Of a stretch of DNA of 64,000 nt, positions 1 to 64,000 are shown in pieces. The DNA is taken from NCBI GenBank assembly GCA_020848735.1, contig JADLHO010000118.1:1-64000 (forward strand), given 5' to 3'. The position numbers and the translations under genes are program-made. The notes under the pieces are model-generated. The model ran no database searches. It was not told where the DNA came from and worked only from the letters and a program-made list of their open reading frames with translations. Numbering within the stretch: position 1 is the first letter of the stretch; the number at the start of each line of letters is the position of its first letter. This stretch comes from Planctomycetota bacterium (GTDB taxonomy: Bacteria > Planctomycetota > UBA1135 > UBA2386).

Positions 1-455
1 CCGCTCAGGGGCCCGAGCACGAAGAAGACGACGAGGCAGCCGAGCGCGGAGCCGATGAGGTTGAAGCCGTAGCGCGCGTGCACGCTGCCGCTCGGATCCG
101 CGAGGATCGCCGCGACGGCCATGCCCGCGGAGACGTACGGCGCCGCGAGTGCGGCGAGCAGTCCCACCGTCCAGAAGTCGAGCGCGAACTCGAGGTGGTC
201 GGAGGCGTGCGCGAAGAAGACGTGCGCGACGACGAGCAGGAGCGCGGTCGCCAGCAGGTTGCGGGCGACGAGGGCGCGCGGGTCGCGGAGCTCCTTCTTG
301 AGCGAGAGCACCGAGCCGCCGGCCCCGAAGCCGAGCAGGACGACGCCGACGACGAGGAAGATCAGGCCGTTCTCGAGGGAGTAGGCGAAGATCTTCGTCT
401 CGAGGACCTCGAGCGCGAGCACGAGGCAGGAGAGCGCGAGCAGGACGAACGGCAT
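1..455 (-). CDS. N-terminal part of polytopic membrane protein (spermidine-synthase-like family), runs off the window
   Basis: This reading frame is absent from the ORF track because it has no stop inside the window. Read on the minus strand from the ATG at 455 it gives about 151 residues beginning MPFVLLALSCLVLALEVLE. At least four hydrophobic segments follow, including IFLVVGVVLLGFGAGGSVLSL and a last one reading GFNLIGSALGCLVVFFVLGP. The start (helix with an E-x-L-x-T/K element) and the GxxLGC helix resemble the membrane half of bacterial spermidine-synthase-like proteins, which carry multiple helices before a Rossmann methyltransferase-like domain. That second domain would lie outside the window, so the family call is an inference. 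It is divergent from the tRNA-Ser that follows. Confidence 0.6.
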   Translation of the reverse strand, partial: MPFVLLALSCLVLALEVLETKIFAYSLENGLIFLVVGVVLLGFGAGGSVLSLKKELRDPRALVARNLLATALLLVVAHVFFAHASDHLEFALDFWTVGLLAALAAPYVSAGMAVAAILADPSGSVHARYGFNLIGSALGCLVVFFVLGPLS

Positions 456-661
456 CGACGGGTCGGGAACTTAGCGGGTCGTCCGATGGCTTCGCCCCGT
501 CATCGCGCGCTTCGCGAACTCGAGGGCATGACAGCGCTGGTCCCGCCACGCGGTGCGACGGAGTCCCGTCGCCCTTTTCGGCAGGCGAGCGCTTGCGACC
601 CGAGTCCCGGCTGGGTCTACTGCCCGCCCTCCGGAGCCGCCCTCGAGGCGGATCTGCGTCC

Positions 662-750
662 GGAGAGATGGCAGAGTGGCTGAATGCACCACCTTGCTAA
701 GGTGGCGTGGGGTTTACACCTCACCGGGGGTTCGAATCCCCCTCTCTCCG
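662..750 (+). tRNA. tRNA-Ser (anticodon GCT)
   Basis: The acceptor arms GGAGAGA (662-668) and TCTCTCC (743-749) pair perfectly, and the base at 750 is G, the usual discriminator of serine tRNAs. The anticodon stem CCACC/GGTGG encloses the loop TTGCTAA, giving anticodon GCT, which reads AGC/AGU. A long variable arm (GTGGGGTTTACACCTCAC) is present, as expected for a class II tRNA, and the T arm has the normal GTTCGAATC loop. No CCA is encoded. The ORFs the track calls across this stretch (78-683, 684-1265 and 707-1285) run through the tRNA and must start later or be shadows. Confidence 0.97.
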
Positions 751-794
751 TGGCGATCCTCGCCGCGCGTCCGGCTCGACCGGGCGCGCGGCGA

Positions 795-1265
795 GTGGCA
801 TCGCAGGGCGCTCCGTCGCGGCGGTTCTGCCGCGCGCTCCTCGCGCCGGCACTCCTCGCGATCGCGGCCTGCGCCGCCCCACGCTGGCAGGCCGCGGCGG
901 AACCCAGCTCGGCCGGGCTGATCGTCGATGGTGTGCTGCGCAGCGCGAGCCGGATCGACGAGCCGGTCCCCTACTACGGCGTCGTCGAGCTGAGCGCGGT
1001 CCCCCCGATCGGCGCGACGAGCAGCGACGGCCAGTCCCCGCTCGCCGCCACCCGTGGCCAGCTCGCGATCGAGCCGCCCGTGAGCCCCTGGCTCTTCCCC
1101 CTCGACTTCTTCGTCGAGATGGCCCGCTCGCCCTTCGTCACGGAGACGCCCGCGAGGATCGAGCTGGTGTGTCCTCCGCGCAGCGACGTCGCCGCGCCGG
1201 CCGCGCCCCCGCCGGGCCTCGAGTCGTTCCTGCTGCGCGCGCGGGCGGCGGCCGCGCGGCGCTGA
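795..1265 (+). CDS. Small predicted lipoprotein of unknown function
   Basis: The track starts this frame inside the tRNA (684), which cannot be right. The GTG at 795 gives a short basic n-region with RR, a hydrophobic stretch LLAPALLAIAAC with a lipobox-type cysteine, and about 130 residues of mature protein. A second GTG at 750 is possible but would overlap the tRNA end. The mature part contains VDGVLRSASRIDEPVPYYGVVELSAVPP and a Pro/Ala-rich tail; I do not recognise a domain. The protein is likely anchored in a membrane facing the periplasm. The gene lies 16 bp upstream of the MurD-like ligase and may be co-transcribed with it. Codon use is the normal GC-rich type of its neighbours. Confidence 0.6.
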   Translation: MASQGAPSRRFCRALLAPALLAIAACAAPRWQAAAEPSSAGLIVDGVLRSASRIDEPVPYYGVVELSAVPPIGATSSDGQSPLAATRGQLAIEPPVSPWLFPLDFFVEMARSPFVTETPARIELVCPPRSDVAAPAAPPPGLESFLLRARAAAARR

Positions 1266-1281
1266 GAGTCCGGCCGCAACC

Positions 1282-2700
1282 ATGACGCACGCCGCCCACG
1301 CCCGCCCCCTCGCCCTCGTCCTCGGACTCGGCCGCTTCGGCGGCGGACGCGAGGCGGCGCGCTTCCTCGCGCGGCACGGCTACGCCCTCCGCGTCGCCGA
1401 CAAGGCCCCGCCCGACTCCATCGCGGAGGCGATCGCCGCGCTCGAGGGACTCGAGGTCGACTGGCGTCTCGGACCGGAGAGCGAGGCGCTCCTCGACGGC
1501 GTCGCGCTGGTGGTCGTCAACCCCGCGATCCCGAACGAGCACGAGGTCCTCGTCGCCGCGCGACGCCGCGGCATCCCCTGCACGCAGGAGGTCGCGCTCT
1601 TCCTCGAGAGCTATCCGGGTCGCGTGGTGCTGGTCAGCGGCACCAACGGCAAGTCGTCGACGACGACGCTGCTCGCGCGCGCGTTGCGCTGCGCGTCGAT
1701 CGACACGCTCGTCGGGGGCAACCTCGGCAACAGCCTGCTCGCCGACGAGGCGCAGTGGCGCACGGACCAGTGCGCGGTGCTCGAGATCTCCTCGTTCCAG
1801 CTCGAACGCCTCGACCCCGCGCGCCACCGCGTGTGCGGCGCGGTCATGACGCCGGTCACGCGCGACCATCTCGATCGCCACGGTTCGCTCGAGGCGTACC
1901 GCGCGGCGAAGGCCGTCGCCGCGCGCCTCGCGTCGGAGTTCTGGGTGTACGGCGCCGGCGATGCGGTCGCCGCGGGCTTCGCGACGAACGCGAAGACGAC
2001 GCTGCGCCATCGGCACGGCCCGGCCCAGGCCGGCGATGCCGCGTTCCTCGGCGACGGCTGGCTCGTCCTCGGCACGGGCGACGACCCGGGCCCGCTCTGC
2101 CACGTCGATGCGCTGCGACTGCTCGGCGAGTTCCACTGGGACAACGCGATGGGCGCCGCGCTCGCCGCGCAGGCGCTGGGGGCGAAGCGCCACGCCATCG
2201 GCCTCGGCCTCGCGATCCAGGCGCCCCTGCCCTACCGCCTCCAGTTCGCCGGCCTGCGCGGGAAGGTCCGCGTCTACGACAACGCGGTGTCGACGGCCAT
2301 CGAGTCCACCGAGTCCGCACTCGACAGCCTCGCCGGCCCCGTCCACTGGGTCGGCGGCGGCAAGAGCAAGGAAGGCGACGCCGGCTACGCCCGCTGCGCG
2401 GAGGCCCTGGCCACGCGCGTCGCGAGCGCCGCGCTCTTCGGCGCCGCAGCCGCGCGCCTGGGCGAGGAGCTGGCTGCTCGCCGGGTCACGGTGAGCACCC
2501 ACGATCAGCTCGAGGCCGCCCTCGACGCCGCGCTGGCGCGCGCCCGTCCCGGCGAGGCCCTGCTCTTCAGTCCGGCCTTCGCCTCGTTCGACCAGTTCCC
2601 CAACTTCCGCGCGCGCGCCCAGCGCTTCCGCGCGTGGCTCGATGCCGGCGCGGCGAAGGCGCGGGCGGGCACCGCGCTGCCGCGCGCGCAGGAAATCTGA
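1282..2700 (+). CDS. murD: Mur ligase, UDP-N-acetylmuramoylalanine--D-glutamate ligase (MurD-like)
   Basis: The 472-residue protein has the three-domain layout of Mur ligases. An N-terminal Rossmann-like start reads VLGLGRFGGGREAARFL. The ATP-binding P-loop VSGTNGKSSTTTL is at about residues 118-130. The C-terminal MurD signature LLFSPAFASFDQFPNF precedes a final RAQRFRAWL helix. MurD adds D-glutamate to UDP-MurNAc-L-Ala in the cytoplasm during peptidoglycan synthesis, and the length fits. Two oddities stand out. The gene is not in a dcw/mur cluster here. The linker motif that in typical MurD reads like YDDSKATN appears as YDNAVSTAIEST, so the usual lysine region is altered. Substrate assignment is therefore by closest motif match; a specialised Mur-ligase paralogue is possible. 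Confidence 0.85.
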   Translation: MTHAAHARPLALVLGLGRFGGGREAARFLARHGYALRVADKAPPDSIAEAIAALEGLEVDWRLGPESEALLDGVALVVVNPAIPNEHEVLVAARRRGIPCTQEVALFLESYPGRVVLVSGTNGKSSTTTLLARALRCASIDTLVGGNLGNSLLADEAQWRTDQCAVLEISSFQLERLDPARHRVCGAVMTPVTRDHLDRHGSLEAYRAAKAVAARLASEFWVYGAGDAVAAGFATNAKTTLRHRHGPAQAGDAAFLGDGWLVLGTGDDPGPLCHVDALRLLGEFHWDNAMGAALAAQALGAKRHAIGLGLAIQAPLPYRLQFAGLRGKVRVYDNAVSTAIESTESALDSLAGPVHWVGGGKSKEGDAGYARCAEALATRVASAALFGAAAARLGEELAARRVTVSTHDQLEAALDAALARARPGEALLFSPAFASFDQFPNFRARAQRFRAWLDAGAAKARAGTALPRAQEI

Positions 2701-2777
2701 AGGGCCGCGAATCCCACGGCGCTGCCCGGGACTCCCTGCCGTGGCGAACCGCACCGGTTCGCGACGGAGTCCACCCG

Positions 2778-2975
2778 ATGAAGCTGCTGGCCACCAACGA
2801 AGGCACCCTCGATCGCGCGCTGCGCGTCGCACTCGGTCTCGGCATCCTCTCCCTCGCGTTCGTCGGGCCGCAGAGCCCCTGGGCCTGGCTCGGCCTCGTC
2901 CCGCTGCTCACGGGCCTGCTCGGCTCGTGTCCGCTCTACACCTTGCTCGGCGTGCGCACCTGCAGGATCGGTTGA
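2778..2975 (+). CDS. DUF2892 small inner-membrane protein (YgaP membrane-domain-like)
   Basis: This 65-residue protein begins MKLLATNEGTLDRALRVALG and has two hydrophobic helices, the second being LGLVPLLTGLLGSCPLYTLLG. The N-G-T-x-D-R opening and the GxCPLYxLLG ending are the hallmarks of the DUF2892 family, found alone or as the membrane part of YgaP rhodaneses; the family's cellular role is not established. Two cysteines sit in the second half (SCPLY and RTCRIG). The ATG at 2778 is the only sensible start. Its stop overlaps the TTG start of the sigma factor gene (TTGA), suggesting translational coupling. Confidence 0.85.
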   Translation: MKLLATNEGTLDRALRVALGLGILSLAFVGPQSPWAWLGLVPLLTGLLGSCPLYTLLGVRTCRIG

Positions 2976-3583
2976 CACCCGCTGACGGACGAGGGCCGCC
3001 GACGAGCGCTGCCGACGACCGCGAAGTCCTGGGCCGCGCCGCACGCGGCGACGCGACGGCGTTCGAGGACTTCGTGCAGCGCCACGAGGCCGCGCTCTGG
3101 CGCTACGCACGCGCGTTGTGCACCGACGACGCGCGCGCGGAGGACGCGCTGCAGGAGACCTTCGTGCAGGCCTGGCGTTCGGCCGCGAGCTTCCGCGGCG
3201 AGGGTTCGGCCCGCGCCTGGATCTTCACCATCGCCCGCAATCACGTGCGACGCAACGCGCGCCGCGCGCGTCACGAGCACGAAGCGCGCCACACCCCGCC
3301 CGATGCGACGCTCGAGGAACTCGCCACGGCCGCCGGCTTTGCCGCACCCGCCGATCTCGGCTTCGCACAGCGGCTCGACGACCGCGACGAGGTCCTGGCC
3401 GCCCTCGCCCGCCTCGACGCCGCGGACCGCGAGCTCGTCGTCCTGCGCGACCTCGAAGGCCACGACAACGAGACTGTGGCCGCGCTGCTCGGCCTCGGCC
3501 TGGCCGCGACGAAGAGCCGTGTGCACCGCGCACGTCTGCGACTTCTCGCCGAACTGAGACGGAGCCGTGAAGGACATGCGTGA
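2972..3583 (+). CDS. ECF-type RNA polymerase sigma factor
   Basis: The protein is a two-domain sigma-70 factor of the extracytoplasmic-function type. Region 2 includes the core DALQETFVQAWRSAASFRG, and region 4 holds a helix-turn-helix ending VAALLGLGLAATKSRVHRAR. The track's longer frame begins in the upstream genes. I choose the TTG at 2972 because it overlaps the DUF2892 stop and follows AGGA at a suitable distance; this gives 203 residues. The loop between the two domains (EHEARHTPPDATLEEL and onward) is longer than in minimal ECFs. The gene overlaps the following anti-sigma gene by 17 bp, so the three genes look translationally coupled. Regulon members are unknown. Confidence 0.9.
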   Translation: MTPADGRGPPTSAADDREVLGRAARGDATAFEDFVQRHEAALWRYARALCTDDARAEDALQETFVQAWRSAASFRGEGSARAWIFTIARNHVRRNARRARHEHEARHTPPDATLEELATAAGFAAPADLGFAQRLDDRDEVLAALARLDAADRELVVLRDLEGHDNETVAALLGLGLAATKSRVHRARLRLLAELRRSREGHA

Positions 3584-3839
3584 GATCGCCGGTCTGCGTT
3601 GCGACGAGGTGCTGGAACTCCTGCCCGGCGCCCTCGACGGCGAGCTCGACACCGCGACCGCAGCCCGCGTGCGCGCGCACGTCGCGGCCTGCGATCAGTG
3701 CGAGCGCTTCGGCGCGCGGTACGCCGCGCTCGTGCAGACGCTGCGCACGCGGCACGCGCCCGCGAGCGCACCGGACCAGGCGCTGCGCGCGCGGCTTCGC
3801 GCACGGCTCGCGGCGGAGCGGCCAGGGCCCGATGCGTGA
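3567..3839 (+). CDS. Anti-sigma factor with zinc-finger (ZAS) motif
   Basis: The 90-residue soluble protein carries the anti-sigma zinc motif HVAACDQC (H-x3-C-x2-C) in a helical N-terminal domain (CDEVLELLPGALDGELD upstream of it). It then ends in a short basic C-terminal tail with no transmembrane segment. ZAS proteins hold their cognate ECF sigma inactive in the cytoplasm, usually responding to redox or other stress. The gene starts inside the sigma factor gene (GTG at 3567 or ATG at 3576), a strong sign the two are partners. Because it lacks a membrane helix, it is likely a soluble sensor, or it relies on another protein for signal input. Confidence 0.85.
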   Translation: MKDMREIAGLRCDEVLELLPGALDGELDTATAARVRAHVAACDQCERFGARYAALVQTLRTRHAPASAPDQALRARLRARLAAERPGPDA

Positions 3840-3946
3840 GATCCGGATTCCGCACGCGCGCGTGCGGCCGACGGACGGCGGACCCGCGAAACACGCGCGG
3901 CACTTCGCTTGTTGAGCCGCGTGCTCCGCTCATCCCGAGGTCCATC

Positions 3947-6283
3947 GTGAGTCATCGCGCGTCACCCGTGTCGGCCGCACTCCACCGTCGTCGGGCGCGG
4001 CGTTCCCGCGCCTCCGTCCCCGCGCGCGCGGCGTGGCCGTTCGCACTGCTCGGTGCGCTGCTCCTGTGCCCGGCGATCCCCGGCCAGGTGGCCTGGCAGT
4101 CCCTCCAGCGTCCCGGTCCCGCCGCGCGTTCGCAGCACGCGATGGCCTACGACCTCGTGCGCGACCGCATCGTGCTCTTCGGCGGCAGCGACACGACGGG
4201 TTGGATCCTCGACGAGACCTTCGAGTGGGACGGGAGCGGCTGGGATCGCCGCAGCCCCACGACGCGGCCTTCGGCGCGCCGCGACGCCGCGCTCGCCTTC
4301 GACCTCCTGCGCGGCACGGTGCTGCTCTTCGGCGGAGAGGATCGCTCCGGCAACGATCTCGCGGACACCTGGGAGTGGAACGGCGTAAACTGGACCCGCC
4401 TCGCGCCGGCCGTGAGTCCACCGGGTCGTCGTTCCCATGCCCTCGCGTTCGACTTCGCGAGCGGCCGCATCCTGCTCTTCGGCGGGGAGCGTGCGGGCGT
4501 CGCGCTCGGCGACACCTGGGAGTGGAACGGCAGCGATTGGACGCAGCGCGCGGTCGGTGCGCCGGCGCCGGCCGCCCGCGGCCGACATGCGCTCGCCACG
4601 GATCCCGTGGCCGGTGGTGTCCTGCTCTTCGGTGGACTGGACGCGATCGGTGCCCGCGGCGACACGTGGCGCTGGAACGGCAACGCGTGGTCGGCCGTGG
4701 GGAGCGGCGGGCCGACCGGCCGCTTCCAACACGCGATGTGCGCGGACTTCGGGCGCGGCCGCGTCGTGCTCTTCGGCGGCACCACCGGGAACTGGGTGCC
4801 CCTCGCGGAGACCTGGACCTGGGACGGCAACGCCTGGACCCTCGCCGCGACGAACAGCAATGCCGCCGCCTACTCGCTCGCGATGGCGTACGACTTCGTG
4901 CGCGGCACCTCGCTCGCGTTCGGCGGGAGCACCTTCTTCCAGATCCTCGGGGAGACCTGGACCTTCGACGGCAGCCAATGGCTGCAGCCCTCGTCGGCGG
5001 CCTCGCCCTCGCCGCGCGCGTACACCGCGCACGCCTTCGACTCGAACCGCCAGCGCTTCGTCGTCTTCGGCGGTGACGACGGCAACCTGCTGGGTGACAC
5101 CTGGGAGTGGGACGGCACCCTCTGGCGTCGCGTCCTTCCGACGCAGCCACCGGGCGTCCGCTGGGGCGCGGCGATGAGCTTCGACCCCTCGCGCGGGCGC
5201 TGCGTGCTCTTCGGTGGCAACAGCAGCTTCGGCCAGTGGTACGGCGACACCTGGGAGTGGGATGGCACGGCCTGGTCGCTGCGCGCGACGAGCGGCCCGC
5301 CCGCGCGCTACGCGCACGCGCTCGTCCACGATCGCGGCCGCGCGCGCACGGTGCTCTTCGGTGGTCACGTCGCCGCGGGGATGGCGAGCGACACCTGGGA
5401 GTGGGACGGCAACGTCTGGCGCCAGGTCCTCACGCCGCAGGCGCCGTCGGGTCGCATCGACACCGCGCTCGCGTACGACGAACTCCGCGGGCGCGTCGTG
5501 CTCTTCGGCGGCCTCGACACGAACGGCTTCCTCGCCGACACCTGGGAGTACGACGGGACGAACTGGATCCAGCGCACTCCCGGCAGCTCGCCGCCCGTTC
5601 GCTACCAGCACGCGATGACGTACGACGCGGCGCGCGGCGTGTGCGTGCTCCACGCGGGCCTGGGCGACAGCGGCGTGCGCAACGACGTCTGGGAGTACGA
5701 CGGCACGACCTGGTCGCAGCGCAGCGCGGCTCCCGCACCCTCGGGCCGCCACCAGCACGCGCTCGGCTACGACGCCCGCAGCGCGCGCGTGGTCCTCTTC
5801 GGCGGACTCGACGCCACGAACGCGTTCGTCTCCGACACCTGGCTCTACGGTCCGACCCGGCCGGCGCGGGTCACGGCCTTCGCGAGCGGTTGTCCCGGCG
5901 CGGCCGGGGTCCCCAGCCTCGCGGTCGTGCAAGGTGGACTGCCCTGGCTCGGTTCGACCCTGACGCTGCAGCTCGACGCGATCGGCACGGCGCAGCCCGC
6001 GCTGCTGATCCTCGGGCTCTCGCGCACGCTCTGGGGCAGCACGCCGCTGCCCCGGGAGCTCGGCGCATTCGGCATGCCCGGCTGCCACCTCGCGGTCTCG
6101 ATCGACGCGAGCGTCGCCCTCGGCGGCACGTCGAATGCGCGGCGCTTCAGCCTGGGCGTCCCGGCGCAGACGGCGTTGCTCGGCGCCGCCCTGCACGCGC
6201 AGGGACTCGTCGTGGCTCCGGGCGCCAATGCGCTCGGCCTCGCGCTCAGCAATGCGGTCGAAGCGGAGCTCGGATCGCGCTGA
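3947..6283 (+). CDS. Secreted Kelch-type beta-propeller protein with planctomycete C-terminal domain
   Basis: I place the start at the GTG at 3947 (GAGG upstream), giving 778 residues with a long arginine-rich n-region and a hydrophobic signal segment WPFALLGALLLCPAIPGQ. Twelve repeats of roughly 55 residues follow, each with a VLLFGG-type strand and a DTWEWDG-type strand (IVLFGGSD, VLLFGGED, ILLFGGER and so on). That suggests one or two Kelch/galactose-oxidase-type propellers. The eleventh repeat is degenerate (CVLHAGLG). From about residue 640 a different domain begins with FASGCPGAAGVPSL and ends ALSNAVEAELG; it reappears in the LamG protein at 39.4 kb. Function is unknown; a cell-surface or secreted structural/adhesive role is an inference. 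It ends 30 bp from the convergent gp19-like gene. Confidence 0.85.
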   Translation: MSHRASPVSAALHRRRARRSRASVPARAAWPFALLGALLLCPAIPGQVAWQSLQRPGPAARSQHAMAYDLVRDRIVLFGGSDTTGWILDETFEWDGSGWDRRSPTTRPSARRDAALAFDLLRGTVLLFGGEDRSGNDLADTWEWNGVNWTRLAPAVSPPGRRSHALAFDFASGRILLFGGERAGVALGDTWEWNGSDWTQRAVGAPAPAARGRHALATDPVAGGVLLFGGLDAIGARGDTWRWNGNAWSAVGSGGPTGRFQHAMCADFGRGRVVLFGGTTGNWVPLAETWTWDGNAWTLAATNSNAAAYSLAMAYDFVRGTSLAFGGSTFFQILGETWTFDGSQWLQPSSAASPSPRAYTAHAFDSNRQRFVVFGGDDGNLLGDTWEWDGTLWRRVLPTQPPGVRWGAAMSFDPSRGRCVLFGGNSSFGQWYGDTWEWDGTAWSLRATSGPPARYAHALVHDRGRARTVLFGGHVAAGMASDTWEWDGNVWRQVLTPQAPSGRIDTALAYDELRGRVVLFGGLDTNGFLADTWEYDGTNWIQRTPGSSPPVRYQHAMTYDAARGVCVLHAGLGDSGVRNDVWEYDGTTWSQRSAAPAPSGRHQHALGYDARSARVVLFGGLDATNAFVSDTWLYGPTRPARVTAFASGCPGAAGVPSLAVVQGGLPWLGSTLTLQLDAIGTAQPALLILGLSRTLWGSTPLPRELGAFGMPGCHLAVSIDASVALGGTSNARRFSLGVPAQTALLGAALHAQGLVVAPGANALGLALSNAVEAELGSR

Positions 6284-6313
6284 TCGGGCGCGGCGTCTAC
6301 GGCGCGGCGGCGC

Positions 6314-7246
6314 TCACTTCCCCACGGCCCACTGCTCGACGAAGCAGCTCACGTCGTAGCTCGTCATCCGATCGCCGCTGGCCTGCACACGGCGCAGCGC
6401 GTAGAGGCCCACGCCGGCGGCATCGAGGCGCAGGACGGTCGACTTGAGGTCCTGCGTGAGGACTTCGACCGTCGCCGTCGTCGCCAGGCCCTCGGTCTTG
6501 CCCTCGAGCAGAGTGGCCTTGGCCCAGTCGACGAAACCCGCAGCGCCGGCCTCGCCGACGCCGAGCGCGAGGTCGCCCACGCGCATGGTGATCTGCTCGC
6601 TGACCTTGCCCCGTCCGGTACCGACGCCGCTCGCCACCCCCTCGAACGCGACCGTGATCGGCGCGACCCGCGCGACGCGTGTGCAGTCGACGCCGGGGAT
6701 CGTGACGCGGAAGTTCGCCACGCCCGCGCGCTTCTGCCTGGCCACGCTCCCCGCGATCGAGTCGCCGGCCGTGCCGCTCGTCACGCGCTCCGGCTGGAAG
6801 CTCAGCGTGACGTCGAGCAGGTCCTTGCTCGACGCGTCGAGCGCGGGGAACTCGATCTTGACCAACTGCGCGCGTTGCGCGACCAGCCGATGCGCGACCT
6901 TCTGGTTGAGGTCGAGCTGGGCGATCGACACATCGAGGCGCGGTGGCTTGCCGGCGAGCGCATCGCGGATCCAGGGCAGGAAGTCCTCGAAGTCGCCGGT
7001 GACGACCAGGGGCTCGAAGCGCACCGCCCCGACCCGCTTCTTCGCCACGGCCTGCGGGCCGGTCGGCTGCACGATCACCTCGGCCACGGCGTCGCCGCCG
7101 CTCGCGCGGCGGAGCATGAAGACCTTGCCGCCGGCCTCGAGGGCGACGGCGCTCGGTGCGCCGATGCCGCCCTTCTGCGCCGCGATCGGCGTGACGGCGA
7201 GCGAGAGGGCGGCGAGGACGGCGACGACACGGTTCGCGATGGACAT
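6314..7246 (-). CDS. Secreted protein with two tail-tube (gp19-like) domains, last gene of the cytochrome locus
   Basis: The start is the ATG at 7246, preceded by AGGAG at good spacing. The 310-residue product has a clear Sec signal (MSIANRVVAVLAALSLAV, cut after PIAAQ). Two similar halves follow. Half one contains FLPWIRDALAGKPPRLDVSI and later FPALDASSKDLLDVTLSFQPE. Half two contains FVDWAKATLLEGKT and TATVEVLTQDLKSTVLRL, ending in YDVSCFVEQW. This pattern (W-helix, -GK-, antiparallel strands, L-DASS-x5-L) matches the T4 gp19-type tail-tube family of contractile injection systems. Here, however, it is duplicated and exported, and there are no sheath, baseplate or ATPase genes nearby. I infer an extracytoplasmic, perhaps polymer-forming protein linked to the cytochromes; the role is untested. 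Confidence 0.65.
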   Translation of the reverse strand: MSIANRVVAVLAALSLAVTPIAAQKGGIGAPSAVALEAGGKVFMLRRASGGDAVAEVIVQPTGPQAVAKKRVGAVRFEPLVVTGDFEDFLPWIRDALAGKPPRLDVSIAQLDLNQKVAHRLVAQRAQLVKIEFPALDASSKDLLDVTLSFQPERVTSGTAGDSIAGSVARQKRAGVANFRVTIPGVDCTRVARVAPITVAFEGVASGVGTGRGKVSEQITMRVGDLALGVGEAGAAGFVDWAKATLLEGKTEGLATTATVEVLTQDLKSTVLRLDAAGVGLYALRRVQASGDRMTSYDVSCFVEQWAVGK

Positions 7247-7309
7247 GGCTCTCCTGGGCTCTTGGGCCCGGATGGCGCTCATCGGCACGGCGGCGCGCCC
7301 GACTCCAGC

Positions 7310-10090
<2,781 letters not shown>

Positions 10091-10196
10091 GGCCAGACCT
10101 CGTCGCTTCGGTTGCTCGTCGTCGCCCCGCCCGGTCACCGTCGTCTCCGCGCGCCGCGCGGCGATCGGGTGAGTGCCCGAGCCGCTCCTTCTTCGA

Positions 10197-10251
10197 CCGT
10201 CCGCGCGGGAACTTGAGCCGCTTGGACTCCCGCATCCCGTCCGCGCGGGAA
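10197..10251. repeat. Pair of 15-bp direct repeats in the gap between two cytochrome genes
   Basis: CCGTCCGCGCGGGAA occurs at 10197-10211 and again at 10237-10251, exactly 40 bp apart. Each copy contains the palindrome CCGCGCGG. They lie in the 176-bp gap between the 7-haem and 11-haem genes, the only sizeable gap in the operon. They could be a tandem binding site for internal regulation, or a chance product of GC-rich sequence. Confidence 0.4.
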
Positions 10252-10266
10252 GCTCCGCTGCCAACG

Positions 10267-10920
10267 TCATCGCACCTGCGCCTGGCGCCAGTGCGTGGGG
10301 ATGTGGCAGCGGTCGCAGCGGTCGACCCAGCCGAGGCCGAGGTGCGGCGGATTCGCCGTGCGCTGCAGGTCGTCGAAGTGACAGGTGACGCACGCCGAGT
10401 CCGTCGGCACGAAGCGCCCCGCGAAGGACCCGGGGTGACAGCGGTTGCAGCTCGTGATCGCGTGCGCACCGGTCAGGGGGAAGCGACCGTGGGCGTGCGC
10501 GGCGACGAGGTCCTTCGGCCGCCACGTCGTCTCGCCGTGGCAGTCGTCGCAGGCGACGCCGAGGGTGCCCGCATGGACGTCCTCGTGACAGCCGACGCAA
10601 CCCCGGCTGCGGAACACCGCGACGGGCCCACGGTCGTTGTGACAGAGCAGGCAGCGCGCCGTGGCATGCGCGCCCGCGAGCGGCACGCCCGTCTGCGCGG
10701 CGTGGTCGAACGCGAAGTCGGCGACCAGCGTGTTCCAGTCGTCGCCGGCATGGCAGAGCCGGCAATCGGCGGGGAAGGTGTCGTGGGGCAGCACGGGGCC
10801 GAGTCCCGACCACCAGCGATAGCGCGCGACGGCATCGGGATCCTGCACGGCGCAGGAGCCGATGACCGCGAGCGTCATCGCGGAGAGGAGGAACAGGAGG
10901 GCACGGAGCGGAGTGCGCAT
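10267..10920 (-). CDS. Heptahaem (7 CxxCH) c-type cytochrome lipoprotein
   Basis: The 217-residue product has a hydrophobic signal LLFLLSAMTLAVIGSC ending in a lipobox cysteine. Seven haem-binding motifs follow: CRLCH, CLLCH, CVGCH, CDDCH, CNRCH, CVTCH and CDRCH. Spacing is short and regular, with FDHAAQTGVPLAGAHATARC and HGRFPLTGAHAITSC, the F-P-L-x-G-x-H-x(4)-C module shared with the 23-haem protein encoded upstream. This is the cytochrome c3/c7-like, doubled-CxxCH style. It is a lipid-anchored electron carrier, either on the periplasmic face beside the barrel or exposed outside. The gene starts 10 bp after the barrel gene ends, so it is part of the same operon. Confidence 0.92.
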   Translation of the reverse strand: MRTPLRALLFLLSAMTLAVIGSCAVQDPDAVARYRWWSGLGPVLPHDTFPADCRLCHAGDDWNTLVADFAFDHAAQTGVPLAGAHATARCLLCHNDRGPVAVFRSRGCVGCHEDVHAGTLGVACDDCHGETTWRPKDLVAAHAHGRFPLTGAHAITSCNRCHPGSFAGRFVPTDSACVTCHFDDLQRTANPPHLGLGWVDRCDRCHIPTHWRQAQVR

Positions 10921-10930
10921 GGAGGGTCCC

Positions 10931-12652
10931 TCAGAAGCTGCGCTGGACGAAGAATCCGACGCCGTAGGCGAAGTCGTCGTCCCAGAGGACGAGGTCGCCG
11001 TGGAAGGCGAGGTTCCAACCCGAGTCGAAGGCGAAGCTGCGGCTCGCGCGGAGACGGTGCTGCAGCAGGTCGTCGCCGTCCGGGGGCCGGCCCGCGAGGT
11101 GGTGGTTCGCGAACTCGTAGAGCAGGTCCCAACGGCCGTCGCTCACGCTGCGCCCGAGCTCGACGCGCACGCCGGCCACGGACGTGAACTCGCCGAGCGA
11201 GCCGAAGAGCACGAGGGCGAGCTCGTCGCCGTCGAGGAAGACGCTGCCGTAGCCCTTGCCGAGCTCGAGCGCGCCGCCGTGCTCACGCTCGTCGGCCCAG
11301 CCCGAGAGCTCCGCGCGCCAATGGTCGGTGCCGCGCGCCCCGCTGTGGCCGGCGAGCGCGACGCGATCGACGTGCTCGTCGTCGAGCTCCGCGGGCGTGC
11401 GGGGCTCGAACTCGCGCCGCAGCGTGAGCGGGAACGCGCGGCGCCGATAGCTGAACTCGTAGCCGGAGCCGTCGGTCTCGAAGCGCCGCACGGCGAGCCA
11501 GGCCTGCGTGAGTTCGAAGGTCTGGCCCTTCGCGTCGTCGCGCGATTGCAGGTAGGTGTCGAGCCATGCGCTCGCGCTGACGTCCCATCCCGGCTCGCCG
11601 ACCCAGCGCCCCTTCAGGACGAAGAGGTCGCGGTCCGCATCGGCGTGGTGGAACGTCTTCTGGTAGCCGACGTCGAAGCTCAGCGTCTCGGGACCGTCGG
11701 CAACCCAGCGGAACGACGCCGCGACCTGGAAGTCGTCGCCCGTCGAGAGCTCGTCGTCCTCGTTCGGCTGCCAGCCGATGCTCGCGGCGAGACGATGGCC
11801 GTCCTCGGTGCGATGGCCCCACTCGAGGCCGTCGACCCAACCGAACTCCGGCATCGCGTGCTGGAGGAAGCGACCGACCTGCCAGCGCGTGGGCGCGAAG
11901 CGCGTGCCGCCCTCGCGGTACGCCAGGGTGCGCAGGAGGAGACCGGTCGCGCGGTCGTCGTCGAAGTCCGCGCGGTGTGCCACCTCGAAGTCGAGCTCGA
12001 GCGTCTCCCCGCGACCGAGGGCGTTCTCGAAGCGCAGGTCGGTGCCGACGCGGAGCTGCGAGTTCGCGAAGGTCGAGCCCGCGTCGTCGGTCGCGCCGTG
12101 CACGAGACCGCCCGCCGACCAGATGCGGCCCATGAAGCGCGGTTCGCGCGCCGCCGGTTCGACCGGGCGCACCCTCGCGAGCAGGGGCATGCCCGGCTCC
12201 CAGCCATCGGCGCGCTCCGGCCAGGGCGGCGCCGGCGATGGCTGCGGCGGTGGCGGCGACGTCTCGCCGCGCGAAGGCGGGGTCGAGGGCGCAGGATCGG
12301 GCGGCGGTGCGAGCCGCCGGCGCGGGATCCGCGTCTCCCCGCGCGTGCCGGGTTCCGGCACGAACGCGGGCTCGTCGGGCTCGACGATCGCGCTGCGCTC
12401 GTCGACCTGGCGCACGGTGCCGGCGAACGCGCCGCCGCGCGCGGGCAGGAAGCTCACGCGGTCGCCGAGCTGCACGCCGTCGCGCGCACCGCGATCGATG
12501 CCGATCGCGCCGCGCACGGCGCTGGTCACGCGCAGCGGCAGGCGGAGCTCCGCGCCGTCCTGCGGTGTCGTCGCCGCGCTCGGAGCCTGGGCGATCGAGA
12601 CGGCCGACACGACCCCGAAGGTCGCCATGCACAGCGGCAGCAAGACGGTCAT
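10931..12652 (-). CDS. Outer-membrane beta-barrel protein of the cytochrome locus (MtrB/porin role)
   Basis: The ATG at 12652 overlaps the stop of the 23-haem gene (ATGA) and has GAGGAGAT upstream. The 573-residue product has a signal peptide (MTVLLPLCMATFGVVSAV). A small soluble domain of about 80 residues follows, with IGIDRGARDGVQLGDRVSFLP, then a proline-rich linker around residues 110-150. The last 400 residues are alternating amphipathic strands (for example LGRGETLELDFEVAHRADFDD) ending in FVQRSF. A C-terminal phenylalanine is the typical beta-barrel assembly signal. Position between a large periplasmic-type cytochrome and lipoprotein cytochromes suggests the porin of an outer-membrane electron conduit. 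I cannot align it to MtrB, PioB or OmbB by eye, so that role is inferred from context. Confidence 0.8.
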   Translation of the reverse strand: MTVLLPLCMATFGVVSAVSIAQAPSAATTPQDGAELRLPLRVTSAVRGAIGIDRGARDGVQLGDRVSFLPARGGAFAGTVRQVDERSAIVEPDEPAFVPEPGTRGETRIPRRRLAPPPDPAPSTPPSRGETSPPPPQPSPAPPWPERADGWEPGMPLLARVRPVEPAAREPRFMGRIWSAGGLVHGATDDAGSTFANSQLRVGTDLRFENALGRGETLELDFEVAHRADFDDDRATGLLLRTLAYREGGTRFAPTRWQVGRFLQHAMPEFGWVDGLEWGHRTEDGHRLAASIGWQPNEDDELSTGDDFQVAASFRWVADGPETLSFDVGYQKTFHHADADRDLFVLKGRWVGEPGWDVSASAWLDTYLQSRDDAKGQTFELTQAWLAVRRFETDGSGYEFSYRRRAFPLTLRREFEPRTPAELDDEHVDRVALAGHSGARGTDHWRAELSGWADEREHGGALELGKGYGSVFLDGDELALVLFGSLGEFTSVAGVRVELGRSVSDGRWDLLYEFANHHLAGRPPDGDDLLQHRLRASRSFAFDSGWNLAFHGDLVLWDDDFAYGVGFFVQRSF

Positions 12653-14718
12653 CGCGATCTCCTCTGCGCCCGCCGCAGCGGGTCGTCGTTCTTCCCGTGG
12701 CACGCCGCGCAGTCCGTCGGCAGGGGTCGCCAGCGCACGACCTCGTGCTCGCCGATGCGCTGAGGCTGGTGGCACTTCGCACACGCGACGCCGCGGTGCT
12801 GCTCGCCGAGCGCGAAGCGCGCATCGCGGTCGTGGTCGAAGATCAGCGCGCGGAAGGGGCCCGCGTCGTCGTGGCAGCGCGCGCACTCCGTGCGGCCCTC
12901 GGTCGTGAACTGACCCGCGTGCGGATCGGCGTGGCAGTCGGCACAGCGCGTACCGCGCGCCGGCTCCCAGGTCCGTCCGCGCGGATCGGGTTCGAGCCGC
13001 GTCGCATGACAGGCGGAGCAACGCGCGCGCGCGTGCGCGGAACGGAGTGCGAACCCCGTCCAGCGGCCGTGGTCGAAGGGCGTCTCGAAGTGCCGGAACG
13101 AGGTCTCGACGTGGCAGCGCGCGCAATCGCGGCGCCCGTCGAGCTCCGCCGGCAATCCCGGTCGGTCGAAGCCGCCGTCGTGGGGATCCACGTGGCAGGT
13201 GACGCAACCGCGGAAGGTGCCGAACTGCGCCGCGACGCGCCCGAAGCAGCGGCCCTGCGCGTCGGGTTCGGCCGCGCGCGGGTGACAGCTCTCGCAACCG
13301 GCGACGGCATGCGCGCCGCGGATCGGGAAGCGCACGTCGCGCGCGTGGTCGAAGCCGGGTTCGTGCAGCGCCGCGAAGCCGTGCGGCGCATGGCAGCGCG
13401 CGCAATCCGTCCGCCCATCCGCGTCGGCGAAGAAGGCCGCGTGGGCGTCGGCGTGGCAGTCCGCGCAGCTCGTGGAGAGACCCGCGAAGCGGCGCGGCGA
13501 AGCCGGCGTGTCCGACGTGCCCGGCGTGTCCGACGGATGGCACGCGTCGCACGCGGCCGACGCGTGACGGCCCTCGAGGGGCATCCTCGTGCGCGCGTGC
13601 TGTTCGACCGTGAAGCCGTGTGGGCGGAACTGCGTCCGCGCATGGCAGTCGACGCAGGTCGCCGTCGCGAACACGCCGCCCGCGAAGGCCCCGTCGTGCG
13701 GATCGCCGTGACAGGCGCGGCAGTCGTCCGGCGCGCGGTCGAGGTGGCGCTCGGCGAAGCCGCCGAGTTCGCCGCGGTGGCACGCATCGCACGCGACGCG
13801 ATCGTGCGGCACGCCGAGGGCGAACCCGCTCGCCGCGTGCTGCTCGGGCGCGATCGTCGCACGCCCGGCCCCGAAGGCCTCGTGCGCGACGTCGTGGCAC
13901 TGCACACAGGTCTGCGCTTGCTGCGTGCGCGCGAGCCCGGCCCAGGCCGCGAGGCTCGCCGCGCGGTGCGGCGAGTCGTGGCACGCGGCGCAGCTGCGCG
14001 CCGCGGGCGGGCGATGGGGCGCGAGGAGTTCGAGCGCGTGCGCGGTCCCGTCGGCGTGGCAGCCGCGACAGGTGACCGCGGCATGCCCGCCGCCGAGCGC
14101 GAGCACGCGTTCGTGGTCGAGCGCGCGCGGCGCCGCGAAGTCGCTCTGGTCGTGGCAGTCCGCACACGCGCGCTGCATGCGTCCGTCGTGCGGATCCTCG
14201 TGACAGCTCGCGCAGTCGCGCGCGAGTCCGAGGTAGCGCTGTTCACCGTCCGCGAGGACCGGCTTCTCCGCGTGGACGTGGCACTCCGCGCAGCTCAGCT
14301 CGAGGTGCTTGCCGGACATCTCCCAGCCGATCCGCGCGTGATCGAAGGCCGCGGGGTCGGGCACCGCGGCGAGCGCGAAGCTCGCCCGGTTCACGATCGC
14401 GAAGCCGGCGCCGTGGTGCTCGCTGTGACACGACGCGCACGCGGATCGCTGCTCCGCTGGGAGCGTGCCATGGAGGCCCGACCCGCGCTCGAACTGCGTC
14501 GCGATCGGCTCGTGACAGGCGAGGCACGCGTCCTTCATCGACGCGAACCATCCGCCATGGCATTGCGCGCAGTGATGACGCCCCTCGAGCTCCGCCACGG
14601 CGCCGTGGACGCTCGAGAGCGGCCCCGGCGACGTACGACCGATCGCCGCGAGCGCGAGCCAGCCGACGAGCAGCAGCGAGAGCGTGCCGACCCAGACGCG
14701 GGGATCGCGCAGCCTCAT
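12649..14718 (-). CDS. Giant multihaem c-type cytochrome with 23 CxxCH motifs
   Basis: The start is the ATG at 14718, overlapping the upstream gene's stop, giving 689 residues. A single N-terminal hydrophobic segment (WVGTLSLLLVGWLALAAI) has no lipobox or obvious cleavage site, so it is probably a membrane anchor facing the periplasm. I count 23 CxxCH motifs, about one per 29 residues. They fall into alternating modules. One type reads FDHxR..F.L..xHA..xCxxCH. The other reads CxxCHxDPHxGxF, seen as CASCHEDPHDGRM, CRACHGDPHDGAF, CVTCHVDPHDGGF and CADCHADPHAGQF. Such doubled modules belong to the cytochrome c3-like superfamily and can form long haem wires. It probably carries electrons across the periplasm between the membrane oxidoreductase encoded before it and the barrel encoded after it. 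Confidence 0.93.
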   Translation of the reverse strand: MRLRDPRVWVGTLSLLLVGWLALAAIGRTSPGPLSSVHGAVAELEGRHHCAQCHGGWFASMKDACLACHEPIATQFERGSGLHGTLPAEQRSACASCHSEHHGAGFAIVNRASFALAAVPDPAAFDHARIGWEMSGKHLELSCAECHVHAEKPVLADGEQRYLGLARDCASCHEDPHDGRMQRACADCHDQSDFAAPRALDHERVLALGGGHAAVTCRGCHADGTAHALELLAPHRPPAARSCAACHDSPHRAASLAAWAGLARTQQAQTCVQCHDVAHEAFGAGRATIAPEQHAASGFALGVPHDRVACDACHRGELGGFAERHLDRAPDDCRACHGDPHDGAFAGGVFATATCVDCHARTQFRPHGFTVEQHARTRMPLEGRHASAACDACHPSDTPGTSDTPASPRRFAGLSTSCADCHADAHAAFFADADGRTDCARCHAPHGFAALHEPGFDHARDVRFPIRGAHAVAGCESCHPRAAEPDAQGRCFGRVAAQFGTFRGCVTCHVDPHDGGFDRPGLPAELDGRRDCARCHVETSFRHFETPFDHGRWTGFALRSAHARARCSACHATRLEPDPRGRTWEPARGTRCADCHADPHAGQFTTEGRTECARCHDDAGPFRALIFDHDRDARFALGEQHRGVACAKCHQPQRIGEHEVVRWRPLPTDCAACHGKNDDPLRRAQRRSR

Positions 14719-16946
14719 GATCCACCTCGCTCGCCGAGCAGCGAGCCGTACGCGAGCGCGTAGCCGATGTGCACGACGATCAGCACGACCATCAGCAGCG
14801 CGAGCCAGCGATGGAGCCAGCGCCACGTGGAGAGGACCGCGCGCAGATCCTCGAGATGGCCGATCGCGATCGCCTCACGATGGGCCTCGCGCGCGAGTGC
14901 CAGGGCCACGCCGAGCTCCGCGGGCGGCACGGCGGCGGCGCGCGCCTCCGCGCGCAGGCGGCGCAACGCGCGACGCAGATCGAACTGCACGCCGGCGAAC
15001 GCCAGCAGCCGTCCGGCGAACGAGCCACGCCACTGCCGCGCCTCGGCGAGGCGGAGCACCTCGGCCCGCGCACGCGCCGCGAAGCCGTCGGCCGGACCGT
15101 CGAGCTTCGCGAGACGCGCGCGCACGTCGGCGAGAGCGAGCTCACGGCCGTTGGCCGCACGCGGCACCCACGCGTAGAGCCAACGGCCGATGCCGCCGGT
15201 CGCGACGATCACGAGCATCGCCCAGAACGCCTGACCGCCGGGCGTGTCGCGCGGCGCGAGCGCGGCGTGGAGCACGGCGCAGAGTCCGGCGAGCAGGCCG
15301 GTGGCGACGTGCACGGTCATCCACGTGCGCAGCGTTCCGAAGCGGAACGGTCGGCGCTGCGCGCGGCGCAGGAGATACGCGAGGTTCGCGATCACGAGCG
15401 CGGCGGCGGCGATGCCGAACGCGAGACCGAGACCGAGCCCCGGCCGCAGCAACGCGTGCTTGTCGTGCATCGGCCGCGCCTCGAGCGGCAGGCCGTAGTA
15501 GTCGAGGTTCGCGATCGCGAAGCCGAGCGCGAGCACGCCGGTGACGAGCGCGAACGCGAGCGCGGGCACCGCCGTGGCTCGCCGGTCCGCGGCAGGGGCG
15601 CCGCGGCGATCGGCGCGCGGCTGCGGTCGTCGCGCGGGATCGAACGACACGCCGGCCTGCTCGAGCAGGGGCTGCGACGGCACGCCGCCGATCATCACGA
15701 AGATCTCGTCGTTCTCGAGTTCGAGCTCACGCCCCTCGCCGAGCCTCAGCACGACGTGCTCGCGCGCGATCGCGCGGACCTCGCTGCCGAGCAGGAGCCG
15801 CACGGCTCCGGCCTCGACGGCCTCGCGCAGGCGCGCCGCGTTGCGCGAGCGCACGCGCACGAACGCGGTCTGGCGGTAGCTCAGGCTGACGGTGTGGCCC
15901 GGCTGCGCGGCGAGCGCGAGCGCGGTCTCGACCGCGGCGTCGCCGCCGCCGACGACGAGCACGCGGCGGCCGGTGAACGACGCGGCGTCGATCAACGCGT
16001 AGGCGACCTTCGGCAGGTCCTCGCCCGGCACGCCGAGGCGACGCGGCGTGCCGCGGCGTCCGACCGCCAGACAGACGTGGCGCGCGCGCCAGGTCCCACG
16101 CGACGTGCGGACGCTGCGCGAGCCGTCGTCGTGGACCAGAAGCCCCTCGACGGCGGCCCCGGTCTCGATCGGGAGGGCGTGCTCGCGCGCCGCGCGCTCC
16201 CAGATCGCGATCAGGTCCTCCTTCTCGTAGCTGCGCGCCGCGAGACGTCCGACCAGCGGGAGCTCGATCGGTTCGGTGAGGACGAGCTTGCGCCGCGGGT
16301 ACTTCGCGACGGTCCCACCGAGCTCGGTCTCCTGCTCGAGCACGACGTGCGGCACGCGGAGCCGGGTCGCCTCGAGCGCACAGGCGAGGCCCGCGGGACC
16401 CGCACCGAGGATCGCGAGCTCGACCTGGCCCGCCGGCAGCGGGCCGAGCGCGCGCCGACGCTCCGCCACCGCGCGCGCGACGCGCGTGCCGTGCTCGACC
16501 GCGGTGCGCACGAGCGCGTGCGCCGTCACCTCGCCCGCGAGATGGAGACCGGGTGCGCCGACTGCCGCGAGTTCCTCGTCGACGACGGGGATGTCCCGCC
16601 GCGTGGCGAGGTTCGCGATCGACACCGTGATGGCGCCGGCCGGACATTCGCGCTCGCACGCGGCGATGCCCTGGCAGCGCGCCCCGTTGACGACGAGCGC
16701 CTGGCCGTGCGCGATCTCGAGCACGCCCTGCTCCGGACACACCGCCACGCAGGTGGCACAGCCGAGGCAGCGCGAGAGATCGATGACGGGATGCTGCAAC
16801 CGCGCCGCCTCGTCACCCGCGGCCTGCGCGCGCTCGCGCTCGAGCAGCGTCTCGCGCATGCGGGCGAGGTCCGCGCGATGGAGCCAGGCGCCGACGAGCG
16901 CCAGGGCACAGACGACGACGAGGCCGACGAGGACGAGCCAGGTCAT
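14715..16946 (-). CDS. Ferredoxin / FAD-NAD(P) oxidoreductase fused to b-type membrane domain
   Basis: The start is the ATG at 16946 behind a perfect AGGAGG; the track's 1071-residue frame is an upstream extension. The 743-residue product has, in order, a TM anchor (3-21), a [4Fe-4S] motif CLGCATCVAVCP (60-71) and a second cluster region CQGIAACERECP lacking one of the usual cysteines. An FAD Rossmann motif GAGPAGLACA (about 181) and an NAD(P) motif VVGGGDAAVE (about 331) follow, in a YpdA/thioredoxin-reductase-like arrangement. Finally there are about five membrane helices with histidine pairs (H546 and H560, and two in HRWLALLMVVLIVVHIG). The ligand spacing suggests haem b. It likely couples cytoplasmic NAD(P)H or ferredoxin to quinone or periplasmic cytochrome, in either direction. 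It heads the multihaem operon. Confidence 0.85.
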   Translation of the reverse strand: MTWLVLVGLVVVCALALVGAWLHRADLARMRETLLERERAQAAGDEAARLQHPVIDLSRCLGCATCVAVCPEQGVLEIAHGQALVVNGARCQGIAACERECPAGAITVSIANLATRRDIPVVDEELAAVGAPGLHLAGEVTAHALVRTAVEHGTRVARAVAERRRALGPLPAGQVELAILGAGPAGLACALEATRLRVPHVVLEQETELGGTVAKYPRRKLVLTEPIELPLVGRLAARSYEKEDLIAIWERAAREHALPIETGAAVEGLLVHDDGSRSVRTSRGTWRARHVCLAVGRRGTPRRLGVPGEDLPKVAYALIDAASFTGRRVLVVGGGDAAVETALALAAQPGHTVSLSYRQTAFVRVRSRNAARLREAVEAGAVRLLLGSEVRAIAREHVVLRLGEGRELELENDEIFVMIGGVPSQPLLEQAGVSFDPARRPQPRADRRGAPAADRRATAVPALAFALVTGVLALGFAIANLDYYGLPLEARPMHDKHALLRPGLGLGLAFGIAAAALVIANLAYLLRRAQRRPFRFGTLRTWMTVHVATGLLAGLCAVLHAALAPRDTPGGQAFWAMLVIVATGGIGRWLYAWVPRAANGRELALADVRARLAKLDGPADGFAARARAEVLRLAEARQWRGSFAGRLLAFAGVQFDLRRALRRLRAEARAAAVPPAELGVALALAREAHREAIAIGHLEDLRAVLSTWRWLHRWLALLMVVLIVVHIGYALAYGSLLGERGGS

Positions 16947-17104
16947 GACGCCTCCTGGCGCCCCGCACCCCGCTGCGACGCGCGCCGTTCCTGCGCCGTC
17001 ATCGGCAACGCCCCATCCCCCATGACGGACCCCAAAGCGTGATCGACCGTCCGCCGCCGACCCTGGAATCGCAGCGGCGCACGTCGGCCGGATCTTGGAT
17101 CGAC

Positions 17105-17782
17105 TCAGCGCGCGGGCGTCGCGAGCGCCTCGTCGCCGCGGCGCGCCGCGACCTCGAGGTAGCCCTGCGCGGCGACGAGCGAGCGGCCGAGGCGGGCGTC
17201 GAGCCTGGCGACGCTGCCGTCGAGATTCGCGAGCTCCGTCTGGATCGTCGCGACCGAGGCGGAGTTGAAGTCGACGCTCAGGAACAGCAGCAGGTCGCGC
17301 ACGTCGCAGTTGAGCGCGTCGAACTCGTCCAGCGCGGGACGCAGGTTCGAGTCGATCGCCGTGTAGCGCTCGCGCGCGCGGCGGAGGCGGTCCTCGCTGC
17401 GGGCGCGCACGCTGGCGTTGCCGATCGCATCGACCTGCGCGGCCCATTGGTCGAAGACCGGCTGCGCGGCGATCTGCATCGCCGACACGCTCTCGCGGAG
17501 CTGGATCGCGTGCTGCCGCGAGGCCTCGGCCGCCGCGCTGACCGCGCGGTAGGACCCGGCCGCGTCGCCGCGGAAACCGGGCGCGGTGAGCGCGCGCAGC
17601 TCGCGGACCGCGGCGGCTGCCGCGTCGCGGGCGAGTTCGGTCTCGACGTGCACGCGCTCGACGCGCGAGACGAGGTCCTCGACCTTGGCGACGCCGGGAC
17701 GCGAGTCGCCGAACATCGCACAACTGGACAGCAGGACGGGCAGGACGGAGATCGCGAGTCGGATCGAGCGGCAGTGGTTCAT
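17105..17782 (-). CDS. DUF2959 family coiled-coil lipoprotein
   Basis: The 225-residue protein starts at the ATG at 17782 and has a signal ending VLPVLLSSC, a lipobox. The rest is helical and charged, with the family pattern RDAAAAAVRELRALTAP, VFDQWAAQVDAIGNASVR and LLFLSVDFNSASVATIQTELANLD. These match DUF2959, an uncharacterised family of periplasmic or outer-membrane lipoproteins with long coiled coils. It is on the same strand as the cytochrome operon and ends 158 bp before it, so co-transcription is possible but not shown. It is divergent from the amidohydrolase; the 190-bp gap between them should hold both promoters. Confidence 0.8.
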   Translation of the reverse strand: MNHCRSIRLAISVLPVLLSSCAMFGDSRPGVAKVEDLVSRVERVHVETELARDAAAAAVRELRALTAPGFRGDAAGSYRAVSAAAEASRQHAIQLRESVSAMQIAAQPVFDQWAAQVDAIGNASVRARSEDRLRRARERYTAIDSNLRPALDEFDALNCDVRDLLLFLSVDFNSASVATIQTELANLDGSVARLDARLGRSLVAAQGYLEVAARRGDEALATPAR

Positions 17783-17972
17783 CGTGAGCCGGACGTGCGT
17801 GGTGTTCCCAGACACCGATCACGCGCTGGATCGTCGGGTCGTCGCGAGGTGCTCCAGTCCGGCCCACGACCGCGCGCGGAGCGTCGCAGCCCGCGACGGA
17901 CGCTGCCGTTGGCATGGCGCGACGCGACATGTCCCGGGTTGCGTCAGGGGGCCGTGGCTAGGATCCCGCCCC

Positions 17973-19571
17973 ATGTGCCGTCGACCGCTCGTCCTCGTCC
18001 TCGCGCTGCTCGCCGTCCGCCTCGCCGCGCAGGACGCGTCCCACGACCTCGTGCTGCGCGGCGGCACCCTGATCGACGGCACGAACACGCCGCGGCGCGC
18101 CGCGGATCTCGCGATCGACGACGGCCGCATCACCGCGATCGTCGAACCCGGCGCACTCGACGGCGTCACCGCGACCCGCACGCTCGACGCGACCGGCCTC
18201 GTGATCGCGCCGGGCTTCATCGACACCCACGCGCATGCGGACCTCGAGGCGCTGCGGCGCCCGGACGCGCAGAACTTCGTCGCGATGGGCGTCACCACGA
18301 TCATCACGGGCAACTGCGGGGGCTCGGTCGACGACGTCGCGGATCACCTCGGCAAGCTCGAGGCGAACGGCATCGCGCTGAACTACGGGACCCTGATCGG
18401 CCACGGCACGGTTCGCGGCGCGGTGATGGGCACGGCCAACCGCGCGCCGAGCGACGCGGAGCTCGCGCGGATGAAGGAGCTCGTCGCCCGCGCGATGGCC
18501 GCGGGCGCGTTCGGGATCTCGACGGGCCTGATCTACGTGCCGGGCACCTACGCGAAGACCGACGAGCTCGTCGCGTTGAGCGAGGTCGTCGGCCGCCACG
18601 GCGGGCTCTACGCGTCGCACATGCGCAACGAGGGCGAGCACGTGCTCGACTCCGTGCGCGAGGCGCTCGAGATCGGTCGCCGCGCGGGGCTGCCGGTGCA
18701 TCTCTCGCACCTGAAGGTCAGCTTCAAGCCGAGCTGGGGCACCTCGCGCGCGCTCTGCGAGCTGCTCGAGTCGGCGCGCAAGGCGGGTGCGCGCGTCACG
18801 GGCGATCAGTACGTCTACACCGCGAGCAGCACGAGCCTCGACGTGCTCTTCCCGAGCGAGGCGCTCGCCATCGGACGCACGGCGTTCTGCGAGAAGCTCG
18901 GTGAGGACGACGCGTTCCGGCGCCGCATGACGGAGGCCCTGCTCGCGGACATGGCCCGCAACGGCTTCGGCGACCTGTCCTACGCGCAGATCGCGAGCGC
19001 GCCGGGGACCGACGGCGTCGCCGGGTTGCGCCTGCCGGCCGTCGCGAAGCAGCTCCTCGACGACGAGTCGATCGAGGGCCAGGCCAAGGCCGCGATCGAG
19101 CTGATGGTCCGCAGCCAGGGTCGCCGCGTCAGCATGTGCTACCACAAGATGTGCGAGGAGGACCTCGAGCGCATCCTGGCCCTGCCCTACGTCTCGATCG
19201 CGAGCGACGCCGGCATCCGCCTGCACAAGACCGCGGACAAGCCGCACCCGCGCGGCGCGGGCAACAACCCACGGGTGCTCGGCCGCTACGTGCGCGAGCG
19301 CGGGGTGATCCCGCTCGAGCTCGCCGTGCACAAGATGACGGCGCTGCCGGCGCAGGTCTTCGGTCTCGCCGAGCGGGGCCGCGTGGCCGTGGGGAGCCAT
19401 GCCGACCTCGTGGTCTTCGATGCGGCCACGGTCGCCGACACCGCCACCTACGACGAGCCGGTCTCGCCGCCGCGCGGCATCCCGTTCGTGCTGGTGAACG
19501 GCGTCCTCGTGATCGAGGACGGCAAGCAGACCGATGCCCGGCCGGGCAAGGTCCTGCGCCGCGTCCCGTGA
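17973..19571 (+). CDS. Exported N-acyl-D-amino-acid deacylase (D-aminoacylase family amidohydrolase)
   Basis: The start is the ATG at 17973, the first codon giving a clean signal peptide (PLVLVLALLAVRLAAQ); the track extends upstream. The 532-residue protein has the metal-dependent hydrolase layout. It has VLRGGTLIDGTNTPRRAADLAID at the N-terminal sandwich, the zinc pair in IDTHAHAD, a GNCGG loop with the conserved cysteine, GLIYVPGTYAKTDEL, SHMRNEGEH, HLSHLKVS and SDAGIR. These are the signatures of the D-aminoacylase/N-acyl-D-glutamate deacylase subgroup, which removes acyl groups from D-amino acids. Export suggests work on peptidoglycan-derived or environmental substrates in the periplasm. 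It appears to be a single-gene unit. Confidence 0.88.
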   Translation: MCRRPLVLVLALLAVRLAAQDASHDLVLRGGTLIDGTNTPRRAADLAIDDGRITAIVEPGALDGVTATRTLDATGLVIAPGFIDTHAHADLEALRRPDAQNFVAMGVTTIITGNCGGSVDDVADHLGKLEANGIALNYGTLIGHGTVRGAVMGTANRAPSDAELARMKELVARAMAAGAFGISTGLIYVPGTYAKTDELVALSEVVGRHGGLYASHMRNEGEHVLDSVREALEIGRRAGLPVHLSHLKVSFKPSWGTSRALCELLESARKAGARVTGDQYVYTASSTSLDVLFPSEALAIGRTAFCEKLGEDDAFRRRMTEALLADMARNGFGDLSYAQIASAPGTDGVAGLRLPAVAKQLLDDESIEGQAKAAIELMVRSQGRRVSMCYHKMCEEDLERILALPYVSIASDAGIRLHKTADKPHPRGAGNNPRVLGRYVRERGVIPLELAVHKMTALPAQVFGLAERGRVAVGSHADLVVFDAATVADTATYDEPVSPPRGIPFVLVNGVLVIEDGKQTDARPGKVLRRVP

Positions 19572-19672
19572 TCGGCGCGGCGGGCGCGTCGCCTCCGAGC
19601 TAGACTCTCCGCCCGAAACCGTCGCCCGCAGCGGAGCGACGAACCCTGGGCCGGGCGGCCCACGATTCTGCG

Positions 19673-20287
19673 ATGCAGCAGCCGAAGTGCACCCACTGCG
19701 GGAACGCGCGATGCAAGCACGGGGCGCCGGTCGTCCACGTGCTCGACGTCGCCGGCTGGGAGATCCACAAGCAGCAGTTCGTGTGCGAGGCCGTCGCGCA
19801 GCAGCTCGGCATCCTCGCGCCGAAGCAGGCGGGTCTCCCCTTCTCCGCCGAACTCCTCGAGAACCTGATCGGCGAGCTCAAGGGCGGTCATGCGCCCCAG
19901 GTGCCGGGAGCCGAGGCGCCCCGCACGCGGCCGAGCGAGACGATCTGTCCCGGCTGCCGGCTCACGCTCGGCGCCTTCAAGATGCGGGGCCGGGTCGGCT
20001 GCCCGCGCTGCTACGACACCTTCCGCGCGCACCTCGTGCCCCTGCTGGAGCGCGTCCACGACGCGACGGCCCACCGCGGTCGCTTCCCCGGGCGGCCTGC
20101 CAGGACGGCGCCCGACCCTGTCGATCTGACAGAGCTCCGCGAGCAGCTGCAGACCGCGATCGAGGAAGAGCGCTACGAACTCGCGGCCCGGCTGCGGGAC
20201 AAGCTGCGCAAGCTCGTCGGCGATCGCGACCCCCTCGGCCGCGAGCCGTTGCCGCCGCTGGACGAGCCCGGAGGCGCCGAGCCTTGA
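19673..20287 (+). CDS. mcsA: McsA, zinc-binding activator of protein-arginine kinase
   Basis: The 204-residue protein opens with a cysteine cluster CTHCGNARC, has a central CPGC and CPRC pair, and ends with a UVR motif (LREQLQTAIEEERYELAARL). That arrangement of zinc modules plus a C-terminal UvrB/UvrC-type helix pair is typical of McsA. McsA activates McsB and recruits substrates for ClpC in stress proteolysis. The middle segment KQAGLPFSAELLENLIGELKGG is like the linker in other non-Firmicute McsA proteins. Its TGA overlaps the TTG start of mcsB, indicating tight coupling. Confidence 0.88.
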   Translation: MQQPKCTHCGNARCKHGAPVVHVLDVAGWEIHKQQFVCEAVAQQLGILAPKQAGLPFSAELLENLIGELKGGHAPQVPGAEAPRTRPSETICPGCRLTLGAFKMRGRVGCPRCYDTFRAHLVPLLERVHDATAHRGRFPGRPARTAPDPVDLTELREQLQTAIEEERYELAARLRDKLRKLVGDRDPLGREPLPPLDEPGGAEP

Positions 20288-21360
20288 GCGAGCTGCCGAC
20301 GATCCCGTCCGACCTCTCGCTCGGGGAGTGGCTGCGGGGCACCGGTCCGGACGGCGACCTCGCGATCTGCACGCGGGTCCGCTTCGCGCGCAACCTGCTC
20401 GGCTACCGCTTCGCCAGCCTCCTCGACGCCGAGGAGTCGCGGGAGCTCAGCGCCTACCTGGTGCAGCAGGTCGGCCAGCTCGGTTTGCCCGAGCCGCTGC
20501 GGGTCGTCGAGCTCTCGACCTTGACCGAGCTCGAGCGCGAGGTCCTCGTCGAGCGGCACCTCATCAGCCGCGAACTCGCCGCCGCCGAGCGGCCGCGCGC
20601 CGCCGCGCACGACGACGCGGAACGCGTCGCGCTGATGTTCAACGAGGAGGATCACCTGCGGAGCCAGGTCTTCCGCTCCGGCTTCCAGGTCGACGAGGCC
20701 TACGCCGCCGCGGAGGATCTCGACGACCGCCTGATCTCGAGCCTGCCCGTCGCGTTCTCCGAGGAGTTCGGGTTCCTGACCTCCTGCCCGACCAACGTCG
20801 GCACCGGCCTGCGCCTCTCGGTGATGCTCCACCTGCCCGGACTGGTCTGGGCCGAGGACATGGAGAAGGCCGCCAACACCTGCCAGAAGATCCACCTCGC
20901 GGTGCGCGGGATGTACGGCGAGGGCAGCCGGGCGCTCGGCGACTTCTACCAGGTGAGCAATCAGGTCACGCTCGGCCGCAGCGAGACCTCGCTCGTCGAC
21001 GACGTGCGCGTCGCGGTGACCCAGCTCATCGCCTGGGAGCGCAAGGTGCGGGAGGCCCTGCTCGGCGGCGAGCGCCGGGCCCGGACCCTCGACCGGGTCT
21101 GGCGCGCGCTCGGCACGCTCCAGAGCGCGCGCATCCTCTCCACGGAGGAGTGCCTCAACGGGCTCTCGGCGGTGCGCTTCGGGGTGCAGCAGGGCCTGAT
21201 CGCCGACCTCCGCGCGGCCGACCTGAACCGCCTGCTCCTGCTGACCCAGCCCGCCCACCTGCAACGGCTGCACGGCGCCCCCCTCGACGCGGCCGAACGC
21301 GACACCCTGCGCGCGACGCTGGTCCGCTCGGTCCTCGCCGGCCGAGGGCAGGGTGCCTGA
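20284..21360 (+). CDS. mcsB: McsB protein-arginine kinase
   Basis: The start is taken as TTG at 20284 (MSELPTIPSDLSLGEWLRG), overlapping mcsA by four bases; the track's frame runs on upstream. The 358-residue enzyme belongs to the guanidino kinase family. It has the ATP-site arginine region CTRVRFARNLLGYRF, the central NEEDH, the catalytic-cysteine motif TSCPTNVGTGLR, and late VSNQVTLGRSE. McsB phosphorylates arginines on damaged proteins or regulators; the mark sends them to ClpCP. The neighbour ClpC supports this. No ctsR repressor gene is present in the window, unlike the Bacillus operon. Confidence 0.92.
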   Translation: MSELPTIPSDLSLGEWLRGTGPDGDLAICTRVRFARNLLGYRFASLLDAEESRELSAYLVQQVGQLGLPEPLRVVELSTLTELEREVLVERHLISRELAAAERPRAAAHDDAERVALMFNEEDHLRSQVFRSGFQVDEAYAAAEDLDDRLISSLPVAFSEEFGFLTSCPTNVGTGLRLSVMLHLPGLVWAEDMEKAANTCQKIHLAVRGMYGEGSRALGDFYQVSNQVTLGRSETSLVDDVRVAVTQLIAWERKVREALLGGERRARTLDRVWRALGTLQSARILSTEECLNGLSAVRFGVQQGLIADLRAADLNRLLLLTQPAHLQRLHGAPLDAAERDTLRATLVRSVLAGRGQGA

Positions 21361-21742
21361 GCGCCGCCGCGGGAGCTTCCCGTCCTGGATCGGAGAAGCT
21401 CGCGTGACGCGGAGCCCAGAGCGTCGTAGGAACGGGACTTGCTGAAACCGGGCGCCCCGACGAGGACGATGGTTCCACGCGCGGCGTCATGCTGCCGCCG
21501 CCTCTGGTCGACAAGGACCAGGGACCGGCAGCGGATGCCCACGGACCGAACCCAGACTCGTCGAGACCAAGCCCCGGGAACCCGAGCCCAGACGGTTCGG
21601 GCCCCGGCAGCCCATCTCTCTCGAGACGTGCCCGGCCTGAGTGCAGGCCGGTTCGAGCCAACGCAGACCACGCCCCCCGGAACCGGGAGAACCCAAACGC
21701 TCGCATGAGCCTCCCGGCTCTCGCCACACCAAGGACTCGGGA
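21361..21742. other. Gap of 382 bp before clpC; no gene supported, one hairpin
   Basis: No frame here looks coding: the ORFs offered have poor codon patterns. The stretch is rich in CCGGGAACCC/CCGAACCCAG-like runs. The one structure I see is a perfect 7-bp hairpin, CCGGCCT-gagtgc-AGGCCGG (21632-21651), about 90 bp upstream of the clpC start and without a following T run. This is probably the 5' leader and promoter region of clpC. No CtsR-type direct heptad operator was recognised. Confidence 0.5.
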
Positions 21743-24283
<2,541 letters not shown>

Positions 24284-24323
24284 CGCGCGGGTGACCGCGG
24301 CGGCGGGTTCCACACCCCGCCGC

Positions 24324-25397
24324 ATGGATCCCTACCTGATGCTGGCCCTCGCCGAAGGCGTGGGCCAGGGCCTCGTCCCAGCGCTGCTCGACCCGCGCCT
24401 CGATCCCCGCGCGGCGCTCGCACGACCGCCCGCCGGCCTGCCGCAGGCGGCACTCCGCCGCCTCCAGGCCACAGATCTCGAGCAGCGCGCGCGGCGCGTG
24501 CGCGCCGACGCGGAGCGGCACGGGCTCGCGTTGCTGACCCCGGACTCGCCCGCGTTCCCCGAGCGGATGAGGGCGATGCCGCTGCGCCCGCTCGCGCTCT
24601 TCGCGCGCGGCAATCCGGCGGCCGCCGCCGCGGGCGCGCGCGCGATCGCGGTCGTCGGCTCCCGTTCCCCCACACCCTATGGGCTCGCGGCGACGCGCGA
24701 CTTCACGACGGCGCTGGCCCGGGCCGGCTTCGTCATCTGGAGTGGTCTCGCGTTCGGCATCGACGCCGCGGCACACGAGGCGGCGCTCGACGCGCGGGCG
24801 ATCTCGGTCGCGGTGCAGGCCGGTGGGCTCGACGAGATCCAGCCGCCGGCCCACAGCCCGCTCGCCCGGCGGATCGTAGCCCACGAGGGTCTGCTGCTGA
24901 CCGAGGCCCCCTGCGGACTGCGACCGCTGCGCGGGCACTTCCCGCGACGCAATCGACTGATCGCCGCCGGTGCGGAGGCCGTGCTCGTCGTCGAGGCCGG
25001 CGAGCGCTCCGGAGCGCTGCACACCGCACACCACGCCGCCGATCTCGGCCGCGCGGTCTTCGCCGTGCCGGGCCCCTACACGAGCCCGCGCAGCCGCGGC
25101 TGCCATCGACTGATCGCCGAGGGCGCGACGATCGCGAACGACCCGATCACCTTGCTCCGCGCGCTCGCCGTCGATGCCGCGCTCGCGGGTCGGCCCGACG
25201 GAGCCGGGCTCGAGCTGCAGGCGGACGCGGTGGCGATCCTCGCACAGCTCCGCTCCGGACCGCGGCCCTTCGACCTCGTCCTCCGCGAGAGCGGACTCGA
25301 GCGCGCGCGCTTCCTCGACGTGCTGCTCGAACTCGTCGACCGCGGTGCCGTGCAACGCCTGCGCGGGGATCTCCTCGCGCTCGGATCGCCGGTCTGA
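24324..25397 (+). CDS. dprA: DprA/Smf DNA-processing protein
   Basis: The ATG at 24324 gives 357 residues; the GTG at 24291 is an alternative start. The central Rossmann-like DprA fold is clear: VVGSRSPTPYGLAATRDF, SGLAFGIDAAAHEAAL, LTEAPCG, FPRRNRLIAAGAEAVLVVEAG and FAVPGPYTSPRSRG. A small winged-helix-like C-terminus (LELQADAVAILAQL to RGDLLALGSPV) and an N-terminal helical region complete the usual architecture. DprA loads RecA onto incoming single-stranded DNA during natural transformation. It is the only competence-related gene in the window. It follows clpC by 40 bp on the same strand and may be read through from it. Confidence 0.93.
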   Translation: MDPYLMLALAEGVGQGLVPALLDPRLDPRAALARPPAGLPQAALRRLQATDLEQRARRVRADAERHGLALLTPDSPAFPERMRAMPLRPLALFARGNPAAAAAGARAIAVVGSRSPTPYGLAATRDFTTALARAGFVIWSGLAFGIDAAAHEAALDARAISVAVQAGGLDEIQPPAHSPLARRIVAHEGLLLTEAPCGLRPLRGHFPRRNRLIAAGAEAVLVVEAGERSGALHTAHHAADLGRAVFAVPGPYTSPRSRGCHRLIAEGATIANDPITLLRALAVDAALAGRPDGAGLELQADAVAILAQLRSGPRPFDLVLRESGLERARFLDVLLELVDRGAVQRLRGDLLALGSPV

Positions 25398-25449
25398 GCG
25401 CGGGCGAACCGGGCGGCGGAACGCGCGCCGCTCCCTCGGGACCCGTCGA

Positions 25450-25644
25450 TCAGGGCAGGAACACGGCCTGCAGGAGCCACATCGTGAGCACGATGGCGAC
25501 GGTCCACGCGACGAGCTTGACCGTCTTGCGCGCGGCGAGCTTGAGCACGCCGCTCGCGTCCTCGGCCTGCGACGCGACGTAGACCGTCATGACGAGCAAC
25601 GCGATCGGGACGAAGAGCAGCAGGTGCGCGAGCGGCGTCCTCAT
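25450..25644 (-). CDS. Small two-helix membrane protein
   Basis: The 64-residue product has hydrophobic segments LAHLLLFVPIALLVMTVYVAS and LVAWTVAIVLTMWLLQAVFL joined by a short polar, basic loop (AARKTVK). No conserved family is recognised. Its ATG at 25644 overlaps the stop of the upstream membrane-protein gene, so the two are almost certainly co-translated, and the pair may form a complex. It converges on dprA with a gap of about 50 bp. Confidence 0.7.
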   Translation of the reverse strand: MRTPLAHLLLFVPIALLVMTVYVASQAEDASGVLKLAARKTVKLVAWTVAIVLTMWLLQAVFLP

Positions 25645-26450
25645 GCCGAGGCCTCCGGCGCCCCTGCGCTCACCGGCTCCTCGGCCGCGGCGTCCCGCTC
25701 GGCGACCGTCCAGGCGTCGGTCATCACCATCGCGTTCATCAGGCCGGCGACCGTGCAGAGGATCACGCCGAGGTCGAACATCGGCGGGTACTCGAGCATC
25801 TTCTGGGGGCCGGTCCAGAGCGCGGCGAACGCGACACCCCCGCCGAAGATCGACTGCCCCGCCCACCAGAAGGGCATCTGCGCGCGGTCGCAGGAATGTC
25901 CGCCGCCGAACACGATTCCGAGCGCGAAGGTGAGGATCACGACCACGCCGAGGAGGACGCCCTTGCTGCGTTGACCCGCGACGACGTGACCGGCGCCCGG
26001 CAGCACCCAGCTCATCGCGGCCGCCGCCGACGGCGCGATGCGACCGAGTCGCGCGCCACCGGCGAGCCAGTGGGCATCCGCCGCCCAGAACGCGGCGCAG
26101 AACCCGGAGGCCCCCGTCGCGAGCATCGCGAGGTGTTCGCCGGGTCGCGGCAGCAAGATGTGCCGCAGGGCCTCGGGGCTGTCCGCACCGCGCAGCAAGG
26201 CCGCGACCGACGTGCAGCCGAAGTTCACGAACTCGGGCTGCAGCAGCACCGGGAACCAGCGCATCCAGCCCTGGGCCGGCACCGCGGAGAGGTGCCAGAG
26301 GCGGTCCTGCAGCAGGGCGTAGCCGAGCGCGAAGAGCCCGCAGACGGACGCGAACGCGAGGATCGCGCGCACCGGTCGCCCCACGAGGAGGTGGGCCAGG
26401 CCGGGCACGCCGAAGCTCAGGATTGCGGCAACTCCAGGGCGCAGCGCCAT
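25641..26450 (-). CDS. Polytopic membrane protein, DUF6677-like
   Basis: The start is taken at the ATG at 26450 (MALRPGVAAILSFGVPGLAHLLVG), giving 269 residues. There are about six hydrophobic segments, with two copies of a P-G-x-G/A-H-x-x-x-G element: FGVPGLAHLLVGRPVRAI near the N-terminus and VLPGAGHVVAGQRSKGVLLG in the middle. This duplicated motif occurs in a family of planctomycete membrane proteins (DUF6677-like) and in TM2/DUF5683-type proteins. The soluble parts include HSCDRAQMPFWW. No enzymatic motif is visible. It is translationally coupled to the two-helix protein downstream. Confidence 0.7.
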   Translation of the reverse strand: MALRPGVAAILSFGVPGLAHLLVGRPVRAILAFASVCGLFALGYALLQDRLWHLSAVPAQGWMRWFPVLLQPEFVNFGCTSVAALLRGADSPEALRHILLPRPGEHLAMLATGASGFCAAFWAADAHWLAGGARLGRIAPSAAAAMSWVLPGAGHVVAGQRSKGVLLGVVVILTFALGIVFGGGHSCDRAQMPFWWAGQSIFGGGVAFAALWTGPQKMLEYPPMFDLGVILCTVAGLMNAMVMTDAWTVAERDAAAEEPVSAGAPEASA

Positions 26451-26560
26451 CGGAGCGCGGAACCTTAGCCACGGACCTCCGCCGCGGAAGGGGAAAGCCG
26501 CGCGCCGGCGGCGGCACGTCGCGCTGGCCGTGTGCGCGCGGCTCGCCACAATCGGCGTCG

Positions 26561-28075
26561 ATGACCGTCTTCCTCGGCCTCGATGTCGGAACCCAGGGCG
26601 TGAAGGCGTTGCTCCTCGAGACCGGCCACGGCGTGGTCGGCACCGCGAGCCGCCCCCTGTCGACGATCGGCGGATTGCCGCCCGGACACAGCGAACAGCG
26701 ACCCTCGGACTGGCTCGACGCCGTGCGCGGTGCACTCGCGGACCTGCGTGCCCAGCAACGCGCGCGCTTCGAGCGCGTCACGGCGCTCGCGGTCTCGGGG
26801 CAACAGCACGGCCTCGTCGCGCTCGATGCCCACGATCGGGTGCTGCGGCCCGCGATGCTCTGGAACGACGTGCGCTGCGCGACCGAGTGCTCCGAGATCC
26901 TCGCCGCGCTCGGCGGGCGGGACCGCGCCTTCGCGCGCCTCGGCCTGGCCGCGCTGCCGCCGGGTTTCACCGCGGGCAAGGTGCGCTGGCTCTTCCGCCA
27001 CGAGCCCGAGCACTACGCGAAGCTCGCGCGCGTCCTGCTCCCGCACGACTACGTCAACCTCTGGCTCACCGGCGAGTTCGTCGCCGAGGCGGGCGACGCA
27101 TCGGGCACGGGTTGGTTCGACGTGCGTGCGCGGCAGGCGGACGAGCTCGCGTGCGAGGCCTGCGCGCCCGGCCTGTTCGGGAAGCTCGCACCACTGCGGG
27201 CAGCGGGCACGCCGGCCGGAACGCTGCGCGACGCGATCGCCGCGGAGCTCGGTCTGCCGCAGGGCGCGCTCGTCGCGTTGGGCGGCGGCGACAACATGAT
27301 GGCGGCGATCGGCGCAGGAGCCGTCGAACCCGGCATCGCGACGCTGAGCCTCGGCACCTCGGGGACGGTCTTCGCCGCCGCGTCGCAGCCGGTCTGCGAT
27401 CCGGCCGGCGAGATCGCGCCCTTCTGCGACAGCGCGGGCGGCTGGCTGCCCCTCGGTTGCACGATGAACGCGACGGTCGCGACCGAGACGGCACGCGCGC
27501 TCTTCGGACTCGACCTCGCGCAGTTCGACGCCGCGGTCCGCAGCGTGCCCGACGGCGCGGACGGCGTGCTCTGCCTCCCCTACTTCACCGGCGAGCGCAG
27601 CCCCGACCTGCCGACGGCGACCGGGGCCTTCGTCGGCCTCACGCCGCGCACGAGCACGGCACCGCACCTGGCCCGCGCCGCGATGGAAGGCGCGAGCTAC
27701 GCCCTGATCCGCCTGCTCGATCGCCTCCGCGAGCTCGGTCTGCCGCTGCGCGAGCTGCGGCTCACGGGCGGGGGCAGCAAGAGCCGGGTCTGGTGCGGCG
27801 TGATCGCCGCGGCGAGCGGCCTGCCGACCTTGACGGGCGTGCACCCGGATGCGGCCGCGGTCGGCGCCGCGGTCCAGGCGGCCTGGACGGCGGCACGCGT
27901 CGCCGGTGCGCCGGAGTTCGGACTCGCGGCGTGCCGGGCGCGCTTCTTCCTCGACCGCGAACTCGAACGCCTGCCGACGGACGCCACCGCGATCGCCCGC
28001 CACGCCGCGCAACGGCGACGCTGGCAGTCGTTCCTCGAGGCCCTCGCACCGCGCTACGCGGCACTCGCCCCATGA
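26561..28075 (+). CDS. xylB: FGGY-family carbohydrate kinase, xylulokinase-like
   Basis: The ATG at 26561 gives 504 residues with the ASKHA fold. Phosphate-1 is FLGLDVGTQGVKALLLE; the substrate loop is SGQQHGLVALD and the motif RPAMLWNDVR. Other sites are the catalytic aspartate region GGGDNMMAAIG, the glycine-rich LSLGTSGTVFAA, and the C-terminal FGGY signature LTGGGSKSRVWCGVIAAA. The W-x-D-x-R and GQ-H-G patterns favour xylulokinase over glycerol kinase. It would make xylulose-5-phosphate for the pentose phosphate pathway. No isomerase or sugar transporter neighbours it, so the substrate is by motif only. It overlaps the following DUF423 gene by four bases. Confidence 0.85.
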   Translation: MTVFLGLDVGTQGVKALLLETGHGVVGTASRPLSTIGGLPPGHSEQRPSDWLDAVRGALADLRAQQRARFERVTALAVSGQQHGLVALDAHDRVLRPAMLWNDVRCATECSEILAALGGRDRAFARLGLAALPPGFTAGKVRWLFRHEPEHYAKLARVLLPHDYVNLWLTGEFVAEAGDASGTGWFDVRARQADELACEACAPGLFGKLAPLRAAGTPAGTLRDAIAAELGLPQGALVALGGGDNMMAAIGAGAVEPGIATLSLGTSGTVFAAASQPVCDPAGEIAPFCDSAGGWLPLGCTMNATVATETARALFGLDLAQFDAAVRSVPDGADGVLCLPYFTGERSPDLPTATGAFVGLTPRTSTAPHLARAAMEGASYALIRLLDRLRELGLPLRELRLTGGGSKSRVWCGVIAAASGLPTLTGVHPDAAAVGAAVQAAWTAARVAGAPEFGLAACRARFFLDRELERLPTDATAIARHAAQRRRWQSFLEALAPRYAALAP

Positions 28076-28455
28076 ACCGGAATCAGCTCCTGCGCGTCGG
28101 TGCCACGCTCGCCGCACTCGGTGTCGCCGCCGGCGCCTTCGGTGCCCACGGCCTGCGCGAGGTCCTCGCGGCGAAGGACCTCGAGACCTGGGAGACCGCC
28201 GCGCGTTACCTGCTCCTGCACGCCGTCGGTCTGGTCGCGATCGCAGCCCTGCCGCAGGGCACCCGCCGCGCCGGACTCGCGGCGGCGCTCCTCCTCGCGG
28301 GGACGCTCGTGTTCTCGGGCACGCTCTTCGTGCTCGTGCTCGCGGATCTGCGCTGGCTCGGCGCGATCACACCGATCGGCGGTGTGCTGATGATCGGCGG
28401 CTGGGTCGTGCTGGCTTCGGCCGCCCTCCCGCCGCGGGATGCACCCGCGGCGTGA
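28072..28455 (+). CDS. DUF423 membrane protein
   Basis: The 127-residue protein has four hydrophobic helices and the typical DUF423 features: an N-terminal GVAAGAFGAHGL, the ETAARYLLLHAVGLVAIAAL helix, and a late ITPIGGVLMIGGWVVL. The family is widespread in bacteria without a defined function. It starts by ATGA overlap with the kinase gene upstream. The DUF423 match is strong; its link to sugar kinase activity is only positional. Confidence 0.9.
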   Translation: MNRNQLLRVGATLAALGVAAGAFGAHGLREVLAAKDLETWETAARYLLLHAVGLVAIAALPQGTRRAGLAAALLLAGTLVFSGTLFVLVLADLRWLGAITPIGGVLMIGGWVVLASAALPPRDAPAA

Positions 28456-28467
28456 GGCGGCGCGCAG

Positions 28468-30891
28468 TCACTTCTTCGGCTCGGCCGGCTTCTCGTCCTT
28501 CTTCGGCGCTTCCTTCTTCGCCGGGACCTTCAGCTTGCCGTGCCCGCGCCGCGAGCTGCCCGTGGTGAAGTGCCACTTCTCTTCCTGCTCGCCGCCGCGG
28601 AGCTTCAGCGTGACGACGACCTCGTAGGTCGTCTTCGGCTCGAGCACGTCCTTCGGGATCGCGAAGACGACGCTCGGGTTCTCCATGCGCTTGAGGAGCG
28701 GGACCTTGGGCGTGTGGACCCAGGTCGGCACGACCTCGTCGCGCTCGTAGTTCGCGCCGCGCTTCTTGGTCCGGAAGAGGACCATGCTCGCGTCGTCGAT
28801 CTGGTTCGCGACGTGGTTCGCGAGCTGCATGCTGATCGGGTAGCCGGCCTCGCGCTGCAGACGATCGGGGTCCTTCGCCGCCTTGTACTCCTTGGTGTCC
28901 ATCAGCGGGTCGGGGTACTCATCGGCGTGGAAGGCCGTGGGCACGCCCTCCATGCCGTCGGGCGGCCACTGCACCCAGCGGAACTTGTCGGCGGACTCGG
29001 GGTCGACCGCCTCCTCGAGCGAACCCATGTCGAGCACGACGACGTTGCCCTCCGCGGCGAAGCCGATGCGACGGATGTTCGGCTCGAGCAGCGGGAAGCG
29101 GTGGTAGACGGTGCCGACCCAGCCGTCGAGGCTGTCGGCCGGATCGATGTGCCCGCCGTTCGGGCTGATGACGATCACCGAGTTCAGGCCCGCGCGCATG
29201 CCGCGCACGGTGAAGCCGGGCTTCGCCGGGTCCTCCTCGTGCGCCTCCGGCCAGACCCAGTGATCGGGGTTCTGCTGGAGGAAGAGCGCGTGGTCGCGGC
29301 ACGCCACCGTCGACTCGAGGTCGAGCTCACAGTCGGGGAGCTGGAGCAGCGAACGGAACTCGTTCAGTCGCTCGAGGCCCTTGATCTGGTCGTCGTTCGG
29401 CTTCTCCGGGAGGAGCGGCGGGCCGTAGCCCGTGAACTCGGCGGTGAGGGTGCGGCCGGCGGCCCAACCACGCCATTCGTCCTCGATCTCCTCGCGCGAG
29501 CGCTCGAAGACCTTCAGGAAGATCTCGTCCATCGCCTCGGGCACGGGACGCTTGCCCGACGGCGGGACCGCCTTCAGGTACTCGAGCCACCGGTCCGGAT
29601 AGCGCGCCAGCAGCCAGACCGAGAAGCTCCAGGTCTTGATGCGCGCGTCCGGGCGGAAGTTCGAGAGCTGCACGCGCGGCACGCCGTTGATCGGGAAGTC
29701 CGCGCGGCCGATGGCCTGGTCGCGCATCTCGCGCAGCCACCAGGTCGCGGAGCTCGGAAGCTCGCGGCGATCGCCCGTGGTCGTGCCCGTGTCGACCGCA
29801 CCGAAGCGCGTGATCGCGGTCGCGCGCAGGTACCAGGTCGCGGCATGCATGATGCCCTCGAGCGTCGCATCGTTGCCGCCCGTGACGCGGAAGACCTCGG
29901 CGACGAGCTTGTCGTGCATCGACACCGGGGTCAGGGCGCGGATGACCTCGTTGATCTTCCCGTTCTCGCCCCAGGCGATGTTGCGGAAGTTCTCGGTGCC
30001 GTTGGTGTGGGGGTTGAGCCGGATGAACGCCTTCTGCTCGGCGTTGGTCCAGATGAAGGCCACCCAGTTGCGCTGGCCCTTGAGGATCTTGCGCGGGTCG
30101 ATCTTGCCCCGCGCCGACTCCGGCAGGCAGAACTCGAAGAAGTCGCAGGCGCGCTCGGCCCAGTGCACGCAGTCGTCGGCGTTCTCCTGACGGCCGCGCG
30201 TGAAGACCGTGAAGCTGTCGCTCTTCGCGCCGAAGAACTCGAGCTCCCCATCCTCGGCCATCAGGGCCTTGAGTTCCTTCGGCAGATCCGTGACCGGCTG
30301 CACGTCGTACTTCTTCTTCGAGAGCTCGGCCGCCTTCGCCTCGATCTCGCGCAGGCGACGGACGAACGCGATCTCCTCCGGCGTGCCCCAGAAGCCCTCC
30401 CACTCGCCGTGCTCGAGCGCCTTGTGCGAGTCGACGTCGTGCGGGTTGTAGTAGAGCGCCAGCTCGAGGTGTCCGACCGCGCGGGCCGGGACGTCCTTGA
30501 GCATCTTGATGCCGAGCTCGCGGTGGAGCTTGCCGACGGCCTCGGCGAAGCGACGCCACTCGCCGACGACCTCGAAGCGCTTCTCGTCGTTCGCATCGTC
30601 GGGCCAGCGCTTGCCCTCCTTCGGCGCCTTCCACTCGCCACCCTCCTTCTGGTAGCCGAGGGCGCGCAGGGCCTCGAGGTTCTCCGGCTCGTAGTTGCGG
30701 ATGACGAGCTCGTAGGCCTCCTTCGCGCGGGAGAACACCTTGTTGCGCAGCGCGAGCTTCGCATAGGTGTTGAGCTTGAGGGCCGCGCTCTTCGCGAGGG
30801 CGGCTTCGTCCTTCGCGTAGGGGTCGTCCTGGGCGGCGAGCCCGGCGGCGAGGAACAGGCTGGCGATGGCGAGGATTTGCAGGATGCGCAT
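28468..30891 (-). CDS. Large secreted protein with C-terminal CAP (SCP-like) domain
   Basis: The start is the ATG at 30891, which gives a signal peptide MRILQILAIASLFLAAGLAAQ; the track's extra 57 residues are upstream. The 807-residue product has a charged N-terminal third with a tetratricopeptide-like helical stretch (AKLALRNKVFSRAKEAYELVIRNYEPENLEALRALGYQ). A central region of unknown fold contains VHWAERACDFFEFCLP. Around residues 515-700 is a CAP-like segment (LERLNEFRSLLQLPDCELD, ACRDHALFLQQNPD, then GTVYHRFPLLEPNIRRIGFA). CAP proteins are extracellular and often bind or cleave peptides or lipids. The lysine-rich tail (KKEAPKKDEKPAEPKK) is unusual. No partner genes are obvious. Confidence 0.75.
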   Translation of the reverse strand: MRILQILAIASLFLAAGLAAQDDPYAKDEAALAKSAALKLNTYAKLALRNKVFSRAKEAYELVIRNYEPENLEALRALGYQKEGGEWKAPKEGKRWPDDANDEKRFEVVGEWRRFAEAVGKLHRELGIKMLKDVPARAVGHLELALYYNPHDVDSHKALEHGEWEGFWGTPEEIAFVRRLREIEAKAAELSKKKYDVQPVTDLPKELKALMAEDGELEFFGAKSDSFTVFTRGRQENADDCVHWAERACDFFEFCLPESARGKIDPRKILKGQRNWVAFIWTNAEQKAFIRLNPHTNGTENFRNIAWGENGKINEVIRALTPVSMHDKLVAEVFRVTGGNDATLEGIMHAATWYLRATAITRFGAVDTGTTTGDRRELPSSATWWLREMRDQAIGRADFPINGVPRVQLSNFRPDARIKTWSFSVWLLARYPDRWLEYLKAVPPSGKRPVPEAMDEIFLKVFERSREEIEDEWRGWAAGRTLTAEFTGYGPPLLPEKPNDDQIKGLERLNEFRSLLQLPDCELDLESTVACRDHALFLQQNPDHWVWPEAHEEDPAKPGFTVRGMRAGLNSVIVISPNGGHIDPADSLDGWVGTVYHRFPLLEPNIRRIGFAAEGNVVVLDMGSLEEAVDPESADKFRWVQWPPDGMEGVPTAFHADEYPDPLMDTKEYKAAKDPDRLQREAGYPISMQLANHVANQIDDASMVLFRTKKRGANYERDEVVPTWVHTPKVPLLKRMENPSVVFAIPKDVLEPKTTYEVVVTLKLRGGEQEEKWHFTTGSSRRGHGKLKVPAKKEAPKKDEKPAEPKK

Positions 30892-31028
30892 CGGGTCTTC
30901 GGTCCCGTCGTGACGGGCAGCGCGCGGAGCCGCGCTGGAAAGGGCGGGCAGTCTACGCAGCACACGCGACGGCCACGAGCCGGGGACCACGGAAAGGTCC
31001 CCCGCTGCGCGGATAGGATCCGCCGCGG

Positions 31029-31796
31029 ATGACCGCCGAGGTCCGCGAGATCCCACCCGCACCGCGCACGGCCCACTGGCGTGCGGTGCTCTTCCGCCGC
31101 TGGGGGCTCGCGTTGCTCGGCCTCCTGCTCGCCGGATTCGGTTCCCTGCTCACCTGGATGCTCTGGTTCGCCGCGACGAGTTCCCATCACGCCGTCGCGG
31201 AACGGATCCTCGCCGGCGCGACCGTCGCCGCGGACGGCACGGTGACGGCGGTCTCCCGCAACCACGCCGGCGACCTGCGCATCGAGTACCGGTTCCGCGC
31301 GCCCGGGGGCGCGGAGCAGGCCGGCTCCTCGTGGTTCGCGGCCGGAGCCCCGGCGCCGATCCCGGGCAGCGCGATCGGCGTCGAGTTCGCGCCCTCCGAC
31401 CCGCTCGTCAGTCGCGTCCGCGGCGGCCGCGTCGCGTTCATCGTGCCCTGGTACCGCTACGGGTTCGCGATGGCAGTCCTGCCGGGTTCGTTCGCACTGC
31501 TGGCATGGCTCTGCGCGATCGTCGCCGCGCGTCGGATGCTCGGGCGCGGCGACGTCGCCGTGGCCGAGTCGCTCGACGTGCGCGAGATCCCCTGGCTCGT
31601 CCCGACCCTGCTCGAGGTGCGCTTCCGGTTCCGCGACCGGCAGGCTCGCCTCGTCGAGGGCCGGCACGTCGTCGCCGCGCGCTCGTCCCTCGGTCAGCGC
31701 GTGGTCGCGAACGGCGCGCGCGTCGCGGTGGTGCACGATCGCGAGCGACCTCGCCATCACCAGCTCGTGGTCGCCGAGGACTTCGCCCGCGCATGA
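31029..31796 (+). CDS. DUF3592-like membrane protein (first of a tandem pair)
   Basis: The 255-residue protein has a membrane helix near residues 27-48 (LALLGLLLAGFGSLLTWMLWF) and another near 145-165. Between them is an extracytoplasmic beta-rich loop with the DUF3592 features RIEYRFRAPGGAEQAGSSW, then PIPGSAIGVEFAPSDPLVSR. A second cytoplasmic copy-like domain follows (VRFRFRDRQARLVEGRHV to DRERPRHHQLVVAEDF). The family is widespread and uncharacterised. Its stop overlaps the start of a second, similar gene; the two probably arose by duplication and sit in an operon with a DinG-type helicase. Confidence 0.7.
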   Translation: MTAEVREIPPAPRTAHWRAVLFRRWGLALLGLLLAGFGSLLTWMLWFAATSSHHAVAERILAGATVAADGTVTAVSRNHAGDLRIEYRFRAPGGAEQAGSSWFAAGAPAPIPGSAIGVEFAPSDPLVSRVRGGRVAFIVPWYRYGFAMAVLPGSFALLAWLCAIVAARRMLGRGDVAVAESLDVREIPWLVPTLLEVRFRFRDRQARLVEGRHVVAARSSLGQRVVANGARVAVVHDRERPRHHQLVVAEDFARA

Positions 31797-32575
31797 GCAG
31801 CCAGGTGCTCCCCGCGGCCCCGCGCCGTCCGCGCTTCGCCGCCACGGCGCGCGTCCAGGCGCGACTCGCCGTGTTCCTCGTCGGCCTCCTCCTGCTGCCG
31901 CTGATCGCGGCGCTCGCCCTGCACGCCGCGGGCGTCGACGTGTTCGGCCACGAAGACGACACCCTCCGCATGGAACGCGCGACGGGTCCGGGTCGCGTCG
32001 TCCGCGTCGAGGACTTCGCTCCGCGGTTCCTGCCGCAGGTGCGACGACTCGCGTTCGAGTTCGTCGACGGCGAAGGCACGACCCGCGAGGGCATCTCCTT
32101 CGCGCCGCCCGGCACGAGCTTCACCGCCGGCGCCGGGACGCGCATCGAGTACAGCCCCAACGACCCGGCGATCGCGCGCGTCGTCGGCACGCTGCGCAAC
32201 CCCTACGAGCCCGCGCTCTCGCGCCTCGTCGCGTTCGTCGCGCTGCCGGGCCTGCTCGCGCTGCTGCTCGCGCTGCGCGACCACGCGCGGCGGCGCATGC
32301 TGCTCGTGCTGGGACGCGAGTGCGGGTTCGAGATCCTGGAGCAACGTGTCCTGGGCCACCGGCTGCACACGCGCTACCGCTATCGCGACGAGCGCGGCGC
32401 GTTCCACAGCGTGACGCTCGTGCTCGATGCGCGGTCGCCGCTCGCGGTGCGTCTGAGCGGAGCCCCGCTCTCGCTGCGGGTGATCCACGACCTCCACGAA
32501 CCCACACGCCATCGATTGGTGCACGCGGGCGACTTCGTCGCCGACGTGCACGCGGACGCGGAGCGTTCCGCGTGA
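31793..32575 (+). CDS. DUF3592-like membrane protein (second of a tandem pair)
   Basis: The ATG at 31793 overlaps the stop of the previous gene. The 260-residue product has the same plan as its neighbour. Helix one is LAVFLVGLLLLPLIAALALHAAG, then comes an outside beta loop (LAFEFVDGEGTTREGISFAP, RIEYSPNDPAIARVVGT). Helix two is LVAFVALPGLLALLLAL, and a cytoplasmic beta domain (TRYRYRDERGAFHSVTLVLD to HRLVHAGDF) follows. The repeated I-E-Y-S-P-N-D-P-x-x-x-R-V versus V-E-F-A-P-S-D-P-x-x-x-R-V supports duplication. Function is unknown. The next gene begins inside its stop codon (GTGA). Confidence 0.7.
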   Translation: MSSQVLPAAPRRPRFAATARVQARLAVFLVGLLLLPLIAALALHAAGVDVFGHEDDTLRMERATGPGRVVRVEDFAPRFLPQVRRLAFEFVDGEGTTREGISFAPPGTSFTAGAGTRIEYSPNDPAIARVVGTLRNPYEPALSRLVAFVALPGLLALLLALRDHARRRMLLVLGRECGFEILEQRVLGHRLHTRYRYRDERGAFHSVTLVLDARSPLAVRLSGAPLSLRVIHDLHEPTRHRLVHAGDFVADVHADAERSA

Positions 32576-34554
32576 ACGAGTCCCCGTCGATCGAGGACGT
32601 GCTCGGCGAGGCGGGCTTCGTGCGACGGCGCCTTCCCGGTTGGGAGCCGCGACCGCAGCAGCTGGAGCTCGCGCATGCCGTCGCGCGCGCGTTCGGGTCC
32701 GGACGCCATCTGCTCGCCGAGGCGGGCACGGGCGTCGGCAAGTCGTTCGCGTATCTCGTGCCCGCGGTCCTGCAGTCGCTCGAGCGGCCGAACGAGGGAC
32801 CGGTCGTCGTGTCGACGCGCACGATCGCCCTGCAGGAGCAGCTCGAGCAGAAGGACCTGCCCTTCCTCCACGCGATCCTGCCGCTGGAGTGGTCGTCGGT
32901 CACCGCGGTCGGACGCTCGCACTACGTGTGCCTGCGGCGCATGCACCTCGCGTCGCGCGAGCGCGCGAGCCTCTTCGACGACGAGGCGCGCGAGGCCCAG
33001 CTCGACCGCGTGCTGGCCTGGTCACGCCGGACGCACGGCGGGCTGCGCTTCGAGCTCGATCCCCCGGTCGACGACGAGGTCTGGGACGAGGTGCGCGCCG
33101 AGCAGGGCAACTGCCTCTACAAGGCCTGCCCTCACTACGACGAGTGCCCCTACCAACGCGCGCGGCGGCGCCTCGAGTCGGCGCAGATCATCGTCGTCAA
33201 CCACGCGCTCTACTGCGCCGACATCGCGCTGCGCATCGCGGGTGCGCGCTACCTGCCGGAGCATCGGGTCGTGGTGTTCGACGAGGCGCATCACCTCGAG
33301 CGCGTCGCCACCGAGGCCCTGGGAGCGCGCCTCTCGCTGGGTTCGGTGCTCTGGCAGCTGCGCCGACTGCGGCCGCGGCGTGCACGGCGCAACCTGCTCG
33401 AGCGCAGCGGCTCGGCGTCCGCGCACACCCTGCTCGAGGAGACGCGGGGCGCTGCGGAGGCCTTCTTCGCGATGCTGCACGCCCGCGCCGAGAATTCCGG
33501 AGCGGGTCGCCCGGCGCAGCTGCTCCTCGAACCCGACGACGTGCTCGACGATCCCGTCACCGCTCCGCTCACCGCGCTCGCCGCCGAACTGCACGCCGTC
33601 GCGGCCGGGATCTCGGAGGTCGATCTCCGCGCGGAGCTCCAGGCGCGCGCGCGCGGTCTGCAGGCGCTTGCCGCCGTGCTGATGACCCTGCGCGGTCCGG
33701 CGCTCGGCGAGAGCGTCCGGTGGATCGAGGCGGACCAGCGCGGCGCCGCGCTGCGTTCCGCTCCGCTCGAGGTCTCGGCCACGCTCGAGCGCCACGTCTT
33801 CGCGGCGCCGCGCTGTGCGGTGCTCGTGAGCGCGACCCTCGAGCCCGGCCTGGATCCCAAGCTCTCGTGGCTGCGGCGACGACTGGGCATCGGCGAGCAG
33901 GCCGACGCCCTGCGGCTCGGTTCGCCCTTCGACTACCGGCGCAACGTGCGCGTGCGCATCCCCGAGGCGATGCCGGATCCGGGCCGCGAACCCGCGGCCT
34001 TCCTGAATCGCTGCCGCGAGGAGGTCCGGGAGCGCGTGCTCCGCAACGGCGGACGCGCGCTCGTGCTCTGCACCTCCTGGGGCTTCGTCCGGTCCCTCGC
34101 CGACGAACTGCGCCCGGCGCTCGCCGCGGCCGGGATCGCATTGCTGGTGCAGGGCGAGGCACCGATGCGGGAGCTCCTGCGCCGCAAGCTCGCGGAGCCG
34201 AGCTCGGTGTTCCTCGGCACCGAGTCGCTCTGGGAAGGCATCGACATCCCGGGTGAGGCCCTGACGCTCGTCGTCGTCACCCGCCTGCCCTTCGCGCAAC
34301 CCGACCACCCGCTGACGCGCGCACGCCTGCGCGCGATCGAGGCCCGCGGCGGCGATCCCTTCACGGAGCACTCCCTGCCGGAGGCCGTGCTCAAGTTCCG
34401 GCAGGGCTTCGGACGCCTCGTCCGGCGCGCGGACGACCACGGCGAGGTCGTCGTCCTCGATCCACGGACGCGGACCAAGCCCTACGGCCGCGCGTTCCTC
34501 GCCGCGCTGCCGGAGGGCGTGCTCGCGGACGACGACGAGCCTGGCCATGCGTGA
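32572..34554 (+). CDS. dinG: DinG/XPD-family ATP-dependent helicase
   Basis: The GTG at 32572 overlaps the upstream stop; the product is 660 residues. Superfamily 2 motifs are in order: Q-like [15 protein letters not shown], Walker [28 protein letters not shown], the DEAH box [48 protein letters not shown] and a final QGFGRLVRR. Four cysteines lie between Walker A and DEAH in a C-x(17)-C-x4-C-type spread (YVC...[13 protein letters not shown]), consistent with the Fe-S cluster of the DinG/XPD family. Such 5'-3' helicases resolve D-loops, R-loops and other structures. It is coupled to the DUF3592-like genes, an arrangement I cannot explain functionally. Confidence 0.9.
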
Positions 34555-34569
34555 ATGCCGGCTGGACAC

Positions 34570-34603
34570 ACTGGTATCGGAGTGATATCAGTCCGATACC
34601 AGT
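34570..34603. promoter_or_regulatory. 34-bp near-perfect palindrome overlapping a putative promoter (operator)
   Basis: The sequence ACTGGTATCGG-AG-TGATATCA-GT-CCGATACCAGT equals its own reverse complement except for one symmetric G/G pair. It contains three ATC/GAT steps spaced about one helical turn apart. A plausible promoter overlaps it: TGGACA at 34563-34568, a 17-bp spacer, then TG-a-TATCAG (extended -10) at 86-91 of the 34501 block. A dimeric or tetrameric repressor here would block the SPFH gene that starts 11 bp downstream. The Arc-type protein encoded two genes down is the obvious candidate regulator. Confidence 0.8.
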
Positions 34604-34613
34604 CGAGGACAGC

Positions 34614-35522
34614 ATGAACCAAGCCCGCTCCAAGGAGCACAGCTTCCCTTCCCCGATTCCCGGCGTGCCGATGCTCCTGCTCGGCATCGCGGCGTTCCCG
34701 CTCGCCATCTACTGCTTCGTGCTCGCGATCCAACACGGCCGCAACGGCACGGGCGACGTCGCCCGCTTCGTGATCTCCGGGATCGCGCTGATCCTGTCCG
34801 GGATCCTGATCCTGATCGGCCTGACGCTGGTCAACCCCAACCAGAGCAAGGCGGTGCTGCTCTTCGGCCGCTACCGCGGCACCATCCGCAGCTCGGGCTT
34901 CTTCTGGGTGAATCCGTTCACCGTCCGCAGGCTCGTGTCGCTGCGCGCGCACAACTTCAACAGCGAGAAGCTGAAGGTGAACGACCACGGCGGCAATCCG
35001 ATCGAGATCGGTGCGGTCGTCGTCTGGCGCGTGCGCGACACCGCGCAGGCCATCTTCGACGTCGAGGACTTCGAGTCCTACGTCGAGGTGCAGACGGAGT
35101 CGGCGCTGCGCACGCTCGCCGCGAACCACGCGTACGACGCGAGCGAGGAGCACCCCGACGTCACCTCGCTGCGCGGCAGCGGCGAGATCGTGGCCAAGGA
35201 GCTCATGACCGAACTCACCGAGCGCCTCGCGATGGCCGGCATCGAGGTCCTCGAGGCGCGCCTCGCCCACCTGGCCTACGCGCCGGAGATCGCGGGCGCG
35301 ATGCTCCAGCGCCAGCAGGCGCAGGCGATCATCGCGGCGCGGACGAAGATCGTGGACGGCGCGGTGGGCATGGTCGAGATGGCCCTCGATCGCCTGAGCC
35401 AGCGCGGCGTGATCGAACTCGACGAGGAGCGCAAGGCCGCGATGGTCCAGAACCTGATGGTCGTGCTCTGCAGCGAGCGCGGCACCCAACCGGTCGTCAA
35501 CGCGGGGACGATCTACCCCTGA
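34614..35522 (+). CDS. SPFH/Band-7 domain membrane protein
   Basis: The ATG at 34614 gives 302 residues. Two N-terminal hydrophobic segments ([22 protein letters not shown] and [22 protein letters not shown]) precede an SPFH domain that begins [29 protein letters not shown]. It continues with [27 protein letters not shown] and a helical stretch rich in Ala/Gln ([25 protein letters not shown]). SPFH proteins form large membrane rings or microdomains. The end [11 protein letters not shown] is characteristic of the subgroup that is often next to a small Arc/RHH protein, as here. It lies right behind the palindrome, so tight repression is likely. Confidence 0.88.
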
Positions 35523-35542
35523 CTCACCCGCGGTGAAGCGCA

Positions 35543-35746
35543 GTGGCGAACGACAAGAAGGGCTTCCTGCTGCGGATCCCCGAGGAGCTGCTCGAGCAGC
35601 TCCGGGGCTGGGCCGAGCAGGAGATGCGCAGCGTGAACGGGCAGATCGAGTGGATCCTGCGCGAGGCGCTGCGCGCCCGCGGCCGCGCGAGCGGCGAGGC
35701 CCCGCCGCCGGCACGCGCGACCCGCCGGCGGAGCCGCCCGGACTGA
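35543..35746 (+). CDS. Arc-family ribbon-helix-helix DNA-binding protein
   Basis: The 67-residue protein starts at the GTG at 35543. It has the RHH order: a short strand KGFLLRIPEELLEQLRGWA, then a helix, then the NGQIEWILREAL turn-helix. The rest is a basic, proline-containing tail (PPARATRRRSRPD). RHH proteins bind palindromic operators as dimers. Position directly after the SPFH gene, with a large palindrome in front of that gene, makes autoregulation of the pair the simplest reading; this is inferred. A toxin partner was not found, so I do not call it an antitoxin. Confidence 0.82.
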   Translation: MANDKKGFLLRIPEELLEQLRGWAEQEMRSVNGQIEWILREALRARGRASGEAPPPARATRRRSRPD

Positions 35747-35756
35747 GCGCGAGGAC

Positions 35757-37334
35757 TCACTTGATGCCGTGCATCAGGCGGTTCATCGGCTTCGCGAGCA
35801 AGAGGTAGAGCGCGCCCGCGACGATCGCGAACCACGCGATCCCGGCGTAGGTCGAGCTGTACGCGGCGAGTGCATCGGCGCCCACGATCTGCCCCTTGTC
35901 CAGCTTGTCCTCGTCGAGTGCGCCGCCGGCGATCGCGGAGATCACCCCGGCGAGGTAGTTGCCGCAGGAGATCGACAGGAACCAGGCACCCATCGCGACA
36001 CCGGTCATGTGCGACGGTGCGAGCTTCGTCACCATCGACAGCCCCACCGGGGAGATGCACAGCTCGCCGGTCGTGTGGAAGAGGTAGACGAGGAAGAGCA
36101 TCAGGAACGGCGTGCGGAACTCGGGCCCGGCCATCGAGATCGCGAGGTTGCACACGACGAAACCCAGGCCGACCTGCACGAGCCCGAGGCCGAACTTGCG
36201 CGGGATCGAGGGGTTGCGATCCTGCGCGGCGAGCTTGACCCACAGCCAGGCGAACACGGGCCCCAACAGGATGATGTAGACCGCGTTGACCGACTGGAAG
36301 TACTCGAAGTCCCACCAGCCCGGGTTCGAGACGTGGTCGCGCGCGAAGAAGTTGAGGGAGTTGCCGGCTTGCTCGAAGCACGCCCAGAAGATCATGTTCG
36401 CGAAGAGCAGCAGCAGGAACGCGTACATCCGCTGACCGCCAGCACGATCTCCGGCGGCGCTCATCTTGATCCCCAGGCTGACGAACCACAGCAGCATCCC
36501 GATCGCCAGGATCAGCAGGATGTAACCGCCGATGTCCTTGCGGGAGAGCAGGAAGTGCACGCACGGGGCGGTGACCGCGCAGCCGGCGAGCACGCACAGC
36601 AGCCACTTCGCCCCCTGCCGGTTCTCCGGAGTCAGGCCCTTGTCACCGAGGCCGCGTTGGAAGAAGCGGAAGGTCAGGATGCCCAGCAGCATGCCCGCGC
36701 CGGCCATGCCGAAGCCCCACCGGTAGTCGGGGAGCAGGACCAGCCCCGACGGGAGGATCTGCTCGGGCTTGGGCTCGTAGCCCGGCGGCAACGCTTCCCG
36801 GGCGACCTCGATCGGGAACACGTTCGAGATCCAGGCGCACAGGACCGGAGCGAGCGCCGCCCCGATGTTGATGCCCATGTAGAAGATCGTGAAGCCGCCG
36901 TCGCGCCGCGGGTCGTTGGGCCCGTAGAGCTTGCCGACGAGCGTGCTGATGTTCGGCTTGAAGAGGCCGTTGCCGACGACGATCAGCGAGAGTCCCCAGA
37001 GGAACGCGCTCTGGTCCTTGACGGTCAGCGTGAAGCAGCCCGCCGCCATGATCGTGCCCCCGAGCAGGATGCTCCGCCGGTAGCCCAGCACCTTGTCGGC
37101 GACGTAGCCGCCGAAGATCCCGACCGCGTAGACGAGCGACGTGTACGCGCCGTAGATCAGCGCCGCGTCCTTCTTCGCCACCATGAAGAGCTGCGCGACG
37201 TACACCGCCAGCAGCGCGCGCATGCCGTAGTAGCAGAAGCGTTCCCAGAGCTCCGCGAAGAAGAGCATGTAGAGGCCGGGGGGATGGCCCCCCTTGGACT
37301 CGGGGGACGTCGCGGCGACGGCTGGGCTGGACAC
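35757..37334 (-). CDS. POT/PTR2-family proton-dependent peptide transporter
   Basis: The start is the GTG at 37334 with AAGGAG upstream; the longer track frame lacks support. The 525-residue product is a major-facilitator protein with about 12-14 helices. The PTR2 signature LYMLFFAELWERFCYYGMR is present near the N-terminus, and helix 5 is FYMGINIGAALAPVLCAWI. Later comes the conserved GELCISPVGLSMVTKLAP with EL-C-SP. These residues define di/tripeptide symporters that couple uptake to protons. The signature E-x-x-E-R-F is intact. It appears to be a single-gene unit, divergent from the hydrolase gene downstream. Confidence 0.93.
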   Translation of the reverse strand: MSSPAVAATSPESKGGHPPGLYMLFFAELWERFCYYGMRALLAVYVAQLFMVAKKDAALIYGAYTSLVYAVGIFGGYVADKVLGYRRSILLGGTIMAAGCFTLTVKDQSAFLWGLSLIVVGNGLFKPNISTLVGKLYGPNDPRRDGGFTIFYMGINIGAALAPVLCAWISNVFPIEVAREALPPGYEPKPEQILPSGLVLLPDYRWGFGMAGAGMLLGILTFRFFQRGLGDKGLTPENRQGAKWLLCVLAGCAVTAPCVHFLLSRKDIGGYILLILAIGMLLWFVSLGIKMSAAGDRAGGQRMYAFLLLLFANMIFWACFEQAGNSLNFFARDHVSNPGWWDFEYFQSVNAVYIILLGPVFAWLWVKLAAQDRNPSIPRKFGLGLVQVGLGFVVCNLAISMAGPEFRTPFLMLFLVYLFHTTGELCISPVGLSMVTKLAPSHMTGVAMGAWFLSISCGNYLAGVISAIAGGALDEDKLDKGQIVGADALAAYSSTYAGIAWFAIVAGALYLLLAKPMNRLMHGIK

Positions 37335-37498
37335 GCGGGGCTCCTTGGGGACGAGGTTGAGGGGACGCGGGACTCGTGAGAGGGCGCCGCGGCCCGGGTT
37401 CGGATCCTCACGCGGCTTCGCCCCGGAAGGCAACCCGAAAACCCCGCCTCGCGCGGGGCTATCGTCCCGACACCTCGTCCACCGCGACGCGACCCACC

Positions 37499-38371
37499 AT
37501 GATCCGAGTACCGCTCCGAGTCCTCGCCGCCGTCGGTCTGTGCGCCGCCACGGCCCTGTCCCAGCAGCCCCAGGCGATCGAAGTGCCCTGGGACGACAGT
37601 CTCCCGCCGGGAACCGCGCAGCACGTCGAGCGCGCGCTCGCCGAGTCGTCACGACACGGTGAGTTCGTCGACCTCGAGTTGCCCGATGGCGGCGCCCTGA
37701 ACTGCTTCGTCGTGTATCCCGAGCGCGCCGACAAGGCCGGGGTCGTGCTCGTCGTCCACGACATCCGTGGGATGAGCGACTGGATCCGCGCGGTCGCCGA
37801 CCAGCTCGCCCAGGACGGCTTCATCGCGATCGTGCCCGACTTCCTCTCGGGCAAGGGTCCCGAGGGCGGCGGCACCGCGTCCCTGGGCAAGGACGTGGGC
37901 CAGGCGATCCGCAAGCTCGGCGAGGCCGAGGTGGTGGCGCGGCTCGATGTCGCGAAGGCCTACGGCGAGGGCCTCGCGGCCGGGAACGGCAAGACCGCCG
38001 TGCTCGGCTACTGCTGGGGCGGAACGCAGAGCTTCCTCTACGCGCTCGAGCAACCGAAGCTCGCGGCCGCGGTCGTGTACTACGGCAACGTGCCGGGCTC
38101 GGACGCGGACTCCGCGCCGGCCGAACGCATCGCGAAGATCCAGGCCCCCGTGCTCGGCCTCTACGGCGGCAACGACGCGCGCATCAACGCGACCCTGCCG
38201 CCGACGATCGCGACGATGATGCAGCACTCGAAGCCCTACGAGTTCCACAGCTTCGAAGGCGCGGGCCATGCCTTCTCGAGCCGTCAGGACGGAGCCGGCG
38301 GCGCGAACCTCACCGCGGTCCGCCATGCGTGGCCGCTGACGCTCGGGTTCCTGCGCCGTCATCTGCGTTGA
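37499..38371 (+). CDS. Exported dienelactone hydrolase family protein
   Basis: The 290-residue protein starts at the ATG at 37499 and has a signal peptide (VLAAVGLCAATALSQ). The alpha/beta-hydrolase motifs of the dienelactone hydrolase family are present: VVHDIRGMSDWIRAVADQLA, the nucleophile elbow GYCWGG with cysteine, the aspartate region LYGGNDARIN, and histidine in FEGAGHAFSSR. Members hydrolyse dienelactones or other lactones/esters; the natural substrate here is unknown. The export signal means it acts outside the cytoplasm, which is uncommon for aromatic catabolism enzymes. It is flanked by genes on the opposite strand on both sides. Confidence 0.87.
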   Translation: MIRVPLRVLAAVGLCAATALSQQPQAIEVPWDDSLPPGTAQHVERALAESSRHGEFVDLELPDGGALNCFVVYPERADKAGVVLVVHDIRGMSDWIRAVADQLAQDGFIAIVPDFLSGKGPEGGGTASLGKDVGQAIRKLGEAEVVARLDVAKAYGEGLAAGNGKTAVLGYCWGGTQSFLYALEQPKLAAAVVYYGNVPGSDADSAPAERIAKIQAPVLGLYGGNDARINATLPPTIATMMQHSKPYEFHSFEGAGHAFSSRQDGAGGANLTAVRHAWPLTLGFLRRHLR

Positions 38372-38389
38372 GCGCGCGCCGCGCGCGAC

Positions 38390-39244
38390 TCAGCGCGGCG
38401 CCGGATTCGCGAAGACCGCGAAGTCCTTCGCGCCGAGCCCCGCCGCCAGCGCGCGGTCCATGGCCGCGGCGAGCGCCGGCAGCACGGTGAGAACCGCGTC
38501 GGGCGCTGCGGTCTGCGTCATGAGGCGCAGATCCTTGCGCGCCATCTTCAGCTCGAAGCTCGCCGGACCCTGCCCGGCCTTCGCGACCCGCTGGCCGATG
38601 AAGGGCAACGCGGCTCCTGGCTTGAAGACCTCGAAGAGCGCGAGGACGCCCGCCGGGTCGAGACCGCTCGCGCGCCCCATCGCGAAGAGGTCCCCCACCA
38701 CGCCGGCCAGCGTCATGAGCACGGCGTTGCCGGCGAGCTTGTGGAAGGCGGCGAGCTCGGGGCGCTCGCCGCAGTGCCAGACCTTGCCGCTCATCTCGCC
38801 CAGCGGCGCGAGCAGCGGCTCGACCTCGGACGTCGGACCGCTGATGAGCATCAACCCGCCGGCCTCGCGCGCGTTCTGCGGCGACATGAAGACCGGGGCG
38901 TGCAGGTAGGCGAGCCCCGATGCGCGCCGTTCCGCGGCGCGGTGCGCGACGCGCGCGGGCAGGTTCGTGGAGTGGTCGAGCAACGGCACGCCGGGGCGAA
39001 GTCCCGATCGCAGCGCGCCGAGCACCGCATCGACCGCGTCGTCCTCGGCGAGCACGAGGTGCACGCGCTCGCATCCCGCGACGGTGTCCGCCGGGTCCGC
39101 GCCGGCCACGGCACCGTTTGCGACCAGGGGTGCGAGCTTCTCGCGCGAGCGGTTCCAGACGCGCACCGCATGGCCCTTCGCCAGCAGGTTCTCGACCATG
39201 CCGCTGCCCAGGAGGCCCGTGCCCAACACCGCGAGTTTGCTCAT
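38390..39244 (-). CDS. NAD(P)-dependent 3-hydroxyisobutyrate-dehydrogenase-family reductase
   Basis: The 284-residue protein begins MSKLAVLGTGLLGSGMVENLLAKGHAVRVWNRS, a Rossmann fold with GxGxxG and an arginine that favours NADP. The substrate region has DHSTNLPA, and the catalytic lysine lies in AAFHKLAGNAVLM. The C-terminal helical domain includes FELKMARKDLRLMTQTA, matching the beta-hydroxyacid dehydrogenase family (GLYR1/glyoxylate reductase/3-HIBADH). I cannot name the substrate; glyoxylate/succinic semialdehyde reductase is the commonest activity among such proteins. It ends 18 bp from the convergent dienelactone hydrolase. Confidence 0.85.
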   Translation of the reverse strand: MSKLAVLGTGLLGSGMVENLLAKGHAVRVWNRSREKLAPLVANGAVAGADPADTVAGCERVHLVLAEDDAVDAVLGALRSGLRPGVPLLDHSTNLPARVAHRAAERRASGLAYLHAPVFMSPQNAREAGGLMLISGPTSEVEPLLAPLGEMSGKVWHCGERPELAAFHKLAGNAVLMTLAGVVGDLFAMGRASGLDPAGVLALFEVFKPGAALPFIGQRVAKAGQGPASFELKMARKDLRLMTQTAAPDAVLTVLPALAAAMDRALAAGLGAKDFAVFANPAPR

Positions 39245-39399
39245 CGTCGTAGCTCCGTGGGGCGCACCGTAGCGGGACCCTCAGGCGGTTCCACGTCCGC
39301 GACGATGGCCCGGGTGGAAGCGTCGGCAGAGGATCCCCGCGCCACGCCGCGGCGCGCGTGCTTGAATCGCGCGCCTCCCGAGTCCCGCGAGTCCCCCTC

Positions 39400-40509
39400 A
39401 TGAAGCAGCTCCTCCTCACCGCACTCGCTCTCGCCACGGGTCTGTCCGCGCAGAACGCCGGCATCTCGCTGAGCAATCTGGTCGACGGCTTCGTCGAGGT
39501 CCCCTACGCGCCGCAGCTCGTCCCGCAGAGCGGGATCACCGTCGAGGCCTGGGTCACCTACGACGACGCCACGATCGGCACGAGCTGGCGCTATCCGACG
39601 ATCGTTCGCCAGAACCGCAACGCGGGGCAGGAGTCCTTCTTCCTGCGCGTCCAGGCCGACAACACGAACCGCAAGGTGATCCGCTGGCTCGTGAATGCCG
39701 GCACGCGGGTGAGCGTCGACTGGACCTTCGCGCCCGGCCAGCTCACGACCTGGACCCACCTCGCGGGCACCTGGGACGGCCGGACCGCGCGGCTCTTCGT
39801 CAACGGCGCCGAGGTGGGCTCGAACCCGGGCAGCGGCGCCTTGATCGACCAGGGCGACGTGCTGCGCATCGGCAAGGGCTCCGACATCGGCACGCCGATG
39901 GAGGTCTGGAACGGCAGCATCGACGAGGTCCGCCTCTGGCCGTTTGCGCGTTCCGCCGCCGAGATCACGGCGACGATGCACCAGGCCTTGTCGTCGATGC
40001 CCGGGCAGGTCTCCACCTGGAACCTCGACTTCAGCGCGGTGGACTCGTCCGCGGGCCGCCACGCCACGGTCGGCGGCGCCGTCGCGTACACGACGGCGGT
40101 CACCGCGCTCACGCCGGAGACCTTCCCCGGCCTCGCCGTCGGCAACGGCACGCCGGGCTGCAACGGCGCGATCGAGGCGGCGACGAGCTCCGTTCCGAAG
40201 CGCGGGAATCCGGGCTTCGCCGTCGTCGCGCAGCGCTTCCCCGCCCAGGCGTCGACGGTGCTGCTGCTCGGCCTCGCGGCCACTTCGCCGCCCCTGCCGA
40301 TCCTCGGCGTCGACCTCTGGCTCGACCCCGCCGTGCTGATCGGCGGCTTCACGCCGTCGCTCGGCGCGCTCGGCGCGGCGCGACTCGACCTGCCGATCCC
40401 CGCGGGACTGCCCTCGGGCGCGACGCTGGCCGCGCAGTTCGTCGCGCTCGATCCGTGCGGACCGCTCGGGCTCACCGCATCGAACGCGATCGCGTTCAGC
40501 CTCCTCTGA
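39400..40509 (+). CDS. Secreted LamG-domain protein with planctomycete C-terminal domain
   Basis: The ATG at 39400 gives 369 residues. The signal is MKQLLLTALALATGLSAQ. A concanavalin/LamG-type domain covers about residues 20-225, with strands GITVEAWVTYDD, WTHLAGTWDGRTARLFVNGAEVGS and SIDEVRLWPFARSAAEI. From about residue 247 a second domain reads GNGTPGCNG, VLLLGLAATS and ends GLTASNAIAFSLL. This resembles the C-terminal domain of the Kelch protein at 3.9-6.3 kb. Proteins of this design are common in planctomycetes of this type. A role at the cell surface is inferred. Confidence 0.85.
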   Translation: MKQLLLTALALATGLSAQNAGISLSNLVDGFVEVPYAPQLVPQSGITVEAWVTYDDATIGTSWRYPTIVRQNRNAGQESFFLRVQADNTNRKVIRWLVNAGTRVSVDWTFAPGQLTTWTHLAGTWDGRTARLFVNGAEVGSNPGSGALIDQGDVLRIGKGSDIGTPMEVWNGSIDEVRLWPFARSAAEITATMHQALSSMPGQVSTWNLDFSAVDSSAGRHATVGGAVAYTTAVTALTPETFPGLAVGNGTPGCNGAIEAATSSVPKRGNPGFAVVAQRFPAQASTVLLLGLAATSPPLPILGVDLWLDPAVLIGGFTPSLGALGAARLDLPIPAGLPSGATLAAQFVALDPCGPLGLTASNAIAFSLL

Positions 40510-41137
40510 GGTCCGCGGGCCGCGGCGAGACGCAGAGCGGCACGCGCGCTCCGAGCGCCGTGCGCGCGGCGCGTTCGAACGCGGCGAGCGCCGGGCCCGC
40601 GAGCGCGAGGAACGGATCGGCGAGGCGCTTCAGATCGTCGAGGGACTGCGGCGAGACCCCGAAGCACTGCTGCGCGAGCCGGCCGAGCTGATCGTGAAGC
40701 ACGGGCAGCGAACCGATCGACCAGTCCTCGCCGTCGGGTCGGGGCACCTTCGCGGTGAAGTCGAACGCGATCGGCAGCCAGCACTGCGCGGCGAGCAGAT
40801 GGCCGTACGGGGAGCGGGCGAACCCGGCGCCCTCCGCGCGGCGCCAGGCCGGATCGAGCCAGAGCGGTTCGGGCACGAGCTCGGGCAGCTCGAGTTCGGG
40901 ATGGCCTGCGTAGACCGCGGCGAGTCGCACGGCGTCGAGGCCGCGCGGCCCGAGTTCGAAGCGCTGCACACCCTGCGACGGCTCTTCGCTCCACGGCAGT
41001 TCCGCCGGCACCCGTCCGCCGAGCGACTCGGCGAGATCGCGCCACCACCGCGCGATGCCCGCGGTGCGCGAGGCCGCCTCGTCCGGCGTGGCCGCGAACG
41101 CGCAGCAGAGCGGTCCGGAGTCGAGCACGTCGCTCAT
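40496..41137 (-). CDS. Uncharacterised protein coupled to the DPP-IV-type peptidase
   Basis: The 213-residue soluble protein starts at the ATG at 41137, overlapping the stop of the peptidase gene (ATGA). It reads MSDVLDSGPLCCAFAATPDE and has tryptophan-rich parts (ARWWRDLAESL, EPLWLDPAWRR) and EDWSIGSLPVLHDQLGRLA. No signal, membrane segment or known motif is visible. Its 3' end overlaps the convergent LamG gene's end by 14 bp. It may be a maturation or partner protein of the peptidase; this rests on coupling alone. Confidence 0.65.
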   Translation of the reverse strand: MSDVLDSGPLCCAFAATPDEAASRTAGIARWWRDLAESLGGRVPAELPWSEEPSQGVQRFELGPRGLDAVRLAAVYAGHPELELPELVPEPLWLDPAWRRAEGAGFARSPYGHLLAAQCWLPIAFDFTAKVPRPDGEDWSIGSLPVLHDQLGRLAQQCFGVSPQSLDDLKRLADPFLALAGPALAAFERAARTALGARVPLCVSPRPADLRGG

Positions 41138-43353
41138 CGACGCGGCAGCACCTTCTCGGCGAGGAAGGCCTCGATCTCCGCGAAGAGGTGGAGTTGCTGG
41201 TGGACGTCCTCGACCCCGTGACGAACGCGCGGGTACGGCATGAAGCGGAACGACCTGCGGGCCTGCTGCAGGGCCCAGACGAGCTCGAGGCTGTTCCGCA
41301 TGTGGACGTTGTCGTCCATCGTCGACGCGATCAGCAGCAGATCGCCGTGCAGCTTCGCCGCGGCCTCGATCACGCTCGAGCCGGAGTAGCCGTCGAGGTT
41401 CGCCTGCGGCGTGCCCATGTACCGCTCGGTGTAGATCGTGTCGTAGAAGCGCCAGTCCGTGACCGGGTTGACCGCGACGCCCGCGGCGAATCGCTCGCTG
41501 TGCGTCAGGTCGTAGAGCGCCTGGTACCCGCCGTAGCTCCATCCCCAGATCGCGATGCGCGCGGGGTCGGCCCAGCCCTGCGCAGCGAGCCAATCGAGCG
41601 CGTCCTCGTGGTCGGCGAGTTCGAGCCGCCCGAGCTGCCGATAGCCGGCACAGGCCGACACGCGACCCTTGCCGCTCGACGTGCGGCAGTCGACGACGAA
41701 GACGAGCCAGCCCTTCTGGGCCATGCGCTGATGCCAGAGCTGATCGCGCCAGCGCCAGCGATCGAGGACGCGCGGCGCGTGCGGGCCGGAGTACTGGTGC
41801 AGCAGCACCGGGTAGCGCTGCCGTGGATCGAAGTCGCGCGGCTCGACGATCATCGCGGGCAAGGTCGCGCCATCGCGCGCGGGGACGTCGACGAAGCGCG
41901 TCTTCGAGAGGCGGAACGCCGCCAGCAGTTCCCGGCGACCCTTCGCGAGCGTGGACTGGATCGCGCCGTCGGTGCCACGCACGGTCGTCGTCGGCGGCTC
42001 GTCGATGCGCGACCAGACGTCGACGAAGCTGCGATGGTCGGGAGCGAGCACGCAGTCGTGCCAGCCCTCCTCCCGCGTCACGCGCTCGGGATCGCCGCCG
42101 GCGAGGCCCACGCGGTAGAGGTGCTGCTGCTTCCAGTCGCCGCCCTCGCCGTGGAACCAGACGAGACCCGCGCCCTCGTCGACCGCGAGCACTTCGTCGA
42201 CCTCGAACTCGCCGCCGGTGAGCCGGCCGACGAGCGCGCCGTCGAGCTTGTAGCGGTAGAGATGCGCGAAGCCGTCGCGCTCGCTGCGCCACAGGAACTC
42301 CTCGCCGCCGCGCAGCCAGACCGGTTCGGACGCCGCCTCGACCCAGCACGGACTGTCCTCGCGGAAGACGACCCGTTGGCCCGCGTCGGCGGCGTTGCCG
42401 GCGACCACGGTCAGCCAGCGCTGCTCGCGGTCCTGCACCTGGAAGAAGAGCTCGTCGCTGCTCGGATGCCAGGTCACGCGCACGACGAGCGGATCGTCGT
42501 GCAGCCACTGACCGAGGTCGAACCAGCGCACGTCGCCGCCCGCGACGTCCACCACGCCGAGATCGACGATCGGGTTCGCCTCGCCCGCGCGCGGATAACG
42601 GATCTCCTCGTGCAGGGCCTGCCCCGGCCGGTCGTTCGGGATGACGAGCTGTGACACGGGCCGCTGGTCGAGCCGCAGCAACGCGATGCGGGCGGAGTCG
42701 GGCGACCACCAGTAGCCCTGGAACTTGCCGCGCCCGTAGAGCTCCTCCTGGTAGACCCAGTCGAGTCGGCCAAAGAGCAGCTCCTCGTCGCCGCCTTCGG
42801 TCAGCATCAGGACGTCGCCGCCCTCGACGGGCACGACCCCGAGGTCGTGATCGACGACGAACGCGACGAGCTTCCCGTCCGGCGAGACCTGCACCCCGAG
42901 CTCCTCGCTGACGCTGCGCGTCAGGCGACGCGCGAGGTCCGCGCGCCGGTCGTACCAGAACAGGTCCTTGTGGACGTTGACCACGAAGCCGCTGTGGTCC
43001 TTCGCCCACACGAAGTCCTCGGCCTCGTCGAGCTCGTTCTCGAGCTCGTCACGGCGGAGCCCGGGCAACGCGGCGAGCGCGTCGAGCCAACCGGGATCGA
43101 CGAACGGCGCCCGCTCGCCGAGATCGCGCGCGTGCTGCGAGAAGAAGGTCCGCACGCGCTTCCCGTCGCGCTCGGTCTCGGCGAAGACGAGCAGGTGCTC
43201 GGCATCGAGCCAGCCGAGCGGTTCCGCGTGCTCGGGGACCAGCGCGCTGTCGAGCGCGAAGCAGTCCACGAGCCGGAGCTCACGCTGCTCCTGGGCCAGG
43301 ACGGGATGAGCCACGAGGAGCACGGCCATCGCCGCGCGGCGTCCGATGCGCAT
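41134..43353 (-). CDS. Exported prolyl oligopeptidase / dipeptidyl-peptidase IV (S9B-like)
   Basis: The ATG at 43353 (RIGRRAAMAVLLVAHPVLAQ as signal) gives 739 residues. The N-terminal half is a beta-propeller with a DPP-IV substrate-anchoring motif LDWVYQEELYGRG (double Glu). The C-terminal catalytic domain is an alpha/beta hydrolase with the nucleophile motif IWGWSYGGYQALY, an aspartate in MDDNVHMRN and the histidine in RVRHGVED. These define S9 dipeptidyl peptidases that cut X-Pro dipeptides from N-termini. It acts outside the cytoplasm and, with the POT transporter at 36 kb, would fit a peptide-scavenging lifestyle. The gene overlaps the coupled unknown downstream. Confidence 0.93.
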   Translation of the reverse strand: MRIGRRAAMAVLLVAHPVLAQEQRELRLVDCFALDSALVPEHAEPLGWLDAEHLLVFAETERDGKRVRTFFSQHARDLGERAPFVDPGWLDALAALPGLRRDELENELDEAEDFVWAKDHSGFVVNVHKDLFWYDRRADLARRLTRSVSEELGVQVSPDGKLVAFVVDHDLGVVPVEGGDVLMLTEGGDEELLFGRLDWVYQEELYGRGKFQGYWWSPDSARIALLRLDQRPVSQLVIPNDRPGQALHEEIRYPRAGEANPIVDLGVVDVAGGDVRWFDLGQWLHDDPLVVRVTWHPSSDELFFQVQDREQRWLTVVAGNAADAGQRVVFREDSPCWVEAASEPVWLRGGEEFLWRSERDGFAHLYRYKLDGALVGRLTGGEFEVDEVLAVDEGAGLVWFHGEGGDWKQQHLYRVGLAGGDPERVTREEGWHDCVLAPDHRSFVDVWSRIDEPPTTTVRGTDGAIQSTLAKGRRELLAAFRLSKTRFVDVPARDGATLPAMIVEPRDFDPRQRYPVLLHQYSGPHAPRVLDRWRWRDQLWHQRMAQKGWLVFVVDCRTSSGKGRVSACAGYRQLGRLELADHEDALDWLAAQGWADPARIAIWGWSYGGYQALYDLTHSERFAAGVAVNPVTDWRFYDTIYTERYMGTPQANLDGYSGSSVIEAAAKLHGDLLLIASTMDDNVHMRNSLELVWALQQARRSFRFMPYPRVRHGVEDVHQQLHLFAEIEAFLAEKVLPRR

Positions 43354-43412
43354 GGCGCGGGATGATTGCGTCTCGGACCGGGCGGTGCCAGGGATGCCCG
43401 CCCGCGCGTCGA

Positions 43413-44405
43413 TCAATCCCGCTCGCGCTTGCGGTCGCGCTCCATCAGCTCGCGCACGGCGATGGCGGGGGCGAGGCCATCGAAGAGCACGCGGCAGACG
43501 GCGTCGCAGAGCGGCATCTCGATCCTCAGCTCGAGCGCGCGGCGCTGGACCACGCGCGCGGTGAAGACGCCTTCGGCGACCTTCTGCGTGCTCGCGAGGA
43601 TGCTCGCCAGGGTCTCACCGCGGCCGATGCGCTCGCCGAGCGCGCGGTTGCGGCCGTGCGCGCTGAAGGCGGTCGCGGCGAGGTCCCCCACCCCGGCGAT
43701 GCCGAAGAAGGTCTCGGCGCGGGCGCCCTCGGCCTCGCCGTAGCGGCGCATCTCCGCGAGACCGCGCGCGAGGATCGCGGCGCGCGCGTTGTCGCCGAGG
43801 CCCAGGCCCTCGGCGATCCCCGACGCGACCGCCATCACGTTCTTCAGCGCGCCGCAGAGCTCGACGCCGAGCAGGTCGTCGTTGCGGTACACGCGCAGGT
43901 GCTGGTCGGAGAGCGCCGCCTGCAGCTCGCGCCGCCACTCCATCGTCGCGCCGGCGAGGACGACGAGCGCCGGCATGCCGCGTGCCACCTCCTCGGCGTG
44001 ACTCGGGCCGCTGAGGGCGAGCACCGGATGGCCGGGAGCGACGTCGGCGAGCACCTGACTCGGCCGCAGCGTGGTCGTCTGCTCGAGACCCTTGCTCAGC
44101 GAGATCAACGGCACGCCGGCGGGCAGGGCCTCGCGCATCGGAGCGACCGTCGCGCGCACGTGCTGGGTCGGCACCGCGACGAGCACCGCGCCGGCGCCCG
44201 CGAGCACGGCCCGCGCATCGCTCGAGACCAAGACCTCGTCCGGCAGCGAGACGCCCGGCAGATAGCGCGGGTTCTGGCGCGTCCGCGCGAGCTCCGCGGT
44301 GTACGCGACGTCATGCCCGAAGAGCGCGACCGCGTGTCGCATGCGCCACGCGGCGATGGCCATCGCGGTGCCGAAGCCGCCGTTGCCGAGCACGGCGAAC
44401 TTCAC
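43413..44405 (-). CDS. gpsA: Glycerol-3-phosphate dehydrogenase [NAD(P)+]
   Basis: The 330-residue protein matches GpsA. The Rossmann opening is MKFAVLGNGGFGTAMAIAAW, followed by ENP-like RQNPRYLPGV, SLSKGLE, LSGPSHAEEVARG, the catalytic-lysine motif GALKNVMAVASGIAEGL and FGIAGVGDLAATAFSAHGRN. It makes sn-glycerol-3-phosphate from dihydroxyacetone phosphate for membrane lipids. It overlaps the plsY gene by four bases (ATGA), giving a two-gene unit that makes and then acylates glycerol-3-phosphate. The end is rich in Arg/Glu (RELMERDRKRERD). Confidence 0.96.
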   Translation of the reverse strand: MKFAVLGNGGFGTAMAIAAWRMRHAVALFGHDVAYTAELARTRQNPRYLPGVSLPDEVLVSSDARAVLAGAGAVLVAVPTQHVRATVAPMREALPAGVPLISLSKGLEQTTTLRPSQVLADVAPGHPVLALSGPSHAEEVARGMPALVVLAGATMEWRRELQAALSDQHLRVYRNDDLLGVELCGALKNVMAVASGIAEGLGLGDNARAAILARGLAEMRRYGEAEGARAETFFGIAGVGDLAATAFSAHGRNRALGERIGRGETLASILASTQKVAEGVFTARVVQRRALELRIEMPLCDAVCRVLFDGLAPAIAVRELMERDRKRERD

Positions 44406-45028
44406 GCGGTCCTCCGCGCGGCGCGCTCGCTGCGCAGGCGGGCGAAGTTGCTCCGGTGCGTCCAGAACAGGAAGGCCCCCACGGCGAGAGCGAGCACGGT
44501 GACGGGCCAGCGCGCACCGAAGGCCGCGCCGGGCTCACGGACGATCGCGCTGAGCGGCAGGGCGACCGCGATCGCGAGACTGCCGAAGAAGACGCGCCGC
44601 GTGACCGCGAGCACCGCGAAGAACGCGAGCAGCGCGACGCCGAGCGCGAGCGGCTCGACCACGGCGAAGACGCCGGTGGTCGTCGCGACGCCCTTGCCCC
44701 CGCGGAGCCGCAGGAAGGGCGAGAAGCAGTGACCGAGCACGGCGGCGGCGCCGAGGGCCACCGCGAGTCCCGGGCCGGCACCCGCGTCGAGTCCGAACCA
44801 CGCGGCGAACCAGCGGGCCGGGGCGTAGCCCTTGAGGAAGTCGAGCACGTAGAAGAGCAGGAAGAACGGCACGCGGGCCTTGCCGAAGGCGCGCGAGGCG
44901 TTGGTCGCGCCGACGTTTCCCGAGCCGAGCGTGCGGATGTCGACGCCGCGCAGGAGCCGCACGAGCACGAGACCGAACGGGATGCCGCCGAGGACCCAGG
45001 CGCAGAGAATCGCGAGGACGATCGACAT
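44402..45028 (-). CDS. plsY: Acyl-phosphate:glycerol-3-phosphate acyltransferase
   Basis: The 208-residue membrane protein begins MSIVLAILCAWVLGGIPFGLVLVRLLRGVDIRTLGSGNVGATNASRAFG. The G-S-G-N-x-G-A-T-N loop, the HCFSPFLRLRGGKGVATTTG loop and the late THRSNFARL are the three conserved PlsY motifs. It transfers the acyl group of acyl-phosphate to glycerol-3-phosphate in the inner membrane, the first step of phospholipid synthesis. It is the first gene of the unit with gpsA and is divergent from the hydantoinase gene 78 bp away. Confidence 0.96.
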   Translation of the reverse strand: MSIVLAILCAWVLGGIPFGLVLVRLLRGVDIRTLGSGNVGATNASRAFGKARVPFFLLFYVLDFLKGYAPARWFAAWFGLDAGAGPGLAVALGAAAVLGHCFSPFLRLRGGKGVATTTGVFAVVEPLALGVALLAFFAVLAVTRRVFFGSLAIAVALPLSAIVREPGAAFGARWPVTVLALAVGAFLFWTHRSNFARLRSERAARRTA

Positions 45029-45106
45029 GAGCGGCTGCGGTGCGCATCGAAGGGGAAGCCGGGCGCAGGCGCAACGCTGCGGACTCGTCGCTATCCTCCG
45101 CGCCCC

Positions 45107-47074
45107 TTGGACCCTCTCGCGTCCTCCTCGGGCCCACCCCTGCGCGTCGGGATCGACACCGGCGGGACGTTCACCGACCTCGCGGTGCTCGACCGCGGCC
45201 GGCTCCGGATCCACAAGGTGTCGTCGACGCCGGCCGACCCGGGGCGCGCGGTCGTCGAGGGCCTCGCCGCGCTGCGCGGCGAGCGCGCGGTCGACGTCGT
45301 GCACGGCACGACGGTCGGGCTGAACGCGGTGCTCACCGGCCGCCTCGCGCGGACGGCGTTCGTGACGAACGAGGGCTTCGTCGACCTCGTCGAGATCGGC
45401 CGTCAGGATCGCCTCGGCCTCTACGACCTGGAGCCGCACCGCGCCGGTTTCCCGGTGCCGCGCTCGCTGCGCTTCACCGTGGCGACGCGCCGGCTCGCCG
45501 ACGGCACGCTCGAGTCGGCGCCCACGCGTCACGAACTGCGTCGGCTCGCCGCGCAGTTGAAGGCGGCACGCGTCGAGGCCATCGCGATCGGCCTGCTCCA
45601 CGCGCACGCACATCCCGGCGACGAGCGCGTCGTGGCAGATGCGCTGCGCGCGCTCGGCGTCCCCATCACGTGCAGCGCGGAACTCGTCGCGCGCGCGGGC
45701 GAGTTCGAGCGCTTCAGCGGCGCCGTGCTGAACGCCGCGATCCAGCCGATCGTCGGGGTCTATCTCGCGAAGCTCCAGGACGCCGTCGCGCCGGGACGCC
45801 TGCGATTGCTCCGCAGCAGCGGCGGCATCCTCGGCGACGACGAGGCGGTCGCGTTCCCCGCGCGCGCGATGTTCTCCGGTCCCGCGGGTGGCGTGATCGC
45901 GACGGCGCGGCTCGCCGCGCTGCGCGGCGAGGACCGGGTCGCCGCGCTGGACATGGGCGGGACGTCGACCGACGTCGCGCTGGTCACGCGTCACCTCGAG
46001 CCGAGCGCGGACGAGCGTCGCATCGCCGGTCTGCCGCTCCCCTTGCCGAGCCACGATGTGCACACCGTGGGCTGCGGCGGCGGCAGTCTCGCGTGGGTCG
46101 ATGCCGGCATGGCCTTGCGCGTCGGACCGGCGAGCGCGGGCGCGGACCCCGGTCCCGCGTGCTACGGCCGGAGCGACGAGGCGACGGTGACCGATGCGCA
46201 CGTCGCACTCGGCCACATCGCCGCCGACACCCTGCTCGGCGGCGGCCTGCCGATCGACCCCGACCGCTCGGTGCGCGCGATCGAACGCCTGGCGAAGCGA
46301 CTCGGCATCGGCACCGCCGCGGCGGCGGAAGGCGTGCTCACCGTGGCCGACGTCGCGATGGCCCGCGCCCTGCTCGTGATCACGAGCGAGCGCGCCGTCG
46401 ATCCCGTGCGCGTCCCGCTCGTCGCCTACGGCGGTGCGGGCGGGCTGCACGCCGCCGCCCTCGCGGCGCGACTCGGCATGCCCTACGCGCTCGTGCCGCC
46501 TTCGCCCGGTGCGCTGTCTGCGATCGGCCTCGCCCTCGCGGGAGAGAGCCGCGAGGAGCTCGAACCGGTGTTCGCCACCCTGAGCCCGAGTCGCGTCCGC
46601 GAGCTTTCGTCGCGCGCCGCCGCGCTGGCGGCGCGCACGCAGCAGGCGCTGGGTGGACGCAGTCGTTGCGGAGTCGACGTCAAGCTGCGCTTCGCGGGTC
46701 AGGGCGGCGGCCTCTGGATCCGCTTCGGGCCCGGCCTCGAGCGCCGCTTCCGCGCGGCGCATCGCGACCGCTACGGCTTCGATGCCCCCGAGTCCGACGT
46801 CGAGGTCGTCGAACTCCGCGCGCGGGCCGACCGACCCGGCCCAGCGCTGCGCCGCTTCGCGGAGCTCCCGCGCGTGGGGCGCGCGCAGGCGCTGCCCTCG
46901 CGACGCCCGCCCCTGGGAGGACCCTCGCTCCGCGAGTACCGCAGAGACGAAGTGCCGCGGGGCGCCGAGCTCGTCGGGCCGGTCCTGATCCGCGAGACGA
47001 CCGCCGTGACGCGCGTGCCGCCGGGCTGGCGCGCCCGGGTCGACGACACGGGCCTCCGCCTGACGTCGGACTGA
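45107..47074 (+). CDS. Hydantoinase A / 5-oxoprolinase ATP-binding subunit (HyuA-like)
   Basis: No ATG is available near the first conserved block. The TTG at 45107 gives MDPLASSSGPPLRVGIDTGGTFTDLAV and 655 residues; start uncertain. Motifs of HyuA are in place: GIDTGGTFTD, VVHGTTVGLNAVL, AMFSGPAGGVIATA, ALDMGGTSTDVAL, GCGGGSLAWVD, VGPASAGADPGPACYG and AYGGAGGLHAAALA. HyuA subunits work with HyuB to open hydantoins, oxoproline or related rings, or (as AcxA/ApcA types) carboxylate ketones. No HyuB follows; a gene-poor stretch lies downstream. So this is either a solitary subunit or part of a split system. The AcxA/acetophenone carboxylase type cannot be excluded. Confidence 0.88.
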   Translation: MDPLASSSGPPLRVGIDTGGTFTDLAVLDRGRLRIHKVSSTPADPGRAVVEGLAALRGERAVDVVHGTTVGLNAVLTGRLARTAFVTNEGFVDLVEIGRQDRLGLYDLEPHRAGFPVPRSLRFTVATRRLADGTLESAPTRHELRRLAAQLKAARVEAIAIGLLHAHAHPGDERVVADALRALGVPITCSAELVARAGEFERFSGAVLNAAIQPIVGVYLAKLQDAVAPGRLRLLRSSGGILGDDEAVAFPARAMFSGPAGGVIATARLAALRGEDRVAALDMGGTSTDVALVTRHLEPSADERRIAGLPLPLPSHDVHTVGCGGGSLAWVDAGMALRVGPASAGADPGPACYGRSDEATVTDAHVALGHIAADTLLGGGLPIDPDRSVRAIERLAKRLGIGTAAAAEGVLTVADVAMARALLVITSERAVDPVRVPLVAYGGAGGLHAAALAARLGMPYALVPPSPGALSAIGLALAGESREELEPVFATLSPSRVRELSSRAAALAARTQQALGGRSRCGVDVKLRFAGQGGGLWIRFGPGLERRFRAAHRDRYGFDAPESDVEVVELRARADRPGPALRRFAELPRVGRAQALPSRRPPLGGPSLREYRRDEVPRGAELVGPVLIRETTAVTRVPPGWRARVDDTGLRLTSD

Positions 47075-47249
47075 GACGGCGTTCGAGCCACAACCATCAA
47101 GTCGACAGGAACTTGAGGTCGCGGCGCATCGCGAGGTGCCGACGGGGTGGCGTTGACCGGTTTCCGGACGCTACGAGTACCGCCGCGCCGGACTGACGCG
47201 CTCCATACTCGAGCGACATCAGGCGCGAACGAGGTCGGCCGCCATCTCC

Positions 47250-47282
47250 AATCGACCTCGACATCCCCTTCCCGGGTCGATT
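47250..47282. repeat. Inverted repeat, 8-bp arms
   Basis: AATCGACC (47250-47257) and GGTCGATT (47275-47282) are perfect reverse complements, 17 bp apart. The site lies about 50 bp upstream of the possible promoter at 47305. It could be a regulator site or a weak hairpin. Confidence 0.4.
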
Positions 47283-47304
47283 CGGGACGGCAGAGGGCCG
47301 TCGC

Positions 47305-47332
47305 TTGACTTCTGCCGGCGGGCTCCTACACT
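47305..47332 (+). promoter_or_regulatory. Sigma-70-like promoter: TTGACT - 16 bp - TACACT
   Basis: TTGACT at 47305-47310 and TACACT at 47327-47332 each match the housekeeping consensus in at least four of six positions, with a 16-bp spacer. An ATG begins at 47337, five bases after the -10 box, so a transcript started here would be leaderless or nearly so. In such GC-rich DNA a match this good is noticeable, but it is not proof of activity. Confidence 0.45.
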
Positions 47333-47336
47333 ACCC

Positions 47337-47588
47337 ATGGCGTCAGTCGAGCAGAGAGACACCGAGAGGAGCCCGACATCGCGAGAAGGCTCCGTTCGGA
47401 TCTCGAACGACCCGTTCGGGGTGCTGGATCGCTGTTCGACTTGGCTGTCCGACCTCGATCATCGTGTCGCGGACACAGTCCGCGACCGGTTCTTCGACAA
47501 TCAGGTTTCAGGCGAGATAGCGGACGACTCTGTCGCCGTGAGCTCGCTGCATGCGAACGTGAGCCGGGGGTTGCCGCCAAGGGCGTAA
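47337..47588 (+). CDS. Possible small leaderless ORF, no recognised family
   Basis: The 83-residue frame starts at the ATG five bases after the putative -10 box. It reads MASVEQRDTERSPTSREGSV, then NDPFGVLDRCSTWLSDLDHRVADTVRDRFF, which is amphipathic and helix-like. No signal peptide, membrane segment or known domain is seen. Codon choice is less GC-biased than surrounding genes, which could mean recent arrival, or that it is not coding at all. No Shine-Dalgarno sequence is present. The ORF call rests on the promoter and the helical stretch only. Confidence 0.3.
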   Translation: MASVEQRDTERSPTSREGSVRISNDPFGVLDRCSTWLSDLDHRVADTVRDRFFDNQVSGEIADDSVAVSSLHANVSRGLPPRA

Positions 47589-47742
47589 AAACTTGACTCT
47601 CCTTCTTCCCCTTTTCCCGAAGTTTGCCCCCCGGCGTTTCTTTTCGACGCGTTCGCTGGAGACCTGAAGCCCGCCCCTTCGCGCGGCGCCCATGCCCGCC
47701 GCCGGAGCACGGCGCCGCGGACCGCCGCACCCGAAGCGCGGC

Positions 47743-48576
47743 TCAGCGCTGCGGCTCGGCGAGCGCGGACGGCGCTCGCGCCGCGTCGGACGAGCCCGCA
47801 TCCCCTTGGCCCGCGCCCTTGCGTTGGCCGAGTTCCGCGCGGATCGCCGCGAGATGAGCGAGCGCGAGCGCTTCGCCGGGTCGATCGTCGAGCACGGCGC
47901 GCCACGCCACCGCGGCCTCCTGCAACTCGCCGCGGGCGTAGGCCGCCAGGGCCCGGCGCTGCAAAGCCGCGCGCCGGAGCTCGGCGATCCCCGGCTCCGG
48001 GAGCGGGCCCGTCTGCTCCTCGAGCAGCCGCAGGGCTTCCTCGGGCCGGCCTTCGAGGAGCCGGCGCCGCGCTTCGTCCACGAGGTCCGTCCCGAGCTCG
48101 GACCGCGAAGCCGCGCCATCGCCCTGGCTCGCGAGCGATGCGAGCCCGGGATGCAGCGTCGTGGTGACCTGGACGGCTCCCTCCGCCTCCCGGTCGGCGG
48201 ACGCGGCGAGCAACGCCGCGCGACGCGACTCGGTCGCGCCGATCAGCTCACGGACACCGGGGGCCCCCGGCCAGACCTCGCGCGCGGCGACGAAGCGCTC
48301 GCAGGCGAGTTGATCCCGCCGCTCCGCGCGGAGATCCAGCCCCTCCTTCACGAGTCGCTGGGCGACACGGATGCGCCGCTCGACCGCCGCCGCGAGCGCG
48401 CGCGCCTCGGCGTACGCGGGGTCGTGGGGCGGGATGCCGTCGAGCACGGCGAGCGCGCTCACGAGCGCTCCGGAGCGCAGGAGCAGATCGGCCTCGACGA
48501 TCGGCGCGGGAACCCGACAAGCGGAGAGCGCGAGCAGCGTGAGCGCGATCGCGCGACGCCGCGTGGCCCTCGTCAC
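47743..48576 (-). CDS. Predicted lipoprotein with TPR-like helical repeats
   Basis: The 277-residue product has a signal with a lipobox (AIALTLLALSAC). The rest is alpha-helical, with repeat-like units such as LLRSGALVSALAVLDGIPPHDPAYAEARALAAAVERR and ALAAYARGELQEAAVAWRAVLDDRPGEALALAHLAAIRAEL; these resemble tetratricopeptide repeats. Such lipoproteins serve as scaffolds in envelope complexes. It begins inside the stop of the HD-GYP-like gene (four-base overlap), so the two likely work together. The exact family is unknown. Confidence 0.75.
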   Translation of the reverse strand: MTRATRRRAIALTLLALSACRVPAPIVEADLLLRSGALVSALAVLDGIPPHDPAYAEARALAAAVERRIRVAQRLVKEGLDLRAERRDQLACERFVAAREVWPGAPGVRELIGATESRRAALLAASADREAEGAVQVTTTLHPGLASLASQGDGAASRSELGTDLVDEARRRLLEGRPEEALRLLEEQTGPLPEPGIAELRRAALQRRALAAYARGELQEAAVAWRAVLDDRPGEALALAHLAAIRAELGQRKGAGQGDAGSSDAARAPSALAEPQR

Positions 48577-50021
48577 GCTTCCCCCCGTTCGCCCTTCTCG
48601 TCGTCCTCGTCCCAGAGCACCTCGAGGGGCGACTCGCCCACCTCGATCTCGTCGTCGAGACCGGCCGCATCGCGTTCCGCGAAGGAACCTCGGCCGGCCG
48701 CGGCGGCGAGCGGGATCGCGACCACGGGCGCCACCCGATCGCGCGGCGGATCGGCGCGGACGGCCTCCTCGAAGGCGAGGACGAGCCGCGGGTCGAAGAT
48801 CGCACCGCTCTGCTCGCGCAGGGCGTCGAGGGCATCGGGCCAGGAGAGGGCCGGGCGGTGTCCGTCGCCGCTCAGGAGTTCGTCGTAGGTGGAGGCGATG
48901 GCGAGCACACGGCTCGCGATCGGGATGCGCTCGCCCCGGAGGCCGTCGGGATGACCGCTGCCGTCCCAGCGCTCGCGGTGGTGGCGCACGGCCAACGCGA
49001 CGTCGGTCAGCTCCGGCAGCGCCCCGAGCAGGGAGCCGCCCCGCGCCGGGTGCTCCCGCAGCGACTCGAGCTCGAGCTCACCGATGCGCGCGCCGCCGGC
49101 GAACGCCGAGGGCCGCACTCCCGCCTTGCCCAGGTCGAGGACGAGCGCCGCTTCGGCGATCGTCTCCTGGTTCGCCGCCGGCACTCCGGCGGCCTCCGCC
49201 AGCGCCTGGGCGTGGCGACGCACCCGCTCGGGATGCCCGACCGGGACGTGGCCGCGCAGTTCGAGCGCATGCACGACCTCGCGCGCGAGGCGCAGGTAGC
49301 CGTCGCGCGCGACGCGCGCGGACTCCGCGCCGACCCGCGAGAGTTCGAAGAGTGCGTCGCGGACCTCGGCGACCGCGCCGGCCTCCTGCCCCCGGGAGGC
49401 GCCCGTCGCCATCTCGCCGCGCGCGATCTGCCGCGCCTGCGCGGCGATCGCGCGCAGCCGCAGCATCCAGCTGTGGGCCATCCACCCCGCGAGCGTGACG
49501 AGGGTCGCGCTGCACAGGAAGACGAGGCCGAAGAGGCTCCAGGGGAACTCGAGCGGCGGCAGGCCGGCGGACGTGTAGCGGACCCGCACCTCGCCGGCGA
49601 AGCCGTCGCTGCCGAGCGCCGGTGCCATGACCTCGTGCCGATCCGCGCCGAGCGGTCGCGAGACCAGGCCATCGCTGGTCTCGAGCGGGAGCCGGTGCCC
49701 CTGCTCCGCGTGGCCGGTGTCGACGCGCACCACACCGTCGGCGCCGAGCAGCAGCACGCGCGCCGCGGCGAGGTCGGCGGCCGACGACGCGAGCACGGTC
49801 ATCCTCAGCTCATCGCCGCGCTCGAGCAGCGGCGCCGCGCGCGCCGCGACGGCCGCGCAGAGCGAGCTCTGTCGGGAGTGGAGTTCCGCGAGCTGCCGCT
49901 CGCGTGCGCCCTCGGCACCCGCGAGGGTCACGAGCATCGAGAGCGCGAGGGCACCTGCCGCCAGGACGGCGCAGAGCCGCAGCGTCAGCGACGCGCTCCT
50001 CGAACGTACGAACCCGGGCAT
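48573..50021 (-). CDS. Membrane sensor with degenerate HD-GYP domain
   Basis: The 482-residue protein has TM1 (LCAVLAAGALALSMLVTLAG, 17-36), an extracytoplasmic sensor region (40-160), TM2 (LFGLVFLCSATLVTLAGWM, 163-181) and a short HAMP-like stretch. An HD-GYP domain begins near 245. The domain keeps H-P-E-R-V (263), E-H-P (324), a near-canonical HHRERWDGSGHPDGLRG (347-362) and SRVLAIASTYDEL. But the signature HD pair is LD in VLDLGKAGV (295-296), and GYP reads GHP. Loss of the metal-ligand histidine suggests reduced or absent c-di-GMP phosphodiesterase activity; it may instead act as a binding or signalling module. It is coupled to the TPR-like lipoprotein gene. Confidence 0.85.
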   Translation of the reverse strand: MPGFVRSRSASLTLRLCAVLAAGALALSMLVTLAGAEGARERQLAELHSRQSSLCAAVAARAAPLLERGDELRMTVLASSAADLAAARVLLLGADGVVRVDTGHAEQGHRLPLETSDGLVSRPLGADRHEVMAPALGSDGFAGEVRVRYTSAGLPPLEFPWSLFGLVFLCSATLVTLAGWMAHSWMLRLRAIAAQARQIARGEMATGASRGQEAGAVAEVRDALFELSRVGAESARVARDGYLRLAREVVHALELRGHVPVGHPERVRRHAQALAEAAGVPAANQETIAEAALVLDLGKAGVRPSAFAGGARIGELELESLREHPARGGSLLGALPELTDVALAVRHHRERWDGSGHPDGLRGERIPIASRVLAIASTYDELLSGDGHRPALSWPDALDALREQSGAIFDPRLVLAFEEAVRADPPRDRVAPVVAIPLAAAAGRGSFAERDAAGLDDEIEVGESPLEVLWDEDDEKGERGEA

Positions 50022-50124
50022 ACCCGGACCGGGTATCGGCGCGCGCCGACGCGCGACTTGCGCGCAGTGGCAACGGTTCTTCCCCGACGTCGCGGGCCGG
50101 CGGCGCGAAGCCCCGCTCGCGCGG

Positions 50125-50859
50125 TCACTTCACCAGGCTGACCGCTTCCGCTTCGAGCTGGTAGATGTCGATGCAGAAGCCGTCCTCGCGGGTCTCCTGC
50201 ACGCGGAAGTTGCCGCTCACCATCACCGGGTCGAACTGGTAGTCGCAGCGCTTGTCGCCCTTCATGACGACGCGCACGATGCCGTTGATGTCGGGGGGCG
50301 TCCCGTAGCAGCACGCCCAGAGCGACTGCACGAGGAGGAACTCGCGGATGTTCTCGACCTCGTCGATCGGCAGCATGAAGCCGATCATCACGACGGGCTT
50401 CGCGTCGAGCTTGCGCACCCCCTCGGGGGCGCCCTTCAGGCCGTCCTGATAGGGCCAGGAGGAGATCTCCTCGAAGCGCAGCAGCTGCTCGATGCCCTTC
50501 AGCTCACCCTTCTTGATCCGCTGGATCAGGCGCCGCTCCGCGCCGAGCATCTCCTGCGCGCTGCGCATCGCGCGCAGGTCCTCGGGCGAGGCCCCGGGCG
50601 GCAGCTGGGGCTCGGGCTCCGGCTCCGGCGCGGGCTCCTCCTCCACCTTCGGCGGCTCGACGGCGGGCTTGGGGCTCACCGGCGTGGGCTTCACCGGGTC
50701 CTGCTTCGCCGGCTCCTGCCGCGCGGGCGGCGTCTTGACCGGACTCGACTCCACGACGACCGGCGGCTTCGGCGCCGGGCGCGCGGGCTCCTGGCAGGGA
50801 GCCGCGCTGAACGACCCCAACAGGGTCAGGACGAGGGCGCGAAGGCAGTTCATGGACAT
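50125..50859 (-). CDS. DUF3299 lipoprotein-like/exported protein of an ABC exporter cluster
   Basis: The start is set at the ATG at 50859 (ATGTCCATGAAC gives two close choices). The 244-residue protein has a signal (LRALVLTLLGSFSAAPC), a Pro/Glu-rich linker to about residue 95, and a C-terminal DUF3299 domain with KPVVMIGFMLPIDEVENIREFLLVQSLWACCYGTPPDINGIV. The G-F-M-L-P-x-x-E and C-x-x-x-PPxxN pattern defines the family, which occurs beside FtsX-type ABC permeases. In Pseudomonas and Vibrio, related clusters (PA4063-PA4066, ZrgABCDE) are reported as zinc-regulated. Here it follows the permease gene by 25 bp. Role in metal handling is inferred. Confidence 0.85.
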   Translation of the reverse strand: MSMNCLRALVLTLLGSFSAAPCQEPARPAPKPPVVVESSPVKTPPARQEPAKQDPVKPTPVSPKPAVEPPKVEEEPAPEPEPEPQLPPGASPEDLRAMRSAQEMLGAERRLIQRIKKGELKGIEQLLRFEEISSWPYQDGLKGAPEGVRKLDAKPVVMIGFMLPIDEVENIREFLLVQSLWACCYGTPPDINGIVRVVMKGDKRCDYQFDPVMVSGNFRVQETREDGFCIDIYQLEAEAVSLVK

Positions 50860-50884
50860 GGTCTGGCGCGGCTGAGGCACGACA

Positions 50885-52294
50885 TCAGGAGATCGGTCCG
50901 AGGTGCTCGGCGACTTCGGTCGTCGAACCCTTGATCGCCGGCACGAGCCCGGCGAGGGCGCCGAGCAGGCTGACGCCGAGGATAAGCCAGAGCTCCTCGA
51001 CCGCGAAGGCCGCCGGGTCCACCGGGACGTTGATCCGGGCCGCGATCGCCTCCCCCAGCGCGGCGGCGGCGCCGTGGCAGAGCAGGACCCCGAGCAGCGC
51101 TCCCAGCGCGGTCACCACCGCGGCTTCGAGCACGATGATGCCGAGGATCTGTCCGCGCCGCGCCCCGAGCGCCCGCATGATCGCGATCTCGCGGCGGCGC
51201 TCGTTCATCGTGTTGTAGAGCGCGACGAGGACGCCCGCGGCGGCCACCGCGATGACGAGCCACGCGACGATGCGCAGGACGTCCGCGACGTTGCCGACCA
51301 GCGCGAGCAGCTTCGCCACCTCGATGTGCGGCCAGGCGACCTGGGCGTCGCTGCGGACCTGGAAGTCCCGGCGCAGCCAGTTGGCGGCCAACGGATGCCG
51401 GGCGTCGAGCACGATCGCCGAGAGCAGGAGCTGGTCGATCGTCGCCTTCGCGTCGGGTTCGCCACCCGGCGCGACCTGCAGCGGGTCGTGGTCGTCGAGC
51501 GAGAAGAACAGGCTGAGCGGGACGAAGATCGAGCGATCGATCGGCGTGCCCGTCGCGGCGAGCACGCCGACGACGTCGGTCTGCGCCTCTTCGTGCACGT
51601 GCGCGCCGGGCTCGTCCTGGCCGTGCACCGGGACGATCACGCCGCCGACATCGAGGCCGAGCGTGCGTGCGACCTCGGCACCGATCACGGCCTTGCACCA
51701 CGGTGCGGGCAGGACGTCGTGCGCATGGTCGTGCGCCGCCTCGCCCGGCGCGTGCACGTGCGCGTGCTCGCTCGCCGCGTCCGGGTCGTTGCGCTTCGCG
51801 ACGTAGCCCTCGGCGAAGGCGAGCAGATCCTCGTGCGCGAACTTCCACGCCTTGCCGCGCGCGAATTCCAGGGTGCGCGGCCGCCCGGCGGCGTCCCTGC
51901 CGCGCGCGAACTGCGTGAACATCTCCTCGGTCGTGCCGATGACCGGGAAGCCGCCGTAGCTGTCGCCGCGCGCCTGGGGGATCGCGTAGCGCACGCCGTA
52001 CTTCTTGTGCAGCGCGCCTTCGCGCAGCTCGCGATAGACGCCGAGCGGCACGACGCCCGGTGCGGAATCGAGGTTGAGCACCGTGCTCAGCACGATCTGG
52101 AGCGCCGAGCCCTGCTTGGGCCCGACGATCGCGTCGTAGCCGGCGAGGCTCTGCTTGTAGCGATCCTCGACCTGGGCGAGCAGCAACCAGATCGCGGCGA
52201 CGAGGCCGGTGCCGAGGGCGACGGAGAACGCGGTGAGCGCGCTCGAGAGCTTCCGCACGCGCAGGTTGCGCAGGCTGATCGACGCGACGTTCAC
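50885..52294 (-). CDS. MacB/FtsX-family ABC transporter permease with His-rich loop
   Basis: The GTG at 52294 overlaps the stop of the ATPase gene. The 469-residue protein has the MacB-type layout. One N-terminal helix (LSSALTAFSVALGTGLVAAIWLLLA) leads into a large extracytoplasmic domain and then three C-terminal helices, with the FtsX element YNTMNERRREIAIMRALGARR. The outside domain contains a histidine-rich loop (ASEHAHVHAPGEAAHDHAHD) and a second short His patch (GAHVHEE), suitable for binding Zn or Cu. MacB-type systems push substrates or lipoproteins rather than import across the inner membrane. With its ATPase and DUF3299 partner this looks like the zinc-associated type. Confidence 0.87.
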   Translation of the reverse strand: MNVASISLRNLRVRKLSSALTAFSVALGTGLVAAIWLLLAQVEDRYKQSLAGYDAIVGPKQGSALQIVLSTVLNLDSAPGVVPLGVYRELREGALHKKYGVRYAIPQARGDSYGGFPVIGTTEEMFTQFARGRDAAGRPRTLEFARGKAWKFAHEDLLAFAEGYVAKRNDPDAASEHAHVHAPGEAAHDHAHDVLPAPWCKAVIGAEVARTLGLDVGGVIVPVHGQDEPGAHVHEEAQTDVVGVLAATGTPIDRSIFVPLSLFFSLDDHDPLQVAPGGEPDAKATIDQLLLSAIVLDARHPLAANWLRRDFQVRSDAQVAWPHIEVAKLLALVGNVADVLRIVAWLVIAVAAAGVLVALYNTMNERRREIAIMRALGARRGQILGIIVLEAAVVTALGALLGVLLCHGAAAALGEAIAARINVPVDPAAFAVEELWLILGVSLLGALAGLVPAIKGSTTEVAEHLGPIS

Positions 52295-52956
52295 GAGGCC
52301 TCCCGCAGGGTCTTCAGGTCGATCGTGCGCTGCATGAGCCGCGCGCTCTCGGGATCGTGCGTCACCATGACGACGGTCCGACCCTCGTCGCGCGCGATCT
52401 CGAGCAGCATCTCGAGCACCCGGGTGCCCGTCTCGCGGTCCTGGTTGCCGAGCGGCTCGTCGGCGAGCACCAGCTCCGGCTCGTGGATCAAGGCGCGGCA
52501 CATCGCGACCCGCTGCTGCTGCCCGATGGAGAGCTCGCGCGGCCGGTGCGCGAGGCGGTCGCCGAGGCCGACCCGCTCGAGGAGCTCCTGGGCCCGCGCG
52601 CGATGCCTCGCGTCGGCACGCCCGCCGAACACCGCACCGAGCATCACGTTCTCGAGCGCGGTGAAGGGCTGCAGCAGGTTGAAGGTCTGGAACACGATGC
52701 CGACGTGTCGCGCCCGGAAGCGGTCGAGACCGCCCTCGCTGAGCGTCGCGAGGTCCGTGCCGCAGACCGCGACCGTGCCGCTCGTCGGCCGCTGGATCCC
52801 GGCGATGACGTTGAGCAGCGTGGTCTTGCCGCAGCCCGAACGCCCCATGAGCGCGAGTTGCTCGCCGGGCGCGACGCGCAGTTCGCGGACCGAGCACGCG
52901 AGCACGGTCTCGGCACCGCGCCGGTATTCCTTGCGGAGGTCGTGGATCTCGATCAT
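52291..52956 (-). CDS. ABC transporter ATP-binding protein (MacB/LolD type)
   Basis: The 221-residue protein starts at the ATG at 52956 and has all ATPase motifs: Walker A MGRSGCGKTTLLN, Q-loop VFQTFNLLQPF, signature LSIGQQQRVAMCRALI, Walker B LVLADEPLGNQD and the switch histidine VMVTHDPES. Length and the FQTFNLLQ pattern fit the MacB/LolD subfamily. It energises the permease whose gene begins in its stop codon (GTGA). The signature is LSIGQQ instead of LSGGQQ, a mild variation. It is the first gene of the three-gene unit. Confidence 0.94.
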   Translation of the reverse strand: MIEIHDLRKEYRRGAETVLACSVRELRVAPGEQLALMGRSGCGKTTLLNVIAGIQRPTSGTVAVCGTDLATLSEGGLDRFRARHVGIVFQTFNLLQPFTALENVMLGAVFGGRADARHRARAQELLERVGLGDRLAHRPRELSIGQQQRVAMCRALIHEPELVLADEPLGNQDRETGTRVLEMLLEIARDEGRTVVMVTHDPESARLMQRTIDLKTLREAS

Positions 52957-52963
52957 CGGCTCG

Positions 52964-54124
52964 TCAGGAGGGCGCGCAGGATACGGGGCCTCCGGCCCCC
53001 CGGTCAGTCCGGGCTCGGTGACGCTCCAACCAGGTGAGCTCGCGAACGATGCCAGCGACGAGATCGCGCTCGGGACGCCAGGCGGGGTCGAACACCGACC
53101 AGGTGTAGGTCTCGACCTCCAGCAGGGGCGCCTCGCGCGGCAGGGCCGCGAGCACCCGCTGCAACTCCGCCTGCGTCGAGCCGAGCACGCCCCGGTCGTC
53201 CCAGAACAACGGCACGTGGAAGTGCGTGCGGATGCGGCGCGCGGTCTCGAACTCACGCCGGCGCTGCCGCACCTCGCCGAGGTCGAGCGCGCGGAGTCGA
53301 CCGTCGTCCGCGACGGTCTGGTGGAGGTAGCGCGGCTCGTCGAACGCGAGCAGCAGGTCGAGTGCGGCCCCGTCCCGGAGTTCCAGGCAGCTCGACACCT
53401 GGAGCTTCGCGATCGCGACGTCGCGCGCGTGCAGGCTCGCGAGGGCGAAGAGCGCATCCTCGCCGACCACGGCCAGATGACAGAGATCCACGCAGACCCC
53501 GAGGTGGCGGCGCAGCAGCGCCTCGTCCTCGCTGCGCGCGAACACGCGCCCTTCGAGGAAGTCCGCCGTGTCGATCACGCGCTCGAGCAGGCAACAGGGC
53601 TCGGGCTCGAGCGCGAGCACCGCGACGACGCCGTGCTCCGCCTCGATCCGCGCCAACGCGCGAGCCGCCGCACGGAGTTGCTCCGCCATCGCGTCGAGAT
53701 CACCGCGGCCGAAACCGAGCGGCAGCGTCGAGAGCGGAACGGTCGTCCCCGGCGGCACGAGCTGGGCCACCGCGCGCGCCGCGTCGAGCGTGTAGCCGAG
53801 ACGGCGCGGATCCGCCCAATCCGGGCGATAGACCGCCGCCTTGACGACCGGCGCATGGAAGCCGCCGTACGGGAACACGTTGAGGGTCGCGATGCGCAAC
53901 CGCTCGCGCGCGAGCGCCTCGCGCACCCGATCGCATGCGGCGCGGTCGTGGGCCAGTGCCGCGGCGGTCGCCGCGGTCCACCACACCCCGAGCGGGAACC
54001 CGTCGCCTCCGCCGGGGAACGCGCGGGCCACGGCCGCCGACGGCCCGGCGAGCACTCCCAGCCACTCCTCGAGCGACTCGGCGGGATGCACGTTCCCGCA
54101 GTAGGTGATCGTCGGTGGGCTCAC
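52964..54124 (-). CDS. eboE: EboE-like metabolite-traffic TIM-barrel protein
   Basis: The GTG at 54124 places the family start SPPTITYCGNVHPAESLEEW at the N-terminus; another GTG at 54151 is possible. The 386-residue protein has the xylose-isomerase-like TIM-barrel layout: ATLNVFPYGGFH, STLPLGFG, LALEPEPCCLLE, VCVDLCHLAV, AKLQVSSCLEL and a late EVETYTWSVF. These motifs match EboE, part of a conserved six-gene set (eboABCDEF) linked to moving polyprenyl-type metabolites to the periplasm in other bacteria. No other ebo gene is in the window, so it is solitary here, or the set is dispersed. It lies 7 bp upstream of the ABC operon and may share its mRNA. Confidence 0.8.
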   Translation of the reverse strand: MSPPTITYCGNVHPAESLEEWLGVLAGPSAAVARAFPGGGDGFPLGVWWTAATAAALAHDRAACDRVREALARERLRIATLNVFPYGGFHAPVVKAAVYRPDWADPRRLGYTLDAARAVAQLVPPGTTVPLSTLPLGFGRGDLDAMAEQLRAAARALARIEAEHGVVAVLALEPEPCCLLERVIDTADFLEGRVFARSEDEALLRRHLGVCVDLCHLAVVGEDALFALASLHARDVAIAKLQVSSCLELRDGAALDLLLAFDEPRYLHQTVADDGRLRALDLGEVRQRRREFETARRIRTHFHVPLFWDDRGVLGSTQAELQRVLAALPREAPLLEVETYTWSVFDPAWRPERDLVAGIVRELTWLERHRARTDRGAGGPVSCAPS

Positions 54125-54173
54125 GGCGCGCGCAGAGTCGGTCGCGCGCACGCCGCGCGCAAGGGCGCGCTGC

Positions 54174-56189
54174 TCAGCCGAGCTCGAGGATGCGCTTGTA
54201 GAACGGCGGGACCGCCCGCGGGTCGTCCGTCATCATCACGTGCTTGTCGAGCCAGTCCGGGGCGCGCTTGTCCTGCACCATCACCTTGAACTGACGGCGC
54301 ATCGACTCCCAGTACGGCTCGTTCCCGTGCTGCCCGAAGAACACCACGGGGGACATCTCGATCACGCCCAGCTTCATGTCGGTCATCGTCAGACCGATCT
54401 CCTCGAGCGTGCCGAGTCCGCCGGTGCAGAAGATCTGGAAGCTGGCGATCTCGAACCAGCGCTGGCGGTTGTGCCGGCTGCTGTCCTGGAAGCACTGGTA
54501 GAAGTCGGCGTCCTTGTTGGTCGCCTGGTCGACGGTCTCGATGTAGTTCGCGCCGACGAGCAAGCCGAGGTCGTGCGCGATCACGCTGGCCTGCTGCATC
54601 GCGCCGGGTCCGCCACCGGTCAGGATCGCGAGGTTGTCGCCGAAGAGTCCCTTCAGGCTGGTGAGCAGCTCACGCAGCTTCGCATCGTCGACCGCGGTGA
54701 GCGGCCGGGCCGAACCGTAGATCGCGATGACCAGCGCGTTCTGGAACCGCGCCTCGAGGTGCGGCTGGAGGAAGTAGCCGCGCAGCCCGCGGAAGGTGTG
54801 CACCGCGAGATGGCCCCAGTCCTCGTTGCACCAGAACACCTCGACGCCCAGCGCCGCGTAGTCCGCGAGCCGCGCCTGGTCCTTCGCGGAGAGGAAGGGC
54901 CCGTGCTCGAAGCTCGCGCGGCGGAAGACGATCCGCGCGATGCGCCGATCGATCGCCGCCTTGCAGAGCTCGACGTGCTCGATCAGGTTCGGGAAGTAGC
55001 CGAGCAGCACCGTGGAGCGGGCACCGAGCGGGATCTCCGAGAGCACGCTCGTGCCGAAGATCGGCAGCGGATCGTTGGAGTAGTCGCGCGTCGCGCGCAG
55101 CTTCTCGATGCGATCGCCGTTGCCGTTGGGCGAGTGCCAGACCAGCCGCGGCGCCTCGCCGCGCGCGATCGCATCCCAGTCGTCGACGACCGCGACGAAG
55201 CGGTCGAAGTAGCCGCCGTGCACCGCGGTCTGCAGACGATCGAAGAGCGCCAGCGTGGCGTCGAAGGTGACCTTCTGCCGGAGCTCCGCCGGCGTGCCCT
55301 TGGGCAACACGACCGGGAAGACCCGGACCGCGGGTTCGACGGCCTGGGCCTCGTAGACCCGCGCGCTCACCGAGGGATTGACGATCGTCTCCTGCGAGCA
55401 GTTCGTGAACTCGAGGAACACGCGCGTGCCGCGCGTCCGGACCGGATCGAGCACGATCGCCTGCAGGTGCTTGCCGAGCTGCCCGGGCTCGCGGTCGAGC
55501 ACCACGTAATGACGGTGCAGGAACATCGAGCACGACGTGATGACCCCCTGGCCGGGCTCCATCACGACGTTCTCGACGTCGCGCGCGACCTGCATGCGGT
55601 TCAGCACGCTCCGCCCCTCGGCGCTCGCGAGGATCGTCAGGACGTCGTCGCGGGTCAGCGGCCGCGTCAGGTCGTAGACCCGGCGATGCGTGCGGATCGT
55701 GAAGCGACCGCGCTCGTCGATCGAGTAGGCCGCCGGCAGTTGCAGCGCGCCCTCGCGGATGGCGTCGAGGATCCCGCGGGAGTCGAGCCGCCGCTCCTCC
55801 GGGCAGAACACGAGGCGTCCGATCCGCAGGCCGGGCACCACCGCATCGTGGAGGTACTTGCCGACGTCGTACCCGGGGATGGCGACCTCGAGACGCGCCC
55901 GGAACTGCGCGGCGCCGCGCTCGATCGCGATCGGCGAGGTCGGCGTCAGGTCGATGCCGATGCGTGCGATGCGGCTGCGGGAGGCAAGGACGAGTTCCTT
56001 CTCGCGCCCGGCGACCATGCGTTGGAAGCCGGCCTCCAACGGGATGCGCACCTCGACTTCGCAGCGGTTGGTTTCGCAGGAGAGGACGCGCGCGACGACG
56101 CCGTCGTCGGTCTGCGGCGTCACGTGGACGGGTGCGGTCAACGGTGGGCTCGTCGGTGCGAGGATGCGCTTGGTCGCGGTCACGGTCAT
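54174..56189 (-). CDS. LOG-family (TIGR00730-like) protein fused to a long N-terminal domain
   Basis: The 671-residue protein ends in a LOG/lysine-decarboxylase-like Rossmann domain, roughly residues 435-671. It carries AIYGSARPL, LTGGGPGAMQQAS, VGANYIETVDQATN and CTGGLGTLEEIGLTMTD. The G-G-x-G-T-x-x-E motif is the catalytic phosphoribohydrolase signature that releases free bases from nucleoside monophosphates. The first 430 residues are something else. They have beta-rich VHVTPQTDDGVVARVLSCETNRCEV at the start, and a large middle part with PIFGTSVLSEIPLGARSTVLLGYFP. I do not recognise this part. Most LOG proteins are about 200 residues, so the fusion is unusual. No signal peptide is present. 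Confidence 0.8.
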   Translation of the reverse strand: MTVTATKRILAPTSPPLTAPVHVTPQTDDGVVARVLSCETNRCEVEVRIPLEAGFQRMVAGREKELVLASRSRIARIGIDLTPTSPIAIERGAAQFRARLEVAIPGYDVGKYLHDAVVPGLRIGRLVFCPEERRLDSRGILDAIREGALQLPAAYSIDERGRFTIRTHRRVYDLTRPLTRDDVLTILASAEGRSVLNRMQVARDVENVVMEPGQGVITSCSMFLHRHYVVLDREPGQLGKHLQAIVLDPVRTRGTRVFLEFTNCSQETIVNPSVSARVYEAQAVEPAVRVFPVVLPKGTPAELRQKVTFDATLALFDRLQTAVHGGYFDRFVAVVDDWDAIARGEAPRLVWHSPNGNGDRIEKLRATRDYSNDPLPIFGTSVLSEIPLGARSTVLLGYFPNLIEHVELCKAAIDRRIARIVFRRASFEHGPFLSAKDQARLADYAALGVEVFWCNEDWGHLAVHTFRGLRGYFLQPHLEARFQNALVIAIYGSARPLTAVDDAKLRELLTSLKGLFGDNLAILTGGGPGAMQQASVIAHDLGLLVGANYIETVDQATNKDADFYQCFQDSSRHNRQRWFEIASFQIFCTGGLGTLEEIGLTMTDMKLGVIEMSPVVFFGQHGNEPYWESMRRQFKVMVQDKRAPDWLDKHVMMTDDPRAVPPFYKRILELG

Positions 56190-56420
56190 CGGCAGGTTCC
56201 TGGATGCGCCGATGGGACCGAAGCCACGGGATCGACCTCACGCCCTGCCCAACACGACCCTGCCCCTGCCCGGACGATCCCGTCTTGGGACGCACGACCC
56301 ACGATCCGCGCGCGCCGCGGCCTGGGCTCTGCGCCCCCGCATCCCGCGCACTCGGCGCCGAGACGGGAGATCGACCGATCCGAAGGACCTGCGCCCGACC
56401 CGGAAGGGGCGAGTGCGAAA
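56190..56420. other. Intergenic gap before the tRNA-Gly terminator; no gene seen
   Basis: The 231-bp stretch offers no frame with supporting features, despite short shadow ORFs on both strands. It should carry the promoter of the LOG-fusion gene (minus strand). The terminator hairpin of tRNA-Gly begins right after it. Confidence 0.5.
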
Positions 56421-56464
56421 GTCAAACGCGACCTGCGCCAGCCTTTCGGCTGGCGCAGGTCGCG
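56421..56464 (-). terminator. Rho-independent terminator of tRNA-Gly
   Basis: CGCGACCTGCGCCAGCC (56427-56443) pairs perfectly over 17 bp with GGCTGGCGCAGGTCGCG (56448-56464), leaving a TTTC loop that reads GAAA on the minus strand. On the minus strand the hairpin is followed by TTTGAC. It begins four bases beyond the tRNA's encoded CCA end. Confidence 0.9.
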
Positions 56465-56468
56465 TCGT

Positions 56469-56543
56469 TGGAGCGGGTGATGAGGCTCGAACTCACGACC
56501 CTCACGTTGGCAACGTGATGCTCTACCACTGAGCTACACCCGC
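56469..56543 (-). tRNA. tRNA-Gly (anticodon GCC), CCA encoded
   Basis: On the minus strand the acceptor arms GCGGGTG and CACCCGC pair perfectly, the D arm is AGCTCAGTGGTAGAGC, and the anticodon stem CACGT/ACGTG holds the loop TGCCA with anticodon GCC. The T arm has GTTCGAG. The discriminator is T and CCA is encoded (56469-56471), unlike the tRNA-Ser at 0.7 kb. It is a single tRNA unit ended by the hairpin just downstream. Confidence 0.97.
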
Positions 56544-56660
56544 GGGTGTGAGGACGAGAACGTGTAGGGACTTCGTCCACCCGACGCAAGTACGATTTCG
56601 ACCCTCCTGGGCCTGGACCTGAACCCCTCTTGGCCTTCGTCTGCAAGACCACTCGCCTCG

Positions 56661-58490
56661 ATGAACCCCCGGCCCGTCCGCAACTTCGCCGATCTCGTCC
56701 GACGTTCCGCCGAGCGCTTCGGGGACGCGGTGTTCCTCGAGCGACGCGACGGCCGCGGCGGCGAGCCGACGAGCTTCCGCGCCCTGCTCGACGACGTGCG
56801 CAAGCTCGCCGCAGGCCTCGCCGCGCTGGGCATCCGGAAGGGTGACCGCATCGGGCTCATCGCCGAGAACCGCCGCGAGTGGCTGGTCGCCGACCTCGCC
56901 TGCGCGTGGCTCGGCGCCGCCGACGTGCCGCGCGGCACCGACACCACGCCGGCGGAGCTCGCCTTCCTGCTCACCCACGGCGGCTGCCGCTTCGCCTTCG
57001 TCGAGACGAACAAGGTCGCGCGCGAGCTGCGCAAGCTGCGCGCCTCGCTGCCGCAGCTCGAGATGCTCTGCGTGATGGCGGAACGGAGCGACGACGCGGA
57101 GACCCTCGACTTCGACACCGTGCGGAGCCGGGGCGAGGACTGGCTCGCCGCGCGACCGGGTGAGCTCGAGGCGCTCGCCGACGCCGTCGGCGAGGACGAC
57201 GTGCTCACCGTGATCTACACGAGCGGCACGACGGCGAACCCGAAAGGCGTCACGCTCACGCACGGCAACCTCCTCGAGAACATCCGCATGGTCGAGGAGG
57301 TGCTCGAGTTCGACCCCAACGACCGCGCGATCTCCGTGCTGCCCTCGTGGCACAGCTACGAACGCATCATGGACTACGTGCTGCTCTGGGCCGGCAGCAA
57401 GCTCGTCTATTCCGACCGCCGACGGATCAAGGACGACCTGCGCGCGGTCCGACCGACGATCTTCGTCGCGGTGCCGCGGCTCTGGGAGGTGATCCACGAC
57501 GGAATCGTCGGCCACTGCCGCAAGCAGTCGGGGCTGCGCCGTCGCCTGCTCGAGTTCGTCCTATCGAACTGCCGTCGGATCGGAGCCGGGCGCGCGGGCT
57601 TCGTGCACCGCGCGCTCCACCGCGTGTTCGCCCGCTCGATCCTGCCGCGCTTCCTCGAGGCGACCGGTGGACGACTGCGCATCGCGGTCTCCGGCGGTGG
57701 ATCGCTGCCCGCGCACGTCGACGAGTGCCTGCTCGGCATGGGCATCCCGCTGCTCAACGGCTACGGCCTCACGGAGACGAGCCCCGTCGTCGCGGTGCGG
57801 CGGCCTTCGGACAACTGCGCCTACACCATCGGCCCACCGGTGCCGCGCACGCTCTGCGAGATCCGCGACGAGGCCGGTCAGGTGGTGCCGCAGGGCAAGG
57901 TCGGGGTGATCTGGATCAAGGGCCCGCAGGTCATGCGCGGCTATTGGCGGAACGACGAGCAGACCGCGCAGGTGCTCGTCGGCGGCTGGTTCAACAGCGG
58001 CGATCTCGGCTGCTGGACCGAGCGCGGTCACCTGCGCATCACGGGTCGCGCGAAGGACACGATCGTGCTCGCGGGTGGCGAGAACGTCGAACCCGAACGG
58101 CTCGAGACGCAGATCAAGACCTCGCCGCTCATCGAGCAGGTCATCGTGCTGGGCCAGGACCAGAAGACGCTCGGGGCCCTGATCGTCGCGAACCTCGAGT
58201 GCCTCGCGCAGGAACTCGCGGAGACGGGTTGGGATCTGCGCGACGGAGTGCTGCGCGGCGAGGCCGTGCAGCGTCGCTTCCGCACCGAACTCGATCGTCT
58301 CGTCACGCGGGAGGCGGGCTTCCGCGGCCTCGAGCGCATCGCGCAGTTCCGCGTGCTCGCCGAGCCGATGACGGCCGAGAACGGTCTGCTCACGCAGACG
58401 ATGAAGCTGCGACGGCACGCCGTCGTGGAACGCTATCGGCCGCTGATCGACGAGCTGTTCGGCGGCCAGGCTGCGGACGGCGAAGGCTGA
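56661..58490 (+). CDS. AMP-dependent long-chain acyl-CoA synthetase
   Basis: The ATG at 56661 gives 609 residues with the acyl-activating enzyme motifs. P-loop-like VIYTSGTTANPKGVTLTH, PSWHSYERIMDY, SGGGSLPAHVDECL, GYGLTETSPVVAVRR, WFNSGDLGCWTERGHLRITGRAKDTIVLAGGENVEP and the late lysine in LLTQTMKLRR are all present. The size and the long gap between motifs fit fatty acyl-CoA synthetases (FadD/LC-FACS), which activate long-chain fatty acids with ATP and CoA. It ends inside the convergent thiD gene, a 58-bp coding overlap. No other beta-oxidation genes are nearby. Confidence 0.93.
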   Translation: MNPRPVRNFADLVRRSAERFGDAVFLERRDGRGGEPTSFRALLDDVRKLAAGLAALGIRKGDRIGLIAENRREWLVADLACAWLGAADVPRGTDTTPAELAFLLTHGGCRFAFVETNKVARELRKLRASLPQLEMLCVMAERSDDAETLDFDTVRSRGEDWLAARPGELEALADAVGEDDVLTVIYTSGTTANPKGVTLTHGNLLENIRMVEEVLEFDPNDRAISVLPSWHSYERIMDYVLLWAGSKLVYSDRRRIKDDLRAVRPTIFVAVPRLWEVIHDGIVGHCRKQSGLRRRLLEFVLSNCRRIGAGRAGFVHRALHRVFARSILPRFLEATGGRLRIAVSGGGSLPAHVDECLLGMGIPLLNGYGLTETSPVVAVRRPSDNCAYTIGPPVPRTLCEIRDEAGQVVPQGKVGVIWIKGPQVMRGYWRNDEQTAQVLVGGWFNSGDLGCWTERGHLRITGRAKDTIVLAGGENVEPERLETQIKTSPLIEQVIVLGQDQKTLGALIVANLECLAQELAETGWDLRDGVLRGEAVQRRFRTELDRLVTREAGFRGLERIAQFRVLAEPMTAENGLLTQTMKLRRHAVVERYRPLIDELFGGQAADGEG

Positions 58491-59269
58491 GCCTCGCGGG
58501 CACCGACGGCGATCGCGTCGGGGAGTCCATCGCCCGAATCCGGGGTGTCCGCGATCCACCGCACGACGTCGTCGATCGCATCGGAAACGGCTGCCCTGAG
58601 TTCGACGCCGCGTGCGAGCCGCGCCGCGATGCCGCTCGCGAGGGCGCAGCCGGTGCCGTGCACCGGCCCGCGACGGAGCCGCGCGTGTGCGAACTCACGC
58701 CGCGCCTGCCGCGAGTGGAGCACGTCGATCGCGAGCTCCCCGTCGCCGTGACCGCCTTTCACCAGCACGGCCTCGGCGCCGCGCGCGAGCAGCGCCGCGG
58801 CACCGGCGTCGTGCTCCAATCCGGTGAGCGCCGCGAGCTCCGGCAGATTGGGAGTGAGGATCGCGCCGAGCGGGACGAGCTCGCCGACGAGCGCGCGCGC
58901 GACCGCGGCGGCCTCGCGCGGCCCACCGCCCGCGGTGGCGGAGAGGACCGGGTCGACGACGAGCGCCGGGCGAGGTGACGGCAGCCCCGCGTACCAGGAC
59001 GCGATCACGGCGACGGTCGCCGCGTCGGCGCAGAGCCCGAGCTTGATCGCGTGCGGGACGCCCTCGCGCCGGATCGCATGCAGCATCGCGATCAGCACAC
59101 CGGGATCGGTGGCGTTCGCCGCGACGAAGCCCGTGCGACCTTGCACCGTGAGACAGGTCGGTGCGAGCGCCGGCGACAGACCGAGGCGATGCGCGACCCG
59201 CAGGTCGAGCGCGAGACCGGCGCCGCCGGTCGGGTCGATCCCGGCGAGGACGGCCAGCCGCGCGCTCAT
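58433..59269 (-). CDS. thiD: Hydroxymethylpyrimidine/phosphomethylpyrimidine kinase (ThiD-like)
   Basis: The 278-residue ribokinase-fold protein has the ThiD opening LAVLAGIDPTGGAGLALDLRVA, TCLTVQGRTGF, KLGLCADAATV, VVDPVLSATAGG, LTPNLPELAALTG, VLVKGGHGDG and the anion-hole motif GPVHGTGCALASGIAA. ThiD phosphorylates HMP and HMP-P in thiamine synthesis. It is solitary. Its last about 19 codons run on past the end of the convergent acyl-CoA synthetase gene. The tail (PSPSAAWPPNSSSISGR) looks unconserved, as if the frame was extended into the neighbour. Confidence 0.93.
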   Translation of the reverse strand: MSARLAVLAGIDPTGGAGLALDLRVAHRLGLSPALAPTCLTVQGRTGFVAANATDPGVLIAMLHAIRREGVPHAIKLGLCADAATVAVIASWYAGLPSPRPALVVDPVLSATAGGGPREAAAVARALVGELVPLGAILTPNLPELAALTGLEHDAGAAALLARGAEAVLVKGGHGDGELAIDVLHSRQARREFAHARLRRGPVHGTGCALASGIAARLARGVELRAAVSDAIDDVVRWIADTPDSGDGLPDAIAVGAREAQPSPSAAWPPNSSSISGR

Positions 59270-62200
59270 CGCACCTCGACGCTCACGCTGCGCCGCGTCA
59301 CGCCGTCGGAGGCGATCCGCAGCGTGCGCAGGCCGCGCGGCGCCGCGACCGGCACGGCGAAGACGAGCACGCGCGGCGTCGCGAGCACGCGCGCGAGCGG
59401 TGTGGCGTCGAGGCTCGCGGCGAAGTCCTCGTCATCGAGCGCATGGCCGCGCAGGACGAGCAGGCCACCGGCGTCGACGCTCCCGGGCAACGCGAAGAGC
59501 GGCGCGCGTTGCAGCACGCGATCGATGCCGAGCGCCAGGTCGGCGGCCGCGATCACGCCGTCGTCGTCGGGATCCTCGCCCGCGTTCGCCGGGGCCTCGC
59601 CGAGTCGCGCGGCGAGCGCACGCAGGTCGCGCACGTCCGCCTGTCCGTCGCCGTCCAGATCCGCGCTGAACGTGCGTCGCTCGGCGCAGATGCGCGCGGC
59701 GCCGGACAACGTCGTCGCGCCCGTGACGAGCACGCGGCGCTGGTCGTCGCCGCGCCGGGCGACGATCGCCGGCGCGCCGTCGAACCAGACCGCGAACTCG
59801 GCCCCGCGACGACACGCGGCGCGCGACTCGATCACGACGAGGAGCTCCAGCGACTCGTCGGCCGCGAGCGTGCGCGAGGCCGGCAGGCGCACGCGACCCG
59901 CGGTGTCCGGCACGGCGATCGGTCCGGCGAGGCGGGCATCACCCTGGCCGAGCCGGCCGTCGCGATCGACATCGACGAAGAGCCCGAGGCCGAGCAGCTC
60001 GCGCGAGGCGTCCGCGCTGCCCGCGATGCCGCACTCGAGGGCCTCGAGCGCGATCGCCACGGGGGCGCCGTTGTGGAGCGTGAAGGCGAGGGCGTCGTGC
60101 GCGAGGCCCGGCGCGAAGACGGCCTCGGTGGGTCCCGACGCCGGTGCCCGCAGCTCGAGGGCCGCGCCCGCGTCGAGGCGCGCATCGAAGCGCATCACGA
60201 CGGCATCGCTCTCGCCCTGGTTGCCGGCCTGCAGGGGGTTCGCGCCGATCGGGAAGTCGATCGAGAAGCTCGAACCGACGGCGATCAGCTCGTCACCGAC
60301 CCCGCCCGCGACCACGTCGACGAGCAGATCCTTCGCGGAGCCCCCGGCGTAGCTGATCGCCCGCAGCATCGCGAGGGTCGGATCGAACTGCGCGACGAAG
60401 CCATCGCGCGAGCCGCCGCCGTAGTTCGGCTGCGCGGCGCTCGCCGGGACCGGGAAGCCCAGGCCGGCGGTCCACCCGACCACGGCAAGGCCCCCGCCCG
60501 GGAGGAGGGCGATGCCCTCGCAGGAGTCGTCGCCGGCTCCGCCGAGCATCGTCGCGGCGCGCAACACGGAGAGGTCGGCGGAGAAGCGCGCGACGAAGCC
60601 GTCCTCCAGACCCTGGGTGCGGACCTGGAGCGCATCCGTCGACGCGGGGAAGGTCGCGGCGGCGTCCAGGGCCGAGCGCCCCGCGGCGTAGATCTCGCCG
60701 TCGGGGGCGATCGCGAGGGCGCGCACCTGCTCCGAGCCTTGCCCCCCGAGGTAGCTGCACGCGCTCACGCGGCGGGCGTCGCTCGACATGCGCACGACGA
60801 AGCCGTCCCAGAAGCCGCGCAGGGTCCTCTGCGCGGCGGTCGCGGTGACGGGCAGCGCGGTCGACGCGGTGAGTCCGCCGAAGACGATCGCGCCATCGGG
60901 TGCGATCGCGAGGCCGCCGAGGAAGTCCTGCGCGAAGCCACCGAGGTAGGTCGACCAGAGCAGGTTCGCGCCGCTCGCGTCGAGCTTGGCGACGAAGACG
61001 TCGGGCAGGAAGACGTTGCCGCTGCGGAACTCGGGCTGGATCACCCCCGGCGTCGTCGGGAACGCGTCGGCGGTCGTGTCGCCCGCGGCGACGACGCTGC
61101 CGTCGGGCAGCACTTCGAGCGCGCGCACGAAGTCGTCGCCGACGCGCCCGAGGAAGCTCGACCAGATCAGGCGCGAGCCATCGCTGCTGAGCTTCGCGAC
61201 GAAGCCGTCGCCGATGTTCGCGAGCAGTCCGCCGCCGAAGTAGCTGCGCTGGTAGGCGCCCACGCTCGTCGGGAAGTCCGCGGAGCCGGTCCAACCGCCG
61301 ACGACGAGTTGGCCGTCGGGCGCGAGCGCGAGCGCGTCGATCTCCTCGAGCTCCGAGCCGCCGAGATAGGTCGACCAACGCAGCACGGCGCCGTCGCCGC
61401 TGAGCCGCGCGACGAACGCATCGCGTTGACCCGTCGCGCGGAAGGCACCCGGACTGGTGGGGAAGTCCGGCGAGCCGGCCCAGCCGGCGAGGACGAGGTC
61501 GCCGTCCGGCAGGCGACGCACGCGCCGGCATTCGTCGCTCGCGCTGCCGCCGAGGTAGCTCGACCAGACGAAGCCGGGATCGACGCAGAGTCGCTCGTCG
61601 GAACGCACGCCCTCGACGACGAAGCCGAAGCGCGACGGTCCGAGCACGACCGCACGGCTCGGCACGGCGACCTCGCGAGCATCGCGCACGACGAAGGTCC
61701 GCGGCGGCCGCTGCACGAGCGTGGTCGTCCGACCCGCGCCGAGCGCGGCGACGAGGCGGAGCGAGCCGTCGGCTTCGGCGTGCATCGACTCGGTGCCGAG
61801 GACCTCGATCGAGACCCCGGCGAGGGCGTCGGCATCGCGCACCACGAGGTCGTACGCGAGAGCCGCGGCGCTCGACGCCTCGGTGTCGGCCCGCAGGACG
61901 ACGTCGACCCCGGGCCAGGCGTCGGGGCGGCGCAGGGTCGTCCACGAGTCCGCGGCCGAGACCAGGACCGACCGCTTCAGGACGTGCACCGGGCTCGCGG
62001 CCGCGCCCTCCCCCGTGAAGGGCCGCGAGCCCGGCCCGAAGCGGAAGCGCAGGGTGACGCCGAGGCCGTCCGCGCCGAGCGTCGCGAGCGCGAAGCCGTC
62101 GTCGCAGACGAGGGCCGGTTGCGGCGACCCGAGCGCGGCGAAGCGGACCTCGTCCCCCCACTGCCCCGAATTGGGAACGAAGCGCAGGGGCTCGCGCGGC

Positions 62201-62328
62201 AGCAGCCCCGGCGAGCTCACGCCGGTCATCGCGGGGCCCGTCGTCGGTCCGGGACGGAAACCCAGACCGGTCGCGATGGCGACGACGAGACCGGCGCCGC
62301 AGGCCGCGGCGAGACGCTGTGGGGTCAT
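59266..62328 (-). CDS. Secreted SBBP-repeat protein with dockerin-like EF-hand segment
   Basis: The 1020-residue product has a signal (LAAACGAGLVVAIATGLGF) followed by a DUF7948-like start (LRFVPNSGQWGDEVRFAALG). About eight to nine SBBP beta-propeller repeats occupy residues 250-640, each with WSSYLGGS/WSTYLGGS and DFPTSPGAF-type turns (for example GDLVLAGWAGSPDFPTSPGAF). Near residue 890 come calcium-binding segments DLDGDGQADVRDL and DPDDDGVIAAADLALG, a dockerin-type pair common in planctomycete surface proteins. It would be extracellular. Function is unknown; such proteins are thought to bind surfaces or polysaccharide. The gene overlaps the stop/start of thiD by four bases. Confidence 0.85.
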   Translation of the reverse strand: MTPQRLAAACGAGLVVAIATGLGFRPGPTTGPAMTGVSSPGLLPREPLRFVPNSGQWGDEVRFAALGSPQPALVCDDGFALATLGADGLGVTLRFRFGPGSRPFTGEGAAASPVHVLKRSVLVSAADSWTTLRRPDAWPGVDVVLRADTEASSAAALAYDLVVRDADALAGVSIEVLGTESMHAEADGSLRLVAALGAGRTTTLVQRPPRTFVVRDAREVAVPSRAVVLGPSRFGFVVEGVRSDERLCVDPGFVWSSYLGGSASDECRRVRRLPDGDLVLAGWAGSPDFPTSPGAFRATGQRDAFVARLSGDGAVLRWSTYLGGSELEEIDALALAPDGQLVVGGWTGSADFPTSVGAYQRSYFGGGLLANIGDGFVAKLSSDGSRLIWSSFLGRVGDDFVRALEVLPDGSVVAAGDTTADAFPTTPGVIQPEFRSGNVFLPDVFVAKLDASGANLLWSTYLGGFAQDFLGGLAIAPDGAIVFGGLTASTALPVTATAAQRTLRGFWDGFVVRMSSDARRVSACSYLGGQGSEQVRALAIAPDGEIYAAGRSALDAAATFPASTDALQVRTQGLEDGFVARFSADLSVLRAATMLGGAGDDSCEGIALLPGGGLAVVGWTAGLGFPVPASAAQPNYGGGSRDGFVAQFDPTLAMLRAISYAGGSAKDLLVDVVAGGVGDELIAVGSSFSIDFPIGANPLQAGNQGESDAVVMRFDARLDAGAALELRAPASGPTEAVFAPGLAHDALAFTLHNGAPVAIALEALECGIAGSADASRELLGLGLFVDVDRDGRLGQGDARLAGPIAVPDTAGRVRLPASRTLAADESLELLVVIESRAACRRGAEFAVWFDGAPAIVARRGDDQRRVLVTGATTLSGAARICAERRTFSADLDGDGQADVRDLRALAARLGEAPANAGEDPDDDGVIAAADLALGIDRVLQRAPLFALPGSVDAGGLLVLRGHALDDEDFAASLDATPLARVLATPRVLVFAVPVAAPRGLRTLRIASDGVTRRSVSVEVR

Positions 62329-62419
62329 GCGGAGAGGGCGCGCAGACGCTGCGCGGGCGCGGAAGTGTAGCCCGCTGGACCCGCGCGGTTGCGCCGATGC
62401 GGCGCGGCCGGCCCCCGGG

Positions 62420-63508
62420 TCAGTCCTTCGTGCCGCCGAGTCCGGCGACGCTCGTGCCTTCCAGCCCGAGCGCCTCCAGCGCGTTCTTCTCGAGCCGCCG
62501 CTCGAAGCGCTTCACGGTGCGCTCGTCGTCGTCGGGGAGCTTCACCGAACCGCCGGCGACCCGGCCATGGCCACCGAAGGAGCCCTCGCCATCGAGGGCC
62601 GCGCCCAGGATGTCGTAGGCGTCGCGCGCGAGCTCGGTCCGCAGCGAGACGTAGTAGGTCGCGCCGACCAGGCCGCCGCAGATCACGGTCTGCTTGCCCT
62701 CGAGGCGCATCAGCAGATCCGCGACCTCGGCCACCATCTCCGGTGCCTTGATCCGGCCGAGCGAGCAGAGCACCAGGCCGCCGTAGATGCGGACGCTGTT
62801 CAGGGCCTCGCGCAGCGTGCGGTAGTAGTCGCTGGAGAGCTCGGGCTTCTGGATCGCGCGCAGGATGGCGCGATCGACGCGGGGCGCGAGGTACTCGTAG
62901 GCGCGCACGTCGAGCGCGCTCGTGTCGCGGGAGAGATCCGCGGTGTCCGTCAGCAGCCCGTAGAAGAGCGCGGTCGCGAGCAGACCGGGAACCTCGACGC
63001 CCGCATCCATCAGGTAGCCGGTGACGATCGAACTCGTCGCGCCGACCGCGAGCCGCACGTCGTTGAACACGATCGGCGCCACCGGCCGCTCGATCTTCGG
63101 CGGGACATGGTGGTCGACCACGATGTCGATCGCGCGCCCGGGCGGCAGATGCGTGTGGCCGAAGCCCGGTTGCGTGTCCACGACGGCGAGGCAGTCGTAC
63201 TGCGAGACGTCGATCTGATCCTGCGGCGTCATCTCGATGGCGCAGGCCCGGACCATCTCACAGTTCTCCGCCCGCATGATGCGGCCCGAGAACGCGAAGC
63301 GCGCGTCCATGCCGAGCCGCGTCCGTGCGAGGTGCACGAGGCCCGCGGCGCTGGCGAGCGAGTCGGGGTCGGGGTTGGCGTGGGTCAGCACGAGGAGACG
63401 CTGCTTCGTCGCGAGGAGCCGGATGAGCTCCGCGGTCGTGCGGCCGTCAGTCCTTGCGTGCTGGACACCGTTGCGCTGTTTCATCGCGCTGAGGGCGGAA
63501 CCGTTCAT
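62420..63508 (-). CDS. DHH-family phosphoesterase (NrnA-like)
   Basis: The track's 460-residue frame extends upstream; I use the ATG at 63508, giving 362 residues. The DHH domain motifs are THANPDPDSLASA, VDTQPGFGH and VDHHVPPKIERP. A DHHA1-like C-terminal domain carries GSFGGHGRVAGGSVKLP. The order is that of NrnA/pAp-phosphatase and related enzymes that degrade short oligoribonucleotides, pAp or cyclic dinucleotide products in the cytoplasm. Which substrate applies is not visible. The gap to the following partial gene is 28 bp on the same strand. Confidence 0.87.
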   Translation of the reverse strand: MNGSALSAMKQRNGVQHARTDGRTTAELIRLLATKQRLLVLTHANPDPDSLASAAGLVHLARTRLGMDARFAFSGRIMRAENCEMVRACAIEMTPQDQIDVSQYDCLAVVDTQPGFGHTHLPPGRAIDIVVDHHVPPKIERPVAPIVFNDVRLAVGATSSIVTGYLMDAGVEVPGLLATALFYGLLTDTADLSRDTSALDVRAYEYLAPRVDRAILRAIQKPELSSDYYRTLREALNSVRIYGGLVLCSLGRIKAPEMVAEVADLLMRLEGKQTVICGGLVGATYYVSLRTELARDAYDILGAALDGEGSFGGHGRVAGGSVKLPDDDERTVKRFERRLEKNALEALGLEGTSVAGLGGTKD

Positions 63509-63536
63509 GCGTGCTTCGGCTACGCGCCGAGCAGCA

Positions 63537-64000
63537 CTACAGGCCGAACTTCTCCAGGAACGATCGGATGCCCGCCATTTCGGCCGGCGGTATCGAGGGA
63601 TCGAGTTCGAGCACCGCCGGGAAACGTGCACCCGCGCCACTCCAATAGGACGCGAGCAGCGCGTGGTCGACAAGTCCGGAGCCCGGCACCTGCTGGATCC
63701 GGCCTTCCGACCAGTCCCCGAGCGTGAGTCCCGCGAGCCGCGGCCCGAAGCGCTCGAGCCAGTCGCCCTGCGCTTCTCCGAGCCGCTCCTCGCGGCAGGC
63801 ACAGAGCGCGGCCTCGTGCCAGTACGCGAGCCGCTGCCGCGGGAGGTCCTCGAAGATCAAGGAGAGGGCAGAGGGCGTGCCGAGACCGTCGATGGTCCGA
63901 CTGGCCGTCAAGCAGAGCTCCACATCGGGAAAGCGCTTGCCGATCCCGTAGAGCGCGCGGCAGGCCGCGTCGAGGGCGCGGGTTTCCCCGGCGCGGCGGC
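63537..64000 (-). CDS. Sugar-phosphate-isomerase-like TIM-barrel protein, 5' end outside window
   Basis: The track starts this frame at a GTG (63923), but the frame is open to the edge: RAGETRALDAACRALYGIGKRFPDVELC reads through. At least 153 residues are visible, ending IRSFLEKFGL. Blocks such as LGTPSALSLIFEDL, LAGLTLGDWSEGR and AVLELDPSIPP, with strand-loop spacing, resemble the C-terminal half of AP-endonuclease/xylose-isomerase-like TIM barrels. No metal-ligand pattern is certain. It precedes the DHH gene by 28 bp on the same strand, so the two may be co-transcribed. Confidence 0.6.
   Translation of the reverse strand, partial: RRAGETRALDAACRALYGIGKRFPDVELCLTASRTIDGLGTPSALSLIFEDLPRQRLAYWHEAALCACREERLGEAQGDWLERFGPRLAGLTLGDWSEGRIQQVPGSGLVDHALLASYWSGAGARFPAVLELDPSIPPAEMAGIRSFLEKFGL

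Follow-up and report, generated by a model that had tools for sequence, protein, structure and literature searches.

MHC23, a 23-haem cytochrome encoded within the 64,000-nucleotide stretch of Planctomycetota DNA analysed here (the window), is probably the wire that crosses the periplasm in a porin-cytochrome conduit of PCC3-like type. Its gene and the elements recognized within its product are located as follows.

12649..14718, minus strand: MHC23, 23-haem cytochrome, 689 aa; N-terminal helix, seven tri-haem units and one haem at each end
14641..14703, minus strand: predicted N-terminal hydrophobic helix, aa 6-26 (AF2 6-26; hydropathy peak 8-26)
14041..14223, minus strand: tri-haem unit, haems 5-7 (order B-C-A)
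13762..14001, minus strand: tri-haem unit, haems 8-10
13522..13731, minus strand: tri-haem unit, haems 11-13
13267..13476, minus strand: tri-haem unit, haems 14-16
12991..13215, minus strand: tri-haem unit, haems 17-19
12754..12954, minus strand: tri-haem unit, haems 20-22

Repeat organization of MHC23

The MHC23 open reading frame starts with ATG at 14718 and its stop codon ends at 12649. Exactly 23 CxxCH motifs were found in the encoded protein, in agreement with the preliminary description of this region as the minus-strand gene for a 23-haem cytochrome. The same description proposed two alternating haem modules that arose by duplication of a c3-like unit. Both of its patterns (FDH...GxHA...CxxCH and CxxCHxDPHxGxF) are present, but the two are always separated by another haem site with a distinct pattern, xCARCHxxxxF.

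Local similarity around the haems was scored by lag after masking of the two Cys and the His in every CxxCH. A peak was observed at lag 3 (mean +0.6, compared with -16.4 ± 3.4 for permuted order) that was equalled in 0 of 20,000 permutations (p ~5e-5), and no peak was found at lags 1, 2, 4 or 5 in the same permutation test. Periodicity beyond the CxxCH motifs, on which the duplication proposal depended, thus persists under masking, and its period of three haems fits neither a two-module alternation nor a four-haem repeat of the c3-like (tetrahaem) kind; both were rejected. Read from the sequence, the repeat is one three-haem unit present seven times with a single haem at each end (1 + 7 × 3 + 1). 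In place of the c3-like unit originally suggested stands a three-haem, c7-like one, and the proposal that a small cytochrome unit was duplicated internally is supported. Pfam Cytochrome_C7 matched MHC23 in 9 stretches (1.6e-28). The structure model of MHC23 was good locally (pLDDT 80) and poor globally (pTM 0.39), and a Foldseek comparison of it with the PDB returned no match, an uninformative result given that proteins of this type show little regular fold when modelled without haem.

Haem number and distal ligands in the MHC23 family

Homologues of MHC23 from ~75 genomes contain 20, 23, 26 or 29 haems, and a haem number of 3n+2 was found in 74 of the 76 complete sequences. One of the two exceptions has CIACL replacing CxxCH, and the frame of the other is split (18+5). 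Given that all 23 CxxCH motifs are invariant across 46 aligned homologues, a chance origin of the motif array is further excluded. The extra whole units of the 26- and 29-haem homologues lie just after the unit of haems 14-16 in the alignment. Later whole-unit gain or loss accounts for the 20/23/26/29 counts. Since the chain is made of three-haem units, evolution alters its length in three-haem steps. Between species, units at equivalent positions share 49% identity, compared with 39% for units within one protein; therefore, most of the duplication predates the MHC23 family. The MHC23-type gene set occurs in at least four phyla (Planctomycetota, Kiritimatiellota, Acidobacteriota and Bacteroidota), and Emticicia was the sole source of MHC23 found in the plasmid search.

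Among 46 sequences of the family, 21 of the expected distal His residues are invariant, one is conserved at 98% and one at 72%. These 22-23 extra His residues would match one distal ligand per haem. No Met is conserved in more than 78% of the same 46 sequences, the best being M61, which lies outside the six complete units. The ligand pattern bears on the relationship of MHC23 to Geobacter GSU1996, a dodecahaem periplasmic chain of tri-haem domains that has been discussed as a capacitor (PMC10138318). Both proteins have tandem tri-haem c7-type domains in one chain, as the lag-3 signal and Cytochrome_C7 matches indicate for MHC23, and the MHC23-family profile (alignment A4) matched GSU1996 (3OV0) weakly (1.2e-9) and in phase with the repeat. 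However, GSU1996 has 12 haems rather than 23, and one His-Met haem per domain, the Met (e.g. M287) preceding the second CxxCH of the unit; in MHC23, a third distal His follows that second CxxCH by four residues (CxxCHxDPH) and no conserved Met is present. A strict GSU1996-type domain was therefore rejected for MHC23, which lacks the His-Met feature and has the distal His residues instead.

The N terminus of MHC23

An N-terminal helix without a cleavage site had also been taken to suggest that the chain is tethered to the inner membrane. The helix itself holds up (hydropathy 8-26, model 6-26), and a conserved R-x-S-P-G-P-x-S-x-V-H segment follows it in the homologue alignment, but the window protein contains an A22-L23-A24 triplet. 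A strict AxA was found in 12 of 73 MHC23 homologues, and 61 of 73 have the hydrophobic helix but no AxA; the N terminus of the Emticicia homologue is signal-peptide-like (SYAQ). Given the possible AxA in the window protein and SYAQ in Emticicia, membrane anchoring may not extend to the whole family. For MHC23 it is plausible that the protein is tethered to the inner membrane and spans the periplasm.

These N-terminal features would also allow a soluble form, and MHC23 might then be no fixed bridge but a free periplasmic haem pool with an electron-buffering role like that proposed for GSU1996; the capacitor role discussed for the GSU1996 tri-haem chain and the weak 3ov0 match point the same way. 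Such a store is considered unlikely, given that most homologues conserve the helix and lack AxA, and that in ~70 loci the gene is strictly kept in one operon with those for the membrane reductase and the outer-membrane barrel; a store would need no fixed neighbours.

The MHC23 operon

The genes surrounding MHC23 are listed below.

17105..17815, minus strand: DUF2959 lipoprotein (predicted; Pfam 2e-21; conserved)
14715..16946, minus strand: putative inner-membrane reductase (Pfam domains); stop overlaps the MHC23 start (ATGA)
15267..15323, minus strand: first WX3HX13H of the reductase, aa 542-560, proposed haem-b ligands
14769..14825, minus strand: second WX3HX13H of the reductase, aa 708-726, proposed haem-b ligands
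10931..12652, minus strand: predicted outer-membrane beta-barrel, 573 aa (AF2 pLDDT 78.7, pTM 0.67); start overlaps the MHC23 stop
10267..10920, minus strand: 7-haem predicted lipoprotein with the same tri-haem unit as MHC23, 3m+1 family (unit HMM; lipobox-like N terminus)
7310..10090, minus strand: predicted lipoprotein cytochrome with 11 haems and no tri-haem unit; distant resemblance to ExtM (NCBIfam, 71 bits)

The conserved gene order runs from a FeS/FAD/NAD(P) reductase with a di-haem-b domain to the 23-haem wire, the 22-strand barrel and the 7-haem lipoprotein. From its N to its C terminus, the reductase comprises a helix, a ferredoxin-like FeS domain, a FAD/NAD(P) Pyr_redox_3 domain and the di-haem-b membrane domain, and it lies directly upstream of MHC23 in 66 of 68 homologous loci. 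Both WX3HX13H motifs are invariant in 66 of 66 reductase sequences, as is the GxxG of an [ST]GxxG motif that reads TGGIG in the window. In Bacteroidota, Acidobacteriota and Kiritimatiellota, the same motifs occur in a separate frame of 281-499 aa, in or near the locus. The membrane protein is not in itself diagnostic of a conduit, because on Methylophaga and Alteromonas plasmids a related protein lies beside a small cytochrome with no annotated porin (with hydrogenase genes also adjacent in Alteromonas); related membrane proteins without any porin are likewise known (PMC5566968).

The barrel gene is downstream of MHC23 in 69 of 71 loci. Its model has 22 predicted strands (aa 172-572), an N-terminal beta domain and a C-terminal Phe; the Foldseek matches were generic outer-membrane barrels, and no MtrB was present among the top 50. 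The pairing of a periplasmic multihaem cytochrome with an outer-membrane barrel in a trans-membrane conduit would be common to this locus and to MtrCAB, MtoAB and PioAB. With the barrel gene directly downstream and a match of MHC23 to the NCBIfam DmsE/MtrA family (TIGR03508; 8e-14), MHC23 could be MtrA-like and mostly threaded through the barrel, other soluble carriers bridging the periplasm. This arrangement appears improbable: the score of 51.7 bits is far under the cut-off of 192.2, the N-terminal helix is conserved, and 20-29 haems are more than crossing one membrane needs. Given this score and the presence of 23 haems, compared with 10 in MtrA/MtoA, membership of MHC23 in the decahaem family was rejected.

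The 7-haem protein had been tentatively derived from the MHC23 unit. The tri-haem unit HMM scored 83 bits against it, compared with a maximum of 27 in 100 CxxCH-keeping shuffles, and the unit is thus common to both; the 7-haem protein is not simply derived, however, but belongs to a parallel family, mostly 3m+1, of 7-43 haems encoded behind the barrel. Its counterparts in paralogous loci have 10-43 haems. The DUF2959 lipoprotein is the upstream partner in many loci having a 7-haem protein. Against the 11-haem neighbour, the unit HMM gave only a shuffle-level score. This neighbour, and not the wire, matched ExtM (NCBIfam NF040943) at 5.9e-20, and its membership of ExtM was rejected (71 bits; cut-off 800). 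Lipoprotein status of the 7- and 11-haem cytochromes is predicted from their sequences. The gene at 6314-7246, with no relative in any homologous locus, was dropped as an operon member. Although the 11-haem neighbour distantly resembles ExtM of a selenite/tellurite operon, a role of the locus in a dedicated redox enzyme outside the cytoplasm, reducing or oxidizing one particular soluble nitrogen, sulfur or metalloid compound, is very unlikely, given that nearly all MHC23 haems have two conserved His residues and hence MHC23 has no obvious catalytic haem, that none of the known terminal reductase families was found by profile searches of the operon, and that the ExtM score is less than one-tenth of its cut-off.

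Comparison with PCC3 clusters and proposed electron path

Likened by architecture, haem counts and motifs as published, the MHC23 operon is likely to be a Planctomycetota variant of a PCC3-like trans-envelope electron conduit. An SGXXG motif and a pair of WX3HX13H motifs are reported for the inner-membrane proteins of PCC3/PCC4 (He et al. 2017, PMC5566968), and the periplasmic cytochromes of PCC3, which contain 21, 24 or 27 haems, are considered of sufficient length to reach across the periplasm (Gallionellaceae pangenome 2023, PMC10734462). PCC3 and MHC23 loci share a barrel gene, a very large cytochrome of predicted periplasmic location and a membrane protein that combines two WX3HX13H motifs with one of SGXXG type, invariant here in 66 of 66; the second cytochrome, variable in size in both, may correspond as well. 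The 30 aa per haem of MHC23 falls inside the PCC3 range of 22-39 (PMC5566968). By contrast with PCC3, the haem numbers of the family are 20/23/26/29 rather than 21/24/27, the Planctomycetota membrane domain forms one polypeptide with FeS and FAD/NAD(P) domains, and the large cytochrome has a likely membrane anchor. The barrel has 22 predicted strands, compared with up to 42 in PCC3 porins, and the second cytochrome of the window has 7 haems, compared with 10-85 in extracellular PCC3 cytochromes. Several points count against the PCC3-like reading: the barrel has fewer predicted strands than either MtrB or the larger porins of PCC3 and no MtrB among its top 50 matches, the outer cytochrome of the window has only 7 haems, the MHC23 model is globally poor, the anchor is put in doubt by the possible AxA and by the Emticicia N terminus, and related membrane proteins are found where there is no porin.

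In the proposed conduit, cytoplasmic NAD(P)H or ferredoxin would reduce the FeS/FAD domains of the upstream reductase, and two haems b in its membrane domain would carry electrons to the periplasmic face. Electrons would enter MHC23 at its N-terminal end, held at the inner membrane by the helix, and hop via 23 stacked bis-histidine haems to the C-terminal end at the 22-strand barrel, where the 7-haem lipoprotein would exchange electrons with an outside partner, probably together with the 11-haem one. The conduit is probably linked directly to NAD(P)H. Outward flow is preferred, and the path would be reversible in principle.

More tentatively, and rather doubtfully, the operon could be a length-quantised pipeline from cytoplasmic NAD(P)H to the exterior, made up of the reductase, a wire tethered at the inner membrane and an outer cytochrome whose haem order would carry on the A-B-C register of the wire. 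Because a wire of 3n+2 haems and a partner of 3m+1 sum to 3k, the two could meet end to end inside the barrel, completing a tri-haem unit across their interface, and the number of units would set the periplasmic reach.

A question still open in the study of extracellular electron transfer is whether the full periplasm is spanned by a single protein. In the MHC23 family, chain length varies by whole three-haem steps between otherwise matching operons, and the relation of wire length to periplasm width is therefore directly testable; named isolates with complete genomes (Planctomycetes bacterium Pla86, Poly30 and Pla163) carry an MHC23-type operon. PCC3-like conduits, described from Proteobacteria in the papers found, would thereby extend to at least four other phyla, and the MHC23 operon suggests a direct link to NAD(P)H instead of a quinone link.

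Haem classes and repeat unit of MHC23

The 23-haem cytochrome MHC23 is encoded as follows.

14718 to 12649, minus strand: MHC23, reading frame of 689 aa with 23 CxxCH motifs

The motifs are spaced 15-49 residues apart (mean 30 aa/haem), all 23 are invariant in an alignment of 46 homologues (35-53% identity), and ATGA-type overlaps join the gene to both of its neighbours. Once the C, C and H letters in every CxxCH had been masked, the haem windows were alike at lag 3, scoring +0.6 vs -16.4 ± 3.4 in permuted order, a value equalled in 0 of 20,000 permutations. Similarity was also observed at lags 6, 9 and 12, and none at lags 1, 2, 4 or 5 in the same masked comparison. Both modules that the preliminary description had proposed to alternate along the chain were recovered, as class A (FDH...FxLxGxHA...CxxCH) and class B (CxxCHxDPHxGxF), but class C (xCARCHxxxxF) had been overlooked; MHC23 has three haem classes. 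Its layout is one haem, seven tri-haem units and one haem; the predicted structure model is weak globally.

Among 76 complete homologues taken from named genome records, 74 have 20, 23, 26 or 29 motifs, all 3n+2; the genomes are related to one another, so that these are not 76 independent events, but no intermediate sizes were seen among the sequences. In the two exceptions, one motif reads CIACL (L054) or the frame is split into 18+5 motifs (L123). Alignment placed the extra whole units of the 26- and 29-haem homologues between haems 16 and 17. Given that same-position units are 49% identical across species and different-position units 37-39%, the identities indicate that unit duplication preceded the spread of the family.

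Haem ligands

Beyond the CxxCH histidines, 21 His residues are invariant in 46/46 MHC23 sequences, with H550 (98%), H102 (85%) and H458 (72%) conserved to lesser degrees. Across 21 sequences of an overlapping set, the 23 positions where ligands are expected were invariant or >90% conserved. Every complete unit has the order haem-His-haem-His-His-haem, and no Met exceeds 78% conservation in the 46 aligned homologues. This pattern fits one distal His for each haem. The Geobacter dodecahaem cytochrome GSU1996 has one Met-ligated haem in each tri-haem domain (PMC10138318). In the 3ov0 alignment this Met (M287) precedes the unit's second CxxCH, whereas the third ligand of the MHC23 unit lies four residues after that motif.

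The upstream reductase

Upstream of MHC23, with an ATGA overlap, lies a 743-aa reductase comprising ferredoxin-like FeS, Pyr_redox_3 FAD/NAD(P) and C-terminal membrane domains; a homologue is immediately upstream in 66 of 68 loci. Two WX3HX13H motifs, with an invariant GxxG between them, are present in 66/66 reductase homologues. He et al. (PMC5566968) described these very motifs, two WX3HX13H on helices 3 and 5 and SGXXG on helix 4, in the inner-membrane protein encoded by PCC3 and PCC4 porin-cytochrome clusters, and proposed two haems b for it. Relatives of the di-haem-b membrane protein are also found on plasmids of Methylophaga pinxianii (L130) and Alteromonas macleodii (L131, where hydrogenase genes follow), flanked by a 2Fe-2S protein on one side and a small cytochrome on the other, a related electron-transfer unit lacking an annotated porin.

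MHC23 homologues in the genome contig scan were mainly from Planctomycetota, with a few in Kiritimatiellales, Saprospiraceae and an Acidobacteriota MAG. The membrane protein has a reading frame of its own in the loci of Bacteroidota and Kiritimatiellales and, at a greater distance, in that of Acidobacteriota; these frames contain the two WX3HX13H motifs along with SGxxGR or TGxxGR. The fusion in Planctomycetota links the membrane protein and FeS/FAD genes functionally. Plasmid pEMTOL02 of Emticicia oligotrophica (L129) encodes CcsA, the membrane protein, an NAD(P)-binding FeS/FAD protein, 23-haem and 40-haem cytochromes and a barrel-sized hypothetical protein. The whole module of this cultured Bacteroidota isolate is plasmid-borne and comes with a CcsA-like gene of its own for cytochrome maturation. 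The source genome itself holds a second, diverged module on another contig (G000:C40:28900-36300, L009), ordered reductase, 26-haem cytochrome, barrel, 19-haem cytochrome.

Barrel, lipoprotein cytochromes and neighbouring genes

A 573-aa predicted outer-membrane protein lies downstream of MHC23 and of its homologues in 69 of 71 loci; it was modelled as 22 strands plus an N-terminal beta domain, and the model matches generic outer-membrane barrels. It is followed by a 7-haem and then an 11-haem lipoprotein. The tri-haem unit HMM gave 83 bits with the 7-haem protein vs a maximum of 27 in 100 CxxCH-keeping shuffles; its score for the 11-haem protein was no better than shuffle level. Post-barrel relatives of the 7-haem protein have 7 to 43 haems, with 3m+1 in 61 of 68. 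The largest is a 43-haem cytochrome (L095:13193-16429); others have 37 (L108), 34 (L085), 31 (L122) and 28 haems (L077).

By masked class score, the register C-A-B-C... gave 66% agreement in the 7-haem family vs 27% and 7% for the other two registers, and the first haem was class C in 68 of 71 members, although class B is hard to tell from class C in this family and the two end haems of MHC23 also often scored C. The 11-haem control gave no clear register by this score. Because of these ambiguities, continuation of the register from MHC23 (ending in B) into its partner (starting in C) is put forward as a lead.

Adjoining the cytochrome operon, 6314-7246 (minus strand) encodes a secreted protein whose match to gp19, the tail tube protein of T4-like phages, is borderline (28.3 bits vs a cut-off of 28.2). 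No phage genes were seen close by, and no relative was found in the homologous loci. Three genes in a row at 19673-24283 (plus strand) encode what we take to be McsA, McsB (protein arginine kinase) and ClpC; this trio, seen here in a Planctomycetota genome, is most familiar from Bacillota.

Relation to known conduits and proposed electron path

In PCC3 clusters the periplasmic cytochrome carries 21, 24 or 27 haems, and it has been proposed to bridge the periplasm (PMC10734462). Porin-cytochrome clusters are mentioned in Planctomycetota MAGs (PMC10732223; PMC13264449), and a ferredoxin-NADP reductase gene adjoins some porin-cytochrome clusters (PMC13264449). Since PCC3-type conduits are known, and neither this Planctomycetota cluster as such nor its tri-haem unit, 3n+2 rule or reductase fusion was found described in the open-access literature, the MHC23 cluster would be a variant of known conduits, its PCC3 likeness resting on motifs, haem numbers and gene content.

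In the proposed scheme, NAD(P)H, suggested as partner by the reductase domains, or ferredoxin would give electrons to the soluble half of the reductase, which the charged segment after the first helix places putatively on the cytoplasmic side. Electrons would cross the inner membrane via two haems b, enter MHC23 near its N-terminus, held by a putative membrane anchor, and be conducted to the barrel, where the lipoprotein cytochromes would exchange them with the cell exterior. The ferric-reductase-type domain architecture favours outward flow, but such wires are reversible. The path from reductase through haems b, MHC23 and barrel to the lipoprotein cytochromes is probably the route taken, and, extrapolating from the ~100 Å quoted for ten-haem MtrA, 23 haems are estimated to reach ~200 Å, on the order of a periplasm.
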